Source of the DNA: Moraxellaceae bacterium | Lineage (GTDB): Bacteria > Pseudomonadota > Gammaproteobacteria > Pseudomonadales > Moraxellaceae | NCBI GenBank assembly: GCA_029267635.1 | Contig: JAJUIK010000012.1 | Coordinates: forward strand, 1 to 64,000 | Reading direction: 5' to 3' | Length of the DNA: 64,000 nt | Part shown: positions 1 through 64,000 of the stretch, one piece after another | How the letters are laid out: each line of letters opens with the position of its first letter | How positions within the stretch are numbered: the stretch's first letter is position 1 | Translations under genes and position numbers: made by a program | The notes under the pieces: model-generated | What the model saw: only the letters and a program-made list of their open reading frames with translations | Told to the model about the DNA's origin: nothing | Database searches by the model: none

Positions 1-165
1 ATGCGCACCCACTTCAGAGCCTTTCTCAACCACACAGACGGAGAGGTCTGCCAGGTTGTTTTCGATTGCCAGTTGACGGATGCGAATCGCGGCGGCAAGA
101 CCTGCAGGTCCGGCACCAACGATGACGACATCAAACTCCATCGATTCACGTTCGATGTGTTCCAT
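1..165 (-). CDS. Electron transfer flavoprotein-ubiquinone oxidoreductase, N-terminal part (cut by window edge)
   Basis: Only the first 55 codons lie in the window; the gene runs off the left edge. The translation starts MEHIERESMEFDVVIVGAGP and continues with the GAGPAGLAAAIR dinucleotide-binding motif and a VVEKGSEVGAH segment, which matches the start of ETF-QO. That enzyme is an inner-membrane FAD/4Fe-4S protein passing electrons from ETF to ubiquinone during fatty acid and amino acid oxidation. A GAGGAGT ribosome-binding site precedes the ATG at 165. Many FAD enzymes share the Rossmann motif, so the call rests on the flanking residues and is good but not certain. Confidence 0.75.
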   Translation of the reverse strand, partial: MEHIERESMEFDVVIVGAGPAGLAAAIRIRQLAIENNLADLSVCVVEKGSEVGAH

Positions 166-351
166 GTAGGACTCCTCATATTGCTAAGGGTGGCAACCGA
201 AATGACGAAAAACGGTGCTGCCATGAGTGTTCTGAATTGCCAGACACAAAATTGCTCTCGTGTCTTTAAGATTTTGGGCTAGTATAGTTTCAAACCTTGA
301 TCTAGCCAATCGGCTGAGTCGTATTAATTTCCCGTCAGCAAGGCCTAAACC

Positions 352-960
352 ATGGTAGAGCAAAATAATTCAGACGATGCGGTGAAAAAAGAATCACCGG
401 GCGATCATAAGAACTTCATGGGTATCGCACAATATTTAAAAGATATACAGCAAAGTCAGAAAAGATCGGTTCCGCCTCTTGACCAGTGGCATCCGCAGCA
501 TTGCGGCAAAATGGATTTGCGTATCCAGGCCAATGGCGAATGGTGGCATGAAGGTCAGTTAATCAAGCGTGCGGCCTTGATTGAACTGTTTTCCAGCGTG
601 TTGTGGAAAGAGGATGGTAAATTCTATCTGAAAACCCCGGTCGAGCAGATTGAAATTGAGGTCGAAGATGAACCGTTTCTGGTCAACCAGATTGATCAGG
701 TGGAAATCGACGGTAAAACCTATTTGCAATGTACGACTGCAACGCAGGATGTGGTGATCGTGGATGCCGAGCATCCGATTTTTATGCGTGACTATCAGGG
801 TGAACGACGTCCCTATGTGCATATACGTTTTGGCATGAATGCGCTAATCCAGCGTCAGGCTTTCTATCATCTGGTGAATTATGGCGAGTTGCGCGAAGAA
901 AACGGCCATACGATTTTGGTCTTACAAAGTGGTGATTTGCACTTGCAATTAGGCACTTGA
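352..960 (+). CDS. DUF1285 family protein
   Basis: A 202-residue soluble protein of unknown function. After a polar N-terminus of about 40 residues comes the pattern PPLDQWHPQHCGKMDLRI, a GEWWHEGQLIKR segment, LFSSVLW, and KTPVEQIEIEVEDEPF, which I recognise as the DUF1285 family. The family has no signal peptide or membrane segment and its biochemical role is not established. It is divergent from the ETF-QO gene across a 186-bp gap and is followed by murI after 46 bp, so it may be cotranscribed with murI. Family assignment is firm; function unknown. Confidence 0.8.
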   Translation: MVEQNNSDDAVKKESPGDHKNFMGIAQYLKDIQQSQKRSVPPLDQWHPQHCGKMDLRIQANGEWWHEGQLIKRAALIELFSSVLWKEDGKFYLKTPVEQIEIEVEDEPFLVNQIDQVEIDGKTYLQCTTATQDVVIVDAEHPIFMRDYQGERRPYVHIRFGMNALIQRQAFYHLVNYGELREENGHTILVLQSGDLHLQLGT

Positions 961-1006
961 GGTTTAAGCTTTACACTTTGAAACATGCAAAACCGTAATT
1001 AATGCC

Positions 1007-1888
1007 ATGAGTGCCATTCAGCCCGTCTTTCTGTTGCAAGATCCGATGCCGCAAGCAAGTGCCAATGCGCCCATCGGCATTTTTGATTCGGGCATTGGTG
1101 GACTCTCGGTTGCACTGGAAATCGCGCGGCATTTGCCGAATGAACGCATTGTTTATTATGCCGATACCGCCCATGTACCGTATGGCCCGCGTCAGGATGA
1201 CGATATTCGCCAGCTGACGGCACAGGCCATTGAATGGCTGTATCGGCAGGGGTGTAAAGTGGCTGTAGTGGCCTGCAATACCGCATCGGCATTTAGCCTG
1301 GACTATTTGCGCGAATTTTACGGTGAGAATTTCCCGATTATTGGTCTGGTCCCGGCGCTCAAACCGGCAGTCTTGCAAACACAAAGCAAAGTGGTGGCCG
1401 TGTTGGCGACGCCTGCCACCTTTCGCGGCAAATTGATCAAGGATGTGATTGAAAAATTTGCTTTGCCTTCTGAGGTGCAGGTTTTGCCGGTGACCTGTCT
1501 GGATCTGGTGCCTTTTGTCGAAAATGGCCAGCAGATGAGTCCAGCCTGCCTGAATGCCTTGCAAACTATTTTACAGCCGGTGGTGGATCAGGGGGCGGAT
1601 TTTTTGGTACTGGGCTGTACCCATTATCCTTTTTTAAAAGAAGCCATCCAGTCCATCTTTGGCCAACGGCTGACTTTAATCGATTCGGGTCTGGCCGTTG
1701 CACGACAGACCGCCCGGGTTTTAATTAAACATGGCCTGTTATTTGAACAGAATGGTGGTCACGAAATCCGCATCCAATGCTTTGTTAGTGGTCAAAATGC
1801 ACAAGAATTGCGAACGGTTGTGCAGCATCTATTGCCCGAAGATTTAACTTGGAGCATTGAAAATATTCGTGTTGACGCGATCTTGTGA
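1007..1888 (+). CDS. murI: Glutamate racemase
   Basis: Converts L-glutamate to D-glutamate in the cytoplasm for peptidoglycan synthesis. The two catalytic cysteines are visible: Cys90 in VVACNTAS and Cys204 in LGCTHYPFL. The N-terminal GIFDSGIGGLSV (24-35) and the YYADTAHVPYG block (50-60) are also diagnostic. Length (293 residues) is slightly long because about 20 residues precede the conserved GIFDSG; an ATG at 1046 would give a more usual 280. Neither start has a clear Shine-Dalgarno, so the start is uncertain although the identity is not. Confidence 0.95.
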   Translation: MSAIQPVFLLQDPMPQASANAPIGIFDSGIGGLSVALEIARHLPNERIVYYADTAHVPYGPRQDDDIRQLTAQAIEWLYRQGCKVAVVACNTASAFSLDYLREFYGENFPIIGLVPALKPAVLQTQSKVVAVLATPATFRGKLIKDVIEKFALPSEVQVLPVTCLDLVPFVENGQQMSPACLNALQTILQPVVDQGADFLVLGCTHYPFLKEAIQSIFGQRLTLIDSGLAVARQTARVLIKHGLLFEQNGGHEIRIQCFVSGQNAQELRTVVQHLLPEDLTWSIENIRVDAIL

Positions 1889-1955
1889 TATAAGTTTGCT
1901 GTGTTTAACTCATTAGTTTTTGAATAATTTTTAAATTGAAGGGATTCATGTCATT

Positions 1956-1975
1956 TCGCCACAATGTACTGGCGA
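1956..1975. repeat. Short inverted repeat upstream of the DUF4062 gene
   Basis: TCGCCA and TGGCGA flank an 8-bp spacer, 28 bp before the start of the downstream gene. It could be an operator or a leader hairpin. There is no T-run after it, so it does not look like a murI terminator. Evidence is only the symmetry. Confidence 0.3.
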
Positions 1976-2002
1976 CGATATGAAATAAGATGAGGATAAC
2001 TC

Positions 2003-3031
2003 ATGCTGGATAAGCGTTATCAGGTTTTTATCTCGACGTCGGGCAGTGACATGCAACCCGAACGGATGATATTGGCCCAGACTTTGGTGGGCATGGGTTT
2101 TTTTTCCTGGGGATTGGAACAGCGTACCCCGTTAAGTACGGCTTTTGCACGCCGCCAGATTGACGATTGTGATTATGTGGTGATCCTACTGGGCAGCCAG
2201 TATGGCGAGCAATCGGTGTCCGGTGTGGGCTATATGCACCTAGAATATATTTATGCCGTGACCAAGCAGAAGCCGATTATTGTCTTTATGCATGAAGATC
2301 CAGATGCACGCGATGCCGCGCTGCACGATGAAAAACCAGAATTACAAATCAAGTTCAAAGAGTTCCGTAAACTGCTGCAGCAAGAAGTTGATCAGGTCTT
2401 TACCTATCGTACCTTGCGTGATCTGGAACTGGCCGTGCGCTTTAACATGCCACAAATGCTGGAACGCTATCCGGTGGTAGGCTGGGTCCGTCCGCAGAGC
2501 ATTCAGGTCTTGCAGGATGAAATTGACCGCCTCAAAGAACAGCTGCATCAACTGGAAACCGAAGTCGGAACGCGTGATGTCGATCCATTCCTGACCTTAC
2601 AAAAAGCCTCCATGCATGAGATTTTTTCTTTTGAATATCGCATGCATGCCTATCAGGATGGTAATTTCAAGGAAATCAAAACCCAGCGTAAAATGACCTG
2701 GGCGCAGCTCCTGTCAGTGTTGGGCGCGACCTTCAAACATCCGACGCCGGAAGAGTATTTTTCCAAACGTATGAATGAATACCTGAATGAAACCGGTCTG
2801 GTGGATGCCCGTCTGGACATGCCGCGTGCGCATGCGGTGGCGCGCTCGCAAATCAACATCCGGGCTTTGCACAACATTAAAATGCAGATGCGCCAGAATG
2901 ACTGGATTGTGCCGACCGGCCGCGATGACCGGCAGCGCATGCTTTGGCAATTGACCGCAAAAGGGCAGAAACTGGTAGAAAGTAACCTGCTCGATAATGA
3001 TCGTATTTTGCAATTAAAATCAATATATTAA
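2003..3031 (+). CDS. DUF4062 domain-containing protein
   Basis: 342 residues. The N-terminal part (about 5-100) reads KRYQVFISTSGSDMQPER, then DDCDYVVILLGSQYG and GVGYMHLEYIYAV, the signature of DUF4062, a domain with a TIR-like alpha/beta fold often found at the N-terminus of signalling or NTPase proteins. A short coiled coil follows (about 165-190, IQVLQDEIDRLKEQLHQLE), then a C-terminal region of about 140 residues that I do not recognise; its last part is basic and helical and may be a winged-helix-like fold. No NTPase motif is present. The gene stands alone between murI and hemH. Function is unknown; signalling or stress sensing is only an inference from the domain. Confidence 0.8.
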   Translation: MLDKRYQVFISTSGSDMQPERMILAQTLVGMGFFSWGLEQRTPLSTAFARRQIDDCDYVVILLGSQYGEQSVSGVGYMHLEYIYAVTKQKPIIVFMHEDPDARDAALHDEKPELQIKFKEFRKLLQQEVDQVFTYRTLRDLELAVRFNMPQMLERYPVVGWVRPQSIQVLQDEIDRLKEQLHQLETEVGTRDVDPFLTLQKASMHEIFSFEYRMHAYQDGNFKEIKTQRKMTWAQLLSVLGATFKHPTPEEYFSKRMNEYLNETGLVDARLDMPRAHAVARSQINIRALHNIKMQMRQNDWIVPTGRDDRQRMLWQLTAKGQKLVESNLLDNDRILQLKSIY

Positions 3032-3101
3032 ACAATATAAAGCAGGCTTTTAAACTGTTAGAGTAACCGGATTGATCTTTGCCGAGTGAATAGGAATCTT
3101 T

Positions 3102-4124
3102 ATGTTTGCAGCACCTAAACCGAAAGTGACCGTGATTCTGGCCAATTTGGGTACTCCTGATGCAGCAACCGTACCTGCGGTACGTCGCTTCTTAAAACAG
3201 TTTTTATCCGATCAGCGGGTGATTGAAATTCCCAAGCCGATCTGGCAGATCATTTTAAATCTGTTTATTCTGCCTTTTCGCCCGAAACGGGTCGCACATG
3301 CCTATGCGCAAGTCTGGTCGAATGATTCGCCGATGCGTGAAATTTTGTTCGATCAGGTGCAACAGGTCAAAGCACGTTTACTGCAGCGTTATCCTGAGCT
3401 CGATCTCACGATTGTGCCAGCCATGACGTATGGCAATCCGGGCATTCAGGCTCTGTTGAATGAGCTCAGCCAAAATCCGCAAGATCATGTGGTTTTACTG
3501 CCATTATTTCCGCAGTATTCAGCCACCTCGACAGCACCGTTGTATGATGCCTTTGCCAAATGGATTTTAAAGCAGCGTAATTTACCAGGGCTGACCTTCA
3601 TCCGTGATTATTACCAGCATCCCTTATTCATTCAGGCTCTGGCACAAAGCGTGCGTAACTATCAGACTGAACACGGCAAACCGGAAAAGCTGCTGATGTC
3701 TTTCCATGGTATCCCACAACCTTATGCGGATAAGGGCGATCCTTATGCAGATCGGTGCCATATCACCGCAGCTTTAGTGGCTCAAGCACTGGACTTGCAG
3801 GAGCATGAGTGGGCGATCAGTTTCCAGTCACGTTTTGGCAAGCAGGAATGGGTCAAACCCTATACCGATGCCTTGCTGGAACAGTGGGGACGTGAAGGCG
3901 TGAAATCGGTGCAGGTGCTGAGTCCGGCATTTTCAGCGGACTGTCTGGAAACTCTAGAAGAATTGGCGATCCAAAATGCCGAACTGTTCCAGGAATCGGG
4001 TGGCGGCAGCTATGCCTATATTCCAGCACTCAATAGCCAACCACAACATATTGACTTGCTTGTATCCTTATTACAGGCGACACTGGATGGTCTGCAACAG
4101 AACTTGGCCCCTCCTTCGATTTAG
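3102..4124 (+). CDS. hemH: Ferrochelatase
   Basis: Inserts Fe2+ into protoporphyrin IX, the last step of protohaem synthesis. Family landmarks: [13 protein letters not shown] near the N-terminus (11-23), the catalytic histidine in [16 protein letters not shown] (His202), [15 protein letters not shown] (241-255) and the [14 protein letters not shown] block (274-287) carrying the conserved acidic residues. Length 340 is typical of proteobacterial HemH. The MBL hydrolase follows after 14 bp, so the two are probably cotranscribed. Two other haem-pathway genes and a haem chaperone gene lie elsewhere in the window. Confidence 0.96.
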
Positions 4125-4138
4125 CCCCCGAGGTTTTC

Positions 4139-4783
4139 ATGTTACAAGTCAAAATTGTACCCGTGACCGCTTTTGCCCAGAACTGTTCCATTCTTTGGGA
4201 CAGTGAAAGCAAAGAAGCCGTGCTGATTGATGCCGGCGGTGAAGCCGACAAGCTGCAACAGGAAGTGGCTGCACTGGGTTTAACAGTGAAAGCCTTGTGG
4301 TTGACGCATGGTCATCTCGATCATGCCGGTGCTGTCGGTGAGCTGGCGCGTGTTTGGCAGGTGCCGGTGATTGGCCCGCAGAAAGAAGACCAGTTCTGGC
4401 TGGATCAGATTCAGGAATCTTCGGCGCGTTATGGTTTCCCGATTCCGGAACCAGTGGTGGTGGATCAATGGCTGGAAGGTGGCGAGATTTTAAAACTGGG
4501 AACTACGGAATTCGAGGTGCGTTATGCACCGGGGCATACACCAGGGCATGTCATGTATTACAGCGCGGAATATAGCCTGCTCTGGACTGGCGATGTACTG
4601 TTTAAAGGCTCGATTGGCCGTACCGATTTTCCACGCGGTAACTTTGACCAGTTGATGCAGTCCATTCAGCGCGAATGTTTCAGTTTGCCGGATGATACCC
4701 AGTTTATTTCCGGGCATGGTCCTTTAAGTACCATTGGTTATGAAAAACAGTTTAATCCCTTTGTGGCTGGTAAAGCAGGTTAA
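4139..4783 (+). CDS. MBL-fold metallo-hydrolase, glyoxalase II-like (YcbL type)
   Basis: 214 residues with the complete metallo-beta-lactamase metal site: THGHLDH (56-62), GHTPGH (132-137), GD (151-152) and SGHGP (191-195). The size, the missing C-terminal glyoxalase II domain and the GSIGRTDFPRG loop (158-167) fit the YcbL-like group, annotated as glyoxalase II-like thioester hydrolases; the physiological substrate is not known from sequence. Cytoplasmic, no signal peptide. It ends 23 bp before a strong terminator and is likely the last gene of a hemH transcript. Confidence 0.88.
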   Translation: MLQVKIVPVTAFAQNCSILWDSESKEAVLIDAGGEADKLQQEVAALGLTVKALWLTHGHLDHAGAVGELARVWQVPVIGPQKEDQFWLDQIQESSARYGFPIPEPVVVDQWLEGGEILKLGTTEFEVRYAPGHTPGHVMYYSAEYSLLWTGDVLFKGSIGRTDFPRGNFDQLMQSIQRECFSLPDDTQFISGHGPLSTIGYEKQFNPFVAGKAG

Positions 4784-4806
4784 CGTCATTAGCTTGAATA
4801 CCTATC

Positions 4807-4830
4807 CCCCGGTTTATGCCGGGGTTTTTT
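4807..4830. terminator. Rho-independent terminator after the MBL hydrolase gene
   Basis: CCCCGG, a 6-nt loop and CCGGGG are followed directly by T6. It serves the plus-strand hemH-MBL transcript; the convergent yacG gene ends next to it at 4833. Confidence 0.85.
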
Positions 4831-4832
4831 GA

Positions 4833-5015
4833 TTATTCATTTTCAGATGGATCGCCAGCCGCCGTCGGTGCATCCTGAGTCGGCAGTTTGTATTCTTCAT
4901 TGGCCCATGCGCCGAGGTCTATCATTTTGCAACGTTCCGAGCAGAAAGGACGAAACGGATTATTTTCCCACTGGCTGGGTTGGCCACAACGTGGGCAGGG
5001 AAAGGTACGGGGCAT
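4833..5015 (-). CDS. yacG: DNA gyrase inhibitor YacG, zinc-binding
   Basis: A 60-residue zinc protein. The four cysteines are at C7, C10, C25 and C29, in PCPRCGQPS and [19 protein letters not shown]; the last string is the hallmark of YacG. In E. coli the protein binds GyrB and inhibits its DNA binding. The acidic tail is typical. In many gammaproteobacteria yacG lies with coaE and pilD; here it is alone, convergent with the MBL gene and divergent from the TrmB-like gene. Identity firm, role taken from the E. coli homologue. Confidence 0.92.
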
Positions 5016-5101
5016 TTCATTTTCCTCCTTGCAGGGCGATGCAGCGATTTCATCGCGCTCATGCTAGACTGACGCGGTTTTTTGTTTAGTTTGGTCTGAT
5101 T

Positions 5102-5734
5102 ATGCCGATTCGTCAATTTCAAGCTCAGCGTATGCGCGCTCCTCGGGATTTTACCGCGATTTCACCGCAGCCGATTTGTGTGGAAATTGGTGCAGGAAAA
5201 GGCAAACATGCCTTGCTGTTTACCGCACAGCATCCGGAGCAGACCTTGCTGGCGATTGAACGGACCCGGGAAAAGTTTGAGGCGATGCAAAAGCAGCATC
5301 AGATAGAAGGGCAAGGCAATTTGCAACCGATTCATGCCGATGCCATTCCGTGGGTGGTGCATGCGCTTTATCCACAACAGGTCCAGCAGTTTTTTATTCT
5401 TTATCCCAATCCGGAACCGCATAATCCGGCGCAGCGCTGGCTGAATATGCCATTTTTTGAATTTTTACTGTCACGTTTACAGCCGAATGGCCAGATCACC
5501 TTGGCCAGCAACATTCCAGAATATATCGAAGAAGCCGAACAGCAACTACAGCAGCTCTGGCAATTGCCGTATGTAAAAGAAGTGGTTCCGGCAACGTCAG
5601 CACGGACCCATTTTGAAATTAAATACTTAGAGCGCGGTGAATTGTGCCAGCAGCTGATCATCAGCAAACCTGCAACTTATCAAACCCGCTTTGATGACTT
5701 TTTGCCTTTACAGGGCCAGAATCATGCCGAATAA
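5102..5734 (+). CDS. TrmB-like SAM-dependent methyltransferase
   Basis: 210 residues. Motif I for SAM binding is VEIGAGKGKHA (27-37), followed by AIER (51-54). Later blocks, ILYPNPEPHN (99-108) and RTHFEIKYLERGE, align with the tRNA m7G46 methyltransferase TrmB. The canonical TrmB substrate string (F/Y)PDPWPKxRHxKRR is replaced by YPNPEP with no basic cluster, so this may be a divergent paralogue with another substrate rather than the cell's main TrmB. The flavoprotein start at 5724 overlaps its 3' end by 11 bp, implying translational coupling. Confidence 0.75.
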   Translation: MPIRQFQAQRMRAPRDFTAISPQPICVEIGAGKGKHALLFTAQHPEQTLLAIERTREKFEAMQKQHQIEGQGNLQPIHADAIPWVVHALYPQQVQQFFILYPNPEPHNPAQRWLNMPFFEFLLSRLQPNGQITLASNIPEYIEEAEQQLQQLWQLPYVKEVVPATSARTHFEIKYLERGELCQQLIISKPATYQTRFDDFLPLQGQNHAE

Positions 5735-6935
5735 ACGCATTGCCATTATTGGCGCAGGGCCGGCCGGCCTGATGGCCGCGGAAGTCCTGAGTCAATATGA
5801 TTATGACGTTCATGTGTATGAACAAAAGCCATCTGCAGCGCGTAAATTTTTGATGGCCGGCAAGACAGGCTTGAACATTTCACATGCCGAGGAGATTGAA
5901 CAGTTTCTGCAGCGTTACGATCATCCGGACTGGCTTGCTCCCTGGATCCGCCGTTGGGATGCGACCTGGATCCGGCAGTGGATGGCGGATTTAGGGATTG
6001 AGTCTTATATCGGGTCTTCCGGACGGATTTTTCCGCTGGAAATGAAAGCGGCACCGCTGTTACGGGCCTGGCTGCAACGTCTTGGCGCACATGGCGTAAA
6101 GTTTCATTACCGGCATGTATGTCTAGGCATTGAGGGACAGCAGTTACGTTTTCAGGATCAGAAGCAGGCTGATCAAGCGATTCAAAGCGAACATTTTGAT
6201 GCGATTGTATTGGCCTGTGGCGCAGTATCCTGGTCCAAACTGGGTAGTGATGGGGCCTGGCAACAGTGGTTGTCGCCTGAACAGATTGCATCGTTTCAAC
6301 CGAGCAATGCTGGGGTAGAACGATGCTGGTCCAGCTTTATGCAGCCAGTGTTTGGCCAGCCCTTAAAACGGGTCGAAGCCTGGATACAGCCTGACCAGAA
6401 AGCCATGGGTGATATTGTGATTACCCAATATGGTCTGGAAAGTGGCCTGATTTATAAGCAGGGTCGTGCCTTGCGTCAGTTACAACAACAGCAGCAACCG
6501 ATGCGTTTGCATCTGGATTTATTACCCTCTTTGACCCATGCCGAACTGATCAAAAAATTAAGCCCAGGCAAAAAACAATCTTTAAGCAATGTCTGGCGTA
6601 AAGCCGGTTTGGATCCCGTGAAAGCCAGTTTAGTGCGTGAGCTGGTGGATAAAACCTTGTGGCATGATGCGGTTGCACTGGCTGAAAAAATCAAGGATCT
6701 GCTGATCGAGATTGAGGCATTCCGTCCGATTGAAGAAGCAATTAGCTGCGCAGGAGGCATCAAGCAAAATGCGCTGACCGAGCAGTTGCAGCTGAAATCC
6801 AATCCTGCGCTGTTTTGTTGTGGGGAAATGCTAGATTGGGATGCCCCGACCGGCGGTTATTTACTCACGGCCTGTTTTGCCACCGGACGGGCTGCAGGGG
6901 AAGGGGTTCATCACTGGCTCGGAAACACTCATTGA
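5724..6935 (+). CDS. NAD(P)/FAD-dependent flavoprotein, TIGR03862 (PP_4765-like) family
   Basis: 403 residues from the ATG at 5724, which is preferred over an upstream start at 5691 because the FAD-binding motif IAIIGAGPAGLMAAE then begins at residue 6. Further landmarks are KFLMAGKTGLNISHAE, VLACGAVSWSKLGSDG and the C-terminal ISCAGGIKQNAL and FCCGEMLDWDAPTGGYLL. These belong to the HI0933/YhiN-like flavoproteins, specifically the TIGR03862 group with GKTGLN in place of SGGGRCN. The reaction is not known. Its start overlaps the methyltransferase gene, and a bidirectional terminator follows. Confidence 0.85.
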   Translation: MPNKRIAIIGAGPAGLMAAEVLSQYDYDVHVYEQKPSAARKFLMAGKTGLNISHAEEIEQFLQRYDHPDWLAPWIRRWDATWIRQWMADLGIESYIGSSGRIFPLEMKAAPLLRAWLQRLGAHGVKFHYRHVCLGIEGQQLRFQDQKQADQAIQSEHFDAIVLACGAVSWSKLGSDGAWQQWLSPEQIASFQPSNAGVERCWSSFMQPVFGQPLKRVEAWIQPDQKAMGDIVITQYGLESGLIYKQGRALRQLQQQQQPMRLHLDLLPSLTHAELIKKLSPGKKQSLSNVWRKAGLDPVKASLVRELVDKTLWHDAVALAEKIKDLLIEIEAFRPIEEAISCAGGIKQNALTEQLQLKSNPALFCCGEMLDWDAPTGGYLLTACFATGRAAGEGVHHWLGNTH

Positions 6936-6949
6936 GGTTGAATGAAAAA

Positions 6950-6980
6950 AATAAAAGAGCCGTAAATAGGCTCTTTTATT
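6950..6980. terminator. Bidirectional rho-independent terminator
   Basis: AATAAAAGAGCC and GGCTCTTTTATT pair around a 7-nt loop, with A-rich DNA on the left and T-rich DNA on the right. It lies between the convergent flavoprotein and HopJ-family genes and can serve both. Confidence 0.85.
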
Positions 6981-7016
6981 GTTGATGCTTTGGATCACAT
7001 CAATTCGCTCATACAA

Positions 7017-7349
7017 TCATTTTGCAGCCAGTGCCTGACCGTCAAAACGAATCCCTTCCCAGCCATGTTGCATGAACTGGCGGATATTCTGGTGATCCGT
7101 ACCTTCCGGCGTTGCTAAAACAGCAGCATAGTGTTCGGCAAACAGGCTGAGCGTCTGTGCTTGATCCAGGCCTTGTAATTGGGCAAAGGAAAACACTTTG
7201 GCACTGCCCTGATTTTCAGTCGCTGCATTGGCTTGCTGGCCATTGCTGAATGCGGTTGGGGTATGGGTATAACGCGCGTCAATGTGAGCGATCACATCAG
7301 CAAATTTTGCTGTGCCAGCCTGAAGTTGCGCCAATAATGCTTGTGCCAT
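7017..7349 (-). CDS. HopJ type III effector family protein
   Basis: 110 residues, soluble. HYTHTPTAF-type, NQGSAKVFSFAQLQGL and PEGTDHQNIRQFMQHGWEGI are the conserved blocks of the HopJ family. The family is named after a Pseudomonas syringae protein, but it is widespread in non-pathogenic bacteria without type III secretion, and no secretion gene is near. A housekeeping role of unknown nature is more likely than effector activity. Confidence 0.85.
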   Translation of the reverse strand: MAQALLAQLQAGTAKFADVIAHIDARYTHTPTAFSNGQQANAATENQGSAKVFSFAQLQGLDQAQTLSLFAEHYAAVLATPEGTDHQNIRQFMQHGWEGIRFDGQALAAK

Positions 7350-7454
7350 TTTTTCCTCAATTGCTTGAAAAACAGATGGCCTAGCATAGCGGTTTTACCT
7401 CAATTTTGCTTGTCTTGTCGCGGCGTTTTTTTATAAAAAATCGCAGCAGGATGG

Positions 7455-7501
7455 GGATAAAATGCTTTTTATCCACAGTCTTGCCGTTACAATGTGGATA
7501 T
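7455..7501. promoter_or_regulatory. Hairpin and paired DnaA-box-like sites upstream of crcB
   Basis: GGATAAAA and TTTTATCC (7455-7474) form an 8-bp stem. Overlapping it, TTATCCACA (7469-7477), a perfect E. coli-type DnaA box, faces TGTGGATAT (7493-7501), one base off a box on the other strand, so the two form an inverted repeat with a 15-bp spacer. This sits 22 bp before the crcB start. No fluoride riboswitch consensus is apparent. DnaA control of crcB would be speculation. Confidence 0.35.
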
Positions 7502-7523
7502 TTTAATCCGATGGAAATAACAG

Positions 7524-7907
7524 ATGAACTGGTTATTGGTGGCCTGTGGCGGTGCAATGGGCGCAAGTTTACGTTATGCCGCGACTTTGTTATTGAAACC
7601 GCACAGTCTGTTTCCATGGCCGACCTGGTGGGTCAATCTGTTGGGTTGCTTTGCGGCCGGGGTATTTTTGGCCCTGTGTGTTAAATATCCGAGCTTGCAG
7701 CAGGAGACCCGGCTGTTTTTGATGGTCGGGATTTTAGGCGGATTTACCACATTTTCCAGTTTTGGTCTTGAAACCTTTCAATTGTTGCGTCAGGGCCAAC
7801 ATGGCCTGGCACTGCTGTATGTCGGATCGACATTGATGCTGGGGGTACTGGTGCTGGCGATCGGTTTTTATCTGGTGCAGTATGGTCTGGGCAATAAAAC
7901 CGTATAG
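7524..7907 (+). CDS. crcB: Fluoride efflux channel CrcB/FluC
   Basis: A 127-residue inner-membrane protein with four predicted membrane segments. The family's GGAMGASLRY (9-18), the pore asparagine in WWVNLLGCF (Asn38) and the phenylalanine-box GGFTTFSSF (72-80) are all present. FluC forms a dual-topology dimer that exports fluoride. A single full-length copy is seen here, consistent with a homodimer. It lies between genes of the minus strand, so it is probably monocistronic; the upstream region carries the hairpin at 7455-7501 but no recognisable fluoride riboswitch. Confidence 0.93.
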   Translation: MNWLLVACGGAMGASLRYAATLLLKPHSLFPWPTWWVNLLGCFAAGVFLALCVKYPSLQQETRLFLMVGILGGFTTFSSFGLETFQLLRQGQHGLALLYVGSTLMLGVLVLAIGFYLVQYGLGNKTV

Positions 7908-7916
7908 GCAAAAAAA

Positions 7917-7949
7917 GAAGTCTAAGTGGAGGAAAAGAGCTTAGACTTC
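7917..7949 (-). terminator. Rho-independent terminator of the ABC1 kinase gene
   Basis: GAAGTCTAAG and CTTAGACTTC form a perfect 10-bp stem with a 13-nt loop. On the minus strand it is followed by a run of T (A7 on the plus strand, 7910-7916), so it fits the gene ending at 8019. It may also stop crcB transcripts, less efficiently. Confidence 0.75.
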
Positions 7950-8018
7950 AAGTTGTTTGCAGTTTAATTTGGAAAACTTAAAAGTAGCTTAAGTTTTCTG
8001 CTGGTTACCTACACATTT

Positions 8019-9317
8019 CTAATCGTCGGATGGTACCAGTTGCTCAAACAGATCATTCAGATTGTCATGCAGTTTCAGATGGATCAGATTCCAGTAATGG
8101 CCGGTAATCGTGCGATTGGCCATCAAGGTATCCGGTGACGGTTTAAACACATTCCAATATTTTAACGAGCGTTTAATCAGTAACATGCCATCGTGGTGGG
8201 CAGAGTTTTCTGCAAAATCATAATAGGTGGTGAGCGGACGTAATAAAATCTCCAGCCATTCTAGGTACAGTTCTTCTGGAAACACGCCTTTTTCTGCTAG
8301 AGCATGCAGGGCATCGAGCTGGTTTTCAATTTCACTGATATTTCCTCGGCGTGATGCTCGAACCAGTATTTTAAAGTGCTCGACGATTTCTGTGCTCAGA
8401 GTTTTCACACCGCCATAATCATAAATAATCACGCTACCATCGGGGCGAAAGGCAAAGTTGCCCGGATGCGGATCGCAATGAAAACGTTTCAGATAAAAAA
8501 TTTCCTGACCAATGGCCTCCACTAGGCGCCGGCCGAGCTGATTGCGTAGCGGCAAGGGCCAGGTGCTGGCGGTTTCAATGCTGTCCCCGCGTTCCATACT
8601 CAAGGTCAGTACACGGCGCGAAGAATATTCCGGATAGACCCGAGGAATAATAATTTTGTCATCCAGCGCTGCATGAAAGGTACGAAACACGTTCAGGTTC
8701 TGCGCTTCAATTTCATAATTCAGCTCGGCATTCAAGCTGTCCTGAATTTCCTCAAACAAGCGGTCTTGCAGCTTTTTATCAATTTTCAGTACACCCATTA
8801 AGCGTAGCGCCAGACGAACCTGTTTTAAATCACTTTCGCAGGCCTGATCCACACCGGGATATTGTACCTTGACCACCACTTCTTCACCTGTCGGAAGGAT
8901 GGCTTTATGCACCTGACCAATGGAGGCTGCGGCAAAAGGTTCGGGATCAAAAGATTGAAAGGCGACATTAAGCGGTTTGCCGAGCTCTTTTTCCACCTGA
9001 CTTTGAATGGCGGAAAAGGGCATGGCCGGAGCCTGACGTTGCAGTTTGGCAATCGCTCTGGCCACTTCAGGCGGGAACACGTCTTTGTATTGTGAGGCAA
9101 TCTGCCCGACTTTCATTACCGCACCTTTCATTTCTCCCAAGGTGTCGGCAATCTGAATACCGATGTCTTGCAGCAGCTTGCTTTTGGCCTCGATTTTTTG
9201 TTCTTCATCGGCAGTCAGGTGACGAATGGAGTTGGACACGGTTTTCGTAGCGATACTGGCGGTCATGCTGGCCAGTTTCATAAAACGGCGACCGGGTGAA
9301 CTGGAGTGTTTAGCCAT
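8019..9317 (-). CDS. ABC1/AarF/UbiB-family atypical kinase
   Basis: 432 residues. Signature features of the ABC1 family: the KxGQ motif KVGQIASQYKD (69-79), the alanine-rich nucleotide loop AAASIGQVH, the lysine strand VVVKVQYPG, and HCDPHPGNF with IYDYGG in place of the usual DFG. Members of this family act in ubiquinone synthesis (UbiB, Coq8) or are uncharacterised. It lacks the C-terminal membrane helices of UbiB and is not next to ubiE/ubiJ, so it is probably a second ABC1 paralogue. Soluble or peripheral. It is transcribed alone and has its own terminator. Confidence 0.85.
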   Translation of the reverse strand: MAKHSSSPGRRFMKLASMTASIATKTVSNSIRHLTADEEQKIEAKSKLLQDIGIQIADTLGEMKGAVMKVGQIASQYKDVFPPEVARAIAKLQRQAPAMPFSAIQSQVEKELGKPLNVAFQSFDPEPFAAASIGQVHKAILPTGEEVVVKVQYPGVDQACESDLKQVRLALRLMGVLKIDKKLQDRLFEEIQDSLNAELNYEIEAQNLNVFRTFHAALDDKIIIPRVYPEYSSRRVLTLSMERGDSIETASTWPLPLRNQLGRRLVEAIGQEIFYLKRFHCDPHPGNFAFRPDGSVIIYDYGGVKTLSTEIVEHFKILVRASRRGNISEIENQLDALHALAEKGVFPEELYLEWLEILLRPLTTYYDFAENSAHHDGMLLIKRSLKYWNVFKPSPDTLMANRTITGHYWNLIHLKLHDNLNDLFEQLVPSDD

Positions 9318-9538
9318 TCGTTTTGACCTCAGTATAATTCGCGGTAGGTATGCTGCTTTTGATCATAGGGAGTCTGCCAGCAATTGCCCAGTTTTTATTG
9401 TTACCTGCTGAACAGGTGTAAAGACAAAATCCATTTATTGCAATATAAACAAATTTTGGAATGAATAAAAACCTCCAGCATTGGGAGCATCAGATTTTTT
9501 TTGATCTGTCTCTGCCCCTTTGAACCAGGATTGAAATT

Positions 9539-10891
9539 TTAAGGAAACTGTTGTCTTAGCCGATGATTATTTTTATATAAACGGACGAGCAATAAGACAC
9601 AGGCCACCGTGAGACCCACAATCAGGCCAATCCACACGCCGCTTGCGCCGAAAGAGGTAAAACGCGCCAGATAAATACTCACCGGAAATGCCACCACCCA
9701 GTAAGCAATCAGGGTAATCCACATCGGGCCTTGCGTGTCCTGCATGCCGCGCAAACAGCCGGCTGCGCTGACCTGCCAGGCATCCATGAGTTGATAGGCC
9801 AGGGCAAACAGCAGTAAATACATCGCTACCTGGGAAACAGCCGGGTCACTGGTATAGATTGCGACAATCTGTGGTCGGGCCAATGCAATCAAGGTCATGC
9901 AGCCGAGTGCGAGCAGGGTGGCGGTGAGCAAACCCAGATGTTGTACCTTGCGCATGGCATTCCAGTTCTGTTCACCATAATAGGTGCCGACCCGGATCGT
10001 CAGGGCAATCGCGAGCGATAAGGGAATCATAAACAGTTGCGAGGTGACAGACAGGGCAATTTGATGGGCCGCAATCACGGTTTCACCCAGTGGACTGAGA
10101 ATAATCGCGGCCGTACTGAAAATACTGACTTCAAAAAAAATGGCCAGTCCGATCGGTAAGCCGAGTTTGAGAATCCGTGTGACCCACGGGTAATCCACCT
10201 TTTCCCAGGCCGCAAACACCTGCGTGTCCTGATAGACCGAGGATTTGTAAATATAAGTAGCCAAAGCCAGCAACATCAGCCATTGCAAAATCGAGGTGGC
10301 AAAACCACAACCTGCACTGCCCAGTGCCGGAATCGGACCCCAGCCATGCATAAACATCAGATTCAGTGGCACCAGCACTGGCAAGGCCATGAGACTAATC
10401 GCGGTGACCGGCCGTGGATAACCCAAGGCCTCAGAATATCCGCGCAAGGCAGCATATAGCGTCACTGCTGGCATTCCCAAACCAATGGCATGTAAAAACA
10501 GGCTGGCCTTGGGAATCAGGTTTTCCGGCACACCCAGCAAGGGTAATAACAAGGGCATGAACTGTAAAATCAACAGCGCCAATAGGCCTAGACCTAAGGC
10601 AACCCATAAGGATTGACGGGCAATGGTGGCAATGCTTTTACTGTTACGTGCGCCATTGGCTTCTGCAACCAAAGGCGTAGTGGCGATCATGATGCCACTG
10701 AACAGCAACATCACCGGAATCCATAACCCCACCCCGACTGCAATAGCCGCAAGATCGGTGGGAGAAAGGCGGCCGGCCATAATAGTATCAATTAGGCCTA
10801 AACCGGCCTGGGCGAACTGGGTGACCAGAATGGGCAGCATCAAGCGGAACAGGTTGATTAATTCAAAGCGCGTACTGGTGACATTCGACAC
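9539..10891 (-). CDS. MATE family multidrug efflux transporter (NorM-like)
   Basis: 450 residues with about 12 hydrophobic membrane segments in two pseudo-repeats. The N-terminus has LFRLMLPILVTQFAQAGLGL and IDTIMAGRLSPTDLAAIAVG, the classic MATE helix 1-2 pattern; the second half has GLPIGLAIFFEVSIFS and LRGMQDTQGPMW. Such proteins export cationic drugs or metabolites using Na+ or H+ gradients. The transported compound cannot be read from sequence. The DMT transporter gene lies 37 bp upstream on the same strand and may share the transcript. Confidence 0.9.
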   Translation of the reverse strand: MSNVTSTRFELINLFRLMLPILVTQFAQAGLGLIDTIMAGRLSPTDLAAIAVGVGLWIPVMLLFSGIMIATTPLVAEANGARNSKSIATIARQSLWVALGLGLLALLILQFMPLLLPLLGVPENLIPKASLFLHAIGLGMPAVTLYAALRGYSEALGYPRPVTAISLMALPVLVPLNLMFMHGWGPIPALGSAGCGFATSILQWLMLLALATYIYKSSVYQDTQVFAAWEKVDYPWVTRILKLGLPIGLAIFFEVSIFSTAAIILSPLGETVIAAHQIALSVTSQLFMIPLSLAIALTIRVGTYYGEQNWNAMRKVQHLGLLTATLLALGCMTLIALARPQIVAIYTSDPAVSQVAMYLLLFALAYQLMDAWQVSAAGCLRGMQDTQGPMWITLIAYWVVAFPVSIYLARFTSFGASGVWIGLIVGLTVACVLLLVRLYKNNHRLRQQFP

Positions 10892-10928
10892 AAAAATTAC
10901 TCATCAGATATTTGAAAAGGCAGCAGAT

Positions 10929-11387
10929 TTAACGTTGCAGGGTCAGCAGTACGCCCAGAAAAATGATGATTCCCCCAAGCAAGCGCTGCCAGTTGATCGG
11001 GGTTTTAGCAGTGCCCAGCCAGCCAAAGTGGTCCAGCAGCATGGACATCAGCAACTGGCCAAAAATGGCCAGACCGGAAAAAGTCAGAAAGCCCATTTTA
11101 GGCGCAGTATAAATGCTGATACTGATGGCATAAACCCCCAAAAATCCGCCTAACCAGAGAAACCAGGGCACTTGACTGAGCTGGCCGATACTGGGTTTTT
11201 GCTCGGATTGGAACATGACCATCGCCGCCAGCAGCAGCGTGCCAATCAGAAAGGATAAAAAAGCGGCCTGTACCGGAGAATATAAATAGTCGCGCAGTTG
11301 CGTATTAATGGCAGTTTGCAGGCTCATCGCAATGCCGATGCCCAGAGTTAAAGGCAGAAACAGCAGTAGTTGTGAGGATATTTTCAT
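10929..11387 (-). CDS. DMT superfamily transporter, DUF606/YdcZ-type
   Basis: A small inner-membrane protein of about 152 residues with five hydrophobic segments, starting MKISSQLLLFLPLTLGIGI. The strings GIAMSLQTAINTQLRDYL and WLGGFLGVYAISISIYTAPKMG match the DUF606 (YdcZ) group of the drug/metabolite transporter superfamily. The frame is open upstream to 11534, but that extension would overlap hemW and is hydrophilic, so I chose the ATG at 11387 (another at 11390). No good ribosome-binding site is visible. Substrate unknown. Confidence 0.75.
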   Translation of the reverse strand: MKISSQLLLFLPLTLGIGIAMSLQTAINTQLRDYLYSPVQAAFLSFLIGTLLLAAMVMFQSEQKPSIGQLSQVPWFLWLGGFLGVYAISISIYTAPKMGFLTFSGLAIFGQLLMSMLLDHFGWLGTAKTPINWQRLLGGIIIFLGVLLTLQR

Positions 11388-11515
11388 CATGGGGGAGCAT
11401 GTAATTTTTATGTGTTTTTTCGAGCTTAGCATAAATCTGCTGGCTTGCCGTCGGTATAGGCCTGCAGTCATGTTAAAATGCGCTACATTCTGTTGACCTA
11501 TTTTGAGCGCATTTC

Positions 11516-12670
11516 TTGGCCAGTCTACATCCATCCTCTATTCCTTTATCTTTGTATATCCATATGCCCTGGTGTGTACGTAAATGTCCCTATTGTGATT
11601 TCAACTCACATGCGGTACCGGAAGGCAAACTGTCTTTGGATTTGGAACAGGAATATCTCAACGCATTGGTTGAGGACTTTAAAACCCAGATTGACTTTGC
11701 TCAAGGCCGCCAGATTCACAGTGTGTTTATCGGAGGTGGAACACCCTCGCTCATTTCAGCACAGGGTTATCAATGGCTATTTGCTGAATTGAAAAATCTG
11801 CTGCCTTTTACGGAAGGCTGTGAAATCACCCTGGAAGCCAATCCGGGCACTGTGGAACATGATCCTTTTGCCGGTTATTTGACTGCAGGGATTAACCGTC
11901 TGTCGATTGGCGTGCAAAGTTTTAATATGGAACATTTGCAGCGTTTGGGGCGGATTCATAGCAATCAGGATGCGATTGCTGCGTTGCAGCAGGCGCAGGC
12001 CGCAGGTTTTCAACGCATCAATGTGGATTTGATGCATGGCTTGCCCCAGCAAACGCTGCAACAGGCATTGAGCGATTTAAAACTGGCGGTAGAAAATGGG
12101 GCAACGCATATTTCCTGGTATCAGCTGACCATAGAGCCGAATACGGTATTTTTTAGAGCCCAGCCACAATTGCCGGTTGAGGATGTGCTGGAGCAGATTC
12201 AGGAGCAGGGCGAAGCCTATTTAAAAGCGCAAGGTTTTGTCAATTATGAAGTGTCTGCCTGGCGTAAGGAATTGCCCTCGGCACACAATCTGAATTACTG
12301 GCAGTTTGGAGACTATCTGGCAATTGGTGCAGGTGCGCATGGCAAAGTCACCTTGCCGGATGGAGTGTACCGTTTCCAGAAAACCCGTTTGCCGAAAGAT
12401 TATCTGGCCAAAGTCCCGGCTGAGCATGGCCAGTTTAGGAAGATTGCTGCGGACGAGTTGCCCTTTGAATTTATGATGAATACATTGCGCTTGAACCAAG
12501 GTGTGGATGCCCAGTTGTATGCGCAGCGTACAGGCCTGAATTTATCCGATCTGGATGCGGTACTGGCTTCGTTGCGAAAGCGGAAGTTGCTGGTCGAGGA
12601 TCAAAATCGTTTGGCGTGTACCGAGCAGGGGCATGTGTTTTTAAATTCCGTGCTGGAAAAATTTTTATAA
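11516..12670 (+). CDS. hemW: HemW, radical SAM haem chaperone
   Basis: 384 residues. The 4Fe-4S motif is YIHMPWCVRKCPYCDFNSH, with Cys20, Cys24 and Cys27 (CxxxCxxC) and Phe at 29 where true HemN has a fourth cysteine; the SAHNLNYWQFGDYL string carries the HNxxYW haem-binding motif. These two features separate HemW (haem insertion or trafficking) from coproporphyrinogen dehydrogenase HemN, which is present separately at 18 kb. The start must be TTG at 11516: an in-frame stop lies at 11504 and no ATG precedes the Fe-S motif except Met16. Initiation is therefore probably weak. Confidence 0.9.
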   Translation: MASLHPSSIPLSLYIHMPWCVRKCPYCDFNSHAVPEGKLSLDLEQEYLNALVEDFKTQIDFAQGRQIHSVFIGGGTPSLISAQGYQWLFAELKNLLPFTEGCEITLEANPGTVEHDPFAGYLTAGINRLSIGVQSFNMEHLQRLGRIHSNQDAIAALQQAQAAGFQRINVDLMHGLPQQTLQQALSDLKLAVENGATHISWYQLTIEPNTVFFRAQPQLPVEDVLEQIQEQGEAYLKAQGFVNYEVSAWRKELPSAHNLNYWQFGDYLAIGAGAHGKVTLPDGVYRFQKTRLPKDYLAKVPAEHGQFRKIAADELPFEFMMNTLRLNQGVDAQLYAQRTGLNLSDLDAVLASLRKRKLLVEDQNRLACTEQGHVFLNSVLEKFL

Positions 12671-12723
12671 GTTGCTGTAGCACCTCCCGGTTCATTATTT
12701 TTTATTTTAAAGCTGCTACATCC

Positions 12724-13659
12724 ATGCCAAGAAATTTAGCACTCGATTATCTCAAAATGGGGCTGGCCATCAGTATTGTGTTTTTGCACACCCTGATTTT
12801 TTATGATCTTGCGCCTTTATTGGGTCACAGCCTGGTACAAGGCCTGTTTAGACTGGCCGTGCCGGTCTTTCTGATCATTAGCGGCTATTATTTTTTTAGC
12901 GTTCAGGATATTCAAAAATATCGCAACTGGCTGTTCAGAATCTTGGGTTTATATCTGCTCTGGACGCTGCTTTATGCACCAATCTGGTGGTCAGGTTATG
13001 CTTTTTATAATTGGCTGAGCCTGTTTTATGGCTATTTTGTCTTGTGGTATCTGGTGGGCGTGCTGCTAGGCGGCTCGTTGCTCTATATGCTGAGAAAATG
13101 TCCTTCTACTGTTTTATTGTCCTGCGCTTTGTTACTTTTCCTCACCGGTTGGGCGATACAGGAACTGGGCAATCTGCATGTGCTCAGCCCGGTGCTGGAT
13201 CAGCGTTTTAATTTCGCACCCTGGCACCGTAATTTCTTGCTGGTCAGTTTTCCTTTTTTAACCTTGGGGTTTCTGCTGCGTAAACATCGGGAGTACATTT
13301 TCGCGTGTTTTACGGTCAAGTTGCAGTATGTGTTGTGGGCGCTGGCAGCGGTGCTGGCAGAATCTGTTCTCAACTATTTTTGGATCAGTAAAACCGAAGC
13401 AGTGGAACAAATGCTGTCTTTATTTGTCGCTGCGCCGTTGCTGTTTGTCTATGTGTTGAACCAAAAAATCATGGGTAGCAGTAAAGAATTGGCCAATCTT
13501 TCTACCGCAATTTTTCTGATTCATCCCTTGTGGATTCACCTGCTGAAAAGCCATTTTATAGAGCAGCAGACCCTGTTGAGTTTTGTTGTCCTACTGTGTT
13601 CTGTACTGGCCGGTTTGGTACTGGTTGCACTGAACAAGAAGTTTAAATACTTGTTATAA
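12724..13659 (+). CDS. Acyltransferase 3 family integral membrane protein
   Basis: 311 residues with about ten membrane helices. The N-terminal LDYLKMGLAISIVFLHTLIF places the conserved histidine of the acyltransferase-3 (OafA/NolL) family in helix 1, followed by LFRLAVPVFLIISGYYFF. Such proteins O-acetylate or succinylate sugars of polysaccharide or peptidoglycan; the acceptor here is unknown, and no polysaccharide genes are nearby. The ATG at 12724 is preferred because it starts just before helix 1 and does not overlap hemW. A bidirectional terminator follows. Confidence 0.8.
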   Translation: MPRNLALDYLKMGLAISIVFLHTLIFYDLAPLLGHSLVQGLFRLAVPVFLIISGYYFFSVQDIQKYRNWLFRILGLYLLWTLLYAPIWWSGYAFYNWLSLFYGYFVLWYLVGVLLGGSLLYMLRKCPSTVLLSCALLLFLTGWAIQELGNLHVLSPVLDQRFNFAPWHRNFLLVSFPFLTLGFLLRKHREYIFACFTVKLQYVLWALAAVLAESVLNYFWISKTEAVEQMLSLFVAAPLLFVYVLNQKIMGSSKELANLSTAIFLIHPLWIHLLKSHFIEQQTLLSFVVLLCSVLAGLVLVALNKKFKYLL

Positions 13660-13673
13660 AAACGTTCTGTAAA

Positions 13674-13695
13674 AAAGAGCGCTGGAGCGCTCTTT
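13674..13695. terminator. Bidirectional rho-independent terminator
   Basis: AAAGAGCGCT and AGCGCTCTTT form a near-continuous palindrome between the convergent acyltransferase and acyl-CoA dehydrogenase genes, with an A-run to the left. Confidence 0.75.
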
Positions 13696-13715
13696 GGGGA
13701 TTTCAGCCGGCAATA

Positions 13716-15539
13716 TTAATAGTCAAAACTGAAATGTTCAGGGGCCAAAGCCGTCATGGTTTGAGAGGGATGTACCATTGATTCGGCATGGCCTTGGGCG
13801 CGCGGTAACAGGCGTTCAAAATAAAAATCGGCCACCTTGATTTTGGCTTTATAAAACTCGGGAACTTCCTGACCTTGACCCGTTGCTAATTTGGCCGAAG
13901 CCACGGCTGCCTGTTGTGCCCAGAAATAGGCCATCATCACATAACCGGAGAACATCAGGAAATCGACCGAAGCACTGGAAACCACATCGCGGTCTTTACG
14001 GGCAGCCAGCAGGATACGCACGGTTAAGGTGTTCCACTGCGCACAGAGTTTGGTGAGTTCCCAGGCGAAACGGCGCATATATTTGTTACGTGCATGCAGG
14101 CTGCAGAAGCGCAGGATTTCGGCCGTGTAATCACGAATGATCTTGCCTCTGGAATTGAGCAAGACTTTACGGCCAATCAAATCCAGGGCCTGCACGCCGG
14201 TGGTACCTTCATACAGCATAGCAATCCGTGCATCACGAACAATCTGTTCCATGCCCCATTCTTTGATATAGCCATGGCCACCATAGACCTGCATACCGTG
14301 GTTGGCCGCTTCAAAGCCTAATTCGGTGAGGAAACCTTTGAGAATGGGCGTATAAAAGCCGAGCTGGTTGTCATAGCTTTCAAAGGCTGCCGTATCGTCA
14401 CTGGCCAAGGCATCATTCATTTTATCGGCCAGTTGTGCCGCATAATAAATCATGGAACGGCCACCTTCCGCGATGGCCTTTTGCGTGAGCAGCATGCGCC
14501 GCACATCGGCATGGTGAATGATCGGATCGGCCACCTTATCCGGTTCTTTTTTACCGGAAAGGGCACGCATCGACATGCGCTCTTTGGCATACGGCAGGGC
14601 GCCCTGAAAAGACAGTTCGGCATGGGCAATGCCCTGAATCGCCGTACCAATGCGCGCGATATTCATAAAGGTAAACATGGCATGTAAGCCTTTATTCGGT
14701 TCACCAATCAGGTAGCCAGTCGCATTGTCAAAGTTCAGCACCGCCGTTGCAGATGCACGAATTCCCATTTTATGTTCGATCGAACCGCAGCTCACCGCAT
14801 TGCGTTCACCCACGCCACCTTCGGCATTCGGTAAAAATTTTGGCACGATAAACAGCGAAATGCCTTTGGTGCCTTGCGGTGCATTCGGCAGACGTGCCAA
14901 GACAATATGCACGATATTTTCCGTTAGATCGTGCTCACCCGCCGAGATAAAAATCTTCGTGCCGGAAATGTGGTAACTGCCATCAGCTTGCGGTTCGGCC
15001 CTGGTTTTGATCTGGCCAAGATCGGTACCACATTGCGGTTCGGTCAGACACATTGTCCCTGACCAGGTGCCTGCCACCAGATGTGGCATATAGGTGTTTT
15101 TCTGTTCATCGGTGCCGTACTGCAAAATGGTATTCATGCAGCCGATACTGAGTCCCGGATACATCTGGAAGGACCAGTTGGCGGTGCCCATCATTTCCGA
15201 TTTGATGATATTGAGTGACATCGGCAGGTTTTGCCCACCATATTCTTCCGGGTAAGACAGACCTTGCCAACCGCCTTGAACCAACTGGTCGTACGCCGCT
15301 TTGAAACCTTTGGGCGTGGTCACTGTGCCATTGTCAAAATGACAGCCTTCACCATCACCCGATTGGTAAAGTGGAGAAAGCACATTTTCACAAAAATCAG
15401 CAGCACCTTCGAGAATCATGTCTACCGTATCAGCATCGGCAGCTTCGCCATTGCTTAAAGTCTTATAGTGTGCTGGATAGTCAAACACTTCATTCATCAA
15501 GAAACGAATGTCGTGGAGCGGGGCTTTATACGCAGGCAT
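13716..15539 (-). CDS. Acyl-CoA dehydrogenase, long (about 600 residue) type with C-terminal extension
   Basis: 607 residues. Conserved blocks: GLSYPEEYGGQNLP, CLTEPQCGTDLGQIKTRA for FAD and substrate binding, KIFISAGEHD, MGIRASATAVLNFD, QVYGGHGYIKEWG and the catalytic glutamate Glu444 in AMLYEGTTGVQALDL. The long form with an N-terminal MPAYKAPLHDIRFLMNEV segment and a C-terminal extra domain is the type used in fatty acyl beta-oxidation in Acinetobacter and Pseudomonas and often annotated FadE-like or DmdC-like. Soluble; passes electrons to ETF, whose quinone oxidoreductase gene is at the left edge of the window. Chain-length specificity is unknown. Confidence 0.9.
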   Translation of the reverse strand: MPAYKAPLHDIRFLMNEVFDYPAHYKTLSNGEAADADTVDMILEGAADFCENVLSPLYQSGDGEGCHFDNGTVTTPKGFKAAYDQLVQGGWQGLSYPEEYGGQNLPMSLNIIKSEMMGTANWSFQMYPGLSIGCMNTILQYGTDEQKNTYMPHLVAGTWSGTMCLTEPQCGTDLGQIKTRAEPQADGSYHISGTKIFISAGEHDLTENIVHIVLARLPNAPQGTKGISLFIVPKFLPNAEGGVGERNAVSCGSIEHKMGIRASATAVLNFDNATGYLIGEPNKGLHAMFTFMNIARIGTAIQGIAHAELSFQGALPYAKERMSMRALSGKKEPDKVADPIIHHADVRRMLLTQKAIAEGGRSMIYYAAQLADKMNDALASDDTAAFESYDNQLGFYTPILKGFLTELGFEAANHGMQVYGGHGYIKEWGMEQIVRDARIAMLYEGTTGVQALDLIGRKVLLNSRGKIIRDYTAEILRFCSLHARNKYMRRFAWELTKLCAQWNTLTVRILLAARKDRDVVSSASVDFLMFSGYVMMAYFWAQQAAVASAKLATGQGQEVPEFYKAKIKVADFYFERLLPRAQGHAESMVHPSQTMTALAPEHFSFDY

Positions 15540-15996
15540 GGCTTTAATCCTATTTTAGAAATTGTTTTGATTGTCCGGTTTGTTACTTTGATTATTCACA
15601 TAGGTAATAAAAATACATTGATATTGTAGCCTCCGGAAATTGTCAGAAAGGCGAATTCGCTCGAAAAGTTTGCGCTGGGGACAGTCGATGGTTGATTCAT
15701 TTCAGCAGATAAATTCATCATACTGGATGAATGGTTTTCCGCCAATTTTTATACCGAATAATTCAGTTTTTAAATGCAATCGACCCTATAAATGAAAAAT
15801 TGCGCTTGTTGGTTTTTGTAAAAGTACCCTAAAAAATCAATCTAAAAGCGGGGTATGTTGCACGGTGTCAAAAAAGAGAATGCGCTACTGATTGAACATA
15901 AATGAGTCAGTGGAAGTAGAAACCGCTATTTTTGGGGGGAAGCCCGCAAGGCAAAGCATCAAGCCCAAGTGCTGAGTCTGATGCAAGCAATAAACT
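15540..15996. other. 457-bp intergenic region between the acyl-CoA dehydrogenase and aroE genes
   Basis: No ORF worth calling. It holds the promoter region of the minus-strand dehydrogenase. In its right part, GCATCA (15956-15961) and TGATGC (15979-15984) can pair, and a T8 run follows on the plus strand at about 16000, separated by 16 nt. This could be the 3' end of a small RNA read on the plus strand, but the geometry is not that of a normal terminator. Nothing else recognised. Confidence 0.3.
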
Positions 15997-16800
15997 TTAT
16001 TTTTTTTCCAACACTAAAAAGTCACGGGTATTTGGACGTATCCCATTCCAGATCGAGAAAGACTCGACGGCTTGACCGACCAGCATTCCGAAACCTTCAG
16101 AAGTCGGTATGCCGCGTGCTTTGGCCTGATCCAGAAAACTCGAAGGTTTACCATAGGCCATTTCATAGGCATATTTAAACTGCAACGCTTCCGGTAAAAT
16201 CAGGGCATCACCCGCCAGACTGGCGGAGGTAGCATTAATCACCAGATCAAAATCACCGGCTAACTCATCTAGCCCAATCGCGGCTAAAGTTGCTTGTGGC
16301 ACCGAAGCAGCGATATCCTGAACCAGTTGTTCGGCACGAGCGAGTGTACGGTTAGCGATCACGATTTTTTTCACGCCTGCCTGAACCAGTGGATAAATTA
16401 CCCCACGGGTCGCACCACCTGCACCAATAATCAGCACGGTCGTATTGTGCAGTGGCCAGTCCAGTGCCTGAATGGCTTCCACCAGACCCTGACCATCGGT
16501 ATTGTCGCCGTGAAGCTGTCCATCTTGCATCCATAACGTATTGACCGCTTTGGCGATTTTGGCACGTTCACTGAGCTGGTCACATAAAGCAAAGGCCTGT
16601 TCTTTAAACGGCACCGTGACATTCATGCCGACACCACCGGCAGCAAAAAATTCGCGTACGCTGGCTTCAAAACCATCCAGCGCGGCCAAGCGTTTGCTGT
16701 AGTTCAAATCCACACCCATTTTTGTGGCAAAAGCATGATGTAATTCAGGTGAACGTGATTGTTCGATTGGATTGCCGATCACGGCAAATTGTTTTGTCAT
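15997..16800 (-). CDS. aroE: Shikimate dehydrogenase
   Basis: NADP-dependent reduction of 3-dehydroshikimate to shikimate in the aromatic amino acid pathway. Visible residues: VIGNPIEQSRSPELHH shikimate-binding start (7-22), the catalytic Lys66 in NVTVPFKEQAF, Asp102 in GDNTDGQG, the NADP-binding GAGGATRG (126-133) with NRTLAR, and SEGFGMLVGQAVESFSIW near the C-terminus. Length 267 is typical. It follows hemF on the same strand with 105 bp between, an order also known from Pseudomonas. Confidence 0.96.
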   Translation of the reverse strand: MTKQFAVIGNPIEQSRSPELHHAFATKMGVDLNYSKRLAALDGFEASVREFFAAGGVGMNVTVPFKEQAFALCDQLSERAKIAKAVNTLWMQDGQLHGDNTDGQGLVEAIQALDWPLHNTTVLIIGAGGATRGVIYPLVQAGVKKIVIANRTLARAEQLVQDIAASVPQATLAAIGLDELAGDFDLVINATSASLAGDALILPEALQFKYAYEMAYGKPSSFLDQAKARGIPTSEGFGMLVGQAVESFSIWNGIRPNTRDFLVLEKK

Positions 16801-16905
16801 GGTATGGAACCGATCCCTAAAAGCAAAGGCCCATGATGGATCAAGCTGAGACCTGCAGTATAGAAATCAGCAGGCTGATCTGATAGTCCTCATGGGCTCG
16901 ACAGA

Positions 16906-17874
<969 letters not shown>

Positions 17875-18045
17875 TCATCACATCAAAACACAAAATGCCG
17901 AAAAGATTAAGCAGGTTTTTCTCATGCGGAGGTCTGCTTGTATTCTGTGTAGAAGCTGCGCAGAATAGATTCGTGCTGCTGTTTTTGTTGAATTGTATTT
18001 TTCTGTTGTGTTTTGCAGGCAGAGATTTTTAAGTGGATGGGAAAT

Positions 18046-19410
18046 ATGGGTACTTCGTTAATTCAAAAATATAATGTTCCTGGGCCACGCTATACCAGTT
18101 ATCCGACGGTACCCTATTGGGAAGACAGTTCTTTCTCAGCAGAACTTTGGCAACAGAGCCTGAAACGTTCCTTTGATGAATCCAATGCCAGTGAAGGCAT
18201 CAGCCTGTACATCCATCTGCCGTTTTGCGAAAGTCTGTGTACCTTTTGTGGCTGTCACAAACGCGTGACTAAACGTCATGAAGTGGAAGCGCCTTATATT
18301 GCTGCTGTGTTGAAAGAGTGGGAGCTGTATTGCCAACTGCTGGTCAACAAGCCGCGTATCAAGGAAATTCACCTGGGCGGCGGTACGCCGACTTTTTTCT
18401 CTGTTGAACATCTGGTGCAACTGATGCAGGGCATCCTATCGAAAGCCGAAATTGCAGAAGAACATGAATTCAGCTTTGAAGGCCATCCGAACAGTACCAC
18501 GCGTGAACATTTGCAGGCCTTGTATGACTTGGGTTTTCGTCGGGTCAGCTATGGGGTGCAGGACTATAACCTCACCGTGCAAAAAGCTATTCACCGGATA
18601 CAGCCATTTGAACATGTCGAGCGTGTCACGCAATGGGCGCGTGAAATTGGTTATCGCTCCATCTCGCATGATCTGGTGTTCGGTCTGCCATTTCAAAGTC
18701 TGGACGATGTGCTGAATACCATCGAGAAAACCACCAGCCTACAGCCAGACCGTTTGGCCTTTTACAGTTATGCGCATGTGCCGTGGATTAAAGGCAATGG
18801 CCAGCGTGGTTTTAAAGATGAAGATGTGCCGCAAGACCATGTGAAGCGCACTTTATATGAGGAAGGCAAAAAACGTCTGCTTGAGCATGGTTATCATGAA
18901 ATCGGTATGGATCATTTTGCGCTGGCCAGTGATGCCATGTACCAGTCCTTCCAGCAGGGCAGCTTACACCGTAATTTCATGGGTTATACTGCATCGAAAA
19001 CTCAGGTGATGATTGGGCTAGGGGTTTCCTCGATCAGTGATAGCTGGTACAGCTTTGCCCAGAATGAAAAACAGCTGGAAGAGTATTATGCCCGTCTGGA
19101 AAATAATGAAATTCCGGTATTCCGTGGGCATGTGCTGAGCACAGAAGACCTGATGATCCGCAAACACATTTTAAACCTGATGTGTACCTTCCAGACCTCA
19201 TGGTCCAGTGCCGAGATGCAATTTCCAGAATTGCCAGAGGTTCTGACCCAACTGGCTGAAATGCAGCAGGATGGTTTGCTGGAGATTCTAGAGCAGGGAA
19301 TCAAAGTGACGGAACAGGGCAAACCATTTGTACGTAATATCTGTATGGCTTTTGATTTAAGATTGAAACGCAAGATGCCGAACACTCGCATTTTTTCCAT
19401 GACCATTTAA
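18046..19410 (+). CDS. hemN: Oxygen-independent coproporphyrinogen III oxidase
   Basis: A radical SAM enzyme for the same step as HemF but without O2. The Fe-S motif is YIHLPFCESLCTFCGCHK, the CxxxCxxCxC pattern with a fourth cysteine that marks true HemN, preceded by GPRYTSYPTVPYW. GGGTPTFF, FEGHPNSTT and KTQVMIGLGVSSISD also fit. I prefer the ATG at 18046 (MGTSLIQKYN), about 454 residues; an ATG at 18037 and a TTG at 18013 are in frame. A bidirectional terminator follows. No FNR-type palindrome (TTGAT-N4-ATCAA) was seen between hemF and hemN. Confidence 0.93.
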   Translation: MGTSLIQKYNVPGPRYTSYPTVPYWEDSSFSAELWQQSLKRSFDESNASEGISLYIHLPFCESLCTFCGCHKRVTKRHEVEAPYIAAVLKEWELYCQLLVNKPRIKEIHLGGGTPTFFSVEHLVQLMQGILSKAEIAEEHEFSFEGHPNSTTREHLQALYDLGFRRVSYGVQDYNLTVQKAIHRIQPFEHVERVTQWAREIGYRSISHDLVFGLPFQSLDDVLNTIEKTTSLQPDRLAFYSYAHVPWIKGNGQRGFKDEDVPQDHVKRTLYEEGKKRLLEHGYHEIGMDHFALASDAMYQSFQQGSLHRNFMGYTASKTQVMIGLGVSSISDSWYSFAQNEKQLEEYYARLENNEIPVFRGHVLSTEDLMIRKHILNLMCTFQTSWSSAEMQFPELPEVLTQLAEMQQDGLLEILEQGIKVTEQGKPFVRNICMAFDLRLKRKMPNTRIFSMTI

Positions 19411-19430
19411 TAGTCTAAATAGCTCCATAA

Positions 19431-19463
19431 AAAACGGAGTGGACTTTAAGCCACTCCGTTTTT
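19431..19463. terminator. Bidirectional rho-independent terminator between hemN and ribA
   Basis: AAAACGGAGTGG and CCACTCCGTTTT pair around an 8-nt loop and are followed by a T-run. Convergent genes end on both sides. Confidence 0.9.
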
Positions 19464-19485
19464 AAATCAGGTGATGCGCCGGAGG

Positions 19486-20088
19486 TTAGAAGTCATCTGT
19501 ATGATAAAGGTGTGACATGCGTTCACGTTTGGTTTTTAAATAGCCTTCATTAAACTGGTTCTTGCCAACGGTTAAAGGGACACGACCCACCACATCAATG
19601 CCTTGCGCTTTTAGGGCTTCAATTTTTAGCGGATTGTTGGTGATGAGTTTGACCTGCTGTACACCTAAATGGTCCAGCATAATCGGGCACATGTCATATT
19701 CACGCGCATCCGCAGGCAAATTCAGCATTAAATTGGCATCCACCGTATCATGGCCTTGATCCTGCAGGGCATAAGCACGGATTTTGTTGGTCAGGCCAAT
19801 GCCGCGGCCTTCCTGACGCAAATACAAAATGACGCCTTGACCGGCTTCATTAATCATTTTCTGTGTCGCTTGCAATTGTGGACCACAATCACACTTCAAC
19901 GAGGCAAAGGCATCGCCAGTCAGGCATTCGGAGTGGATGCGCACGAGGACGGGACCATTCGGAGGTGTCTCCAGTCCTTTAGATAGTGCCACATGCTCTT
20001 CGCCGGTTGTAGGATCTTGAAAAACACTAATTTTAAAGTCACCAAAAGCAGTCGGTAGTTTAGAAGAGGCAACAAATTCTATTGGCAC
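19486..20088 (-). CDS. ribA: GTP cyclohydrolase II
   Basis: First step of riboflavin synthesis from GTP. The zinc cysteines are Cys55, Cys66 and Cys68 in [29 protein letters not shown] and [18 protein letters not shown] are also diagnostic. 200 residues, a stand-alone RibA not fused to the RibB domain. I see no FMN riboswitch signature in the 319 bp upstream. It ends against the terminator shared with hemN. Confidence 0.96.
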
Positions 20089-20212
20089 AGTTCAACCCAT
20101 GGTTAGCTTAGAAAGTAGTTGAAAGTATAGCGTAATGCTTGGACATTGGTAGAATTGCTATAATGATTTTATGCAGAACATTTTCTTTTTTGTATAAAGC
20201 ACACGATAATAG

Positions 20213-20242
20213 TTGATAAATAGTAAGATTATTCAGGATAAT
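20213..20242 (+). promoter_or_regulatory. Predicted sigma-70 promoter for dxs
   Basis: TTGATA (20213-20218) and GATAAT (20237-20242) are separated by 18 bp. If used, transcription would start near 20249 and leave a leader of about 160 nt before dxs, enclosing the small ORF at 20270-20338. Confidence 0.45.
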
Positions 20243-20269
20243 CTGCTGCACCACACAAAGCCGTACCAG

Positions 20270-20338
20270 ATGTATGAGAGAATACTCAAGATGACATCGC
20301 TACAAATGTGGTTGCTCGAAGGTGATTTCATTCGATAA
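20270..20338 (+). CDS. Possible leader peptide ORF upstream of dxs
   Basis: A 22-codon frame, MYERILKMTSLQMWLLEGDF then IR, or 15 codons from the ATG at 20291, which has GAGAGA 9 nt upstream. Its stop codon overlaps CGATAA (20333-20338), which pairs with TTATCG (20349-20354), so a small hairpin forms at the end of the frame. This could be a leader peptide acting on dxs expression, or chance. There is no known family. Low confidence. Confidence 0.25.
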   Translation: MYERILKMTSLQMWLLEGDFIR

Positions 20339-20407
20339 TGTTCATCATTTATCGCTAACCCATTTACCTAGCTACGATTTGCCAGGCTTTAGAAGGCTTT
20401 GCCATAT

Positions 20408-22324
20408 ATGTTGTATACCGAAATTCCAACTCAACGCCCTGTTACGCCATTGTTAGATGAAATTGATCATCCTCAACAATTACGTCAGCTCGAGCAAAGT
20501 CAGCTAGAACAGGTGGCAGATGAGTTGCGTCAATATATTCTGTATGCAGCCGGGCAAAGTGGTGGCCATTTTGGTGCCAACCTGGGCGTGATCGAACTGA
20601 CCGTTGCGCTGCATTTCTGTTTCAATACACCGCATGACCGCCTGGTCTGGGATGTCGGTCACCAAGCTTATCCGCATAAAGTTTTAACCGGGCGCCGCGA
20701 GCAGATCACCACGATCCGTGCCAAAAATGGTCTGGCAGCTTTCCCAGCACGTGAAGAATCTGAATTTGACACTTTCGGCGTTGGCCATTCTTCAACCGCA
20801 ATTTCTGCCGGTTTGGGGATGTCACTGGCACGCCGTTATCAGAACAATCCCGGTGAGGTGGTATGTATTGTCGGTGATGGTGCGATGACCGCCGGTATGG
20901 CGTTTGAAGCCATGAATGATGCGGTGGCACATAATGCAGATCTCATGGTGGTACTCAACGATAATGATATGTCGATTTCCTGCAGTACTGGTGGTTTTGC
21001 CAAACATCTGGCGGCCATTTGGGAAAAAGGTCACTTCGTCAATATTGATGAAAATGGCGAAGCCTATATTCAGCCGCACCCACAGTGGACGTATAATTCA
21101 CGTTTGCATCAATCGGCGACAGATGCTGCAGACAACCTGTTTAAAGCCATCGGTTTTGACTATTTCGGACCGTTTGATGGTCATGATGTGCAGCAACTGG
21201 TACAAGTTTTTGAGGCATTGAAAAAACGCAGTGGTCCGCGCTTAATCCATGTTTACACCCGTAAGGGTAAAGGTTTTGCACCTGCGGAAGCGGACCCGAT
21301 TAAATATCATGCCATTAATAAAATGGTGGTTACACCACTGCTGCAACCGGTAAAAAAATCCGCACCTAAATATTCGGATGTGTTTGGACAATGGCTTTGT
21401 GACGAGGCTGCCCAAGACCAACGCTTGCTGGCGATTACTCCGGCCATGTGCGAAGGCTCGGGCATGGTCAAATTTGCCAAGCAGTATCCTGAGCGTTTTT
21501 TTGATGTGGCGATTGCCGAGCAACATGCCGTGACTTTGGCCGCAGGGATGGCCTGTGAAGGTTTAAAACCTGTCGTCGCCATTTATTCAACTTTCCTGCA
21601 ACGTGGTTATGACCAGCTGATCCATGACGTAGCTCTGCAAAATCTGGATGTGACCTTTGCGATCGACCGGGCTGGCCTGGTTGGTGAGGATGGTCCAACG
21701 CATGCGGGTGCTTATGATTATGCCTATATGCGTACCGTACCCAACATGCTGATCATGGCGCCGAAAGATGAAAATGAATGCCGTCAGATGCTGCATACGG
21801 CTTATCTGTATCCGGGACCGGCAGCGGTGCGTTACCCACGTGGTCAGGGGCAAGGCGTTGAGATTCAGCAACAGATGACTACCCTGGACATTGGTAAAGC
21901 GGAGATCCTGGCGGAATTCAATCCTCAACAGGACGAGCAGATTTCGATTCTGGCCTTTGGCAGTCGTGTGGCTGTTGCTTTACAAGCCGCAGAGCAGCTG
22001 GCTCAGTTGCATGAAGTGGGGGTACGCGTGGTGAATATGCGTTTTGTCAAACCACTAGATGAAACAATGATTCAGCAGCTGGCTGAACATACCAGTTTGT
22101 TTGTCACGGTAGAAGAGCATGCGGTCATGGCAGGTGCAGGAAGTGCGGTCAATGAATATTTGGCACAAGCCCAAATTGTCAAGCCGGTACTGAATCTTGG
22201 ATTGCCTGATTCATTCTTGCCACAAGCGACCCATGCACAGATGCTGGAAGATTGTGGTCTGGATGCAGTCGGCATTCAGAACGCCATTGAAAAAGCATGG
22301 TTAAAGCTTGTACAGACAGTCTGA
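20408..22324 (+). CDS. dxs: 1-deoxy-D-xylulose-5-phosphate synthase
   Basis: Thiamine-diphosphate enzyme joining pyruvate and glyceraldehyde-3-phosphate, the entry to the MEP isoprenoid pathway and to thiamine and pyridoxal synthesis. Visible motifs: [27 protein letters not shown], the TPP/Mg motif [30 protein letters not shown] and PRGQG. The ATG at 20408 is chosen; AGAAGG lies 11 nt upstream, whereas the in-frame TTG at 20399 is too close to it. 638 residues, as expected. suhB follows after 119 bp. Confidence 0.96.
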
Positions 22325-22360
22325 GCCACTGCTTTAAATTTTTCGCAACATTTTTTCCCT

Positions 22361-22396
22361 AAAAGCGCATTGATTTGCTAAAATACAGGCGCTTTT
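22361..22396 (+). terminator. Possible terminator or attenuator between dxs and suhB
   Basis: AAAAGCGC and GCGCTTTT pair around a 20-nt loop. The long loop and A/T-rich stem make it weaker than the other terminators in the window; it may allow readthrough into suhB. Confidence 0.4.
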
Positions 22397-22443
22397 ATGC
22401 ATTATTCTTTGTCAAAATCTTCAAAATTTGTAGTGGGTGTTCA

Positions 22444-23274
22444 ATGGAACCTATGGTGGTGATGGCTGCGCGTGCGGCTCAAACAGTTGGTCAAGAGCTT
22501 TTAAAAGCGCATCAGAATCGTCATAAACTCGATCTACAAGTGGAAGATAAAGGGATTGATGGTCCAGTAACGCGTGTAGACCGTTACTTAGAGCAGTTGA
22601 CTATCGATACCCTGCGTAAAAGCTATAAAAATCACAGTTTCCTGGGTGAAGAATTTGGCTTGCAAGAAGGCAAAGGTCACGATGCAGACTGGTGCTGGGT
22701 GATTGATCCGCTGGATGGCACACAAAACTTCATTAACGGTTTTCCGCATTTCTGTATTTCTATCGCTGTTCAGCATAAAGGTGTCACGCAACACGGCGTG
22801 ATCTATGACCCTGTACGTGACGAAATGTTCTCTGCTAGCCGCGGCCGTGGTGCCGTGATGAACCAGCGCCGTATTCGCGTGAATGTCAAAGACAGCCTGG
22901 ACAATACTTTCCTTGCTGTAGGTCATCCTTATCGCACGACCCGTAATGGTGAAGTGGTCTCCCATGCAGAACAGCATTTTGCTTCTTTGCTGGCAGTAAC
23001 CAAAGCGGGTGCGCATATCCGCCGTGGTGGTTCAGCAGCCTTGGATCTAGCTTATGTGGCTGCAGGCCGTTTTGATGGTTTCTTTGAGCTGGGCTTAAAA
23101 CCGTGGGATATTGCGGCAGGTGAGCTGATCGTGAAAGAAGCGGGCGGTACAATGGTGGATGCGCGTGGTGGTGCAGATTCAATGACCAATGGCCAGGTTT
23201 TGGCCTGTTCAATGAAAATGTTGAAACCATTAATGCAAAGCGTGATTCCTGCCTGGGCAGATGCCGCAAAATAA
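22444..23274 (+). CDS. suhB: Inositol monophosphatase family protein SuhB
   Basis: 276 residues from the ATG at 22444; the frame is open further upstream but that part is unlike the family. Mg2+-binding motifs: GEEFG (68-72), DPLDGTQNF (88-96) and KPWDIAAGELIVKEAGG near the C-terminus. In E. coli SuhB hydrolyses inositol phosphates and also acts with NusA and NusG in rRNA antitermination complexes; which role matters here cannot be read from sequence. A terminator follows at 23303. Confidence 0.94.
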   Translation: MEPMVVMAARAAQTVGQELLKAHQNRHKLDLQVEDKGIDGPVTRVDRYLEQLTIDTLRKSYKNHSFLGEEFGLQEGKGHDADWCWVIDPLDGTQNFINGFPHFCISIAVQHKGVTQHGVIYDPVRDEMFSASRGRGAVMNQRRIRVNVKDSLDNTFLAVGHPYRTTRNGEVVSHAEQHFASLLAVTKAGAHIRRGGSAALDLAYVAAGRFDGFFELGLKPWDIAAGELIVKEAGGTMVDARGGADSMTNGQVLACSMKMLKPLMQSVIPAWADAAK

Positions 23275-23302
23275 ACCACTGTAATTTTGCATTGAATAAA
23301 TT

Positions 23303-23330
23303 AAGACCTTCAATCGTTGAGGGTCTTGTT
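23303..23330 (+). terminator. Rho-independent terminator after suhB
   Basis: AAGACCTTCAA and TTGAGGGTCTT pair (one G-T pair) around a 3-nt loop, followed by a T-rich stretch. Confidence 0.75.
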
Positions 23331-23388
23331 CTTTAAGAAGAGTAGTTTTTGCGGTAGAAAGGCATTTTTAAAAAAATAGCAAAAGCGC

Positions 23389-23416
23389 ATGACATTTATT
23401 TTTTTTCTGCTATACT
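23389..23416 (+). promoter_or_regulatory. Strong promoter of the DEAD-box helicase gene
   Basis: ATGACA (23389-23394, one base from TTGACA) and TATACT (23411-23416) are 16 bp apart, with a TGC extended -10 element. The start of transcription would be near 23423, giving an untranslated leader of about 269 nt. Confidence 0.65.
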
Positions 23417-23476
23417 CCTGCGACGCACTTAAATTTCCGTTCATTACCTGAACATTATCTTCTAATCATTGTGTAT

Positions 23477-23531
23477 GCGCGTTCTGTCCATAGAGAGGAC
23501 AATTCCTCGCGCCCCAATCGCTTAAGCGATT
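23477..23531 (+). promoter_or_regulatory. Structured 5' leader of the DEAD-box helicase mRNA
   Basis: GCGCG (23477-23481) pairs with CGCGC (23508-23512), and inside it TGTCC (23485-23489) pairs with GGACA (23497-23501). Next comes the perfect palindrome AATCGCTTAAGCGATT (23516-23531). The arms lie within a leader of about 270 nt. Long structured leaders are known for cold-shock RNA helicase genes of the deaD/csdA type, where the product can control its own mRNA; that role is inferred here. Confidence 0.5.
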
Positions 23532-23691
23532 CCTTCAGGTTACGGCTGCAATCATGCGTGCGTTTAATCCAACATCGTCGTTACACGGATCGCCGCTGAA
23601 TCCTATGTTTTCAGCTTGAGTTGCTGTGCCGCTTTTGCCGATGTCCATACTGTATTTATAATGGAGCACCCATCTAGGGTGAACACTCTCT

Positions 23692-25569
23692 ATGAGCAAA
23701 ACTTTTGCTGATTTTTCTTTGCACGAATCCCTTACCCAAGCGCTTACAGACCTTGGTTTTACAGCTCCAACTCCTGTACAAGAACAAGCGATTCCTGCTG
23801 CATTAGAAGGTAAAGATCTTCTGGTTTCGAGCCAGACCGGTTCAGGTAAAACCGCTGCCTTTTTATTGCCAACATTAAATGCCTTGGCAGGCCAAGATAC
23901 GTTCCTTCCATTCAAAGAACGTATGCGTGCCGTAACGCAACCGAATATTTTGGTAATTTCACCTACACGTGAATTGGCACAGCAAGTGAGCCAAGATGCG
24001 ATTGCCTTTGTACGTCACATGAAAGGTGTGCGTATTGCAGCCATCATGGGTGGTATGCCATTTGCTAAGCAAATTCAACAGCTTAAGGGTGCACAAGTGG
24101 TAGTGGCGACTCCAGGTCGTTTGCTGGACTTGGTGAACCGTCGTCAGATCAAACTGGATAAAGTAGATGCTTTGATTGTTGATGAAGCAGACCGTATGCT
24201 GGATTTAGGTTTCTCGGAAGATTTGGAAGCGATTAGTGAATTGGCTGCCAATCGTAAGCAAACCTTAATGTTCTCCGCAACGTTTGCTGACCGTATTATC
24301 CGTCTTGCAGAATGCATGATGCAGGATCCGCTACGTATTGCGATCGAAACAGGTCACTCAACCAATACAGATATTACCCAGACTTTGCACTGGACTGATG
24401 GTTTTGAGCACAAGAAAAAATTACTGACGCACTGGTTAAATGACGAAACTCTAGACCAAGCGGTTGTATTTGCCAGCACGCAAGAAGATACCGATATGTT
24501 GGCTGAAGAGCTGGCAGAAGCGGGTCACTCTGTGGTTGCGCTACATGGTGCGATGCCACAAACCGTACGTAACCGCCGTTTGCGCAGCATCCGTGAAGGC
24601 CGTGCCAAAATCCTGGTTGCGACTGACGTTGCAGCGCGTGGTCTGGATGTTCCAACTATCTCTCACGTCATCAACTTCGGTTTGCCAATGAAACACGAAG
24701 ACTATGTACACCGTATTGGCCGTACAGGTCGTGCGGGCCGTACAGGTCAGGCGATTACTTTGGCGACTTACCGTGAGCGCGGCAAGATTCGTGCACTTGA
24801 AGACTATTTAGAAGCACGTTTAGACGTTTCTGAAATTGAAGGCCTTGAGCCATCTCCACCGCCAGCACGTTCTGGTCGTAGCGATGGTGGCCGTGGTGGT
24901 AACAAACGTCGTGATGGCGGCCGTGGCGGTTTTGGTGGTGGTCGTCGTTTTGAAGGCGAAAGCAACTTCAAACGTCGTGAAGGTGGTCGTGATGACCGTC
25001 CACGTCGTAGCTTCGATGACAAACCACGTGGCGAGCGTCCATTTGGTGAAGACCGTCCTAAGCGCGATTTTGGTGACCGTCCAGCACGCCGTGAGGGTGG
25101 CTTTGGCGACCGTCCACAACGTAGCTTCTCAGATAAGCCACGTACCGAGCGTTCATTTGGTGATGACCGTCCTAAGCGTGATTTTGGCGACCGTCCAGCA
25201 CGTCGTGAAGGTGGTTTCGGTGACCGTCCACAACGCAGTTTTGGCGGTGAAGACCGTCCACGTCGCGAGTTAAATGCCGATCGCCCACGTCGTGAAGGTG
25301 GTTTCAACGATAAACCGCGTTTTGACAACAATGATGATAACCGCGGTAACCGCGTAGATTACAAACCACGTAGCGGCGGTTTTAACAAGCCGGCAGGAGA
25401 TCGTGAACCACGTCGTTTTGGTGGTGAAGATCGCCCACGTCGCGAGTTTAATTCAGATCGTCCGCGTCGTGACTTTGCTGATAAACCACGAGGCGAACGT
25501 CCAGCATTTGGTGGTGAAGACCGTCCACGTCGTGATTTTGGCGACCGTCGTCGCAAATTTAACGATTAA
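23692..25569 (+). CDS. DEAD-box ATP-dependent RNA helicase with RGG-rich tail (RhlE-like)
   Basis: 625 residues. Helicase core: FADFSLHESL and TPVQEQAIP (Q motif, Gln30), SQTGSGKT (47-54), PTREL (91-95), TPGR, DEAD (164-167), SAT (195-197) and HRIGRTGRAGR. From about residue 380 the protein is a low-complexity, Arg/Gly/Asp/Pro/Phe-rich tail with repeats of the form GDRPxRRxGGFGDRP. Core is closest to the RhlE/DeaD groups. Expected roles are ribosome assembly and RNA remodelling in the cold; the basic tail probably binds RNA. It has its own strong promoter, long leader and terminator. Confidence 0.9.
   Translation: MSKTFADFSLHESLTQALTDLGFTAPTPVQEQAIPAALEGKDLLVSSQTGSGKTAAFLLPTLNALAGQDTFLPFKERMRAVTQPNILVISPTRELAQQVSQDAIAFVRHMKGVRIAAIMGGMPFAKQIQQLKGAQVVVATPGRLLDLVNRRQIKLDKVDALIVDEADRMLDLGFSEDLEAISELAANRKQTLMFSATFADRIIRLAECMMQDPLRIAIETGHSTNTDITQTLHWTDGFEHKKKLLTHWLNDETLDQAVVFASTQEDTDMLAEELAEAGHSVVALHGAMPQTVRNRRLRSIREGRAKILVATDVAARGLDVPTISHVINFGLPMKHEDYVHRIGRTGRAGRTGQAITLATYRERGKIRALEDYLEARLDVSEIEGLEPSPPPARSGRSDGGRGGNKRRDGGRGGFGGGRRFEGESNFKRREGGRDDRPRRSFDDKPRGERPFGEDRPKRDFGDRPARREGGFGDRPQRSFSDKPRTERSFGDDRPKRDFGDRPARREGGFGDRPQRSFGGEDRPRRELNADRPRREGGFNDKPRFDNNDDNRGNRVDYKPRSGGFNKPAGDREPRRFGGEDRPRREFNSDRPRRDFADKPRGERPAFGGEDRPRRDFGDRRRKFND
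25054..25242 (+). repeat. Tandem repeat in the helicase tail coding region
   Basis: Two copies of a 25-residue string beginning RPKRDFGDRPARREGG and ending DRPQRSF are encoded at 25054-25128 and 25168-25242, a 114-bp (38-codon) period. Protein copies are identical; DNA copies differ only at synonymous sites. Looser RPRR/DFGD units flank them. Confidence 0.85.
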
Positions 25570-25586
25570 AATGTGAAAGTTAAACG

Positions 25587-25617
25587 AAAAAAGCCGGTGT
25601 TTAACACTGGCTTTTTT
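25587..25617 (+). terminator. Rho-independent terminator of the DEAD-box gene
   Basis: AAAAAAGCC-GTGTT and AACAC-GGCTTTTTT form a long stem ending in a T6 run, 18 bp after the stop codon. Confidence 0.85.
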
Positions 25618-25689
25618 ATTGTGAGCTATTTTGTGTTGGTGTGTTTGGAATGTATACTAAGTCATATTTTTGCGTAGAATAAAAGAGTT

Positions 25690-25812
25690 ATGGATACCAA
25701 AACGGATCGTTTGACCTGGGATGAGTTAAACCAAGGAGTCTATATGCCTTATCTGTTTGTGTTGCTCGCACTCTGCAATATTGGCTATTTTGCCTATCAT
25801 CTTTTTGCTTAA
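25690..25812 (+). CDS. Very small membrane protein
   Basis: A 40-codon frame starting MDTKTDRLTWDELNQG, or 22 codons from the ATG at 25744, MPYLFVLLALCNIGYFAYHL then FA. AAGGAG at 25732-25737 stands 6 nt before that second ATG, the best ribosome-binding site in this region, so the 22-residue form is likely. It is one hydrophobic helix with no charge. It lies between the helicase terminator and mlaF in a 410-bp gap. The product may be a single-span small protein, or the stump of a longer gene with this N-terminal anchor. No family recognised. Confidence 0.45.
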   Translation: MDTKTDRLTWDELNQGVYMPYLFVLLALCNIGYFAYHLFA

Positions 25813-25979
25813 GCTTTCAATTTCATAAATAAAAAAATTAAAGCAATTCTTATATTTGTTTTCCTGATTTCTGCTATTGACGCGATAAAGCCGTGTAGCT
25901 TTTACGTGAAAGGGTAACAAATTTCGAGCTATTCAGGGTATAGTATGCGGGCTGAAAAAACGTAGGAAAACGCTCAGCC

Positions 25980-26795
25980 ATGAATTATACAGCGCTCCAG
26001 GCTCAATCCCTGATTGAAGTGAAGAATTTAAGCTTCAAGCGTGGCCAACGTGTTATTTACGACAATGTCGATATTCAGATCCGTCGTGGCCAGATTACCG
26101 CCATTATGGGACCTTCCGGTACCGGAAAAACCACCTTATTGCGTTTGATTGGCGGTCAGCTTACCCCCGATCATGGCGAAGTTTTGCTGGAAGGTAAAAA
26201 CCTGAACCAAATGTCACGTCAGGAATTATTTGCGGCCCGTGCACGTATGGGCATGCTGTTTCAAACTGGTGCATTGTTTACCGATATTTCGGTCTATGAA
26301 AATGTCGCCTTTCCGCTGCGTGCACATACCAAGCTGCCTGAAAATCTGATTGCGGAACTGGTGGCCCTCAAGCTCGAAGCTGTGGGTTTACGTGGTACGG
26401 AACAGCTCATGCCGGCAGAACTTTCCGGCGGGATGAACCGTCGTGTGGCCTTGGCACGTGCGATTGCGCTGGATCCTGAACTAATCATGTATGATGAACC
26501 GTTTGCCGGCCAGGACCCGATTGTCAAAGGGGTATTAACCCGTCTGATCCGTTCCCTGCGTGAAGCACTGGATTTAACTACTATTATTGTCTCGCATGAT
26601 GTGCACGAGACCTTATCGATTGCTGATTATATTTATATTGTGGCCGAAGGCATTGTGCAGGGGGAAGGCACGCCTGCAGAGCTACAAGCCAGTGATATTC
26701 CCTTTGTGAAGCAATTCCTTACCGGTTCCATGGAAGGTCCTGTCGATTATCAATTTAGTCATCAAGCATATTTAAGTCATGAGGTCCGTTCATGA
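25980..26795 (+). CDS. mlaF: Phospholipid ABC transporter ATP-binding protein MlaF
   Basis: ATPase of the MlaFEDB inner-membrane complex that moves phospholipids between the inner and outer membranes. Walker A is GPSGTGKT (44-51), the signature is LSGGMNRR (148-155) and Walker [14 protein letters not shown] (168-180); the GMNRR and GQDP variants are typical of MlaF. 271 residues. First gene of mlaFEDCB; a TATAGT -10-like hexamer sits at 25939-25944. Its stop overlaps the mlaE start by 4 bp. Confidence 0.95.
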
Positions 26796-27571
26796 ATGCC
26801 ATTGCCGATTTAGGTGGACGCGTTATTGAACGTGTACGCGGTATCGGGGTCGCGACCCTGATGCTGGCACAAATTTTATTTTCCATGCCGACCTGGTTGG
26901 GCGTCAAACTGTTCATTCACCAGATGTATCGGGTTGGCGTGATGTCGCTATTGATTATTGCAGTCTCTGGCCTGTTTATTGGTCTGGTCCTGGGCTTACA
27001 AGGGCATTCCATTCTGGTCAATATTGGCAGTGAATCATTGCTGGGCACAATGGTGGCGTTGACCTTGCTGCGTGAGTTGGCCCCGGTAGTGACCGCCTTG
27101 CTGTTTGCGGGTCGTGCCGGTTCTGCCTTAACCGCGGAAATTGGCCTGATGAAAGCCACAGAACAGCTGGCCAGTATGGAAATGATCGGGGTGGATCCCT
27201 TGAAACGGATTGTTTCACCACGTCTTTGGGCCGGTATTGTCAGTTTGCCGATGCTCACGGTGATCTTTGCTGCGATTGGGATCCTGGGCGGTAAAATGGT
27301 CGGGGTGGACTTTCTGGGAGTAGACGAAGGTTCATTCTGGAGCGGCATGCAAAACAGCGTTGAATTTGGCCATGATATTGTCAATGGTATTATTAAAAGT
27401 GTTGTTTTTGCCTTGATCTGTACCTGGATTGCGGTGTATCAGGGTTATGCCTGCGTCCCGACGTCTGATGGTATTGCGACTTCAACCACACGTACGGTGG
27501 TGTATTCGTCATTATGTGTTTTAGGTTTCGATTTTGTGTTGACTGCGGTCATGTTCGGAGGAATTAAATGA
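26792..27571 (+). CDS. mlaE: Phospholipid ABC transporter permease MlaE
   Basis: 259-residue inner-membrane permease of the MlaE (DUF140) family. Recognisable strings are [44 protein letters not shown] and [18 protein letters not shown], the conserved cytoplasmic coupling region. About five or six membrane segments. Starts within an ATGA overlap with mlaF and ends with another with mlaD, so the three are translationally coupled. Confidence 0.95.
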
Positions 27572-28251
27572 AGTCACGTACTAGTGAGCTGGCCGTCGGT
27601 ATTTTTGTCATTATCTTCGGTATTGCCTTGTTTTTCTTGGCCATGAAAGTCAGTGGTCTGGCCGGAACCACCTTGCGTGACAGTTATACCATGACGGCGA
27701 CTTTTGACAATGTGAATGGTCTAAAGCCACGCGCTAAAGTCACCATGAGTGGCGTGATGATTGGCCGTGTGGATGATATTACGCTGGACCCAGTGACCCG
27801 TTTAGCCACAGTGACTTTTTCACTCGATGGCAAACTGACCTCGTTTAATGCCGAACAGTTAAAAACCGTGCAGAAAAATGCGCTGGAAGAATTGCGTTAT
27901 GGTATTGAATATCAAGAAGCAAGTCCTGCGCAACAAAAAGAAATGGAAAAGCAACTTACCGATAACATGAAGTCCATCACCAGTATTGATGAAGATGCTT
28001 ATATCATGGTAGCAACCAACGGTCTGTTGGGTGAAAAGTATTTAAAAGTGGTTCCCGGTGGTGGTTTGAACTATATCAAACGTGGGGAAAGTGTTGCGAA
28101 TACCCAAGGTACCCTGGATCTTGAAGATTTGATTAACAAGTTTATTACCGGTGGTGCGGGCAAATCAGCCCAAGACTCGAATAAAGAAGAGACCGCTGCC
28201 CCGGCAGAAACAACCGACACAACTGAAGCTCAAACTTCATTTGTTGAATAA
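27568..28251 (+). CDS. mlaD: MCE-domain lipid-binding protein MlaD
   Basis: 227 residues. An N-terminal membrane anchor (about 8-27) is followed by the MCE domain, [20 protein letters not shown] and [15 protein letters not shown], and by [15 protein letters not shown]. Relative to E. coli MlaD (183 residues) there is an insert of about 48 residues inside the MCE domain (about 93-140, rich in Gln, Glu and Lys) plus a Thr/Glu/Ala-rich tail. MlaD forms a hexameric ring above MlaE in the periplasm. The insert is a known trait of Acinetobacter MlaD and supports the genus call. Confidence 0.93.
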
Positions 28252-28271
28252 GCCTGAAAGGAGTAAGTTTA

Positions 28272-28916
28272 GTGAACACGTTGTTAAAACAGACACTCAC
28301 GGCAAGTGTTTTATCGACCATGATTGCAGGAACTGTGTTTGCAGCACCGGCAGAAGCGCCACCAGTGTTTATTAAACGTGTGGCTGATGGCTTGGTTGAG
28401 CGTTTAAAAGCTGATCGCAGTAAATTGCAAAACAATCCTGCTGCAGTAAAAGCAATTATTCGCCAAAAACTTGATCCGTATGTAGATGCACAGGCGTTTA
28501 CCCGTATCGTGATGGGAACCTATGCGACTAATCAGTACAGTACGGCAGCGCAACGTGCGCAGTTTGAGAAAAACTTCCGTGAAACCCTGATTGAAAACTA
28601 TGGTGGTGCGTTTGCAAAATATAGCAATCAAACCTATAGCATGCGTCCTTACAAAGCGAGTGCTGGCAAGTATCAGGTTGTAACCATCGACTTTATTGAC
28701 GGTGGTGAAAAAATTCCGGTTTCGTTCCAGTTAGCGGATAAAGGCAACCAATGGAAAATTCGTAATATCAATGTATCGGGTATTGATCTAGGTTTGCAGT
28801 TCCGTAACCAGTTTGCTGCTACGGTAAAACGTAATGGTAATAACCTGGACAAAGCGATTGCCAATTTCGAGCCGGATGCAGAAGCAGCGGTAAACAAAAA
28901 TGGCCAGAAAAAATAA
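28272..28916 (+). CDS. mlaC: Periplasmic phospholipid-binding protein MlaC
   Basis: 214 residues, GTG start at 28272 with AAAGGAG upstream. A cleavable signal peptide is clear (NTLLKQTLTASVLSTMIAG, cleavage after TVFA). The mature part has VDAQAFTRIVMGTYA, QRAQFEKNFRETLIENYG and VPVSF-type and QWKIRNINVSGIDLG strings of the MlaC/Tol-Toc family. It shuttles phospholipid between MlaA at the outer membrane and MlaD. Follows mlaD by 20 bp. Confidence 0.94.
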   Translation: MNTLLKQTLTASVLSTMIAGTVFAAPAEAPPVFIKRVADGLVERLKADRSKLQNNPAAVKAIIRQKLDPYVDAQAFTRIVMGTYATNQYSTAAQRAQFEKNFRETLIENYGGAFAKYSNQTYSMRPYKASAGKYQVVTIDFIDGGEKIPVSFQLADKGNQWKIRNINVSGIDLGLQFRNQFAATVKRNGNNLDKAIANFEPDAEAAVNKNGQKK

Positions 28917-28931
28917 TTAAGCAGGTGAATT

Positions 28932-29222
28932 GTGATTGAGTTACTGAATCAGGAATTGGTGCTATCCGGTAAAATTGATTTCATCAATGCAGAAAGTGTG
29001 TATCGTCAAGGACTGAACCTGATTCAGGCACACGCACAGTTTCCGCTGGTGGTGAATTTGGCGCAGCTGGAGCAGGGCAGCACCTTGGCTTTAGCAGTGT
29101 TAGTGCAATGGTTGCGCAAAACCCCGAATGCACAAAGCTTGCAATTTAAAGCCGTGCCGGAAAAAATGCTGAAAATTATTCAAGCCTGTCATTTGCAGGA
29201 TGATTTGCAGCTACTGGCCTAA
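28932..29222 (+). CDS. mlaB: STAS-domain protein MlaB
   Basis: 96 residues, GTG start, small cytoplasmic STAS-domain protein that binds MlaF and stabilises the transporter. The pattern LSGKIDFINAESVY, FPLVVNLAQLEQGSTLALAVLVQWL fits STAS folds; the GST segment carries the hydroxyl residue that is conserved in MlaB. Identity relies on position as the last gene of the mla operon as much as on sequence. A terminator follows. Confidence 0.88.
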   Translation: MIELLNQELVLSGKIDFINAESVYRQGLNLIQAHAQFPLVVNLAQLEQGSTLALAVLVQWLRKTPNAQSLQFKAVPEKMLKIIQACHLQDDLQLLA

Positions 29223-29235
29223 CTCACTACTGAAT

Positions 29236-29261
29236 AAAAAAGCACCGTCAGGGGCTTTTTT
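29236..29261. terminator. Rho-independent terminator between mlaB and corA
   Basis: AAAAAAGC...CC and GG...GCTTTTTT form an imperfect stem with A- and T-runs on both sides, so it can act for the convergent mla operon and corA. Confidence 0.75.
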
Positions 29262-29262
29262 A

Positions 29263-30276
29263 TCAAATCCATTTTTTCCAGCGGAAATACAGCAAAGGTC
29301 CGACAAAGAACGAGACCAGAATACAGATCACGACGATAAAACTGGTGGTGCCCCGAGCAAATGGTAAAACATCGGTATTCATGCCGTAAATACTGGCGAT
29401 CAGCATCGGTGGAGCCAGCATACTCGGTAAAATCGAGAAGCGACGGATCGTGTCACTTTGTTCGGTGTTAATGAATCCGGATGTGGTATCGAGCAGGAAG
29501 CGCACTTTTTGGAACAGGAAGGCATCATGTTCCACCAGTGAGCGCACATCTTCACTCAACTCGCGGATATCCGCATCATAAATATGGCTGCCCAGCGCGC
29601 GTGGACGGGACAGAAAGGTTAACACCCGGCGCAAATCAATCAGACACAGTTGGGCCTTTCCGAGCACGTCTTCTTGCTGAGCCAAACGGGTTACCATGTC
29701 ATCGAGATCCAGAACCTGTTCGCGATGATGGTTGTTCAGCACTTCTGTGGAGTATTTTTCCAGGTCCTTGTGGATATCTTCCAAGATATCCGCAAGCTCA
29801 TCCAGCTTGGCTTCCAGTAAACCAAGCAGAATCCAGGTCGGATCCTTATAGTCCATTTCATAATCGTTGCGGCGCGCCCGGGCACGGAAGGCACGAAAGG
29901 CCACCAGTTTCTCTCCGCGCAGGGTGAATAAGCGGTCTTTATGTAAAATAAAAGCCACGGTTTGTACGGTGGCCAGCATGTTGGCGGAATCATCAATATC
30001 CGTTTCCACCTGATAGTTCTTGTTTTTGGTGAGGAAATAGGTACTGATATGTAAAATCCCGTCATCATCACGATAGAAACGGGCGGAAGAGGAAATGTCT
30101 TCGAGAGATTTTAAGGTTGGCAGGTTACGCTCGTAAGCATCCAGTACCCATTGTTGTTCTTCTTGTGAGGGAGCGATCAGATCGATCCACACCAGATCGG
30201 AATGTAAATCGAAACCACCGTTGATGGTGGCATCTTCTAAACTACCGCGCTCTGTGGCATAAAAGGCTTCAAGCAT
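29263..30276 (-). CDS. corA: CorA family magnesium/cobalt transporter
   Basis: 337 residues: a large N-terminal cytoplasmic domain followed by two C-terminal membrane helices with the signature IYGMNTD between them. A basic KKW C-terminus after the last helix is typical. CorA forms a pentameric Mg2+ channel; related proteins (ZntB and others) carry other ions, so the exact ion is inferred. It is transcribed alone and convergent with the mla operon. Confidence 0.9.
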   Translation of the reverse strand: MLEAFYATERGSLEDATINGGFDLHSDLVWIDLIAPSQEEQQWVLDAYERNLPTLKSLEDISSSARFYRDDDGILHISTYFLTKNKNYQVETDIDDSANMLATVQTVAFILHKDRLFTLRGEKLVAFRAFRARARRNDYEMDYKDPTWILLGLLEAKLDELADILEDIHKDLEKYSTEVLNNHHREQVLDLDDMVTRLAQQEDVLGKAQLCLIDLRRVLTFLSRPRALGSHIYDADIRELSEDVRSLVEHDAFLFQKVRFLLDTTSGFINTEQSDTIRRFSILPSMLAPPMLIASIYGMNTDVLPFARGTTSFIVVICILVSFFVGPLLYFRWKKWI

Positions 30277-30436
30277 GTCATTGCTCCCTGCGCAGTACTG
30301 TTAAAAGGAATGCGGGTATTTTAGTCAAGGCCAGTAAGAAATACACTCGTGAACGTATTATTTTGAAAAAAAATCCAGAATCAAGCATAAACGAGTAAAA
30401 TGTCACTTTTGTAACAAAAAACTCAGGAGAATTGGG

Positions 30437-31015
30437 TTGAAATCAGTTGCGATCTACTGTGGATCTGCTTTGGGACATTCTGAGTATTTTGCACAAACGG
30501 CCCGTGAAGTGGGGCAGACAGTGGCACGTTATGACTTAACACTGGTCTATGGCGGCGGCTGCAGCGGCCTGATGGGCGTGATGGCTGATGGAGCGCTGGA
30601 TGCTGGCGGCAAAGTAATTGGTGTGATGCCGCGCTTACTGGTGGAGAGTGAAATTGCTCATCCTAACCTCACCGAATTGCATATTGTGGATAGTATGCAC
30701 GAGCGTAAAAGCAAAATGGCCGAGCTCGCTGATGGATTTGTGGCCTTGCCGGGCGGTTCAGGAACCTTTGAAGAAATCTTTGAACAGTGGACTTGGGCAC
30801 AGTTGGGCATTCATCATAAACCTTGTGCTTTTCTCAATGTGGCGGGGTATTACGATGCGCTGTTTGCCATGATTGAGACGTCCAGAAAAAATGGATTCAC
30901 TTTGGATCGGCACGTAGATAAGTTGATTTGTTCTGATAATTTTGAAGAAATTTTACAACGTCTGGCAACCTATCATCCGCCGATTCCGAAATGGAATCAA
31001 CCTGTGGAAGCCTGA
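30437..31015 (+). CDS. LOG family (TIGR00730) Rossmann-fold protein
   Basis: 192 residues. YGGGCSGLMGVMADGAL (38-54) and LPGGSGTFEEIFE (104-116) are the PGGxGTxxE motif of lysine decarboxylase-like/LOG proteins, which hydrolyse nucleoside 5'-monophosphates to base and ribose-phosphate. They are not lysine decarboxylases. Start is TTG at 30437 with AGGAGA about 7 nt upstream and no better alternative. The NUDIX gene begins 2 bp after its stop, suggesting a two-gene nucleotide-hydrolysing operon. Confidence 0.9.
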   Translation: MKSVAIYCGSALGHSEYFAQTAREVGQTVARYDLTLVYGGGCSGLMGVMADGALDAGGKVIGVMPRLLVESEIAHPNLTELHIVDSMHERKSKMAELADGFVALPGGSGTFEEIFEQWTWAQLGIHHKPCAFLNVAGYYDALFAMIETSRKNGFTLDRHVDKLICSDNFEEILQRLATYHPPIPKWNQPVEA

Positions 31016-31017
31016 TC

Positions 31018-31419
31018 ATGCCACAGATTACCGTAGCGGCTGCTGTCATTCTGAATGCACAAAACCAGTTATTGGTGGTACGCAAACGACACACCCAGAT
31101 GTTTATGCAGGTCGGTGGCAAGCTGGAGCTGAATGAAACTCCGGAACAGACCATGCTGCGTGAAATTGCGGAAGAAATTGGCTGTGCAGCGGACATTCAG
31201 CAGTTCATTGGACGTTTTGAAACTGCGGCCGCGAATGAGCCGGATCATCTGCTGGTCAGTTATGTTTATGCGGTGCAACTCAAGCAGGCGCCACAAATTG
31301 CCGCAGAAATTGCCGAAATGAAATGGGTCGATTTAACCGATAGCGATACGCCATTAGCACCGCTTACCCGTGAAGTGGTGATGCCGTGGTGTCTGGCCCA
31401 ACAACCTAACTGCAACTAA
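31018..31419 (+). CDS. NUDIX hydrolase
   Basis: 133 residues from the ATG at 31018. The Nudix box GKLELNETPEQTMLREIAEE with IG is complete (Gly34, Glu40, Arg48-Glu49, Glu52-Glu53, Gly55). It hydrolyses a nucleoside diphosphate linked to some group X; the substrate cannot be deduced. A separate in-frame ATG at 30991 would overlap the preceding gene and is less likely. Its stop codon overlaps that of the convergent comF. Confidence 0.88.
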   Translation: MPQITVAAAVILNAQNQLLVVRKRHTQMFMQVGGKLELNETPEQTMLREIAEEIGCAADIQQFIGRFETAAANEPDHLLVSYVYAVQLKQAPQIAAEIAEMKWVDLTDSDTPLAPLTREVVMPWCLAQQPNCN

Positions 31420-32045
31420 GTCTCGGCCGTGGCCACACAACAGGCATGGATTTGCTGGCAACCCAATTCCTGTAACTGTAAGTGCAGTGCATGTAAAGAA
31501 CTGCCTGTAGTCACCACATCATCCAGCATCAGCACCCGGCGATAATGCACGGGTTGTGAAAGCTGAATCTGAAACTGTGCCTCGATATTGTCTAAGCGTT
31601 CAAGGCGTGACAATCCTTTTTGCGCATGCTGGGCCAGACGCTGCACCGGTTGCCAGACCGGAATATTCAGATGGCGGGCCAGAATTTTCGCCAGCTGCAA
31701 GGATTGGTTAAAACCGCGTTCGGCCAGACGATCCGTGGAAATTGGCATCGGGACAATCGCTTGCACACGTGGCAGTTTCAGTTGCATGAGACAGCCTGCT
31801 AACAGACCCTGATAATGCAGCTGTTGCTGATATTTGAATTTCTGAATCATCCGATCCAGTGGGTAGTGATAATAGCAGGCAGCATGAATCTCCAGCTCAT
31901 GTCTGACCACTGTTTGTTTGAGCCACGGGAGTTGCTGCCAGCAATCTAGGCAGACCCGATGCTGCTGTTGCTTGCTGATGCCGCACAAGATGCAGGGCAA
32001 AAAGGGTTGTAGCCAGTGGAGCAGCGGACGTTTAGACATAGGCAT
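31416..32045 (-). CDS. comF: ComF family phosphoribosyltransferase-like protein
   Basis: 209 residues. Four N-terminal cysteines (C18, C21, C32, C35 in LPCILCG and RVCLDCW) form a probable zinc site, and the C-terminal half has VQAIVPMPIS, RGFNQSLQLA and the PRPP loop VLMLDDVVTTGSSL. ComF is needed for natural transformation in several bacteria including naturally competent Acinetobacter, by an unknown step. Its ATG overlaps the recG 3' end by 14 bp (a second ATG at 32039 overlaps by 8), so the two are translated in tandem. Confidence 0.92.
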   Translation of the reverse strand: MPMSKRPLLHWLQPFLPCILCGISKQQQHRVCLDCWQQLPWLKQTVVRHELEIHAACYYHYPLDRMIQKFKYQQQLHYQGLLAGCLMQLKLPRVQAIVPMPISTDRLAERGFNQSLQLAKILARHLNIPVWQPVQRLAQHAQKGLSRLERLDNIEAQFQIQLSQPVHYRRVLMLDDVVTTGSSLHALHLQLQELGCQQIHACCVATAET

Positions 32046-34077
32046 AGCGCGGTGCCTCTGGTAGCCAGCGTTTTAGCAAGGCCGCGACATGCTCGGGATA
32101 ATGGCTGAGAATCTGCTGTGCGACATCATGCGCTTGCTGTAAGAGATGGTCATCACGTTCCAGACGGGCGACCCGAAAGCCGAGATCTCCGGTTTGTTTG
32201 GTGCCGAGTAATTCTCCCGGTCCGCGCAATTCCAGATCTTTTTCCGCAATCACAAAACCGTCGTTACTTTCGCGCAGAATACGCAAACGTTCCTGACCAT
32301 TTTGTGATAGTGGTGTTTTATACAGTAAGGCACAAAAGCTGGCCTGCGCGCCACGGCCAACACGACCACGCAGCTGATGCAGTTGCGATAAGCCCAAACG
32401 CTCGGCATTTTCAATCACCATAATCGAGGCATTCGGTACATCCACGCCGACTTCAATCACGGTAGTGGCAATTAGCAGTTGCAGTTGATTGTTTTTAACT
32501 TTCTGCATTATGGCCTGCTTTTCATCGGCTTTCATTTTGCCATGTACCAAGCCAATTCTGAGTTCTGGGAAACGTTCTTTAATTTCAGCATAGGTCGCTT
32601 CAGCGGCTTGAGCATCCAATGTTTCCGATTGTTCCACCAGTGTACACACCCAATAGGCCTGTTTACCCTCTAGACAGTTACTGGCAATGCGTTGCAACAC
32701 TTCTTCGCGGCGTTCCAGAGGAATGGTTACGGTTTGAATGGGGGTACGTCCCGGTGGCAACTCATCAATAATCGAGGTATCCAGATCACCATAGGCACTC
32801 ATCGCCAGCGTGCGCGGAATAGGGGTAGCGGTCATCACCAATTGGTGCGGAGTTAATTCACCATTCCCCTTGTTGCGTAAGGCCAGACGTTGATCGACGC
32901 CAAAGCGATGCTGCTCGTCAATAATCACCAAGCCGAGTTTGGCAAATTCGACATTTTCTTGAAACAAGGCATGGGTGCCGATAACCAAGTGGGCAGTGCC
33001 TTCCTTGATGCGTTGTTCTGCTTCAGCTCGGGCTTTGCCTTTTTGTTTGCCGGAGAGCCAGGCCACGTTCAATCCGAACGGTTCAAACCAGCGTTTGAAA
33101 TTCAGATAATGTTGCTCAGCCAGAATTTCGGTCGGGGCCATCAAGGCGACTTGCCAGCCAGCTTCCAGTGCATGACAGGCTGCGACACCTGCCACCAGGG
33201 TTTTTCCGGCACCGACATCACCCTGAACCAGACGTAACATGGGCCGGTTCTGTTTCAGGTCGGCGGCAATTTCTTTAGAGACCCGTTTTTGTGCCTGTGT
33301 CATCTGAAACGGTAAATTGCCCAAGAGTTGTTTGGCCAACACTTGGCTGGTGGGTAAGAGCGGTGCTTGAATCTGGCGAATATAGGCACGCCGGGTCAGC
33401 AAGCTGAGTTGATGTGCCACCAGTTCCTCAAAAATCAGCCGTTGCTGGGCCGGATGGGAACCCTGCAGCAACTGTTGCATATTGGCGCTGAGCGGCGGCT
33501 CGTGAATATAATGCAGGGCTTCTTTTAAGGCAAAACCATTGCTGAATTGGGCAGGTAACAGTTCCGGCAGGTCATCGCTATGTTCTGCTAGTGCCTGCCG
33601 GACATAATCGCGCAATTTGGCCTGGGTCAGGCCCTCTGTGCAGGGATAAATCGCGGTAAGCTGGGTTTTGGGCAATGGCGTATGATCGGTAATCAGCTGA
33701 ATTTCCGGATGGTACAGTTCCAGACCCCGTGCACCCACGCGCACCTCACCAAATGCGCGGATGCGGTTTCCAGCGCGCATTTTGTCGGTCAAGGCTTTAT
33801 AAATATGATAAAAACGTAGGGTAACTTTGCCGAAATCATCTTCGAGTAGCACTGCCATGGATTTGCGCTTGCCGGGCGGAAAGTCGATTGAGCGCACCAG
33901 TCCTTCCAGCAAATAGCTACGCCCCACAGTCAGTTGGTTCATGGGAATAATACTGCTACGATCTTCATAGTCACGTGGTAGATGAAACAGCAGATCATCC
34001 GTGCTAAAGATATTGAGTTTTTCCAGTCGTGCGGCAGCGGCGGTACCCACGCCTTGCAATTGATGGACCAGCGCCAT
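32032..34077 (-). CDS. recG: ATP-dependent DNA helicase RecG
   Basis: 681 residues. N-terminal wedge domain, then helicase motifs: GDVGAGKT (286-293), APTEILAEQHY (314-324), the DEAD-type box DEQH (387-390) with RFGVDQR, TATPIPRTLA, and GRVGRG near the C-terminus. RecG regresses stalled replication forks and processes Holliday junctions. Upstream gene of a recG-comF pair. Divergent from the epimerase-like gene across 25 bp. Confidence 0.96.
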   Translation of the reverse strand: MALVHQLQGVGTAAAARLEKLNIFSTDDLLFHLPRDYEDRSSIIPMNQLTVGRSYLLEGLVRSIDFPPGKRKSMAVLLEDDFGKVTLRFYHIYKALTDKMRAGNRIRAFGEVRVGARGLELYHPEIQLITDHTPLPKTQLTAIYPCTEGLTQAKLRDYVRQALAEHSDDLPELLPAQFSNGFALKEALHYIHEPPLSANMQQLLQGSHPAQQRLIFEELVAHQLSLLTRRAYIRQIQAPLLPTSQVLAKQLLGNLPFQMTQAQKRVSKEIAADLKQNRPMLRLVQGDVGAGKTLVAGVAACHALEAGWQVALMAPTEILAEQHYLNFKRWFEPFGLNVAWLSGKQKGKARAEAEQRIKEGTAHLVIGTHALFQENVEFAKLGLVIIDEQHRFGVDQRLALRNKGNGELTPHQLVMTATPIPRTLAMSAYGDLDTSIIDELPPGRTPIQTVTIPLERREEVLQRIASNCLEGKQAYWVCTLVEQSETLDAQAAEATYAEIKERFPELRIGLVHGKMKADEKQAIMQKVKNNQLQLLIATTVIEVGVDVPNASIMVIENAERLGLSQLHQLRGRVGRGAQASFCALLYKTPLSQNGQERLRILRESNDGFVIAEKDLELRGPGELLGTKQTGDLGFRVARLERDDHLLQQAHDVAQQILSHYPEHVAALLKRWLPEAPRYAYV

Positions 34078-34102
34078 GTCCCCTCAACTTAGGTCAGTGT
34101 AA

Positions 34103-34927
34103 ATGCATATTTTATTTATCGGTTATGGTAAAACATCTCAACGGCTTGCCAAACAGTTATTTCAGCAAGGCCATCAAATTACCACAATCAGCCAGAGTCC
34201 GAAAACCGATACATTTGCCACCCATCTGATTCAGGATGTGCACCAGTTGGATTTAACGCAGGTGCCGCCCGTGGACTGGGTCTATGTGCTGCTGAGTCCC
34301 TCGCAGGCGAGCATAGAGGCGTATCAGCAGACCTATTTAGACAGTGTACCGCCGATTGTTCAAGCGCTTAAATCACATCCCATTAAAAGAGTAGTTATAG
34401 TGTCTTCGACCCGGGTGTATGGTGAACAAAATGCTGAATGTGTCAATGATGAATCACTGATCCAGCCGCATGATGCTCAAGGTGAAATTCTGCGTCAGAT
34501 GGAATTTGCCTGGCTGGTGGCTTATCCGCAGCAGGCCAGTATTATCCGGCCCAGCGGCATTTATGGCAGTTCAATCGCCCGCATGTGCAAACTGGCTCAG
34601 CAGACCCAAACTTATCCGAATATTCATTACAGTAACCGGATTCATATCGACGACTTGGCGCGCTTTTTGGCCTTTTTGACTCAGCTGACACAGCCTGCGG
34701 AATCCTATATCGTCAGCAACAATCAGCCGATACCGTTGCACGAAGTGATCCAGTGGTTCCAGCAACAGTTGGGCTTACCTTTGTTGTCTTTGCAAAGTAC
34801 CACACTTTCCGGACGCAGAATCTATGCCCAGCGTATGCTGAACAGTGGTTTTCAGTTACAGCATCCGGACTGTTTTCAAGATTATGCTGCACAATTACAG
34901 ACCGCATCCTCAAACCAGTCAACATAA
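34103..34927 (+). CDS. NAD(P)-dependent epimerase/dehydratase-like protein (YeeZ-like)
   Basis: 274 residues. ILFIGYGKTSQRLAKQLFQQG at the N-terminus is a Rossmann dinucleotide site with GxGxxxxxL spacing; VVIVSSTRVYG and the IIRPSGIYG string are of the extended SDR type. The usual catalytic YxxxK is not evident, so it may be an atypical SDR without dehydratase activity. It starts 25 bp from recG on the other strand and ends at a strong terminator. Substrate unknown. Confidence 0.75.
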   Translation: MHILFIGYGKTSQRLAKQLFQQGHQITTISQSPKTDTFATHLIQDVHQLDLTQVPPVDWVYVLLSPSQASIEAYQQTYLDSVPPIVQALKSHPIKRVVIVSSTRVYGEQNAECVNDESLIQPHDAQGEILRQMEFAWLVAYPQQASIIRPSGIYGSSIARMCKLAQQTQTYPNIHYSNRIHIDDLARFLAFLTQLTQPAESYIVSNNQPIPLHEVIQWFQQQLGLPLLSLQSTTLSGRRIYAQRMLNSGFQLQHPDCFQDYAAQLQTASSNQST

Positions 34928-34955
34928 AAAAAGCAACTCGTAAGAGTTGCTTTTT
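34928..34955. terminator. Bidirectional rho-independent terminator
   Basis: AAAAAGCAACTC, loop GTAA and GAGTTGCTTTTT form a perfect 12-bp stem between convergent genes, the epimerase-like gene and plsB. Confidence 0.92.
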
Positions 34956-34964
34956 CAGGTCACT

Positions 34965-37529
34965 TTATTTTTTCTTGCGTTTTAAACGACGTTTGGCTTG
35001 ATGGGCAGCCATGGCATCCAGCGCTTCTTTCAGCTCTTCGTCGCTAAAAGTGGTAATGTGCTGCAGCATTTGTAGGGTTGCATCATCCAGTACCAGCTTG
35101 GCATTTTGTGCGACCTTACGGAACGCCTCATCAAAGGCAATCGCGCCTTGCTCATTGGTGTGGATATAACCTTGCTGTGTCAGTACTTTGAGGAAGCTCT
35201 GGAACAGGGCCTTATCAAAGAATTCTGGCGAGTTGAACTCATATAGCACAGAAAGGCGCTGACCTAACAGATGGCTGAGTTCCTCGACTTGTCGCGCCGA
35301 GATATTGCCGGAACCGCGCTGGGTGATCAGCGCCAAGGTCATATAATAACGTTCCAGGCTTTGTTTGACTGGCGCAGCTAAAACGACTAACTGGTTATGG
35401 GCTTCCGTATTCGGTAGCGGGCTGATCAGATTGTCGGCTTCATCGGTGCTGATCAGTTTGGCCTGCAGCAATACATCTGCATATTGGTCAATCTGTGTTT
35501 TCAGGGCTTCATGATCCCATTTCAGGAACAGTTCGGCTTTCAGGAATGGATACAGGGTGCAAATAACATTGGTTAGGTCGGCACGGCTGATCTTGGTATT
35601 GTGCTCGACCAGCGAAGCCACCAGCGATGGCAAGATAAAGGCGTGCAGAATATTATTGCGGAAGTAAGTCAGCAAGACGGCCTGATTGTCTTCAATGGCA
35701 ATAATGTCGCCTAAGACATGCTGCACACGTTTGATCAGTTTTAGTTTTAAACCATAGGCAATGATCTCTTTACCCGACAATGGCGTGACTTGTGTGCGTT
35801 CATCATACGGCAGGGCAGTCAGCAGATTGCGATAAGTATCCAGTTGCTTGATGCAGATGGCTTCATCCAGCGTGTGTTTGGGGGTGGCCAGCAAAATCAG
35901 CGACAGCAAGGAAACTGGATTGATGACCACAGCACGGTTGATGTTTTCCAGAATCGCCACGGCTGAGCTGTTGACTGCACTGGAGACTTCGGCTGGAATC
36001 GGATCATCATTTTTTTCGATCTGGATATGCTCGGCATGGTGCTGCTTCAGCATGTCATCGAGGAAGATTGGTTCACCGAAATTGACATGCACCTTACCAA
36101 AAATACGTTCAATTTTACGCAGGGTTTGCATAATGCCAAGCAGGGATTCCGATTCTTTTGGCTTGCCTTGCATTTCCCCGACATAGGTCGAACCTTCCAT
36201 CAGGCGTTCATAACCGATATAGGTCGGAACAAAAGCAATCGGCTTGGAACGGCCACGCAAATGACCATGTACGGTCATCGCCAGCATGCCGGTTTTTGGT
36301 GGCAATAAACGTCCGGTACGTGAACGACCACCTTCAATGAAGTATTCCAGTGGTGTGTTACGTGACAGGATGTTATAGAGATATTCTTTAAACACCGTGG
36401 TGTAGAGGCCATTTCCCCCGAAGGTACGGCGGATAAAGAATGCCCCCCCCCCTCGCAACAGCTGGCCCACAAATGGCAGATTCAGGTTGTCGCCTGCTGC
36501 AATGTGCGGCACCATCAGGCCACGTTTATAAATCACATAAGACAGCAGCAGATAATCGATATGGCTGCGGTGACATGGGGTATAGATGATTTCATAATCT
36601 TTGGCCAATTCGCGCACGGTACTGAAGTTATGCACGTCGACACCGTCGTAGAGCTGGGTCCAGAGGCGAGTCAGGGCCTTGTCGGCGAAACGGACCGTAG
36701 AAGCTGAGTAATCGGAAATAATCTCGTTGAGATAGCCGATGGCACGCTGTTCAGCTTCGATCAGGCTGATTTTGCCGCGGATACTTTCACGACGGATCGC
36801 TTCCTGAACATCCTGGGATTTGATCAGCGTTTGCATGACATTGCGGCGATCTGACAGGTCCGGACCAAGCACCACTTCACGCTGGCGATCCAGAAAATCG
36901 TTGAGATGGCTGGTGATATAGGTGGCTGGTGACAGATTCGGATATTGGCTTTGCGCATGCTGGATCAGTGCGCGTAAGGACAGACCCGGATGAAATTCCA
37001 GATAAGAATCACGGCCATGTACGCCGATATTGACCAGCTGTTTCACCCGACCTGGCGTGGCCCAAGTATCGGTAAAGAGCAATTTAAACCAGGAATCTTC
37101 TTTGTCTGGCGAACGTCCCCACAATACTGTGACCGGAATCAGTTCAATATCGTAATCCGGATTTTTCTCCAGCACTTCGACCAGACGCAACAGGCGTGGC
37201 GGAAAGGCATGGTTGGTCGGATGGATCAGGTTTCTGGCATTCTGACGCTGTAAAAAGACAATCGAGGCTTTTTCCTGATGTTCGCCCAAGACTAGCGGGT
37301 CCAATGCCGGGCTCAGCTTGCGGCGACGCGTTTCGCCATCCACGATTAAGGCATTGCTGTGCGAATGATTTTGCAGCACATAGCAGATCAGTTTTTTCGG
37401 TTGGGAGGCATCCTGCGCAGCGATACTGGTTTCGGCAGGCACCTCGCCCAGAACATGTGGCGTAACCACGAGGTCAAGCAGTTTGCTGGAAAACTGTCGA
37501 TACATTTGACCAAAACCAGGCTTGGACAT
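34965..37529 (-). CDS. plsB: Glycerol-3-phosphate acyltransferase PlsB
   Basis: 854 residues from the ATG at 37529, which has AGGAGT upstream; the frame is open to 37628 but that extension lacks family resemblance. First step of phospholipid synthesis at the inner membrane. Acyltransferase block I is HRSHID (HxxxxD, His320 to Asp325), block II is GGGAFFIRRTF (from 360) and block III FIEGGRSRTGRLLPPKTG. The GGG of block II is encoded inside a run of ten G, a possible slippage site. It is divergent from tesB. Confidence 0.95.
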   Translation of the reverse strand: MSKPGFGQMYRQFSSKLLDLVVTPHVLGEVPAETSIAAQDASQPKKLICYVLQNHSHSNALIVDGETRRRKLSPALDPLVLGEHQEKASIVFLQRQNARNLIHPTNHAFPPRLLRLVEVLEKNPDYDIELIPVTVLWGRSPDKEDSWFKLLFTDTWATPGRVKQLVNIGVHGRDSYLEFHPGLSLRALIQHAQSQYPNLSPATYITSHLNDFLDRQREVVLGPDLSDRRNVMQTLIKSQDVQEAIRRESIRGKISLIEAEQRAIGYLNEIISDYSASTVRFADKALTRLWTQLYDGVDVHNFSTVRELAKDYEIIYTPCHRSHIDYLLLSYVIYKRGLMVPHIAAGDNLNLPFVGQLLRGGGAFFIRRTFGGNGLYTTVFKEYLYNILSRNTPLEYFIEGGRSRTGRLLPPKTGMLAMTVHGHLRGRSKPIAFVPTYIGYERLMEGSTYVGEMQGKPKESESLLGIMQTLRKIERIFGKVHVNFGEPIFLDDMLKQHHAEHIQIEKNDDPIPAEVSSAVNSSAVAILENINRAVVINPVSLLSLILLATPKHTLDEAICIKQLDTYRNLLTALPYDERTQVTPLSGKEIIAYGLKLKLIKRVQHVLGDIIAIEDNQAVLLTYFRNNILHAFILPSLVASLVEHNTKISRADLTNVICTLYPFLKAELFLKWDHEALKTQIDQYADVLLQAKLISTDEADNLISPLPNTEAHNQLVVLAAPVKQSLERYYMTLALITQRGSGNISARQVEELSHLLGQRLSVLYEFNSPEFFDKALFQSFLKVLTQQGYIHTNEQGAIAFDEAFRKVAQNAKLVLDDATLQMLQHITTFSDEELKEALDAMAAHQAKRRLKRKKK
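36443..36452 (-). repeat. G10 mononucleotide tract inside plsB
   Basis: Ten consecutive C on the plus strand, G10 on the coding strand, encode Gly360-Gly362 and the first base of Ala363 in acyltransferase block II. The neighbouring conserved glycines elsewhere in the gene use mixed codons. The frame is intact at length 10. Confidence 0.9.
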
Positions 37530-37830
37530 ACAGACTCCTACCGAAAATGACAAAAACTGGATCACGCGAAAAATGGAGAAACCCTTCTGCGTAACTGTGT
37601 GGCGCAACAATATGGTATTTTCTGACATATTGCTCGCAATTGGCTAGATTTTATCGTTAAAAAACGTATTTTTAGTACCAGCCATGAGGCAAGATTATGA
37701 CACAGTAGTCAGGCAATCTCCGAGTTTTTGCGATAAAGCTGTGGCAAAATAGCGCACTTGTCACAAATTTTGATTATTTTTGCTGTTTTGCCTGCTGTCT
37801 CAGGTAGCCCAAATTCATTATAGGTAGCGC

Positions 37831-38703
37831 ATGAATGCTTTGACCCAGGAACTTGTTGAACTTCTCAGTTTGGAAAAACTGGAAGAAAATATTTACCGTG
37901 GTATCAGCCGTAATCTGGTGGGGAAGCGGGTGTTTGGCGGACAGGTACTCGGGCAGGCATTGCGTGCGGCGTCCTATACGGCCGATCGGCCGGCACATTC
38001 GATGCATGCCTATTTTCTGTTTGGCGGGGATGTAAACGCCCCGATCATTTATAAAGTGGATCGCTTGCGTGATGGCCGTAGTTTTGTCAGCCGTCAGGTC
38101 AGTGCCATCCAGCATGGTCGTACGATTTTTACCGCGATGGTCTCGTTTGCCAATCCTGAAGAGGCTTTGGAATTTCAGCCGCCACATCCTGAGTATCCAG
38201 CGCCGGAAGCGTTTAAACCGGAACAGGAGCTGAAGCAGGGTTTGCTGCATTTTATTCCGGACAATGTTCGTGCCAGCTTTATGCGCGAGCGTCTAATCGA
38301 GATCCGTCCGATTAATCCGGCCAATCCGTTCCAGCCTCAACCAGAAACACCATATTATGCCCATTATGTGCGTACCCATGATCCGATTGCGGCGAATGTC
38401 GATGACATTGGTTTGCATCAGGCGATTGTCGCGTTTTATTCAGATTTTATTTTTATGACGACCTCTTTGCGTCCTCATGGTTTGAGTTATCTGACGCCAA
38501 ATCTGCAATGTGCCAGTCTGGACCACGCTATTTATTTCCATCGTCCACTGCGTGCCGATGAATGGATGTTGTACGATATGGAGGCAACTGTCACCAATAG
38601 TTCACGTGGGCTGAATTTTGGCCGCATGTGGCAAAATGGCCAGCTGGTCTGTAGTACCGTACAGGAAGGCCTGATCCGCTTACGTGAAATCGAAAATCAA
38701 TAA
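37831..38703 (+). CDS. tesB: Acyl-CoA thioesterase II
   Basis: 290 residues, double hotdog fold. LVELLSLEKLEENIYRG at the N-terminus, FGGQVLGQALRAA, MHAYFLFGGD, GRSFVSRQV and the C-terminal SLDHAIYFHRP, SRGLNFGRMW are typical of TesB. Hydrolyses medium- and long-chain acyl-CoA. Divergent from plsB with 302 bp between the chosen starts. Ends at a terminator. Confidence 0.93.
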   Translation: MNALTQELVELLSLEKLEENIYRGISRNLVGKRVFGGQVLGQALRAASYTADRPAHSMHAYFLFGGDVNAPIIYKVDRLRDGRSFVSRQVSAIQHGRTIFTAMVSFANPEEALEFQPPHPEYPAPEAFKPEQELKQGLLHFIPDNVRASFMRERLIEIRPINPANPFQPQPETPYYAHYVRTHDPIAANVDDIGLHQAIVAFYSDFIFMTTSLRPHGLSYLTPNLQCASLDHAIYFHRPLRADEWMLYDMEATVTNSSRGLNFGRMWQNGQLVCSTVQEGLIRLREIENQ

Positions 38704-38723
38704 GCCTCAGTCTGTTTTACCAA

Positions 38724-38747
38724 CCCTCTCCTGAAGAGGGCTTTTTT
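38724..38747 (+). terminator. Rho-independent terminator after tesB
   Basis: CCCTCT, a 5-nt loop and AGAGGG are followed by CT6. Confidence 0.88.
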
Positions 38748-38840
38748 GTTTTCTTGCTGAGCATGGCAGAAAATAATACTCGATTGTTGATTTTGCCCAT
38801 GTCATAGTGCGCTCGGGATCAAGCAAAAATAAGTACAGTC

Positions 38841-40091
38841 ATGAGCTTAAACACACAAATTTTAATGGCTGCCATACTCGGAGTGGCTTTTGGCTTTCTG
38901 TTAAACCTGTACCCACAGACGCAGTTTTTTGACAGTAGTCTGTACATTTTGGGATTGGTAAGCAGCATTTTTATCGGTTTGCTGAAGATGCTGATTGTAC
39001 CGCTGATTTTCAGTTCCATCGTGGTCGGGGTGTCCAATCTGGAAGCTGGCGGGCAGTTTAGCCGGGTCTGGAAAATTACCGTCTTGTGTTTCTTGACCAC
39101 CACCACGCTGGCTTTGGGACTGGGTTTGCTTTGTGCGCATGTGTTTGAAGTAGGTAAGGGGATGAATATCACCACCTTTGCCAGTGCCATGCAGGCGCAT
39201 CAAAGTGTTGACAGTTTAACACCCAGTTCATTTTTGACCCATTTTATCCAGAATACGCTGATCAATCCGTTCAAGGCATTGAGTGAAGGGAACTTGTTGG
39301 CAGTGGTGGTGTTTGCGTTGCTGATCGGTGTGGCGTTGGTGCATGGTGGGGATCGTTACCAGGTGTTCCGTAAATTAAGCCAGCAGTTTTTTGAATTGAT
39401 GATGACGCTGGTGGGCTGGGTCATGAAGTTGGCGCCACTTGGCATTTTTGCGTTGTTGGCCAAACTGATGGCAAGTGAGGATATCTCTGTACTGAGCCGT
39501 CTGGCTGAGTTTGCTGCCGTGGTCACAGGAACCACTTTATTTCATGGGGTGGTGGTTTTGCCATTGTTATTGTGGGTGTTTGGACGCATGCATCCGCTGC
39601 GCTTTTTCCGTGGTGCACGTCTGGCATTGCTGACTGCTTTTGCCACCAGTTCCAGTTCAGCAACTATGCCACTTTCTATCAAATGTGCCCAACAAAATTT
39701 AGGTGTGCGCCCACAAACAGCCGGTTTTGTCATTCCACTGGGTACCCAGCTCAATATGGATGGTACAGCACTGTATGAAGCCGCAGCCGCCTTATTTATT
39801 GCCAATCTGATCGGGCTAGATTTAACGATTGGGCAGCAGGTTGTGGTGTGTTTAACCGCCATGATTGCTTCTCTCGGTGCACCGGGCATTCCGAGTGCCG
39901 GCATGGTGACCATGATCATGGTATTGCAATCGGTAGGTTTACCAGCCGAAGCCATTGCCATTTTATTGCCGATCGACCGTTTACTGGACACCGTGCGCAC
40001 TGCGGTGAATGTGCAGGGTGACATGATGATCAGTGTGGTGGTGGACCGTTATGCACAGGATGTAGATCTGCGACCTGAACAGCACAGTTAA
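38841..40091 (+). CDS. Dicarboxylate/amino acid:cation symporter (SLC1/GltP family)
   Basis: 416 residues, about eight membrane helices and two re-entrant loops. The serine-rich loop TSSSSATMPLSIKCAQ and the NMDGTALY motif of helix 7 (QLNMDGTALYEA) are the substrate and cation site of glutamate/aspartate or C4-dicarboxylate carriers. VTMIMVLQSVGLPAE and PIDRLLDTVRTAVNVQGD complete the C-terminal core. Whether it is GltP, SstT or DctA-like is not settled by these motifs. Monocistronic, ends at a perfect terminator. Confidence 0.9.
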   Translation: MSLNTQILMAAILGVAFGFLLNLYPQTQFFDSSLYILGLVSSIFIGLLKMLIVPLIFSSIVVGVSNLEAGGQFSRVWKITVLCFLTTTTLALGLGLLCAHVFEVGKGMNITTFASAMQAHQSVDSLTPSSFLTHFIQNTLINPFKALSEGNLLAVVVFALLIGVALVHGGDRYQVFRKLSQQFFELMMTLVGWVMKLAPLGIFALLAKLMASEDISVLSRLAEFAAVVTGTTLFHGVVVLPLLLWVFGRMHPLRFFRGARLALLTAFATSSSSATMPLSIKCAQQNLGVRPQTAGFVIPLGTQLNMDGTALYEAAAALFIANLIGLDLTIGQQVVVCLTAMIASLGAPGIPSAGMVTMIMVLQSVGLPAEAIAILLPIDRLLDTVRTAVNVQGDMMISVVVDRYAQDVDLRPEQHS

Positions 40092-40103
40092 GCCTGCAGC
40101 AGA

Positions 40104-40130
40104 AAAAAAGCGAGCTAAGCTCGCTTTTTT
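40104..40130. terminator. Bidirectional rho-independent terminator
   Basis: AAAAAAGCGAGC, TAA and GCTCGCTTTTTT form a 12-bp stem between the convergent symporter and engB genes. Confidence 0.92.
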
Positions 40131-40161
40131 GTGAACAAATTTTTAATTCAGGATGGAATAA

Positions 40162-40998
40162 TTATTCGGTTTTATCTTCCGGCAGTTGTTCTGGCAGAAA
40201 ATCTTCGAGTTCTTCAATCGTATCTGCTTCATCATCAGCGACCGCTTCAAGAATAGTGTCCAGATCAAAATGACTGACTTGATCCAACGTGAAATTCAGG
40301 CGACCGGCCATCACGCTGGCCAACTCTTCCAGTCCCTGCTTATTCAGTGAAGAAAACAGCTGAATCGAGAAATTCAACTTCATTTTTCTTAGCGTATCTT
40401 TCACTTCAAGCAAGACTTTATTGGCAGGGCCGCGATTGAGCTTGTCGGATTTGGTTAATAACACGTGCACGAACAGCTTACGTGAATAGGCCCATTCCAG
40501 CATCATGACATCAAAGTGTTGCAGGGGGTGGCGGATATCCATCAGTAGCACCAGACCTTGCAGGCTTTCACGGTGAATCAGGTAATTTTCCAGTTCTTTT
40601 TGCCAGACAATTTTCATTGACTCTGGTACGGCTGCATAGCCATAACCCGGTAAATCCACCAGACGCTGATCGGGATTGCCCAAACTAAAAAAGTTGATCA
40701 TTTGCGTGCGGCCCGGTTTTTTGGAGGCACGTGCCAGTTGCTTCTGGTTGGTAAGCGCGTTAATTGCACTGGACTTCCCGGCGTTGGAACGACCAGCAAA
40801 GGCAATTTCATAACCGCTATCTTCCACACACAATGACAGCTTGGGCGCACTCATCAGAAACTCGGCTTTGCGTAACCAGTTCAGTGCCTGTACAGCATAC
40901 TCTGTAATGGCCGGATCAGTTTTTTTCTCATAGCTGATCTTCTGTTTGGGCGCTTGGGCGGTTTTGGTGTTTTTGGATTTTCCACTGCTGCGATGCAT
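40162..40998 (-). CDS. engB: Ribosome biogenesis GTPase YihA/EngB
   Basis: 278 residues. G1 GRSNAGKSS (69-77), switch KPGRTQMINFF (95-104), G3 DLPGYG (115-120) and G4 TKSDK (182-186). Acts in 50S subunit assembly. It is about 70 residues longer than E. coli YihA, with a Lys/Ser-rich N-terminal extension of about 35 residues and an acidic tail (last 35 residues rich in Asp and Glu). Lies upstream of nothing on its strand within the window; the gap to nsrR is 79 bp, same strand. Confidence 0.94.
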   Translation of the reverse strand: MHRSSGKSKNTKTAQAPKQKISYEKKTDPAITEYAVQALNWLRKAEFLMSAPKLSLCVEDSGYEIAFAGRSNAGKSSAINALTNQKQLARASKKPGRTQMINFFSLGNPDQRLVDLPGYGYAAVPESMKIVWQKELENYLIHRESLQGLVLLMDIRHPLQHFDVMMLEWAYSRKLFVHVLLTKSDKLNRGPANKVLLEVKDTLRKMKLNFSIQLFSSLNKQGLEELASVMAGRLNFTLDQVSHFDLDTILEAVADDEADTIEELEDFLPEQLPEDKTE

Positions 40999-41077
40999 AG
41001 CACTTCACTGTCATTCCTGAATCAAGCCTTAGTATAAAGGAACTCAGGCGTTCTCGCGAATTTTGCTCGATCCAGCC

Positions 41078-41521
41078 TTATAGATGAAACAGGGCTATCG
41101 GGGAGTTTTGGCTGGGGGTGCCGAGGTTAATCGGTTCCAGAACATCCGCCAGGGTATGCTGATTGAGATTTTGATAGAACTGTTCTACGGCATCGTCTAG
41201 CAGACCTTTTAGACCACAATGACGGCGTAGTACACAAGGCGGGGTTTGACATTCAACAATCGGCTGTCCACCTTGCAGGATTCGGACAATCTCACCCATC
41301 GGGAGGAACAAGGCTTCGGGCTTGAGACGAACACCACCGCCTTTACCACGGCTGGTGACAATCCAGTTCTGTTTGCCCATAAAGTGTACGATTTTTACCA
41401 GATGATTTTGGGAAACATGCAAATCCTGTGCAATTTCTGCAATCGTATAGGGCATCTCACGGGGACGCGAGATATACATTAATACACGTAATGCGTAGTC
41501 GGTAAATTTACTCAGTTGCAT
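41078..41521 (-). CDS. nsrR: Nitric-oxide-sensing Rrf2 family repressor NsrR
   Basis: 147 residues. The N-terminal winged helix starts MQLSKFTDYALRVLMYI, and SRGKGGGVRL lies in the wing. The three Fe-S ligands Cys91, Cys96 and Cys102 (C-x4-C-x5-C in ECQTPPCVLRRHCGLKG) are at the same residue numbers as in E. coli NsrR and separate it from IscR. NO destroys the cluster and releases the DNA. Its neighbour on the same strand, the globin gene, has an NsrR-type operator at 42414-42436, so that gene is the obvious target. Confidence 0.93.
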   Translation of the reverse strand: MQLSKFTDYALRVLMYISRPREMPYTIAEIAQDLHVSQNHLVKIVHFMGKQNWIVTSRGKGGGVRLKPEALFLPMGEIVRILQGGQPIVECQTPPCVLRRHCGLKGLLDDAVEQFYQNLNQHTLADVLEPINLGTPSQNSPIALFHL

Positions 41522-41564
41522 GATCGCCTAACCACAACATACAGCTTAGAGGATCATCATAGAA

Positions 41565-41594
41565 CAAAAGTTCCCGGATGAATGGGAACTTTTG
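41565..41594 (-). terminator. Hairpin after the globin gene, probable terminator
   Basis: CAAAAGTTCCC and GGGAACTTTTG pair around an 8-nt loop, between the globin stop and the nsrR start on the minus strand. The T-run is short, so termination may be partial and allow some nsrR transcription. Confidence 0.6.
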
Positions 41595-41623
41595 CCTAGG
41601 ATGTTCAGTCTAAAACTGTGGAT

Positions 41624-42388
41624 TTAGAGTTTTAAAGGTGCAGTCACTTGAACACTGTCACCTACTTGATATTCTTCAAGCAGAATCTTGGCTACTGAGA
41701 ACTCAGTTGGGTTTTCTTCAGCAGTTACCACGAAACTATAATGGGTATTGTCTTGATTTTCCACAAAAGTAAATTGCTGTGGTTGGTCAATACCATGTTT
41801 CTTCACATGAACTTTCACAGAAATAAACTCGCCAGCTTCTGCAGGGGTAACAGATTTTCCATCTTTCGCCTGAATACTGAAACGTTTGCCATTTTCTGCT
41901 GCTTCAATTGCCGTGATTTCAAATTCACGCCAGCCAGCCCAGCCACCTTCATTGTGTGCAAGTGTATCGTATTTCTGTTTTTCTACCCCGATCAGGATAT
42001 CCGCCAATTGTAGATAGGCTTGTTTCCATGCTTCAATCAGTTCAGATTCAAATGGAACATTCAACACTTCGCTGATTGAGTGCAGCAGGTTTTCACCGAC
42101 AATCGAGTATTGCTCTGGTTCGATATCCAGGCTGACATGCTTGGTGGTGATACGTTCTACCGCTTTAGCCAAAACACTTGGATTTTCGATATTTTCAGCA
42201 TAAGCCAAAACCGCAGCAGCAAGGGCACGTGGCTGACGACCAGTACTTTGATGATCCAAGTTAAAGACATTTTTTAACTCAGGATTATTCTTCAACATGC
42301 GTTGATAGAAGTAGCTGGTCAACGTCACACCATTTTCACGTAGGACAGGTACGGTAGCTTTTACAAGTTCAATTTGTTGTGGATTCAT
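41624..42388 (-). CDS. Flavohaemoglobin-like globin with a shortened reductase part
   Basis: 254 residues. The globin domain (1-about 145) has the Hmp haem-pocket residues Tyr28 (B10), Gln52 (E7), proximal His84 and Tyr94, in TSYFYQRM, RQPRAL and TTKHVSL. After GGWAGWREF comes an FAD-type beta-barrel, but its RxYS flavin motif reads QQFT (204-207), and the protein ends after VGDSVQVTAPLKL, exactly where the NAD-binding domain of Hmp would begin. It probably detoxifies NO but would need an outside reductase. An NsrR-type operator lies upstream. The truncation is a clean stop, not a frameshift visible here. Confidence 0.85.
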   Translation of the reverse strand: MNPQQIELVKATVPVLRENGVTLTSYFYQRMLKNNPELKNVFNLDHQSTGRQPRALAAAVLAYAENIENPSVLAKAVERITTKHVSLDIEPEQYSIVGENLLHSISEVLNVPFESELIEAWKQAYLQLADILIGVEKQKYDTLAHNEGGWAGWREFEITAIEAAENGKRFSIQAKDGKSVTPAEAGEFISVKVHVKKHGIDQPQQFTFVENQDNTHYSFVVTAEENPTEFSVAKILLEEYQVGDSVQVTAPLKL

Positions 42389-42413
42389 AGCGGCGGCTTC
42401 GATTGTTGCTTAT

Positions 42414-42436
42414 AAGATGTATTTAAAATACATATT
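42414..42436 (-). promoter_or_regulatory. NsrR operator upstream of the globin gene
   Basis: AAGATGTATTT, one base, then AAATACATATT: an 11-1-11 palindrome matching the established NsrR consensus half-site AAGATGYATTT with one change in the right arm. A -10-like TATAAG (minus strand, 42415-42410) adjoins it, so bound NsrR would cover the -35 region. Confidence 0.85.
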
Positions 42437-42482
42437 AAAGATCAGCTTGGCAATCCCCCAACATTAAAAAACCATAACAATC

Positions 42483-42507
42483 TTCAGGAATATAAAATAC
42501 TCCTGAA
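42483..42507 (-). terminator. Inverted repeat after the MetC-like gene
   Basis: TTCAGGA and TCCTGAA flank an 11-nt A/T-rich spacer 41 bp beyond the stop of the minus-strand gene ending at 42548. It may be a weak terminator; no T-run follows directly. Confidence 0.4.
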
Positions 42508-42547
42508 TTTTCATAAACTTGAAGCCGACTAAAGTTGTAAGTTTTAA

Positions 42548-43759
42548 CTATTTGAGCTGTTGCAGGGCCTGTTGAATATCCTGAATCAAATCTTGTGGAT
42601 GTTCGAGACCAATACAGAAACGTACCAGTAATCCTTCTTGTAAATGCGGTGTGGCCAGACTACGCATGTCTTTCAGATTGTAGAGCATGACCAGACTGAT
42701 GGGACCACCCCAGCTGAAGCCTAATTTAAATAACGACAGACTGTCGCAGAACTTGCGGATGGCAGCCAGATCATATTCTGCTTTAAAAATCACACTGACC
42801 AGTCCTGCACTTTGTCCCGTCTGGCACACTTCTAGCCAATGAGCATGACCGGGAGAAGCAGGATCAGCCGGATGCAGAACTTGGGCAAATGCAGGTTGCT
42901 GTTTGAGCCAGTTGACCAAGGTCAGTGCAGTTTGCGCTTGCTGCTTATAACGCAAGGACATGTGCGCCAGACTGCGCTGGATCTGGGCGACATCATCTCC
43001 CGAAACGGCAATACCCTGAATCGCGTGCATCCGGAACAGTTGATGGTGCAGCTTTTCATCACGGGTCACGATACTGCCCATCAAGATATCACCACCACCG
43101 CTTGGATATTTGGTGAGTGCATGCACGGTCATATCCACGGCCAAATGCTCTTCGGAAAAATCAAAAGCATTAAAGGCCAAGCCAGCTCCCCAAGTGTTGT
43201 CCAGTACGCTGAGCACATTTGCCTGTTGGGCTTTTTTGACTAAACCGACCAGATCTGGAAACTCGAGCGTGACGGAACCGGCGGCTTCAAGCCACAGTAA
43301 TTTGACTTTAGCAGAAAACTCGACTGAATGAGCATTCAACGCATCATACACACGTACCTGAATGCCATAGCGTTTTTGCAGATTGTACAGATGTTCCATG
43401 TTCGGACCATAAATATTGTCCGGAACCCAGACTTCATCGCCGTGTGCCAAAAAAGTCGAATTCACCAGATTGATGGCAGAAAGACCACTTGGCGTCAGCA
43501 AGCAGTATTCACCCTGTTCAATCTGCGCGATATTGTCTGCCAAGGTAAAAGTCGTTGGAGTACCATGGGTGCCATAACTGTAATCATAGCGATCGGTCCA
43601 GTGTCGGTTAAACAGGTCACTGGTCGTATTAAAAATAATGGTAGAGGCACGAAATAGGGGAGGTTGAACCGTTTCAATATATTGTGGTGCTTGTCTTGGT
43701 GCATGCAGCAATTCGGTTTGCGGATTTTTTTTCACGGCAGTACTCGGAAATGGGTCCAA
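42548..43759 (-). CDS. Cystathionine beta-lyase-like PLP enzyme (Cys/Met metabolism family)
   Basis: 403 residues, fold-type I PLP enzyme. The Schiff-base lysine is Lys217 in TVHALTKYPSGGGD; DNTWGAGLAFN holds the cofactor-binding Asp187; YSYGTHGTPTTFTLADNI with YDYSYG supplies the other subunit's Tyr. The (A/H)LTKYPSGGGD sequence and the THGTPT string fit MetC-like beta-lyases rather than MetB gamma-synthase (usually TKYINGHSD). Cleaves cystathionine or related thioethers. Monocistronic. Confidence 0.85.
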   Translation of the reverse strand: MDPFPSTAVKKNPQTELLHAPRQAPQYIETVQPPLFRASTIIFNTTSDLFNRHWTDRYDYSYGTHGTPTTFTLADNIAQIEQGEYCLLTPSGLSAINLVNSTFLAHGDEVWVPDNIYGPNMEHLYNLQKRYGIQVRVYDALNAHSVEFSAKVKLLWLEAAGSVTLEFPDLVGLVKKAQQANVLSVLDNTWGAGLAFNAFDFSEEHLAVDMTVHALTKYPSGGGDILMGSIVTRDEKLHHQLFRMHAIQGIAVSGDDVAQIQRSLAHMSLRYKQQAQTALTLVNWLKQQPAFAQVLHPADPASPGHAHWLEVCQTGQSAGLVSVIFKAEYDLAAIRKFCDSLSLFKLGFSWGGPISLVMLYNLKDMRSLATPHLQEGLLVRFCIGLEHPQDLIQDIQQALQQLK

Positions 43760-43897
43760 ATCATGGCTAGATTAAGAGAAAGCGTGTGCTTCTACCAGTG
43801 AAAGTCGTCTTTTGTGAACAAGTACAACAATAAACAGGACTTGGCGTCAATTTTGCAAAACCAAAGCTAAGATTCATCACAAACGGGATTTGAGCGC

Positions 43898-44626
43898 ATG
43901 AAGCCGCAATTAAAAGTGCATTATTTTCAGCATATTGCTGGTGAAGGATTTGGTAGTTGTTATTCTTTTCTGAAGGCACGGGGCGCACAGATCAGCGCCA
44001 CTGAATTTTTTGCCTTACCGGTGGATCAGCCGCTGGACATTGAAGCTTTGCCGCAAATTGAAGATGTAGATCTATTGATCGTTATGGGTGGTGCCATGAG
44101 CGTCAATGATGAAGTCAATTATCCCTGGTTAAAGATGGAAAAACGCTGGATTCGCCGTTATTTGGCGGCTGGAAAACCTGCGATTGGATTGTGTTTGGGG
44201 GGGCAATTAATCGCCAATGCGCTGGGCGCAGCGGTCAGCCGCAACCCTGAGCAGGAACGTGGATGGATGAATGTGCAGCGAGTATCCTTCGTACCCTCTG
44301 ACTGTTTTCAATTGCCCCAGCAGATACGTGTGATGCAATGGCACAGTGAAACGTTTGAAATACCGAAAGGCGCCGTGCTCTTGGCAGAAAATCAGGTGTG
44401 CCGTCATCAGATGTATCAGATAGGCAGAAATGTGCTGGGTTTTCAGTTTCACCCTGAAATGACAGCAGAAACCTTGGCTTTATTTTTAGAACATGATGAA
44501 GAACAGCGGCATTTTTCTGGCCCCTATGTTCAGCAGGCACAGGTGCTTAGTCTGTCGGAACAGATTGACTTTGAGCCCGGCAATCAGCTGTTAAATCGGG
44601 CAATCGATTATGTACTGAGAGCGTAA
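43898..44626 (+). CDS. Class I glutamine amidotransferase-like protein
   Basis: 242 residues. The triad is visible: Cys99 in GLCLGGQLIANALG and His185, Glu187 in QFHPEM. VMGGAMSVND precedes. No synthase domain is attached. Members of this stand-alone group resemble GMP synthase glutaminase subunits or gamma-glutamyl hydrolases; the acceptor is unknown. It ends about 70 bp before the S10 operon promoter, on the same strand, with no clear terminator between. Confidence 0.85.
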   Translation: MKPQLKVHYFQHIAGEGFGSCYSFLKARGAQISATEFFALPVDQPLDIEALPQIEDVDLLIVMGGAMSVNDEVNYPWLKMEKRWIRRYLAAGKPAIGLCLGGQLIANALGAAVSRNPEQERGWMNVQRVSFVPSDCFQLPQQIRVMQWHSETFEIPKGAVLLAENQVCRHQMYQIGRNVLGFQFHPEMTAETLALFLEHDEEQRHFSGPYVQQAQVLSLSEQIDFEPGNQLLNRAIDYVLRA

Positions 44627-44699
44627 GTGTGCCGAACAAATATTAAGCAATTGAATTTATGGGATTATCTAAAAAATAGCGAAAAATCAGAAAAGAGAT

Positions 44700-44728
44700 T
44701 TGCTTAAGCGTTAAACAATCGTTATAAT
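44700..44728 (+). promoter_or_regulatory. Main promoter of the S10-spc-alpha operon
   Basis: TTGCTT (44700-44705) and a perfect TATAAT (44723-44728) with 17-bp spacing. Transcription would start near 44735, 158 nt before rpsJ. No other promoter as strong is seen downstream as far as rplQ. Confidence 0.8.
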
Positions 44729-44734
44729 GGGCGA

Positions 44735-44892
44735 CCCTCAATAAGAGGCGGTTAGTTGCGAAAAAAGTAACTAACATCGTGACAGTCATGGCATCGATCA
44801 TGACCTTAGTGATTTTCACTGCCTTTGACACTTACCAATAGGTGAGGTGCGTCAAGGGTGATTCTTTATATTTTGGCTTGGAGTTTACTGGT
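44735..44892 (+). promoter_or_regulatory. Structured leader of the S10 operon
   Basis: Three consecutive stems: GTTAGTT (44751) with AACTAAC (44769), GTCATG (44785) with CATGAC (44799), and CTTACC (44831) with GGTGAG (44841). The E. coli S10 leader (about 170 nt) is bound by L4 for autoregulation; size and position agree, but I cannot show that the L4 target is conserved. Confidence 0.5.
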
Positions 44893-45204
44893 ATGTCTAA
44901 CCAGAGAATCCGTATCCGTTTGAAGTCTTTTGATCACCGTTTAATTGATCAATCTGCTCAAGAGATCGTAGAAACAGCAAAGCGTACTGGCGCACAAGTA
45001 TGTGGTCCAATTCCGATGCCTACTCGCATCGAACGCTTCAACGTTCTTACTTCACCGCACGTTAACAAAGATGCGCGTGACCAGTATGAAATTCGCACCT
45101 ACAAACGTTTGATCGATATCGTTCAACCTACAGATAAAACTGTTGATGCATTGATGAAATTAGATCTTGCGGCTGGTGTTGACGTTCAGATCGCATTGGG
45201 TTAA
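44893..45204 (+). CDS. rpsJ: 30S ribosomal protein S10 (NusE)
   Basis: 103 residues from the ATG at 44893, the standard S10 length; the upstream frame to 44842 is leader. Contains [27 protein letters not shown] and [13 protein letters not shown]. It assembles into the 30S head and, as NusE, acts in antitermination with NusB. First gene of the operon. Confidence 0.97.
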
Positions 45205-45262
45205 GGCTTTCGGTTAATTAACATCCAAGTTAATTAAGCCGCTTTTTTAGAGGTTTACACAC

Positions 45263-45901
45263 ATGGCTATTGGTTTAGTCGGTCGCAAGTGCGGTATGAC
45301 CCGTATCTTCACAGAAGCCGGCGTCTCTGTGCCAGTTACAGTGATCGAAGTTGATCCAAACCGCATCACGCAAATCAAGACGCTTGAAACTGATGGTTAT
45401 CAAGCAATTCAAATCACTACTGGTGAACGTCGCGAATCTCGCGTAACGAATGCTCAGAAAGGTCACTTCGCGAAAGCGGGTGTTGCTGCTGGTCGTTTAG
45501 TTAAAGAATTCCGCGTTTCTGAAGCTGAGCTTGAAGGTCGTGAAGTTGGTGGTACGATCGGTGTTGATTTGTTCGCAGTTGGTCAAGTTGTTGACGTAAC
45601 TGGTCAATCAAAAGGTAAAGGTTTCCAAGGTGGTGTTAAGCGTTGGAACTTCCGTACCCAAGATGCTACTCACGGTAACTCTGTATCTCACCGTGTTCTA
45701 GGTTCTACAGGTCAAAACCAGACTCCTGGACGCGTGTTCAAAGGCAAGAAAATGGCCGGTCACCTAGGTGATGAACGCGTAACAGTACAAGGTCTTGAAA
45801 TCGTATCTATTGACGCTGAACGTTCTGTTCTAGTTGTTAAGGGTGCTATTCCTGGTGCAACTGGCGGTGACGTAATCGTACGTCCTACCATCAAGGCCTG
45901 A
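45263..45901 (+). CDS. rplC: 50S ribosomal protein L3
   Basis: 212 residues. [15 protein letters not shown] near the N-terminus and the tip loop [20 protein letters not shown], which reaches the peptidyl transferase centre and holds the glutamine methylated by PrmB in E. coli. One of the first assembly proteins of the 50S. 58 bp after rpsJ and 11 bp before rplD. Confidence 0.97.
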
Positions 45902-45912
45902 GGGGAAATAAC

Positions 45913-46515
45913 GTGAATTTAAAAACTGTTTCCGGCTCTGCTGTTGAGTTGTCTGAAGTTGCTTTCGGACGTGAGTTTAATGAAGCGCTTGTACACCAAG
46001 TTGTAACTGCTTATTTGGCAGGTGGTCGTCAAGGTTCTAAAGCTCAGAAATCACGTGCTGACGTATCTGGCGGTGGTAAAAAGCCATTCCGTCAAAAAGG
46101 TACTGGCCGTGCTCGTGCTGGTTCTATTCGTAGCCCAATCTGGGTTGGCGGTGGTAAGACTTTTGCTGCTCGTCCACAAGATTGGTCTCAAAAAGTTAAC
46201 CGCAAAATGTACCGCGGTGCAATGCAATGTATCTTAGCTGAACTTGTTCGCCAAGATCGTCTTGTATTGGTTGAAGAGATTGCGGTTGCAGCTCCAAAAA
46301 CTAAAGAATTGCTTGCTAAACTGAACGGCTTGAATGCAACTCGCGCATTGATCGTGACTGAAGCTGTAGATGAGAATCTATATCTTGCAGCACGTAACCT
46401 TCCACACGTTGATGTGGTAGATGCGACTGCAATCGATCCTGTTAGCTTGATCGCGTTCGATAAAGTTGTCATGTCAGTTGCTGCTGCTAAGAAAATTGAG
46501 GTAGAACTCGGATGA
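45913..46515 (+). CDS. rplD: 50S ribosomal protein L4
   Basis: 200 residues with a GTG start at 45913 preceded by AGGGGAAA. The long loop [20 protein letters not shown] lines the exit tunnel. In E. coli free L4 represses the S10 operon by binding its leader, a function possible here because a structured leader exists. The stop overlaps the rplW start by 4 bp. Confidence 0.97.
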
Positions 46516-46832
46516 ACAACGAACGTATCTATCAAATCCTGAAAGGACCGGTTTTCTCTGAGAAAGCACAAGTTCTAGGTGAAACTGCAGGTGTTCAAGT
46601 TTTCAAAGTTGCACTAGATGCAAACAAGCTTGAAATCAAAAAAGCAGTTGAACAATTATTTGGTGTAGAAGTTGTTAAAGTTAACACGACTATCACTAAA
46701 GGTAAGACTAAGCGCTTTGGTCGTACATTAGGACGTCGTTCTGATGTTAAAAAAGCATACGTCACCCTGAAAGCTGGCCAAGATGTTGAGATGGCTGACT
46801 TGGGCGATACCGCTGAAAGCGCAGCGGAATAA
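46512..46832 (+). CDS. rplW: 50S ribosomal protein L23
   Basis: 106 residues. [16 protein letters not shown] and [20 protein letters not shown] are conserved. Lies at the tunnel exit and docks trigger factor and SRP. A slightly longer, acidic C-terminus ([14 protein letters not shown]) extends past the E. coli protein. Coupled by ATGA overlap to rplD. Confidence 0.97.
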
Positions 46833-46843
46833 GGACGAAAATT

Positions 46844-47668
46844 ATGCCGATTCAAAAATGTAAGCCAACGTCTCCAGGACGTCGCTTTGTAGAGAAAGTG
46901 GTTCATGACCATCTTCACAAAGGCGCGCCTTATGCACCGTTGGTTGAAGCTAAAAAACGTACTGGTGGCCGTAATAACAATGGTCACATCACGACTCGCC
47001 ACGTAGGTGGTGGTCACAAACAGCATTACCGTCTTGTTGACTTTAAACGTAACAAAGATGGCATTCCTGCTGTTGTAGAACGTATCGAATACGATCCAAA
47101 CCGTACTGCACACATTGCCTTGGTTTTGTATGCTGATGGTGAACGTCGTTATATCATCGCGCCTAAAGGCTTGCGTGCTGGCGATAAAGTACAGTCTGGT
47201 AACGATGCTCCAATCCGTCCAGGTAACTGCTTGCCACTTCGCAACATGCCGATCGGTTCTACTCTTCACAACGTTGAACTTAAAATTGGTAAAGGCGCGC
47301 AATTGGCTCGCTCTGCTGGTACTTCGGTTCAGTTGTTGGGTCGTGATGGTTCTTACGCGATTGTTCGTCTACGTTCAGGCGAGATGCGTAAAATCCATGT
47401 TGAATGCCGTGCTGTTTTGGGTGAAGTTTCTAACTCAGAAAGCAACCTTCGCTCACTAGGTAAAGCTGGTGCATCACGCTGGCGTGGTGTTCGTCCTACC
47501 GTACGTGGTATGGCGATGAACCCGATTGACCATCCACACGGTGGTGGTGAAGGGCGTAACAAAGGTATTCAACCTGTAAGCCCATGGGGTCAAAAAGCTA
47601 AAGGGTACAAGACACGTACCAACAAGCGTACGACTAAGATGATTATTCGCGACCGTCGCGTCAAGTAA
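46844..47668 (+). CDS. rplB: 50S ribosomal protein L2
   Basis: 274 residues. Ends with the highly conserved [13 protein letters not shown] loop (the histidine is near the peptidyl transferase centre) and [19 protein letters not shown]. Primary 23S rRNA-binding protein needed for subunit joining. 11 bp after rplW. Confidence 0.97.
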
Positions 47669-47681
47669 AGGAATCTGACTA

Positions 47682-47957
47682 ATGCCTCGTTCTCTGAAAA
47701 AAGGTCCATTCGTCGATGCGCACTTGTTCGCTAAGGTTGAAGCGGCTATCGCAGCTAATAACCGTAAGCCGATCAAGACTTGGTCTCGTCGTTCGATGAT
47801 CCTTCCAGATTTTGTTGGTTTAACAATTTCTGTTCACAATGGTCGTAACCATGTTCCAGTAATTATTTCTGAGCATATGGTTGGTCATAAACTCGGTGAA
47901 TTCGCGCCAACTCGTACCTATCGTGGTCACGGTGTTGACAAGAAGTCTAAACGTTAA
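47682..47957 (+). CDS. rpsS: 30S ribosomal protein S19
   Basis: 91 residues, [16 protein letters not shown] to the [17 protein letters not shown] segment, all standard. Sits in the 30S head next to S13 and contacts the A-site tRNA region. 13 bp after rplB, 8 bp before rplV. Confidence 0.97.
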
Positions 47958-47965
47958 TAGGTGCT

Positions 47966-48298
47966 ATGATGGAAGTAACTGCTAAATTACGCGGTGCCGC
48001 TATCTCGGCACAAAAAGCTCGTTTGGTTGCAGATCTAATTCGTGGCAAATCTGTTGCTCACGCGCTTAACATCTTGAACTTCAGCAACAAAAAAGCTGCA
48101 GCTCTTGTTAAGAAAGCATTGGAATCTGCGATTGCAAACGCTGAACACAATAACAGTTTAGATGTTGACGACCTTAAAGTTTCTACGATTTACGTTGATG
48201 AAGGCATCAGCCTGAAACGTATTATGCCACGTGCAAAAGGCCGTGCAGATCGTATTACTAAGCGTACTTGTCACATCACCGTTAAGGTAGGGGTTTGA
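47966..48298 (+). CDS. rplV: 50S ribosomal protein L22
   Basis: 110 residues starting [10 protein letters not shown]; the second ATG at 47969 has the better spacing to the TAGGTG upstream. The loop [17 protein letters not shown] lines the exit tunnel and is where macrolide-resistance changes occur in other bacteria; no such change is evident. Ends 1 bp before rpsC. Confidence 0.96.
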
Positions 48299-48299
48299 T

Positions 48300-49043
48300 A
48301 TGGGTCAGAAGGTTCATCCAATCGGTATCCGCCTAGGTGTTGTGAAACGTCATAACGCTAACTGGTATGCGAATCCGAAACAATACGCTGAATACTTGCT
48401 GAAAGATCTTCAAGTTCGTGAGTTTTTAACTAAAAAACTTAAGAGCGCGATGGTGAGCAATATTCTTATCGAGCGTCCAACAGGTGCTGCTAAAGTAACG
48501 ATTAGCACTGCTCGTCCTGGTATCGTGATCGGTAAAAAAGGCGAAGATATTGAGAAATTACAGCGCGAATTGACATCTATTATGGGTGTTCCAGCGCAAG
48601 TAAGCATCAACGAAATTGATCGCCCTGACTTGGACGCTCGTCTAGTTGCTGAAGCAATTGCTTCTCAATTGGAAAAACGCGTAATGTTCCGTCGTGCTAT
48701 GAAGCGTGCGGTACAAAACTCTATGCGTGCTGGTGCTAAAGGTATCAAAGTTGAAGTATCTGGTCGTTTAGGTGGTGCTGAAATCGCACGTACTGAATGG
48801 TATCGTGAAGGTCGTGTGCCTTTGCATACACTTCGTGCTGACATCGACTACGCAACTATGCGCGCTGAAACGACTTACGGTACGATTGGTGTTAAAGTTT
48901 GGATCTTCCGTGGCGAGATCTTGGGTGGCATGAAACAAGTCATGAACCCAGCTCCAGCTGAAGAACGTCCAGCTAAACGCGGTCGCGGTCGTGGTGAAGG
49001 TCAAGAGCGTCGTGGTCGTCGCGCTGCAGACAAGGGAGAATAA
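48300..49043 (+). CDS. rpsC: 30S ribosomal protein S3
   Basis: 247 residues. KH domain with [16 protein letters not shown] and the C-terminal domain with [20 protein letters not shown]. The tail is rich in Arg/Gly/Glu ([16 protein letters not shown]), longer than in E. coli. Forms part of the mRNA entry channel helicase. Confidence 0.97.
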
Positions 49044-49046
49044 TCC

Positions 49047-49460
49047 ATGTTGCAACCAAAACGTACCAAATTCCGTAAAATGCACAAAGGCCGTAACACT
49101 GGTCTAGCGCATCGTGGTAGTACAGTATCATTTGGTTCGATTGCTATTAAAGCGACTGAACGTGGTCGTATGACTGCGCGTCAGATCGAAGCTGCACGTC
49201 GTACCATTAGCCGTCGTATTAAGCGTGGTGGTAAAATCTTCATCCGCGTATTCCCGGACAAACCAATTACCGAAAAACCATTAGAAGTTCGTATGGGTAA
49301 CGGTAAAGGTAATGTGGAGTACTGGGTTTGCGAGATCAAGCCAGGTAAGATCCTGTACGAAATTGAAGGTGTGAACGAAGAACTAGCAACTGAAGCGTTC
49401 AAGCTTGCTGCTGCAAAACTTCCGTTTAAAACCACAATCGTGACTCGGACGGTAATGTAA
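49047..49460 (+). CDS. rplP: 50S ribosomal protein L16
   Basis: 137 residues, [19 protein letters not shown] start. [19 protein letters not shown] includes the arginine hydroxylated by the YcfD oxygenase in E. coli; the usual GKGKG reads GNGKG. Binds near the A-site. Its last base overlaps the rpmC start codon by 1 bp. Confidence 0.97.
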
Positions 49461-49657
49461 TGAAAACTAAAGATCTACGTGAAAAATCGGTAGAAGAGTT
49501 GAAAGCTTTGCTTGATGAGCAACAGCTTAACCAATTCCGTCTTCGTATGGCTAAAGCAACTGGTCAGTTGGGTAAATCGCACGAAGTTGCACTTACTCGT
49601 AAGACTATTGCGCGTATCAAGACACTCCTTACCGAAAAACAGGGGAACGGACAATGA
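49460..49657 (+). CDS. rpmC: 50S ribosomal protein L29
   Basis: 65 residues, two-helix protein starting [18 protein letters not shown]. Sits at the tunnel exit beside L23. Overlaps rplP by 1 bp and rpsQ by 4 bp. Confidence 0.97.
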
Positions 49658-49911
49658 GTGAAAAAACAGTCCGCACGTTAACCGGCAAAGTCGTAAGCGA
49701 CAAAATGGACAAGTCTATTGTTGTGCTTATTGAACGCCGCGTTCAACACCCGTTGTATGGCAAATCAATCCGCCGTTCAACTAAATTACACGCTCATGAT
49801 GAGAACAATGTTGCTAAGACTGGCGACCTTGTAACCATCAAAGAAAGCCGCCCAATTTCTAAAACTAAGTCATGGACATTAGTTGAAGTTGTTGAAGCAG
49901 CTGCTGAGTAA
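49654..49911 (+). CDS. rpsQ: 30S ribosomal protein S17
   Basis: 85 residues. [20 protein letters not shown] and the [17 protein letters not shown]-terminus are standard. Primary 16S rRNA-binding protein. Last gene of the S10 block; a 92-bp gap with a long hairpin separates it from rplN. Confidence 0.97.
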
Positions 49912-49926
49912 TTAGACGTTCTTGTT

Positions 49927-49984
49927 GCATCATCGGACAATTTCGAGTACTCTTTGAGCCTTTCGAAATTGTGACCGGTGATGC
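49927..49984 (+). promoter_or_regulatory. Long hairpin between rpsQ and rplN
   Basis: GCATCATCGG (49927-49936) pairs with CCGGTGATGC (49975-49984) and CAATTTCGA (49938-49946) with TCGAAATTG (49963-49971), about 19 bp in all with a small internal loop and a 16-nt loop that can itself pair CTC with GAG. It ends 19 nt before the rplN ATG, just upstream of its GGAG site. There is no T-run, so it is not a normal terminator; a processing or regulatory role at the S10/spc boundary is likelier. Confidence 0.75.
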
Positions 49985-50003
49985 TCGGTTTTGGAGTAGG
50001 GCA

Positions 50004-50372
50004 ATGATTCAAACCGAAAGTATGCTCGACGTAGCAGACAACAGTGGTGCACGCCGCGTACAATGTATCAAAGTACTAGGTGGTTCACATCGTCGTTATG
50101 CTTCTGTTGGCGACATTATTAAAGTTACTGTAAAAGAAGCAATTCCACGTGGCCGTGTTAAAAAAGGTGACGTGATGAATGCAGTTGTAGTTCGTACAAA
50201 ATTCGGTATTCGTCGTCCAGACGGTTCTGTGATCCGTTTTGATGATAATGCTGCTGTTATTTTGAACAACAACAAAGCTCCGATTGCCACTCGTATTTTC
50301 GGACCAGTGACTCGTGAACTTCGTACTGAACAGTTCATGAAAATCATTTCATTGGCTCCTGAAGTTCTATAA
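50004..50372 (+). CDS. rplN: 50S ribosomal protein L14
   Basis: 122 residues from the ATG at 50004, the universal length. [20 protein letters not shown] start and [22 protein letters not shown] end. Forms the bridge to 16S rRNA with L19. First gene of the spc block; its ribosome-binding site lies directly after the 49927-49984 hairpin. Confidence 0.97.
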
Positions 50373-50383
50373 TAGAGGCAATC

Positions 50384-50701
50384 ATGGCTAAGATTAAAAA
50401 AGGCGATCAAGTAATTGTGATCGCAGGTAAAGAAAAAGGCAAACAGGGTACTGTTCTGTCTGTTTCTAATGACCGTGTTAAGGTTGAAGGCCTTAACTTG
50501 GTTAAGAAGCACCAAAAGCCGAATCGTGTAACTGGCGCTGAAGGCGGTATCGTTACTCAGGAAGCTTCGCTTCACATCTCAAACGTGGCAATTTTTAATG
50601 CTACAACCCAAAAGGCTGACCGTGTTGGTTACCAAACGATTGATGGCGTGAAAACTCGCGTTTATAAATCAAATGGTGAATCAGTGGCGGTAGCGAAGTA
50701 A
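50384..50701 (+). CDS. rplX: 50S ribosomal protein L24
   Basis: 105 residues. KOW motif [20 protein letters not shown] at the N-terminus. Early 50S assembly protein. 11 bp after rplN. Confidence 0.97.
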
Positions 50702-50716
50702 TAGGTTGAAAAGGCA

Positions 50717-51253
50717 ATGGCCAGACTTAAAACACGTTACAACGAAGAACTTAAAGCTCAATTACAAGAACAATTGGGCATTAAGAATGTGATGGAGATT
50801 CCTCGCATCACTAAAATCACCCTAAACATGGGTGTAGGCGCAGCTGCAACTGATAAGAAATTATTGGATGGTGCTGTTGCTGATATGCAAGCCATTGCTG
50901 GTCAAAAACCAGTGGTTACGCTTGCTCGTAAATCAATTGCAGGTTTCAAAATCCGTGATGGTTGGCCAATCGGTTGTAAAGTTACTTTACGTGGCGAACA
51001 AATGTACGAATTCTTGGACCGTTTGATCTCGATCGCAATCCCTCGTATCCGTGACTTCCGTGGTTTCTCAGCGAAATCTTTCGACGGTCGTGGTAACTAC
51101 TCTTTGGGTTTGAAAGAGCAGATCATGTTCCCTGAAATCGATTTCGACAAGATTGATCGTATTCGTGGTATGGATATCACCATCACTACGACTGCTCGCA
51201 CCGATGACGAAGGCCGTGCGCTTATGCGTGCATTCGGCTTCCCGTTCAAATAA
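50717..51253 (+). CDS. rplE: 50S ribosomal protein L5
   Basis: 178 residues. [39 protein letters not shown] and the [15 protein letters not shown] segment are standard. Binds 5S rRNA with L18 and L25. In E. coli the S8 target for spc autoregulation is at this gene's start. Confidence 0.97.
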
Positions 51254-51262
51254 GAGGTCGAT

Positions 51263-51568
51263 ATGGCTAAGAAAGGTATGATTAATCGCGAATTGAAACG
51301 CGAAAAAACTGTTGCTAAATACGCTGCAAAACGTGCTGAATTGAAAGCGACGATTGCAAACGTAAATGCGAGCGACGAAGAGCGTTTTGATGCGATGATG
51401 AAGTTACAGGCATTGCCACGTAATGCATCTCCAGTACGTCTTCGTAACCGTTGTGGTTTAACTGGTCGTCCTCATGGTTACTTCCGTAAGTTCGGTCTAA
51501 GCCGTAACAAATTACGTGACACAGTAATGCAAGGTGATGTACCAGGCGTTGTTAAGGCAAGCTGGTAA
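51263..51568 (+). CDS. rpsN: 30S ribosomal protein S14
   Basis: 101 residues, the long zinc-free form: the C-terminal [20 protein letters not shown] has no CxxC pair. 9 bp after rplE. Confidence 0.97.
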
Positions 51569-51579
51569 GGAGCGACTAA

Positions 51580-51975
51580 ATGAGTATGCAAGATACCGTT
51601 GCCGACATGCTAACACGTGTTCGTAACGCACAAATGGCGAAGAAACAAACTGTTTCTATGCCGTCTTCTAAGTTGAAAGTAGCGATTGCTAACGTACTTC
51701 AACAAGAAGGTTACATTTCGAATGTAGAAGTAGCTGATGCTGAAGGCAAAGCAACTTTGACCATTACATTAAAATATTTCGAAGGCAAGCCAGTTATCGA
51801 AACTGTGAAGCGCGTAAGCCGTCCAGGTCTACGTCAGTATCGCGGTAAAGATGCACTTCCGAGCGTTAAGCAAGGTTTAGGTATTGCAATTGTTTCTACA
51901 AGCAAAGGCATCATGACTGATCGCGCTGCACGTGCTGCGGGCGTCGGTGGTGAAGTTATTGCTTTTGTTTCATAA
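51580..51975 (+). CDS. rpsH: 30S ribosomal protein S8
   Basis: 131 residues, [18 protein letters not shown] start and [21 protein letters not shown] end. Primary 16S rRNA binder and, in E. coli, translational repressor of the spc operon; whether that holds here is not shown. Confidence 0.97.
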
Positions 51976-51988
51976 TAGGTGATTCCTC

Positions 51989-52522
51989 ATGTCTCGTGTG
52001 GCTAAAGCCCCAGTAACTGTCCCTAACGGTGTAACAGTTACTCAGAACGGCCGGCAGGTCGAAGTGAAAGGCAGCAAAGGTACATTGTCTTTCAACCTGC
52101 ATGCGCTGGTCGAGCTAAAACAGGAAGAAGGTAAACTTCAAGTTGCTCCAGTTAAAGAGTCGAAAGACGCTTGGATGCAAGCTGGTACTGCTCGCGCTGT
52201 ATTAAACAACCTTGTAAAAGGTGTTAGTGAAGGCTTCGAACGTAAGTTGCAATTGATCGGTGTTGGTTACAAAGCTGCGGTGAAAGGTTCAGTTGTGAAC
52301 TTGGCATTGGGCTATTCTCATCCAATCGATTATCAACTTCCTGAAGGCGTAACTGCAGAAACTCCAACTGCAACTGAAATCGTATTGAAATCTGCGAACA
52401 AACAGTTGTTAGGTCAAGTAGCTGCTGATATCCGTTCATACCGTGAACCTGAACCGTATAAAGGTAAAGGTGTTCGTTATTCGGATGAAGTTGTCCTTCG
52501 TAAAGAAGCTAAGAAGAAATAA
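51989..52522 (+). CDS. rplF: 50S ribosomal protein L6
   Basis: 177 residues. [40 protein letters not shown] and the [14 protein letters not shown] motif. Sits near the factor-binding site. 13 bp after rpsH. Confidence 0.97.
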
Positions 52523-52536
52523 GGCGCGAGGTTCTT

Positions 52537-52887
52537 ATGAACGAAAAAAAACAATCCCGTTTGCGTCGTGCGAAAAGCACACGCTTGCACATCCGTGCAT
52601 TGGGTGCGACTCGTTTGTGTGTAAACCGCACTCCGCGTCACATCTATGCTCAAGTTATCTCAGCAGATGGTGGCAAAGTATTAGCGCAAGCTTCTACTTT
52701 GGATGCATCTTTACGTAGTGGTACTACTGGTAATGTTGAAGCGGCAACTAAAGTTGGTGCTTTAATCGCGGAACGTGCGAAAGCAGCTGGCGTTACTAAA
52801 GTTGCATTTGACCGTTCTGGTTTCAAATATCATGGTCGTATCAAAGCCTTGGCTGATGCTGCTCGTGAAAACGGCTTGGAGTTCTAA
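52537..52887 (+). CDS. rplR: 50S ribosomal protein L18
   Basis: 116 residues with a basic N-terminus ([16 protein letters not shown]) for 5S rRNA binding and [24 protein letters not shown] at the end. Followed by rpsE after 2 bp. Confidence 0.97.
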
Positions 52888-52889
52888 TC

Positions 52890-53387
52890 ATGGCTAAAGT
52901 TGAACAAAACGAAGGTCTTGTTGAAAAGCTGGTAGCCGTTGATCGTGTTGCCAAAGTTGTTAAGGGTGGTCGTATCTTCTCTTTCACAGCTTTAACAGTT
53001 GTGGGTGATGGTGCAGGTCGCGTAGGTTTTGGTCGTGGTAAAGCACGTGAAGTTCCAGCTGCTATTTCTAAAGCGCTTGAAGCTGCTCGTCGCAACATGA
53101 TCACGGTTGATCTTGCAGGTACTACTCTGCAACACCCTGTGAATGCTCGTCATGGTGCAAGCCGTGTATACATGCAACCTGCTTCAGAAGGTACTGGCGT
53201 AATTGCTGGTGGCGCAATGCGTGCCGTTCTTGAAGCTGCAGGTGTACAAAACGTACTTGCTAAATGTTATGGTTCTACTAACGCTGCGAACGTTGTTAAC
53301 GCGACTTTTAAAGGTCTGCGTGACATGACTTCTCCTGAGAAAGTTGCTGCGAAACGTGGTCTTTCAGTAGAACAAATTCAAGGGTAA
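52890..53387 (+). CDS. rpsE: 30S ribosomal protein S5
   Basis: 165 residues. [20 protein letters not shown] and [18 protein letters not shown] span the double-stranded-RNA-binding region involved in decoding accuracy. No ram-type change evident. Confidence 0.97.
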
Positions 53388-53393
53388 TCAATC

Positions 53394-53570
53394 ATGAAAA
53401 CGATTAAAGTTACCCAGACTAAATCTGCTTCGCATCGCTTGAAAAATCACAAGCTTTGCCTTCAAGGTTTAGGTCTGCGTCGTATTGGTCATACTGTAGA
53501 AGTGCAAGACACACCTTCTAACCGTGGTATGATCAACCAAGTCTACTATATGGTTAGTGTAGAGGAATAA
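53394..53570 (+). CDS. rpmD: 50S ribosomal protein L30
   Basis: 58 residues: starts [19 protein letters not shown] and ends [10 protein letters not shown], the usual size. Its ATG at 53394 is 6 bp after rpsE and its stop is 3 bp before rplO. Confidence 0.96.
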
Positions 53571-53573
53571 GCC

Positions 53574-54014
53574 ATGACTCTGCGTTTAAATGAACTTGCG
53601 CCTGCAGAAGGTGCAAAACGTGAAAATCGTCGTTTAGGCCGTGGTATCGGTTCTGGCGTTGGTAAGACCGGTGGTCGTGGTATCAAAGGTCAAAAATCAC
53701 GTAAAAGTGGTGGCGTTCGTCCGGGCTTTGAAGGTGGTCAAACTGCACTTTACCGTCGTTTGCCTAAATTCGGCTTCACTAGCCAAATTGCATTGAAAAC
53801 TGCTGAAGTACGTTTATCTGAGCTCAGCAAAGTCGAAGGTGATATCGTTTCACTTGAAACTTTGAAAGCTGCGAATGTTGTTCGTAAAGACATGATTCGT
53901 GCTCGTATCGTGCTTTCTGGTGAAATCACTCGCGCATTCACTGTTCAAGGTGTTGCGGTGACTGCTGGCGCTAAAGCGGCTGTTGAAGCTGCTGGCGGCA
54001 AAGTCGAGGAGTAA
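53574..54014 (+). CDS. rplO: 50S ribosomal protein L15
   Basis: 146 residues. The glycine- and arginine-rich N-terminal extension [20 protein letters not shown] and [17 protein letters not shown] are standard. Late 50S assembly protein. 6 bp before secY. Confidence 0.97.
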
Positions 54015-54020
54015 TCACTA

Positions 54021-55379
54021 GTGTCTATGTCTCCTAGTTCTTCAGGTCATGTCAACATGATGAAAGGCCAGCCGTTTCACGTGAAATACCGTGAAATCAT
54101 TCGCCGAATGATGTTTCTCATCGGTGCATTGCTGGTGTTTCGACTAGGAGCGCATATTCCAGTACCAGGCATTAACAATGCCGCCCTTGAGAACCTTTTT
54201 AATGCAAACCAGGGTACCATCCTTGGTTTGTTTAATATGTTTTCAGGTGGTGCATTAGAGCGAATGTCAATTCTTGCTCTCGGGATCATGCCGTACATTT
54301 CTGCTTCGATTATCGTGCAGTTGATGTCAACGGTGGTTCCATCGCTCGAAGCTTTGAAAAAAGAAGGCGAGCAGGGCAAACGCAAGATTAACCAGTATAC
54401 GCGACAAGGGACATTGCTACTTGCAGTGGTTCAATCTGTCGGGATGTGTGCGGGCTTGATCAGTCAGGGGATTACTTTGACTTCAGGCTTGGCGTTCTAC
54501 GTTCCAGCAGTGACTTCCTTGGTAGCAGGAACAATGTTCTTGATGTGGTTGGGAGAACAAATTACCGAACGTGGTGTTGGTAATGGTATCTCCATGATTA
54601 TTTTTGCTGGTATTGTCGCCGGATTGCCTAATCTGATTATGCAATCATTTACGTCTATTGATAATGGTCAGTCGAGTTTGATTGGTCTGGCAGTGTTTGC
54701 ACTGCTGTCATTAGGAGTATTGGCTGCGATCGTGTTTATTGAAAAAGCACAGCGTCGTATTCCAGTCAATTATGCTCAGAAACAGCAAGGTCGTCGTGTA
54801 TTTACCGCTCAGCAAACCCATTTGCCATTAAAAATTAATATGGCAGGCGTGATCCCGGCAATTTTTGCCAGTTCATTGCTATTGTTCCCTGCGAGCTTGG
54901 GTCAATGGGTGGGAAGTGCTGATCCGAATGCCGGTTTAATCAAGCGTAGTCTGCAAGATTTGGCTCTTGTTTTATCGCCTGGACAACCTTTGTATTTGGT
55001 GCTCTTTGGTGCGTTAATTATCTTTTTCTGTTATTTCTATACTGCGCTGGTTTTCAGTCCAAAAGAAGTCTCAGAAAACTTGAAACGCAGCGGAGCTTAT
55101 GTGCCTGGTATTCGCCCAGGTGAGCAAACTGCTCGTTACTTAGATCATATTCTCAATCGTTTGACTTTTATTGGCGCGATCTACATTACAGTGATCTGTT
55201 TAATGCCAATGATATTGCAAAGCTCATTTGGTATCCCATTCTCTTTGGGTGGTACCTCTTTGCTGATCGTTGTGGTAGTTGTGATGGACTTTATGGCTCA
55301 GCTGCAAGCACATCTCACTTCGCACCAATATGACAATCAAACATTAATGAGAAAAACGGCTGCTCATCCGAAGGGATAA
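54021..55379 (+). CDS. secY: Preprotein translocase channel subunit SecY
   Basis: 452 residues, ten membrane segments, GTG start at 54021 with GAGGAG upstream. [31 protein letters not shown] (plug region), [21 protein letters not shown] and the cytoplasmic loop SAGGTS-type and [17 protein letters not shown] that contacts SecA and the ribosome are present. Central pore of Sec export. Followed by rpmJ after 20 bp. Confidence 0.97.
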
Positions 55380-55399
55380 GCGCACTTAGAGGTTTCATC

Positions 55400-55516
55400 A
55401 TGAAAGTACAAGCTTCTGTAAAGAAAATTTGTGGTAGCTGTAAAGTTATCCGTCGTAATGGGGTTATCCGCGTGATTTGTAGCGCTGAACCTCGTCATAA
55501 GCAGCGTCAAGGTTAA
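55400..55516 (+). CDS. rpmJ: 50S ribosomal protein L36
   Basis: 38 residues, [20 protein letters not shown] start and RHKQRQG end. Zinc ribbon ligands Cys11, Cys14, Cys27 and His33 are intact, so this is the zinc-binding (C+) form. Last gene of the spc block. Confidence 0.96.
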
Positions 55517-55561
55517 TCTGATCAAGACCTGTTGATTTCAGTAGGCTAATTAGGTTAATAT

Positions 55562-55589
55562 CCGCCCCTCAAGATTTTTTGTGGGGCGG
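55562..55589 (+). promoter_or_regulatory. GC-rich hairpin between rpmJ and rpsM
   Basis: CCGCCCC and GGGGCGG pair around a 14-nt loop in the 105-nt spacer before rpsM. The U-run lies inside the loop and none follows, so it is not a standard terminator. This is where E. coli has the S4-bound leader of the alpha operon; a similar control is an inference. Confidence 0.6.
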
Positions 55590-55621
55590 TTGATTATCTA
55601 CTGCCTTTTTGGAGAAAATGA

Positions 55622-55978
55622 ATGGCTCGTATTGCCGGTGTAAACATTCCGGATAACAAGCATGCTGTTATCTCCCTCACGTACATCTTTGGTATTGGTC
55701 GCCACACTGCTAAGAACATCTTAGCTGCTGTTGGTATCGCGCCGACTACTAAGATTCGTGAATTGGATGATGCTCAGCTTGATGCGATTCGTGCAGAAGT
55801 TGCCAAGGTTCCGACCGAAGGTGATTTACGTCGCGAAATTTCCATGAACATTAAACGTTTAATGGATCTAGGCTGCTACCGCGGTCTTCGCCATCGTCGC
55901 AGCTTGCCTGTCCGTGGTCAACGCACCAAAACTAACGCACGTACCCGTAAAGGTCCGCGCAAACCTATTAAGAAATAA
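55622..55978 (+). CDS. rpsM: 30S ribosomal protein S13
   Basis: 118 residues. [21 protein letters not shown] and the basic C-terminal [18 protein letters not shown] tail that contacts the P-site tRNA. First gene of the alpha block. Confidence 0.97.
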
Positions 55979-55997
55979 GATTTCTGGAAGCTAAAAG

Positions 55998-56384
55998 ATG
56001 GCTAAAGATACTCGCACACGCAAGAAGGTCACTCGTACCGTCTCTGAAGGTGTTGCACACATTCACGCTTCTTTTAATAACACCATTGTGACTATTACCG
56101 ATCGTCAAGGTAATGCACTGGCTTGGGCCACTTCAGGTGGACAAGGCTTCCGTGGATCACGTAAATCAACTCCGTTTGCTGCTCAGGTAGCGGCTGAAGT
56201 TGCTGGTAAAGCAGCTTTGGACTACGGTTTGAAAAACTTGGACGTCCTTGTTAAAGGTCCTGGTCCTGGTCGTGAGTCTGCGGTTCGTGCTTTAGGTGCA
56301 GTGGGTTATAAAATTAACAGCATTACCGATGTGACGCCAATTCCGCACAACGGTTGCCGTCCACCTAAAAAACGTCGCGTGTAA
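55998..56384 (+). CDS. rpsK: 30S ribosomal protein S11
   Basis: 128 residues. [39 protein letters not shown] and the [19 protein letters not shown]-terminus are standard. Platform protein near the E site. Confidence 0.97.
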
Positions 56385-56396
56385 GGAGAAACATTC

Positions 56397-57020
56397 ATGG
56401 CTCGTTATATTGGTCCAAAATGCAAACTCTCTCGCCGCGAAGGGACAGACCTGCAATTAAAATCTGGCGTTAAACCATTTGACGTTAAGACTAAAAAACA
56501 TGCTAAAGCTCCTGGCCAACATGGTCAAAGCCGTGCAAAACAATCTGAGTACTCACTACAATTACGTGAAAAACAAAAAGTACGTCGTATGTACGGTGTT
56601 TTAGAGCGTCAATTTAGTAACTACTATAAAGAAGCTGCTCGTGTGAAAGGCGCTACAGGCGAAAACTTGTTAAAGTTGCTTGAAAGCCGTCTTGATAACG
56701 TAGTTTATCGCATGGGTTTTGGTTCTACACGTGCAGAAGCTCGTCAGCTGGTATCTCACCGTAGCATCACTTTGAATGGCCGTCGTGTTAACATTGCGTC
56801 TATCCAAGTTAAAGCAGGTGACGTGATCGCAGTTCACGAAGGCGCTAAACAACAATTACGTATCAAAAACGCAATTGAGTTGGCTGCTCAACGTGGTATC
56901 CCTTCTTGGATGGAAGTTGACCATTCTAAATTAGAAGGTACGTTCAAAACTGCTCCAGATCGTTCTGATTTACCTGCTGAAATCAACGAAAGCTTGATTG
57001 TAGAATTGTATTCTAAATAA
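56397..57020 (+). CDS. rpsD: 30S ribosomal protein S4
   Basis: 207 residues. [18 protein letters not shown] start, S4 RNA-binding domain around [20 protein letters not shown] and [17 protein letters not shown]. Nucleates 30S assembly and in E. coli represses the alpha operon through its leader. Confidence 0.97.
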
Positions 57021-57037
57021 TCCTTGAGGTAGCAATA

Positions 57038-58045
57038 ATGACGCGTACTGCAAACGAGTTTCTAACTCCGCAAGCGATCAAGGTCGAAGCGGTAAGCGGG
57101 ACCTCGGCAAAAGTGATTCTGGAACCTTTAGAGCGTGGCTTTGGTCATACTCTAGGTAATGCTTTACGTCGCATTCTATTGTCTTCTTTACCTGGCGCCG
57201 CTGTGGTTGAAGTGGAAATAGAAGGTGTCGAGCACGAGTACAGTACTTTAGAAGGCTTGCAGCAGGACATCGTCGAGCTCTTGCTGAACCTAAAAGGATT
57301 GTCTATTAAGCTGTTCGATCAAAACGAAGCTTATTTAACGTTGGAAAAACAAGGTCCTGGCGACGTAACTGCTGCTGACCTTCGTTTGCCACACAACGTT
57401 GAAGTGGTTAACCCAGAGCATTTGATCGGCACATTGAGTGCTTCAGGTTCATTAAAAATGCGCCTGAAAGTTTCTCAAGGTCGTGGTTATGAAACGTCTG
57501 ACTCGCGTTTCCCAGAAGGCGAAACTCGCCCAGTGGGTCGTTTACAGTTAGATGCTTCTTATAGCCCAATCAAACGTGTGTCTTATACCGTAGAAAATGC
57601 GCGTGTAGAACAACGTACTGACCTTGACAAGCTGGTCATTGATCTTGAAACCAATGGTACTGTTGATCCGGAAGAAGCAATCCGCAAAGCGGCAACAATC
57701 TTGCAACAACAAATTGCAATTTTTGTTGATCTTCAGAAAGATCAAGCACCTGTGGCTCAAGAACCGCGCGAAGAAGTTGACCCAATTTTGCTTCGTCCAG
57801 TAGATGATCTAGAGCTAACTGTTCGTTCTGCTAACTGTTTGAAAGCAGAAAATATTTACTACATTGGTGATCTTGTTCAACGTACTGAAGTTGAGTTGTT
57901 AAAAACTCCTAACCTAGGTAAGAAATCGTTGACTGAGATTAAAGATGTTTTGGCATCGAAAGGCTTACAACTCGGCATGCGTTTAGAGAACTGGCCACCA
58001 GCTAGTCTCCGTATGGACGACCGTTTTGCCTATCGTAGCCGTTAA
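57038..58045 (+). CDS. rpoA: RNA polymerase alpha subunit
   Basis: 335 residues: N-terminal dimerisation domain ([20 protein letters not shown]), a linker, and the C-terminal DNA- and activator-binding domain with [20 protein letters not shown] and [13 protein letters not shown]. 17 bp after rpsD and 18 bp before rplQ. Confidence 0.97.
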
Positions 58046-58063
58046 TTAAGTAGGACTATCACC

Positions 58064-58438
58064 ATGCGTCATCGTAATAGTGGTGTGAAATTAGGCCGTA
58101 CCAGCAGCCATCGTAAAGCGATGTTCCAAAACCTGGCGAATGCTTTGTTTGAACACGAGTTGATTAAAACAACTGTGCCTAAAGCAAAAGAATTACGTCG
58201 CGTTGCTGAGCCTTTAATCACTTTAGCTAAAAACGATACAGTAGCAAACCGTCGTTTGGCGTTTGCTCGTACTCGTAATGCAGCAACTGTAGGTAAATTA
58301 TTTACCGTGCTTGGCCCTCGTTACAAAGAACGTAACGGCGGTTATCTACGTGTTCTTAAAGCGGGCTTCCGTGCAGGTGATGCTGCACCGATGGCTTACG
58401 TTGAGCTTGTAGATCGTGAGCTTAAATCTGCTGAATAA
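58064..58438 (+). CDS. rplQ: 50S ribosomal protein L17
   Basis: 124 residues, [20 protein letters not shown] start, [13 protein letters not shown] end. Last gene of the ribosomal cluster; a strong terminator follows. Confidence 0.97.
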
Positions 58439-58451
58439 TTTCACAGATTTG

Positions 58452-58481
58452 AAAAAAACCGGCTTAACCGCCGGTTTTTTT
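58452..58481 (+). terminator. Rho-independent terminator ending the ribosomal operon
   Basis: AAAAAACCGGC, a 6-nt loop and GCCGGTTTTTTT. GC-rich stem and a T7 run. Confidence 0.93.
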
Positions 58482-58599
58482 ATGCCTATATTTTGTAGCT
58501 GCAAGATTTGCAATGTTTTAAGGTAGCGTCATTTTTGACCTTGAGTGATTTTAAATTGTGTTTTAATAAGCGCAGATCAGTGTAAAGCGTCAAGACAAC

Positions 58600-60048
58600 A
58601 TGAATCAGCACGTGGATATTTTAATTATTGGTGCCGGAATTTCTGGTATTGGTCTGGCTGCCCATCTTGTTCAACAGTGCCCGCAACGTGAATTTGCAAT
58701 TCTGGAAGGTCGTGAGCAGATTGGGGGGACTTGGGATTTATTTCGCTATCCCGGTATACGTTCTGATTCGGATATGACCACTTTTGGCTATCGCTTTAAA
58801 CCCTGGCGTAAAGCCAATATTTTGGCTGATGCGGCATCGATCTGTAGCTATCTGACTGAAGTGGTCGACGAATTTCAATTAAAAGATAAAATTTATTTTG
58901 CTCATCGTGTCTTGGCGGCAAATTATGACTCACAGAGTCGGCAATGGTCGCTTGAAGTGGAAAATCCATTACAACAAAAACAGATTTGGACCGCCAATTT
59001 TATTTTGTCCTGTACCGGTTATTACAATTATGATCAGGGCTTTATGCCGACTTATCCTGATCAGCATGCATTTCAGAGACAAGTCATTCATCCGCAGCAT
59101 TGGCCGCAAGATCTGGATTATCGGGATAAAAAAGTGCTGGTGATTGGGAGTGGGGCAACGGCGATCACTTTAGTACCTGCTTTGGTGAAAGGGGGAGCGG
59201 AACAGGTGACCTTATTGCAACGTTCACCTACTTATATCGCTTCTATTCCGGCCATGGATGCCTTGTATCAAAAGCTGCGTAAATTTGTTTCGGAAGAAAA
59301 AGCTTACCGTTTGACGCGGGCACGTAATATTGTGATGCAAAGGGTGATTTATGCTGTGTCGCAAAAGTATCCCAAACTGGTGCGTTATCTGCTTTTAAAG
59401 TCAGTACAGCAGCAACTGCAGGGTAAAGTAGACATGAAGCACTTTACGCCACACTATAATCCTTGGGAGCAGCGTCTGTGTGTGGTTCCGGAAGGGGACC
59501 TGTTTCAAGTGCTGCGTGAAGGACAGGCCCGCATTGTGACCGATCAGATTGAACGTTTTACTGCCCAGGGTATCTTGTTGGAGTCAGGTCAGCATCTGGA
59601 TGCGGATATTATTGTGTCAGCAACAGGACTGCAGATTCAAATCTTGGGGGATATTCAGGTAACACTGAATGGACAGCCGGTGGAAAGTGCGGAACATTTG
59701 CTTTATCAAGGTCTTATGCTCAGCGATGTTCCTAATTTGGCCATGATCATCGGCTATATCAACGCATCTTGGACCTTAAAAGTTGATATTGCAGCAGATT
59801 ACCTCTGCCGTTTATTCAATCATATGGACCAGCATGGCTATACTGAAGTGGTGGCGCAAGCAGCAGATGCTGAAAAATTAGAAGAGAGTGTGATGGGCGG
59901 CCTAGCAGCAGGATATATTCAGCGTGCGGCTCATCTCATGCCCAAGCAAGGCAAACACGCCCCCTGGAAAATCACACACAATTATTGGGCTGACTGGCAG
60001 GCCTTTAAACAGGCATCCTTCGAGGATGACATTTTAAGCTTTCACTAA
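58600..60048 (+). CDS. Flavin-binding monooxygenase, AlmA-like (long-chain alkane oxidation)
   Basis: 482 residues. FAD site LIIGAGISGIGLAAHL (11-16 core), GGTWDLFRYPGIRSDSDM (42-59), NADPH site VLVIGSGATAITLVPA (183-188 core), and the C-terminal SATGLQIQILG and MIIGYINASWTLKVD. The whole protein resembles Acinetobacter AlmA, which oxidises very-long-chain alkanes. In the Baeyer-Villiger/AlmA fingerprint FxGxxxHxxxW the glycine is Arg160 (FQRQVIHPQHW). It could be a paralogue with altered activity, so I give no symbol. Confidence 0.8.
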   Translation: MNQHVDILIIGAGISGIGLAAHLVQQCPQREFAILEGREQIGGTWDLFRYPGIRSDSDMTTFGYRFKPWRKANILADAASICSYLTEVVDEFQLKDKIYFAHRVLAANYDSQSRQWSLEVENPLQQKQIWTANFILSCTGYYNYDQGFMPTYPDQHAFQRQVIHPQHWPQDLDYRDKKVLVIGSGATAITLVPALVKGGAEQVTLLQRSPTYIASIPAMDALYQKLRKFVSEEKAYRLTRARNIVMQRVIYAVSQKYPKLVRYLLLKSVQQQLQGKVDMKHFTPHYNPWEQRLCVVPEGDLFQVLREGQARIVTDQIERFTAQGILLESGQHLDADIIVSATGLQIQILGDIQVTLNGQPVESAEHLLYQGLMLSDVPNLAMIIGYINASWTLKVDIAADYLCRLFNHMDQHGYTEVVAQAADAEKLEESVMGGLAAGYIQRAAHLMPKQGKHAPWKITHNYWADWQAFKQASFEDDILSFH

Positions 60049-60183
60049 GCTCTTCTTATAATCATCAAGAGCGAATCGAATTTCAGCATACTGGGATATT
60101 GATCTCTAGCTTGTGCTGAAATGATGTCAAAATAGCAGATAGATGCGTTAAACTAGGAATCTTAGAGCAATTTGGGGATAAAG

Positions 60184-60441
60184 ATGTCAGAAGAACTGAG
60201 CTTGGAAGAGCGTAAAGTGGTTTATCGTGCACGTCGTGGTTTAAAAGAAATTGACGTGTATTTTGATCCCTACGTGAAACAGCATTATTTACAGGCAGAT
60301 GCTGCAGAGAAGGCTTTGTTTGCTGAACTGGTTGCACAGGAGGATCCGGATTTACTGGACTGGTTTATGGAAGTGACTGAACCGCCACGCCCTGAGCTTA
60401 AAACCTTTATTGCCAAGTTAAAGCATTACGTGCATGGTTAA
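60184..60441 (+). CDS. sdhE: FAD assembly factor SdhE (YgfY)
   Basis: 85 residues from the ATG at 60184 with GGGGATAAAG upstream. The RGxxExD motif RGLKEID (18-24) needed for covalent flavinylation of SdhA is intact, followed by FDPYVKQHYL. Cytoplasmic. Overlaps ygfX by 8 bp, as in enterobacteria. Confidence 0.92.
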   Translation: MSEELSLEERKVVYRARRGLKEIDVYFDPYVKQHYLQADAAEKALFAELVAQEDPDLLDWFMEVTEPPRPELKTFIAKLKHYVHG

Positions 60442-60826
60442 GCCAACCCCGGTATTTCAGTTGAAACGCAGTCGCCTGTCGATTGTATTTCAGCTGTTTA
60501 TGCTGGGAGTGTTGTTGACCCTGCTATATGCTTTGCTGAGCCCGTGGCTTTGGCTAGGGTGTGTAATAGTCGCGCTGATCAGCTATGGAATGTTTCTCAA
60601 AAGCCCTGCTGCGCTACGTTTAGAATATCTGGATGCCGATGAGTGGTCGTTACAATATGCCCGTCCCGAGCAGTTAGTGCGCTTAAAACTTCGTCAAGTG
60701 ATAGATCATCAGTTTTATATCGTGCTGTATTTTCGTGGAAGCCAAACAAAACCGCTGTTGATCTGGCGTGATCAGTTGTCCTTATCGCAATGGAAAGCAC
60801 TTAAGCGATTGGCACTTTTGATTTAA
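60434..60826 (+). CDS. YgfX/CptA-like inner-membrane protein
   Basis: 130 residues with two adjacent membrane helices (about 18-50) and a soluble C-terminal half containing WLGCVIV, WSLQYARPEQ and LLIWRDQLS. Position straight after sdhE and overlapping it by 8 bp matches ygfX (cptA), reported as an SdhE-linked protein affecting cytoskeleton in E. coli. Sequence conservation in the family is low, so context carries the call. Confidence 0.75.
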   Translation: MVKPTPVFQLKRSRLSIVFQLFMLGVLLTLLYALLSPWLWLGCVIVALISYGMFLKSPAALRLEYLDADEWSLQYARPEQLVRLKLRQVIDHQFYIVLYFRGSQTKPLLIWRDQLSLSQWKALKRLALLI

Positions 60827-61000
60827 ACCTTAGAATTATCTTTAAGAAATTAAAATATAATTAAAAAAATTAGTTGACAATAAAAAATAAAGATCAGTAC
60901 TCCAATACAAGCTTGCTTTAAAATCACATTTATCAGATGACATTATTCTGCATTTTATATATGCCTAAGCGAAAATTTATTCAGATCAGGACCAAACGAC

Positions 61001-61054
61001 ACTCGATTGGGGATAACTCGCTGATTATCCACAATCGAGTTTAAGTTATCCACA
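61001..61054. promoter_or_regulatory. Cluster of three DnaA-box-like sites with a long inverted repeat
   Basis: TTATCCACA occurs exactly at 61025-61033 and 61046-61054 in the same direction, 21 bp apart. TGGGGATAA at 61008-61016 is a one-mismatch box in the opposite direction. The first and second are the cores of a 16-bp inverted repeat (61001-61016 against 61025-61040) with one mismatch and an 8-bp spacer. All lie in the 423-bp gap between two convergent 3' ends, where no promoter is needed for the flanking genes. Confidence 0.7.
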
Positions 61055-61168
61055 AAATGACTTTTGGGAATGCTAGAAGTCATTTCAGGTTGAGTTGCAG
61101 TGGTGGAGCTACAATTAATTACTCAGTTGTGGGTGATTAATAATGTTTAAAATCATTAAATTGTAGCT
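61055..61168. repeat. Two more inverted repeats beside the DnaA-box cluster
   Basis: AAATGACTT (61055-61063) pairs with AAGTCATTT (61077-61085), and AGCTACAATT (61107-61116) pairs with AATTGTAGCT (61159-61168), each perfect. Neither has a T-run. With the repeat at 61001-61040, three stems lie in 168 bp. The rest of the gap (60827-61000 and 61169-61249) is A/T-rich with nothing I recognise. Confidence 0.7.
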
Positions 61169-61249
61169 ATATAGATATAGAAAGGGCGAGATTGAAGATC
61201 GTTACAATCCCATCACAGCCCCATTATTCAATCCAGACAAAATATCAAA

Positions 61250-61693
61250 TTATGAATCTGCTTGCTGCTGTGCCAGTTGTGCTTCAAGCAGTTTGATCTG
61301 TTCTTCTTTTAATTTGATCAGTGCATCGGCATCTTGGTGTTGTTGAGTCAAGGTACTTTCTTGATCGGTCAGTTGCTTTTGCACATCGTCCAATTTGGCC
61401 ATTTCATCTTTGGCCATGGTGGCATTTTCCGAAACTGGCGCTTTTAGAATGTTTTCATCTACCAGGGTAAGCGGTTCGGATGCTGCAGTTGCAGTAGTGG
61501 CTACATTACTGACCTGAGCTTGAGCAGCAGGAGTTACAGGTGCTGCTTTCACCACTTGAGCCGGCGGTGCGGTCTGTGGTGCTGCGCTATTGGCAAAAAA
61601 CTGGGCATAGGCCACATAGAGCCCAACCAGTACAACAATTCCCCCAATAATCCACCACAACAAGATGGACGTATTTTCTTGCTCTAATCTCAT
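61250..61693 (-). CDS. Single-span membrane protein with coiled coil, unknown function
   Basis: 147 residues: cytoplasmic MRLEQENTS, one membrane helix (about 10-33), an Ala/Pro/Gln-rich linker (about 37-75), and a coiled coil rich in Gln, Lys and Glu (about 95-145) in the periplasm. No family recognised. It is 11 bp downstream of the zinc-ribbon gene and is the third gene of a prlC transcript. Confidence 0.7.
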   Translation of the reverse strand: MRLEQENTSILLWWIIGGIVVLVGLYVAYAQFFANSAAPQTAPPAQVVKAAPVTPAAQAQVSNVATTATAASEPLTLVDENILKAPVSENATMAKDEMAKLDDVQKQLTDQESTLTQQHQDADALIKLKEEQIKLLEAQLAQQQADS

Positions 61694-61704
61694 GACTCAA
61701 ACCT

Positions 61705-61923
61705 TTATTCGGAACGACGAGGCTTGAACTGTATGACCCCAATTTCATCTGGTATCGCGGGAATTTCAGGCTCGTCCACATGGGTTGGCCGTTGCTCGCT
61801 ATAACCACATTCAATACATTCAATCCACTCGTCATCAGCAGAGGTCAGCATCACTACACGATCTAACGCCTCACATTTTGGACACTTCACACCTGCAATG
61901 AAACGACGTTTAATATTCATCAT
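61705..61923 (-). CDS. YheV-like zinc-ribbon protein
   Basis: 72 residues from the ATG at 61923 (61920 and a GTG at 61932 are in frame). KRRFIAGVKCPKCEALDRV and WIECIECGYSEQRP give two CxxC pairs and match YheV. In E. coli yheV follows prlC; the same pairing here supports the call. Role unknown. Confidence 0.85.
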   Translation of the reverse strand: MMNIKRRFIAGVKCPKCEALDRVVMLTSADDEWIECIECGYSEQRPTHVDEPEIPAIPDEIGVIQFKPRRSE

Positions 61924-61957
61924 GCTAACCACGTACTGAGCAAATTAGGCGCTTAGT

Positions 61958-63997
61958 TTAAGCCGTTTTTGGGGGGTTCGTCCAACCTTGATGACGTAAC
62001 AATACATCTATTTTTGGCTCCCTTCCGCGGAAATTGATAAATGCGTCAAGTGCTTTATCTTTTCCGCCAACTGCTAGAATTTTTGTCCGGAACTCATGTC
62101 CGGTCACGGTATTAAAAATACCTTCATTTTCGAAGCGATCGAAGGCATCACTGGCCAAAACCTCAGCCCACTTATACGAGTAATAACCTGCTGCATAGCC
62201 TCCGGCAAAGATATGGGTAAAGCTGTGCTGGAAGCGGTTATAGGCTGTGGTTGGGGCTACGGCATATTTGGCACGAATCGCATCCAGAGTTGCCTGAATC
62301 TGCTGGCTGTTTAATGCCGGCGTCTGGCGGTGAATTTCCAAGTCAAATAAGGCAAATTCGATCTGGCGTAAGGTCTGCATACCGGACTGGAAAAAGCGTG
62401 CGGCAAGCAGGGCCTCCAATAAATCATGTGGCAGGCTTTGTTTGCTTTCGATGTGTTCGCTGAGCAGGTCCAGACTATGCTGATCCCAAGTCCAGAACTC
62501 CATAAACTGGCTTGGCAGTTCTACAGCATCCCACGCTACACCATGGGTTCCCGCTACAGCAATATTGTCCACTTCTGTTAATAGATGATGCAAACCATGG
62601 CCAAATTCATGGAACAGGGTATTGACTTCATCATGGGTCAGTAAAGCCGGTTGCTCACCCACCGGCGGAGTAAAATTACACACCATATAGCAGATCGGTT
62701 TTTGTAAGCCTTGCGCAGTTTGCATGCGGGAACGGAAGCCACTCATCCAGGCACCGCCACGTTTGCCATTACGGGCATACAGGTCAAAATAGAAACCGCC
62801 GAGCACTTTGCCTTGCTCTTCCAGTTCAAAATAGCGTGCATCTGAATGCCAGACTGGTGCCTGGCGTTCCACGATCTGTACCCCATATAAACGGTTAACG
62901 ATCTGAAACAGCCCCTGAAGAATTTTCGGAGCCGGGAAATACGGTTTTAAGGCTTCTTGCGACAGGTTAAAGCGTTGCTGTTTTAATTTTTCCGAATAGT
63001 AGGTGGTATCCCAAGGCTGTAGCTGTGCTACGCCATCGGCTTGTGCCGTGGCTTTTAGTTCTGCAATTTCTCCCAAGGCAGGAGTGAGGGCGTGTTCGGC
63101 AAGATCGACCAAAAACTGATGCGCGGCTTCGACACTCGGCGCCATTTTGCTGGCCAGTGAGTATTCCGCATAGTTGTGGAAGCCTAACAGTTGTGCCATT
63201 TCCTGACGCAAAGCCAGAATTTCCTGCATGATCGCAGTGTTATCAAATTCGGTATGCACAGACTGTTCGGAAGCACGCGTGGTATAGGCGTGGTAGAGTT
63301 CTTCGCGCAAGCTACGGTCATCGGCATAAGTCATAATAGCCAGATAAGACGGAATATCTAAAGTGGCGACAGCCTGATCCAGTTCGCGCTGTGCGCCATA
63401 CTGCTTGAGCAATTCAATGCTGGACGCCGGTAAACCTTGCAGTTGCTGCTCATTTAAAGGCTTGTGATAGGCTTGCGTGGCGTCCAGTACATGATTGGAA
63501 AAATCCGATGAGAGCTGGGACAGACGTGCTGAAATCTCTGCATAGCGTTTCTTGGCTTCACCTTCTAAAGCCACACCAGACAGCTTGAAGTCACGCAGAG
63601 CCAATTTGATCGCGCTTTGTTGTGCTGCGCTCAGCTGGCTGAATTCAGCACGATCCTGTACTTGCTGATAGCTTTGATACAGCACGGTATGCTGACCGAG
63701 CTGAGTGTAATATTCGCTCAGTGCCGGAAGCAAAGACTGGTAGATTTTCCGGGTTTCGGCATTATTCATCACTGCGTTTAAATGTGACAATACGCCCCAG
63801 GATTCATTCAGTTGGTTTTCCAGACGGTCAATTTCCGCCAGCACTTCAAGCTGTGCAGAAAATTCGCTGGGTACCTGGGTTAATTGGCTCAGAAAGTCTT
63901 GTCCATGCTGGATGTGTTGCTGGATCTGCTGTTTGAGCTCAGGCAGCTGGATTTGATCAAATTGCGGGACAGGTAACGTTGCGTGTTGTAAAGTCAT
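61958..63997 (-). CDS. prlC: Oligopeptidase A (M3 metallopeptidase)
   Basis: 679 residues, complete in the window. The zinc site is HEFGH (463-467) in TLFHEFGHGLHHLL, with the downstream EVDNIAVAGTHGVAWDAVELPSQ segment and GGYAAGYYSYKWAEVLASD near the C-terminus. Cytoplasmic enzyme degrading short peptides, including signal-peptide fragments. First gene of prlC-yheV and a coiled-coil protein gene. Confidence 0.95.
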   Translation of the reverse strand: MTLQHATLPVPQFDQIQLPELKQQIQQHIQHGQDFLSQLTQVPSEFSAQLEVLAEIDRLENQLNESWGVLSHLNAVMNNAETRKIYQSLLPALSEYYTQLGQHTVLYQSYQQVQDRAEFSQLSAAQQSAIKLALRDFKLSGVALEGEAKKRYAEISARLSQLSSDFSNHVLDATQAYHKPLNEQQLQGLPASSIELLKQYGAQRELDQAVATLDIPSYLAIMTYADDRSLREELYHAYTTRASEQSVHTEFDNTAIMQEILALRQEMAQLLGFHNYAEYSLASKMAPSVEAAHQFLVDLAEHALTPALGEIAELKATAQADGVAQLQPWDTTYYSEKLKQQRFNLSQEALKPYFPAPKILQGLFQIVNRLYGVQIVERQAPVWHSDARYFELEEQGKVLGGFYFDLYARNGKRGGAWMSGFRSRMQTAQGLQKPICYMVCNFTPPVGEQPALLTHDEVNTLFHEFGHGLHHLLTEVDNIAVAGTHGVAWDAVELPSQFMEFWTWDQHSLDLLSEHIESKQSLPHDLLEALLAARFFQSGMQTLRQIEFALFDLEIHRQTPALNSQQIQATLDAIRAKYAVAPTTAYNRFQHSFTHIFAGGYAAGYYSYKWAEVLASDAFDRFENEGIFNTVTGHEFRTKILAVGGKDKALDAFINFRGREPKIDVLLRHQGWTNPPKTA

Positions 63998-64000
63998 GGT

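Follow-up and report, generated by a model that had tools for sequence, protein, structure and literature searches.

Why should the gap between two converging genes hold a cluster of DnaA boxes? In the window, i.e., the whole stretch of 64,000 nucleotides that was analysed, 423 bp (60827-61249) separate the stop codon of a 130-aa gene on the plus strand from that of a 147-aa gene on the minus strand, and three boxes, here called the triad, are located in this gap. Sites for the titration or recycling of DnaA have been characterised in depth mainly in E. coli. The open-licence texts of PubMed Central, when searched, gave no description of one in Acinetobacter, which includes important hospital pathogens as well as the laboratory model A. 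baylyi. The features of the locus are as follows, where G175 denotes a second genome with the same gene order:

60434-60826, plus strand: left neighbour, a YgfX/CptA-like membrane protein of 130 aa, located after sdhE (Pfam PF07254)
60827-60930, no strand: AT-rich stretch left of the boxes with a GC content of 13-27% in 60-bp windows (composition)
61001-61040, no strand: 16-bp inverted repeat with one mismatch (arms 61001-61016 and 61025-61040) that encloses boxes 1 and 2 (repeat search)
61008-61016, minus strand: DnaA box 1, TTATCCCCA, with one mismatch; the G175 counterpart is TTATCCACA
61025-61033, plus strand: DnaA box 2, a perfect TTATCCACA, forming a divergent pair with box 1 across an 8-bp spacer; G175 counterpart at L004 862-870
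61046-61054, plus strand: DnaA box 3, a perfect TTATCCACA in direct orientation, 12 bp after box 2; the G175 counterpart is TTATCCGCA
61055-61085, no strand: hairpin AAATGACTT...AAGTCATTT adjoining box 3, not kept in G175
61107-61168, no strand: inverted repeat AGCTACAATT/AATTGTAGCT (arms 61107-61116 and 61159-61168) with an inner hairpin, not kept in G175
61250-61693, minus strand: right neighbour, a 147-aa protein without a Pfam family (Pfam search)

The match of the left neighbour to PF07254 (E=2e-5) lies slightly under the curated cut-off. Boxes 1 and 2 of the triad constitute the intergenic divergent pair TGNGGATAA-8 bp-TTATCCNCA (61008-61033). The two perfect boxes 21 bp apart and the reversed box with one mismatch described in the initial annotation were confirmed, and the two further inverted repeats it had listed could be located at 61055-61085 and 61107-61168; its 16-bp inverted repeat linking the first two boxes is present as well, with one mismatch. 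Its estimate of about 0.5 perfect 9-mers per window agrees with the 0.55-0.60 obtained by simulation, against which four perfect boxes were counted in the 64-kb window. Neither three boxes (at most one mismatch) within 50 bp nor a divergent pair with an 8-bp spacer occurred in any of 600 windows simulated with a Markov model. Two strong hairpins without boxes and without a homologue are found at 61055-61168 (fold z-score -5.1).

A search with the 423-bp gap by blastn yielded no homologous gap among 57 relatives. A dispersed repeat or mobile element was ruled out, the gap being single-copy in its own genome and present in no relative. The left gene was found in the 80 sdhE loci examined, all from Acinetobacter, and the right gene in only one of them (L107), where it lies beyond a transporter gene. 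The kinship of these loci points to Acinetobacter as the genus of the window genome too. The two neighbours are not adjacent in most Acinetobacter, and no box cluster like the triad is present at these 80 loci. G175 is the only other genome in which both genes are adjacent, with neighbour proteins that are 55% and 61% identical to those of the window. There, a triad of the same order and orientation is located at L004 (845-853, minus strand; 862-870, plus strand; 884-892, plus strand) with a start-to-start spacing of 17/22 compared to 17/21 in the window, box 3 following box 2 after 13 bp instead of 12 bp. In the best local alignment, the two gaps match over the triad block only, and the gap DNA is otherwise unrelated. 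The triad locus is common to only two sequenced species and is intergenic in both. The initial annotation had staked its reading on conservation in relatives with the same gene neighbours, which was found in the one other genome, G175, where the comparison was made.

The same alignment bears on a small structured RNA, encoded on the plus strand from about 60990 to 61180, which had been named as the other option. Such an RNA is suggested by the fold z-score of -6.3 for 60990-61180, which is still -5.1 without the box pair; inverted DnaA boxes, however, inflate fold scores. The covariance models of Rfam gave no match for the gap, promoter-like sites are no commoner there than in shuffled sequences and no terminator was called. 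In addition, the gap has no homologue in the 57 relatives and the stems outside the boxes are absent from G175, so that this option did not hold up and is considered very unlikely. Rfam matches near 58.4 kb are located outside the gap and under the threshold. As far as can be read from the two sequences, it is the putative boxes and not RNA-like stems that the window and G175 keep in common.

The divergent pair is not restricted to this locus. Of the 176 Acinetobacter genomes, 142 contain the pattern TGNGGATAA-N8-TTATCCNCA, at one to six pairs per genome, and the remaining 34 have no 8-bp pair that fits it. When read backwards as a control, it was found in none of the Acinetobacter genomes but one. 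Outside Acinetobacter, a search with perfect boxes found the 8-bp pair in 4 of 294 Pseudomonadales, and the 11 genomes that represent other genera within the family all lack it. Spacers were surveyed in 41 genomes by counting perfect divergent boxes by hand, with all 31 values from 0 to 30 allowed. Among the 75 pairs listed, the spacers were 8 bp (46 pairs), 14 bp (26) and 2 bp (3), and no other. A DNA uptake sequence was rejected as an explanation, as TTATCCNCA occurs only 134 times per genome and the pairs only one to six times; 134 copies per genome are too few for a system of this kind. It was further considered whether the 8-bp spacer results from hidden tandem boxes 3 bp away, following a rule from E. 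coli ChIP-seq (PMC11317965). By eye these fit the baeR-selO sites described below, but the spacer in the window does not fit, and the idea was dropped.

Among the 56 distinct 8-bp sites sampled, many of which are orthologous and hence not independent, 52 are intergenic (93%), namely 23 in convergent, 28 in codirectional and one in divergent gaps; convergent and divergent gaps have a similar total length in the window. This distribution allows a further explanation, in which DnaA on the inverted pair, or an encoded hairpin, stops converging transcripts as a roadblock or bidirectional terminator. The sites indeed lie close to the 3' ends of genes and are almost absent from divergent gaps. At least six T within the 8 nt after the stem were found at 12 of the 56 sites, where about 2.3 would be expected, and base pairing on both sides of the box borders is above the level expected from composition. 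DnaA bound at a box reportedly blocks transcription at asnC of E. coli. What is kept across the sites, however, is the TTATCCACA sequence with its 8-bp spacer rather than any stem. In the window gap itself no terminator was called, the distance from the boxes to the stop of the left gene is about 180 bp and to that of the right gene about 195 bp, and in the alignment G175 does not share those parts of the stem arms of the 16-bp inverted repeat that extend beyond the boxes. A role in stopping transcripts is for these reasons regarded as unlikely.

A second divergent 8-bp pair of the window is located at 7452-7477, accompanied by a box with one mismatch at 7493 (region 7452-7501). It lies upstream of a crcB-like gene and is the sole sampled site between divergent genes. 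This pair, together with the known function of DnaA as a transcription regulator, would be in line with a DnaA-regulated promoter element of a neighbouring gene. At the triad, however, both neighbours end at the gap, and just one of the 52 intergenic sites is found in a divergent gap, which makes such an element highly improbable. Since the sites are mostly intergenic and so rarely located between divergent promoters, transcriptional control is unlikely for the pair in general, and a role at the level of the chromosome is argued for by their avoidance of promoters.

The sampled pairs recur at orthologous loci, namely between baeR and selO, at a gene after topA, at the htpG 3' end, between phoH and ybeY and near sodC, which we take to be the correct gene names from a reading of the protein sequences. 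At the htpG 3' end, the pair (L193 4482, L196 4892) is possibly also a terminator. The pair at the topA locus is conserved across the genus and present in the window genome as well as in G175, where the boxes form a triad spaced 17/21 like that of the window and the third box has one mismatch. In the window genome (G000) it is the third 8-bp pair and follows topA and a 252-aa gene (L188 5196-5221, G000:C32:275195).

The baeR-selO locus, which was located with SelO as query, shares the divergent 8-bp pair with the triad, mostly in a gap close to the 3' ends of genes. In contrast to the triad, most of its sampled copies add the sequence TTATCCACA-TTTTC-TGTGGATAA-CAT-TGTGGTTAT-CCACA or a close variant, which corresponds to the layout I-N5-II-N3-III of DARS and overlaps the 8-bp pair. 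Candidate DARS core copies in the baeR-selO region, which many species carry, were noted at the following positions:

L194, 5546-5585
L192, 5407-5446
L199, at about 4830
L201, at about 5176
L202, at about 4987

In the window genome and in G175, the baeR-selO gap is reduced to 10 bp and 4 bp, respectively, and contains no boxes (L208, L209). The triad of G175 is located about 430 kb from oriC, with a contig end overlap of about 103 kb allowed for; selO is found on the same arm, about 127 kb farther out. The overlap at the ends of this contig (G175:C1, L213-L224) is untrimmed, and the contig start repeats its end from 2483 kb on. Elsewhere in the window genome, a DARS-like convergent pair, TTATCCACA-N5-TGCGGATAA-N1-TCTGGATAA, was found between an O-methyltransferase and a Usp gene (L207 5387-5419, G000:C13:43386).

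Taken together, the triad is probably a DnaA-binding site outside oriC which holds or recycles DnaA and helps to set the timing of initiation; a promoter is probably not its target. A role in replication control is supported because the box geometry is kept in G175 and the paired-box module is found genus-wide. DnaA, whose binding at the triad is presumed from the boxes, would occupy the divergent pair of boxes 1 and 2 with its 8-bp spacer and extend onto the direct box 3. Once assembled, the complex would retain or recycle DnaA and in this way tune initiation timing, in the manner of datA and DARS of E. coli, and the copy number of the triad would double at fork passage. Active DnaA may go down or up as a result, by titration, ATP hydrolysis or ADP release. 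Counted against this reading are the imperfect box 1, the restriction of the locus to two sequenced species, the Acinetobacter genomes without the pair, the departure from the tandem layout favoured in E. coli ChIP-seq, the many orthologues among the counted sites and the T-rich, terminator-like tails at a minority of sites.

A broader proposal is put forward tentatively, as possible rather than probable: Acinetobacter may control DnaA via its own set of movable sites built on the divergent 8-bp pair, and this lineage may have lost the DARS-like baeR-selO site, with the triad as its replacement at a place nearer to oriC on that arm. From two genomes we reasonably infer, without claiming a demonstration, that the triad may stand in for the missing site. 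With a box geometry specific to the genus, a putative DARS core between baeR and selO and a lineage that lacks this site but has another one, Acinetobacter could be used to test how replication-timing sites evolve and whether their position on the chromosome matters.

The comparison with known DnaA sites places the triad among them by kind, with a layout of its own. DARS (DnaA-reactivating sequences) promote the release of ADP from DnaA, and DARS2 also has IHF and Fis sites. In E. coli MG1655, DARS1 is TTATCCACT-N5-TGTGGATAA and DARS2 is TTATCCCAG-N5-TGTGGATAA, i.e., convergent boxes that are followed by a third box. Box I is opposite to boxes II and III, and the spacing is equal in both (PMC5742627). 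Like the triad, these sites are intergenic and comprise three boxes within about 50 bp, one of which is reversed. In E. coli, however, boxes I and II face each other at 5 bp, whereas box 1 of the triad faces away and the spacers are 8 and then 12 bp. Neither box of the pair has a further box 5 bp beyond it, and the spacer of the pair contains no DARS-type third box. An E. coli-type DARS core was hence rejected for the triad due to differences in spacing and polarity. Regarding the DARS criterion of being intergenic and conserved, the triad is intergenic and, at its locus, conserved only in G175. The tandem boxes in direct orientation, 2-3 bp apart, that are favoured in E. coli DnaA ChIP-seq (PMC11317965) are an arrangement absent from the triad.

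With datA, the triad has in common that it is an intergenic DnaA-box cluster outside oriC. The essential boxes of datA all face one way and an IHF site is needed (PMC5742627). datA was likewise rejected for the triad, in which box 1 is reversed and a full IHF consensus is missing: WATCAANNNNTTR was found neither in the window gap nor in G175, and sites with one mismatch occur twice in the window gap and not in G175.

The initial annotation had stated that the triad is not oriC, and the oriC of the window genome was indeed found at dnaA (G000:C7, L187), with six perfect boxes and 14-bp spacers. The spacer-14 pair is oriC in the three genomes checked (L187, L191, L198), and that of G175, located in a similar box cluster, is taken as oriC. 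In G007, the gap adjoining purK contains four perfect DnaA boxes at a distance of about 20 kb from oriC (L197 3777-4112). The triad resembles its own oriC in the perfect TTATCCACA boxes, which its boxes match, and in the order reversed-direct-direct. This order and the AT-rich stretch beside the boxes, taken as an unwinding element (60827-60930), could point to the remnant of an ectopic or plasmid origin. The spacing is, however, 17/21 and not the 23/23 of the oriC triad, no initiator gene is nearby, the AT-rich tract has no conserved match in G175 and the genome has its own oriC, so that a remnant of this kind is extremely improbable.

Away from oriC, several chromosomal clusters are thought to bind DnaA in Bacillus subtilis; to our knowledge they have no fixed divergent spacing. 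The DnaA-reactivating or titration site of the DARS or datA type that had initially been suggested stands as far as a DnaA-control role outside oriC is concerned, which is well supported by the box geometry in G175 and the genus-wide pair, and falls with respect to the DARS core, the same-direction boxes of datA and its full IHF consensus, all of which are absent. Judged by its boxes, the triad is best read as a putative lineage-specific DnaA-control or titration site, i.e., a variant of the datA/DARS-type sites with its own layout.
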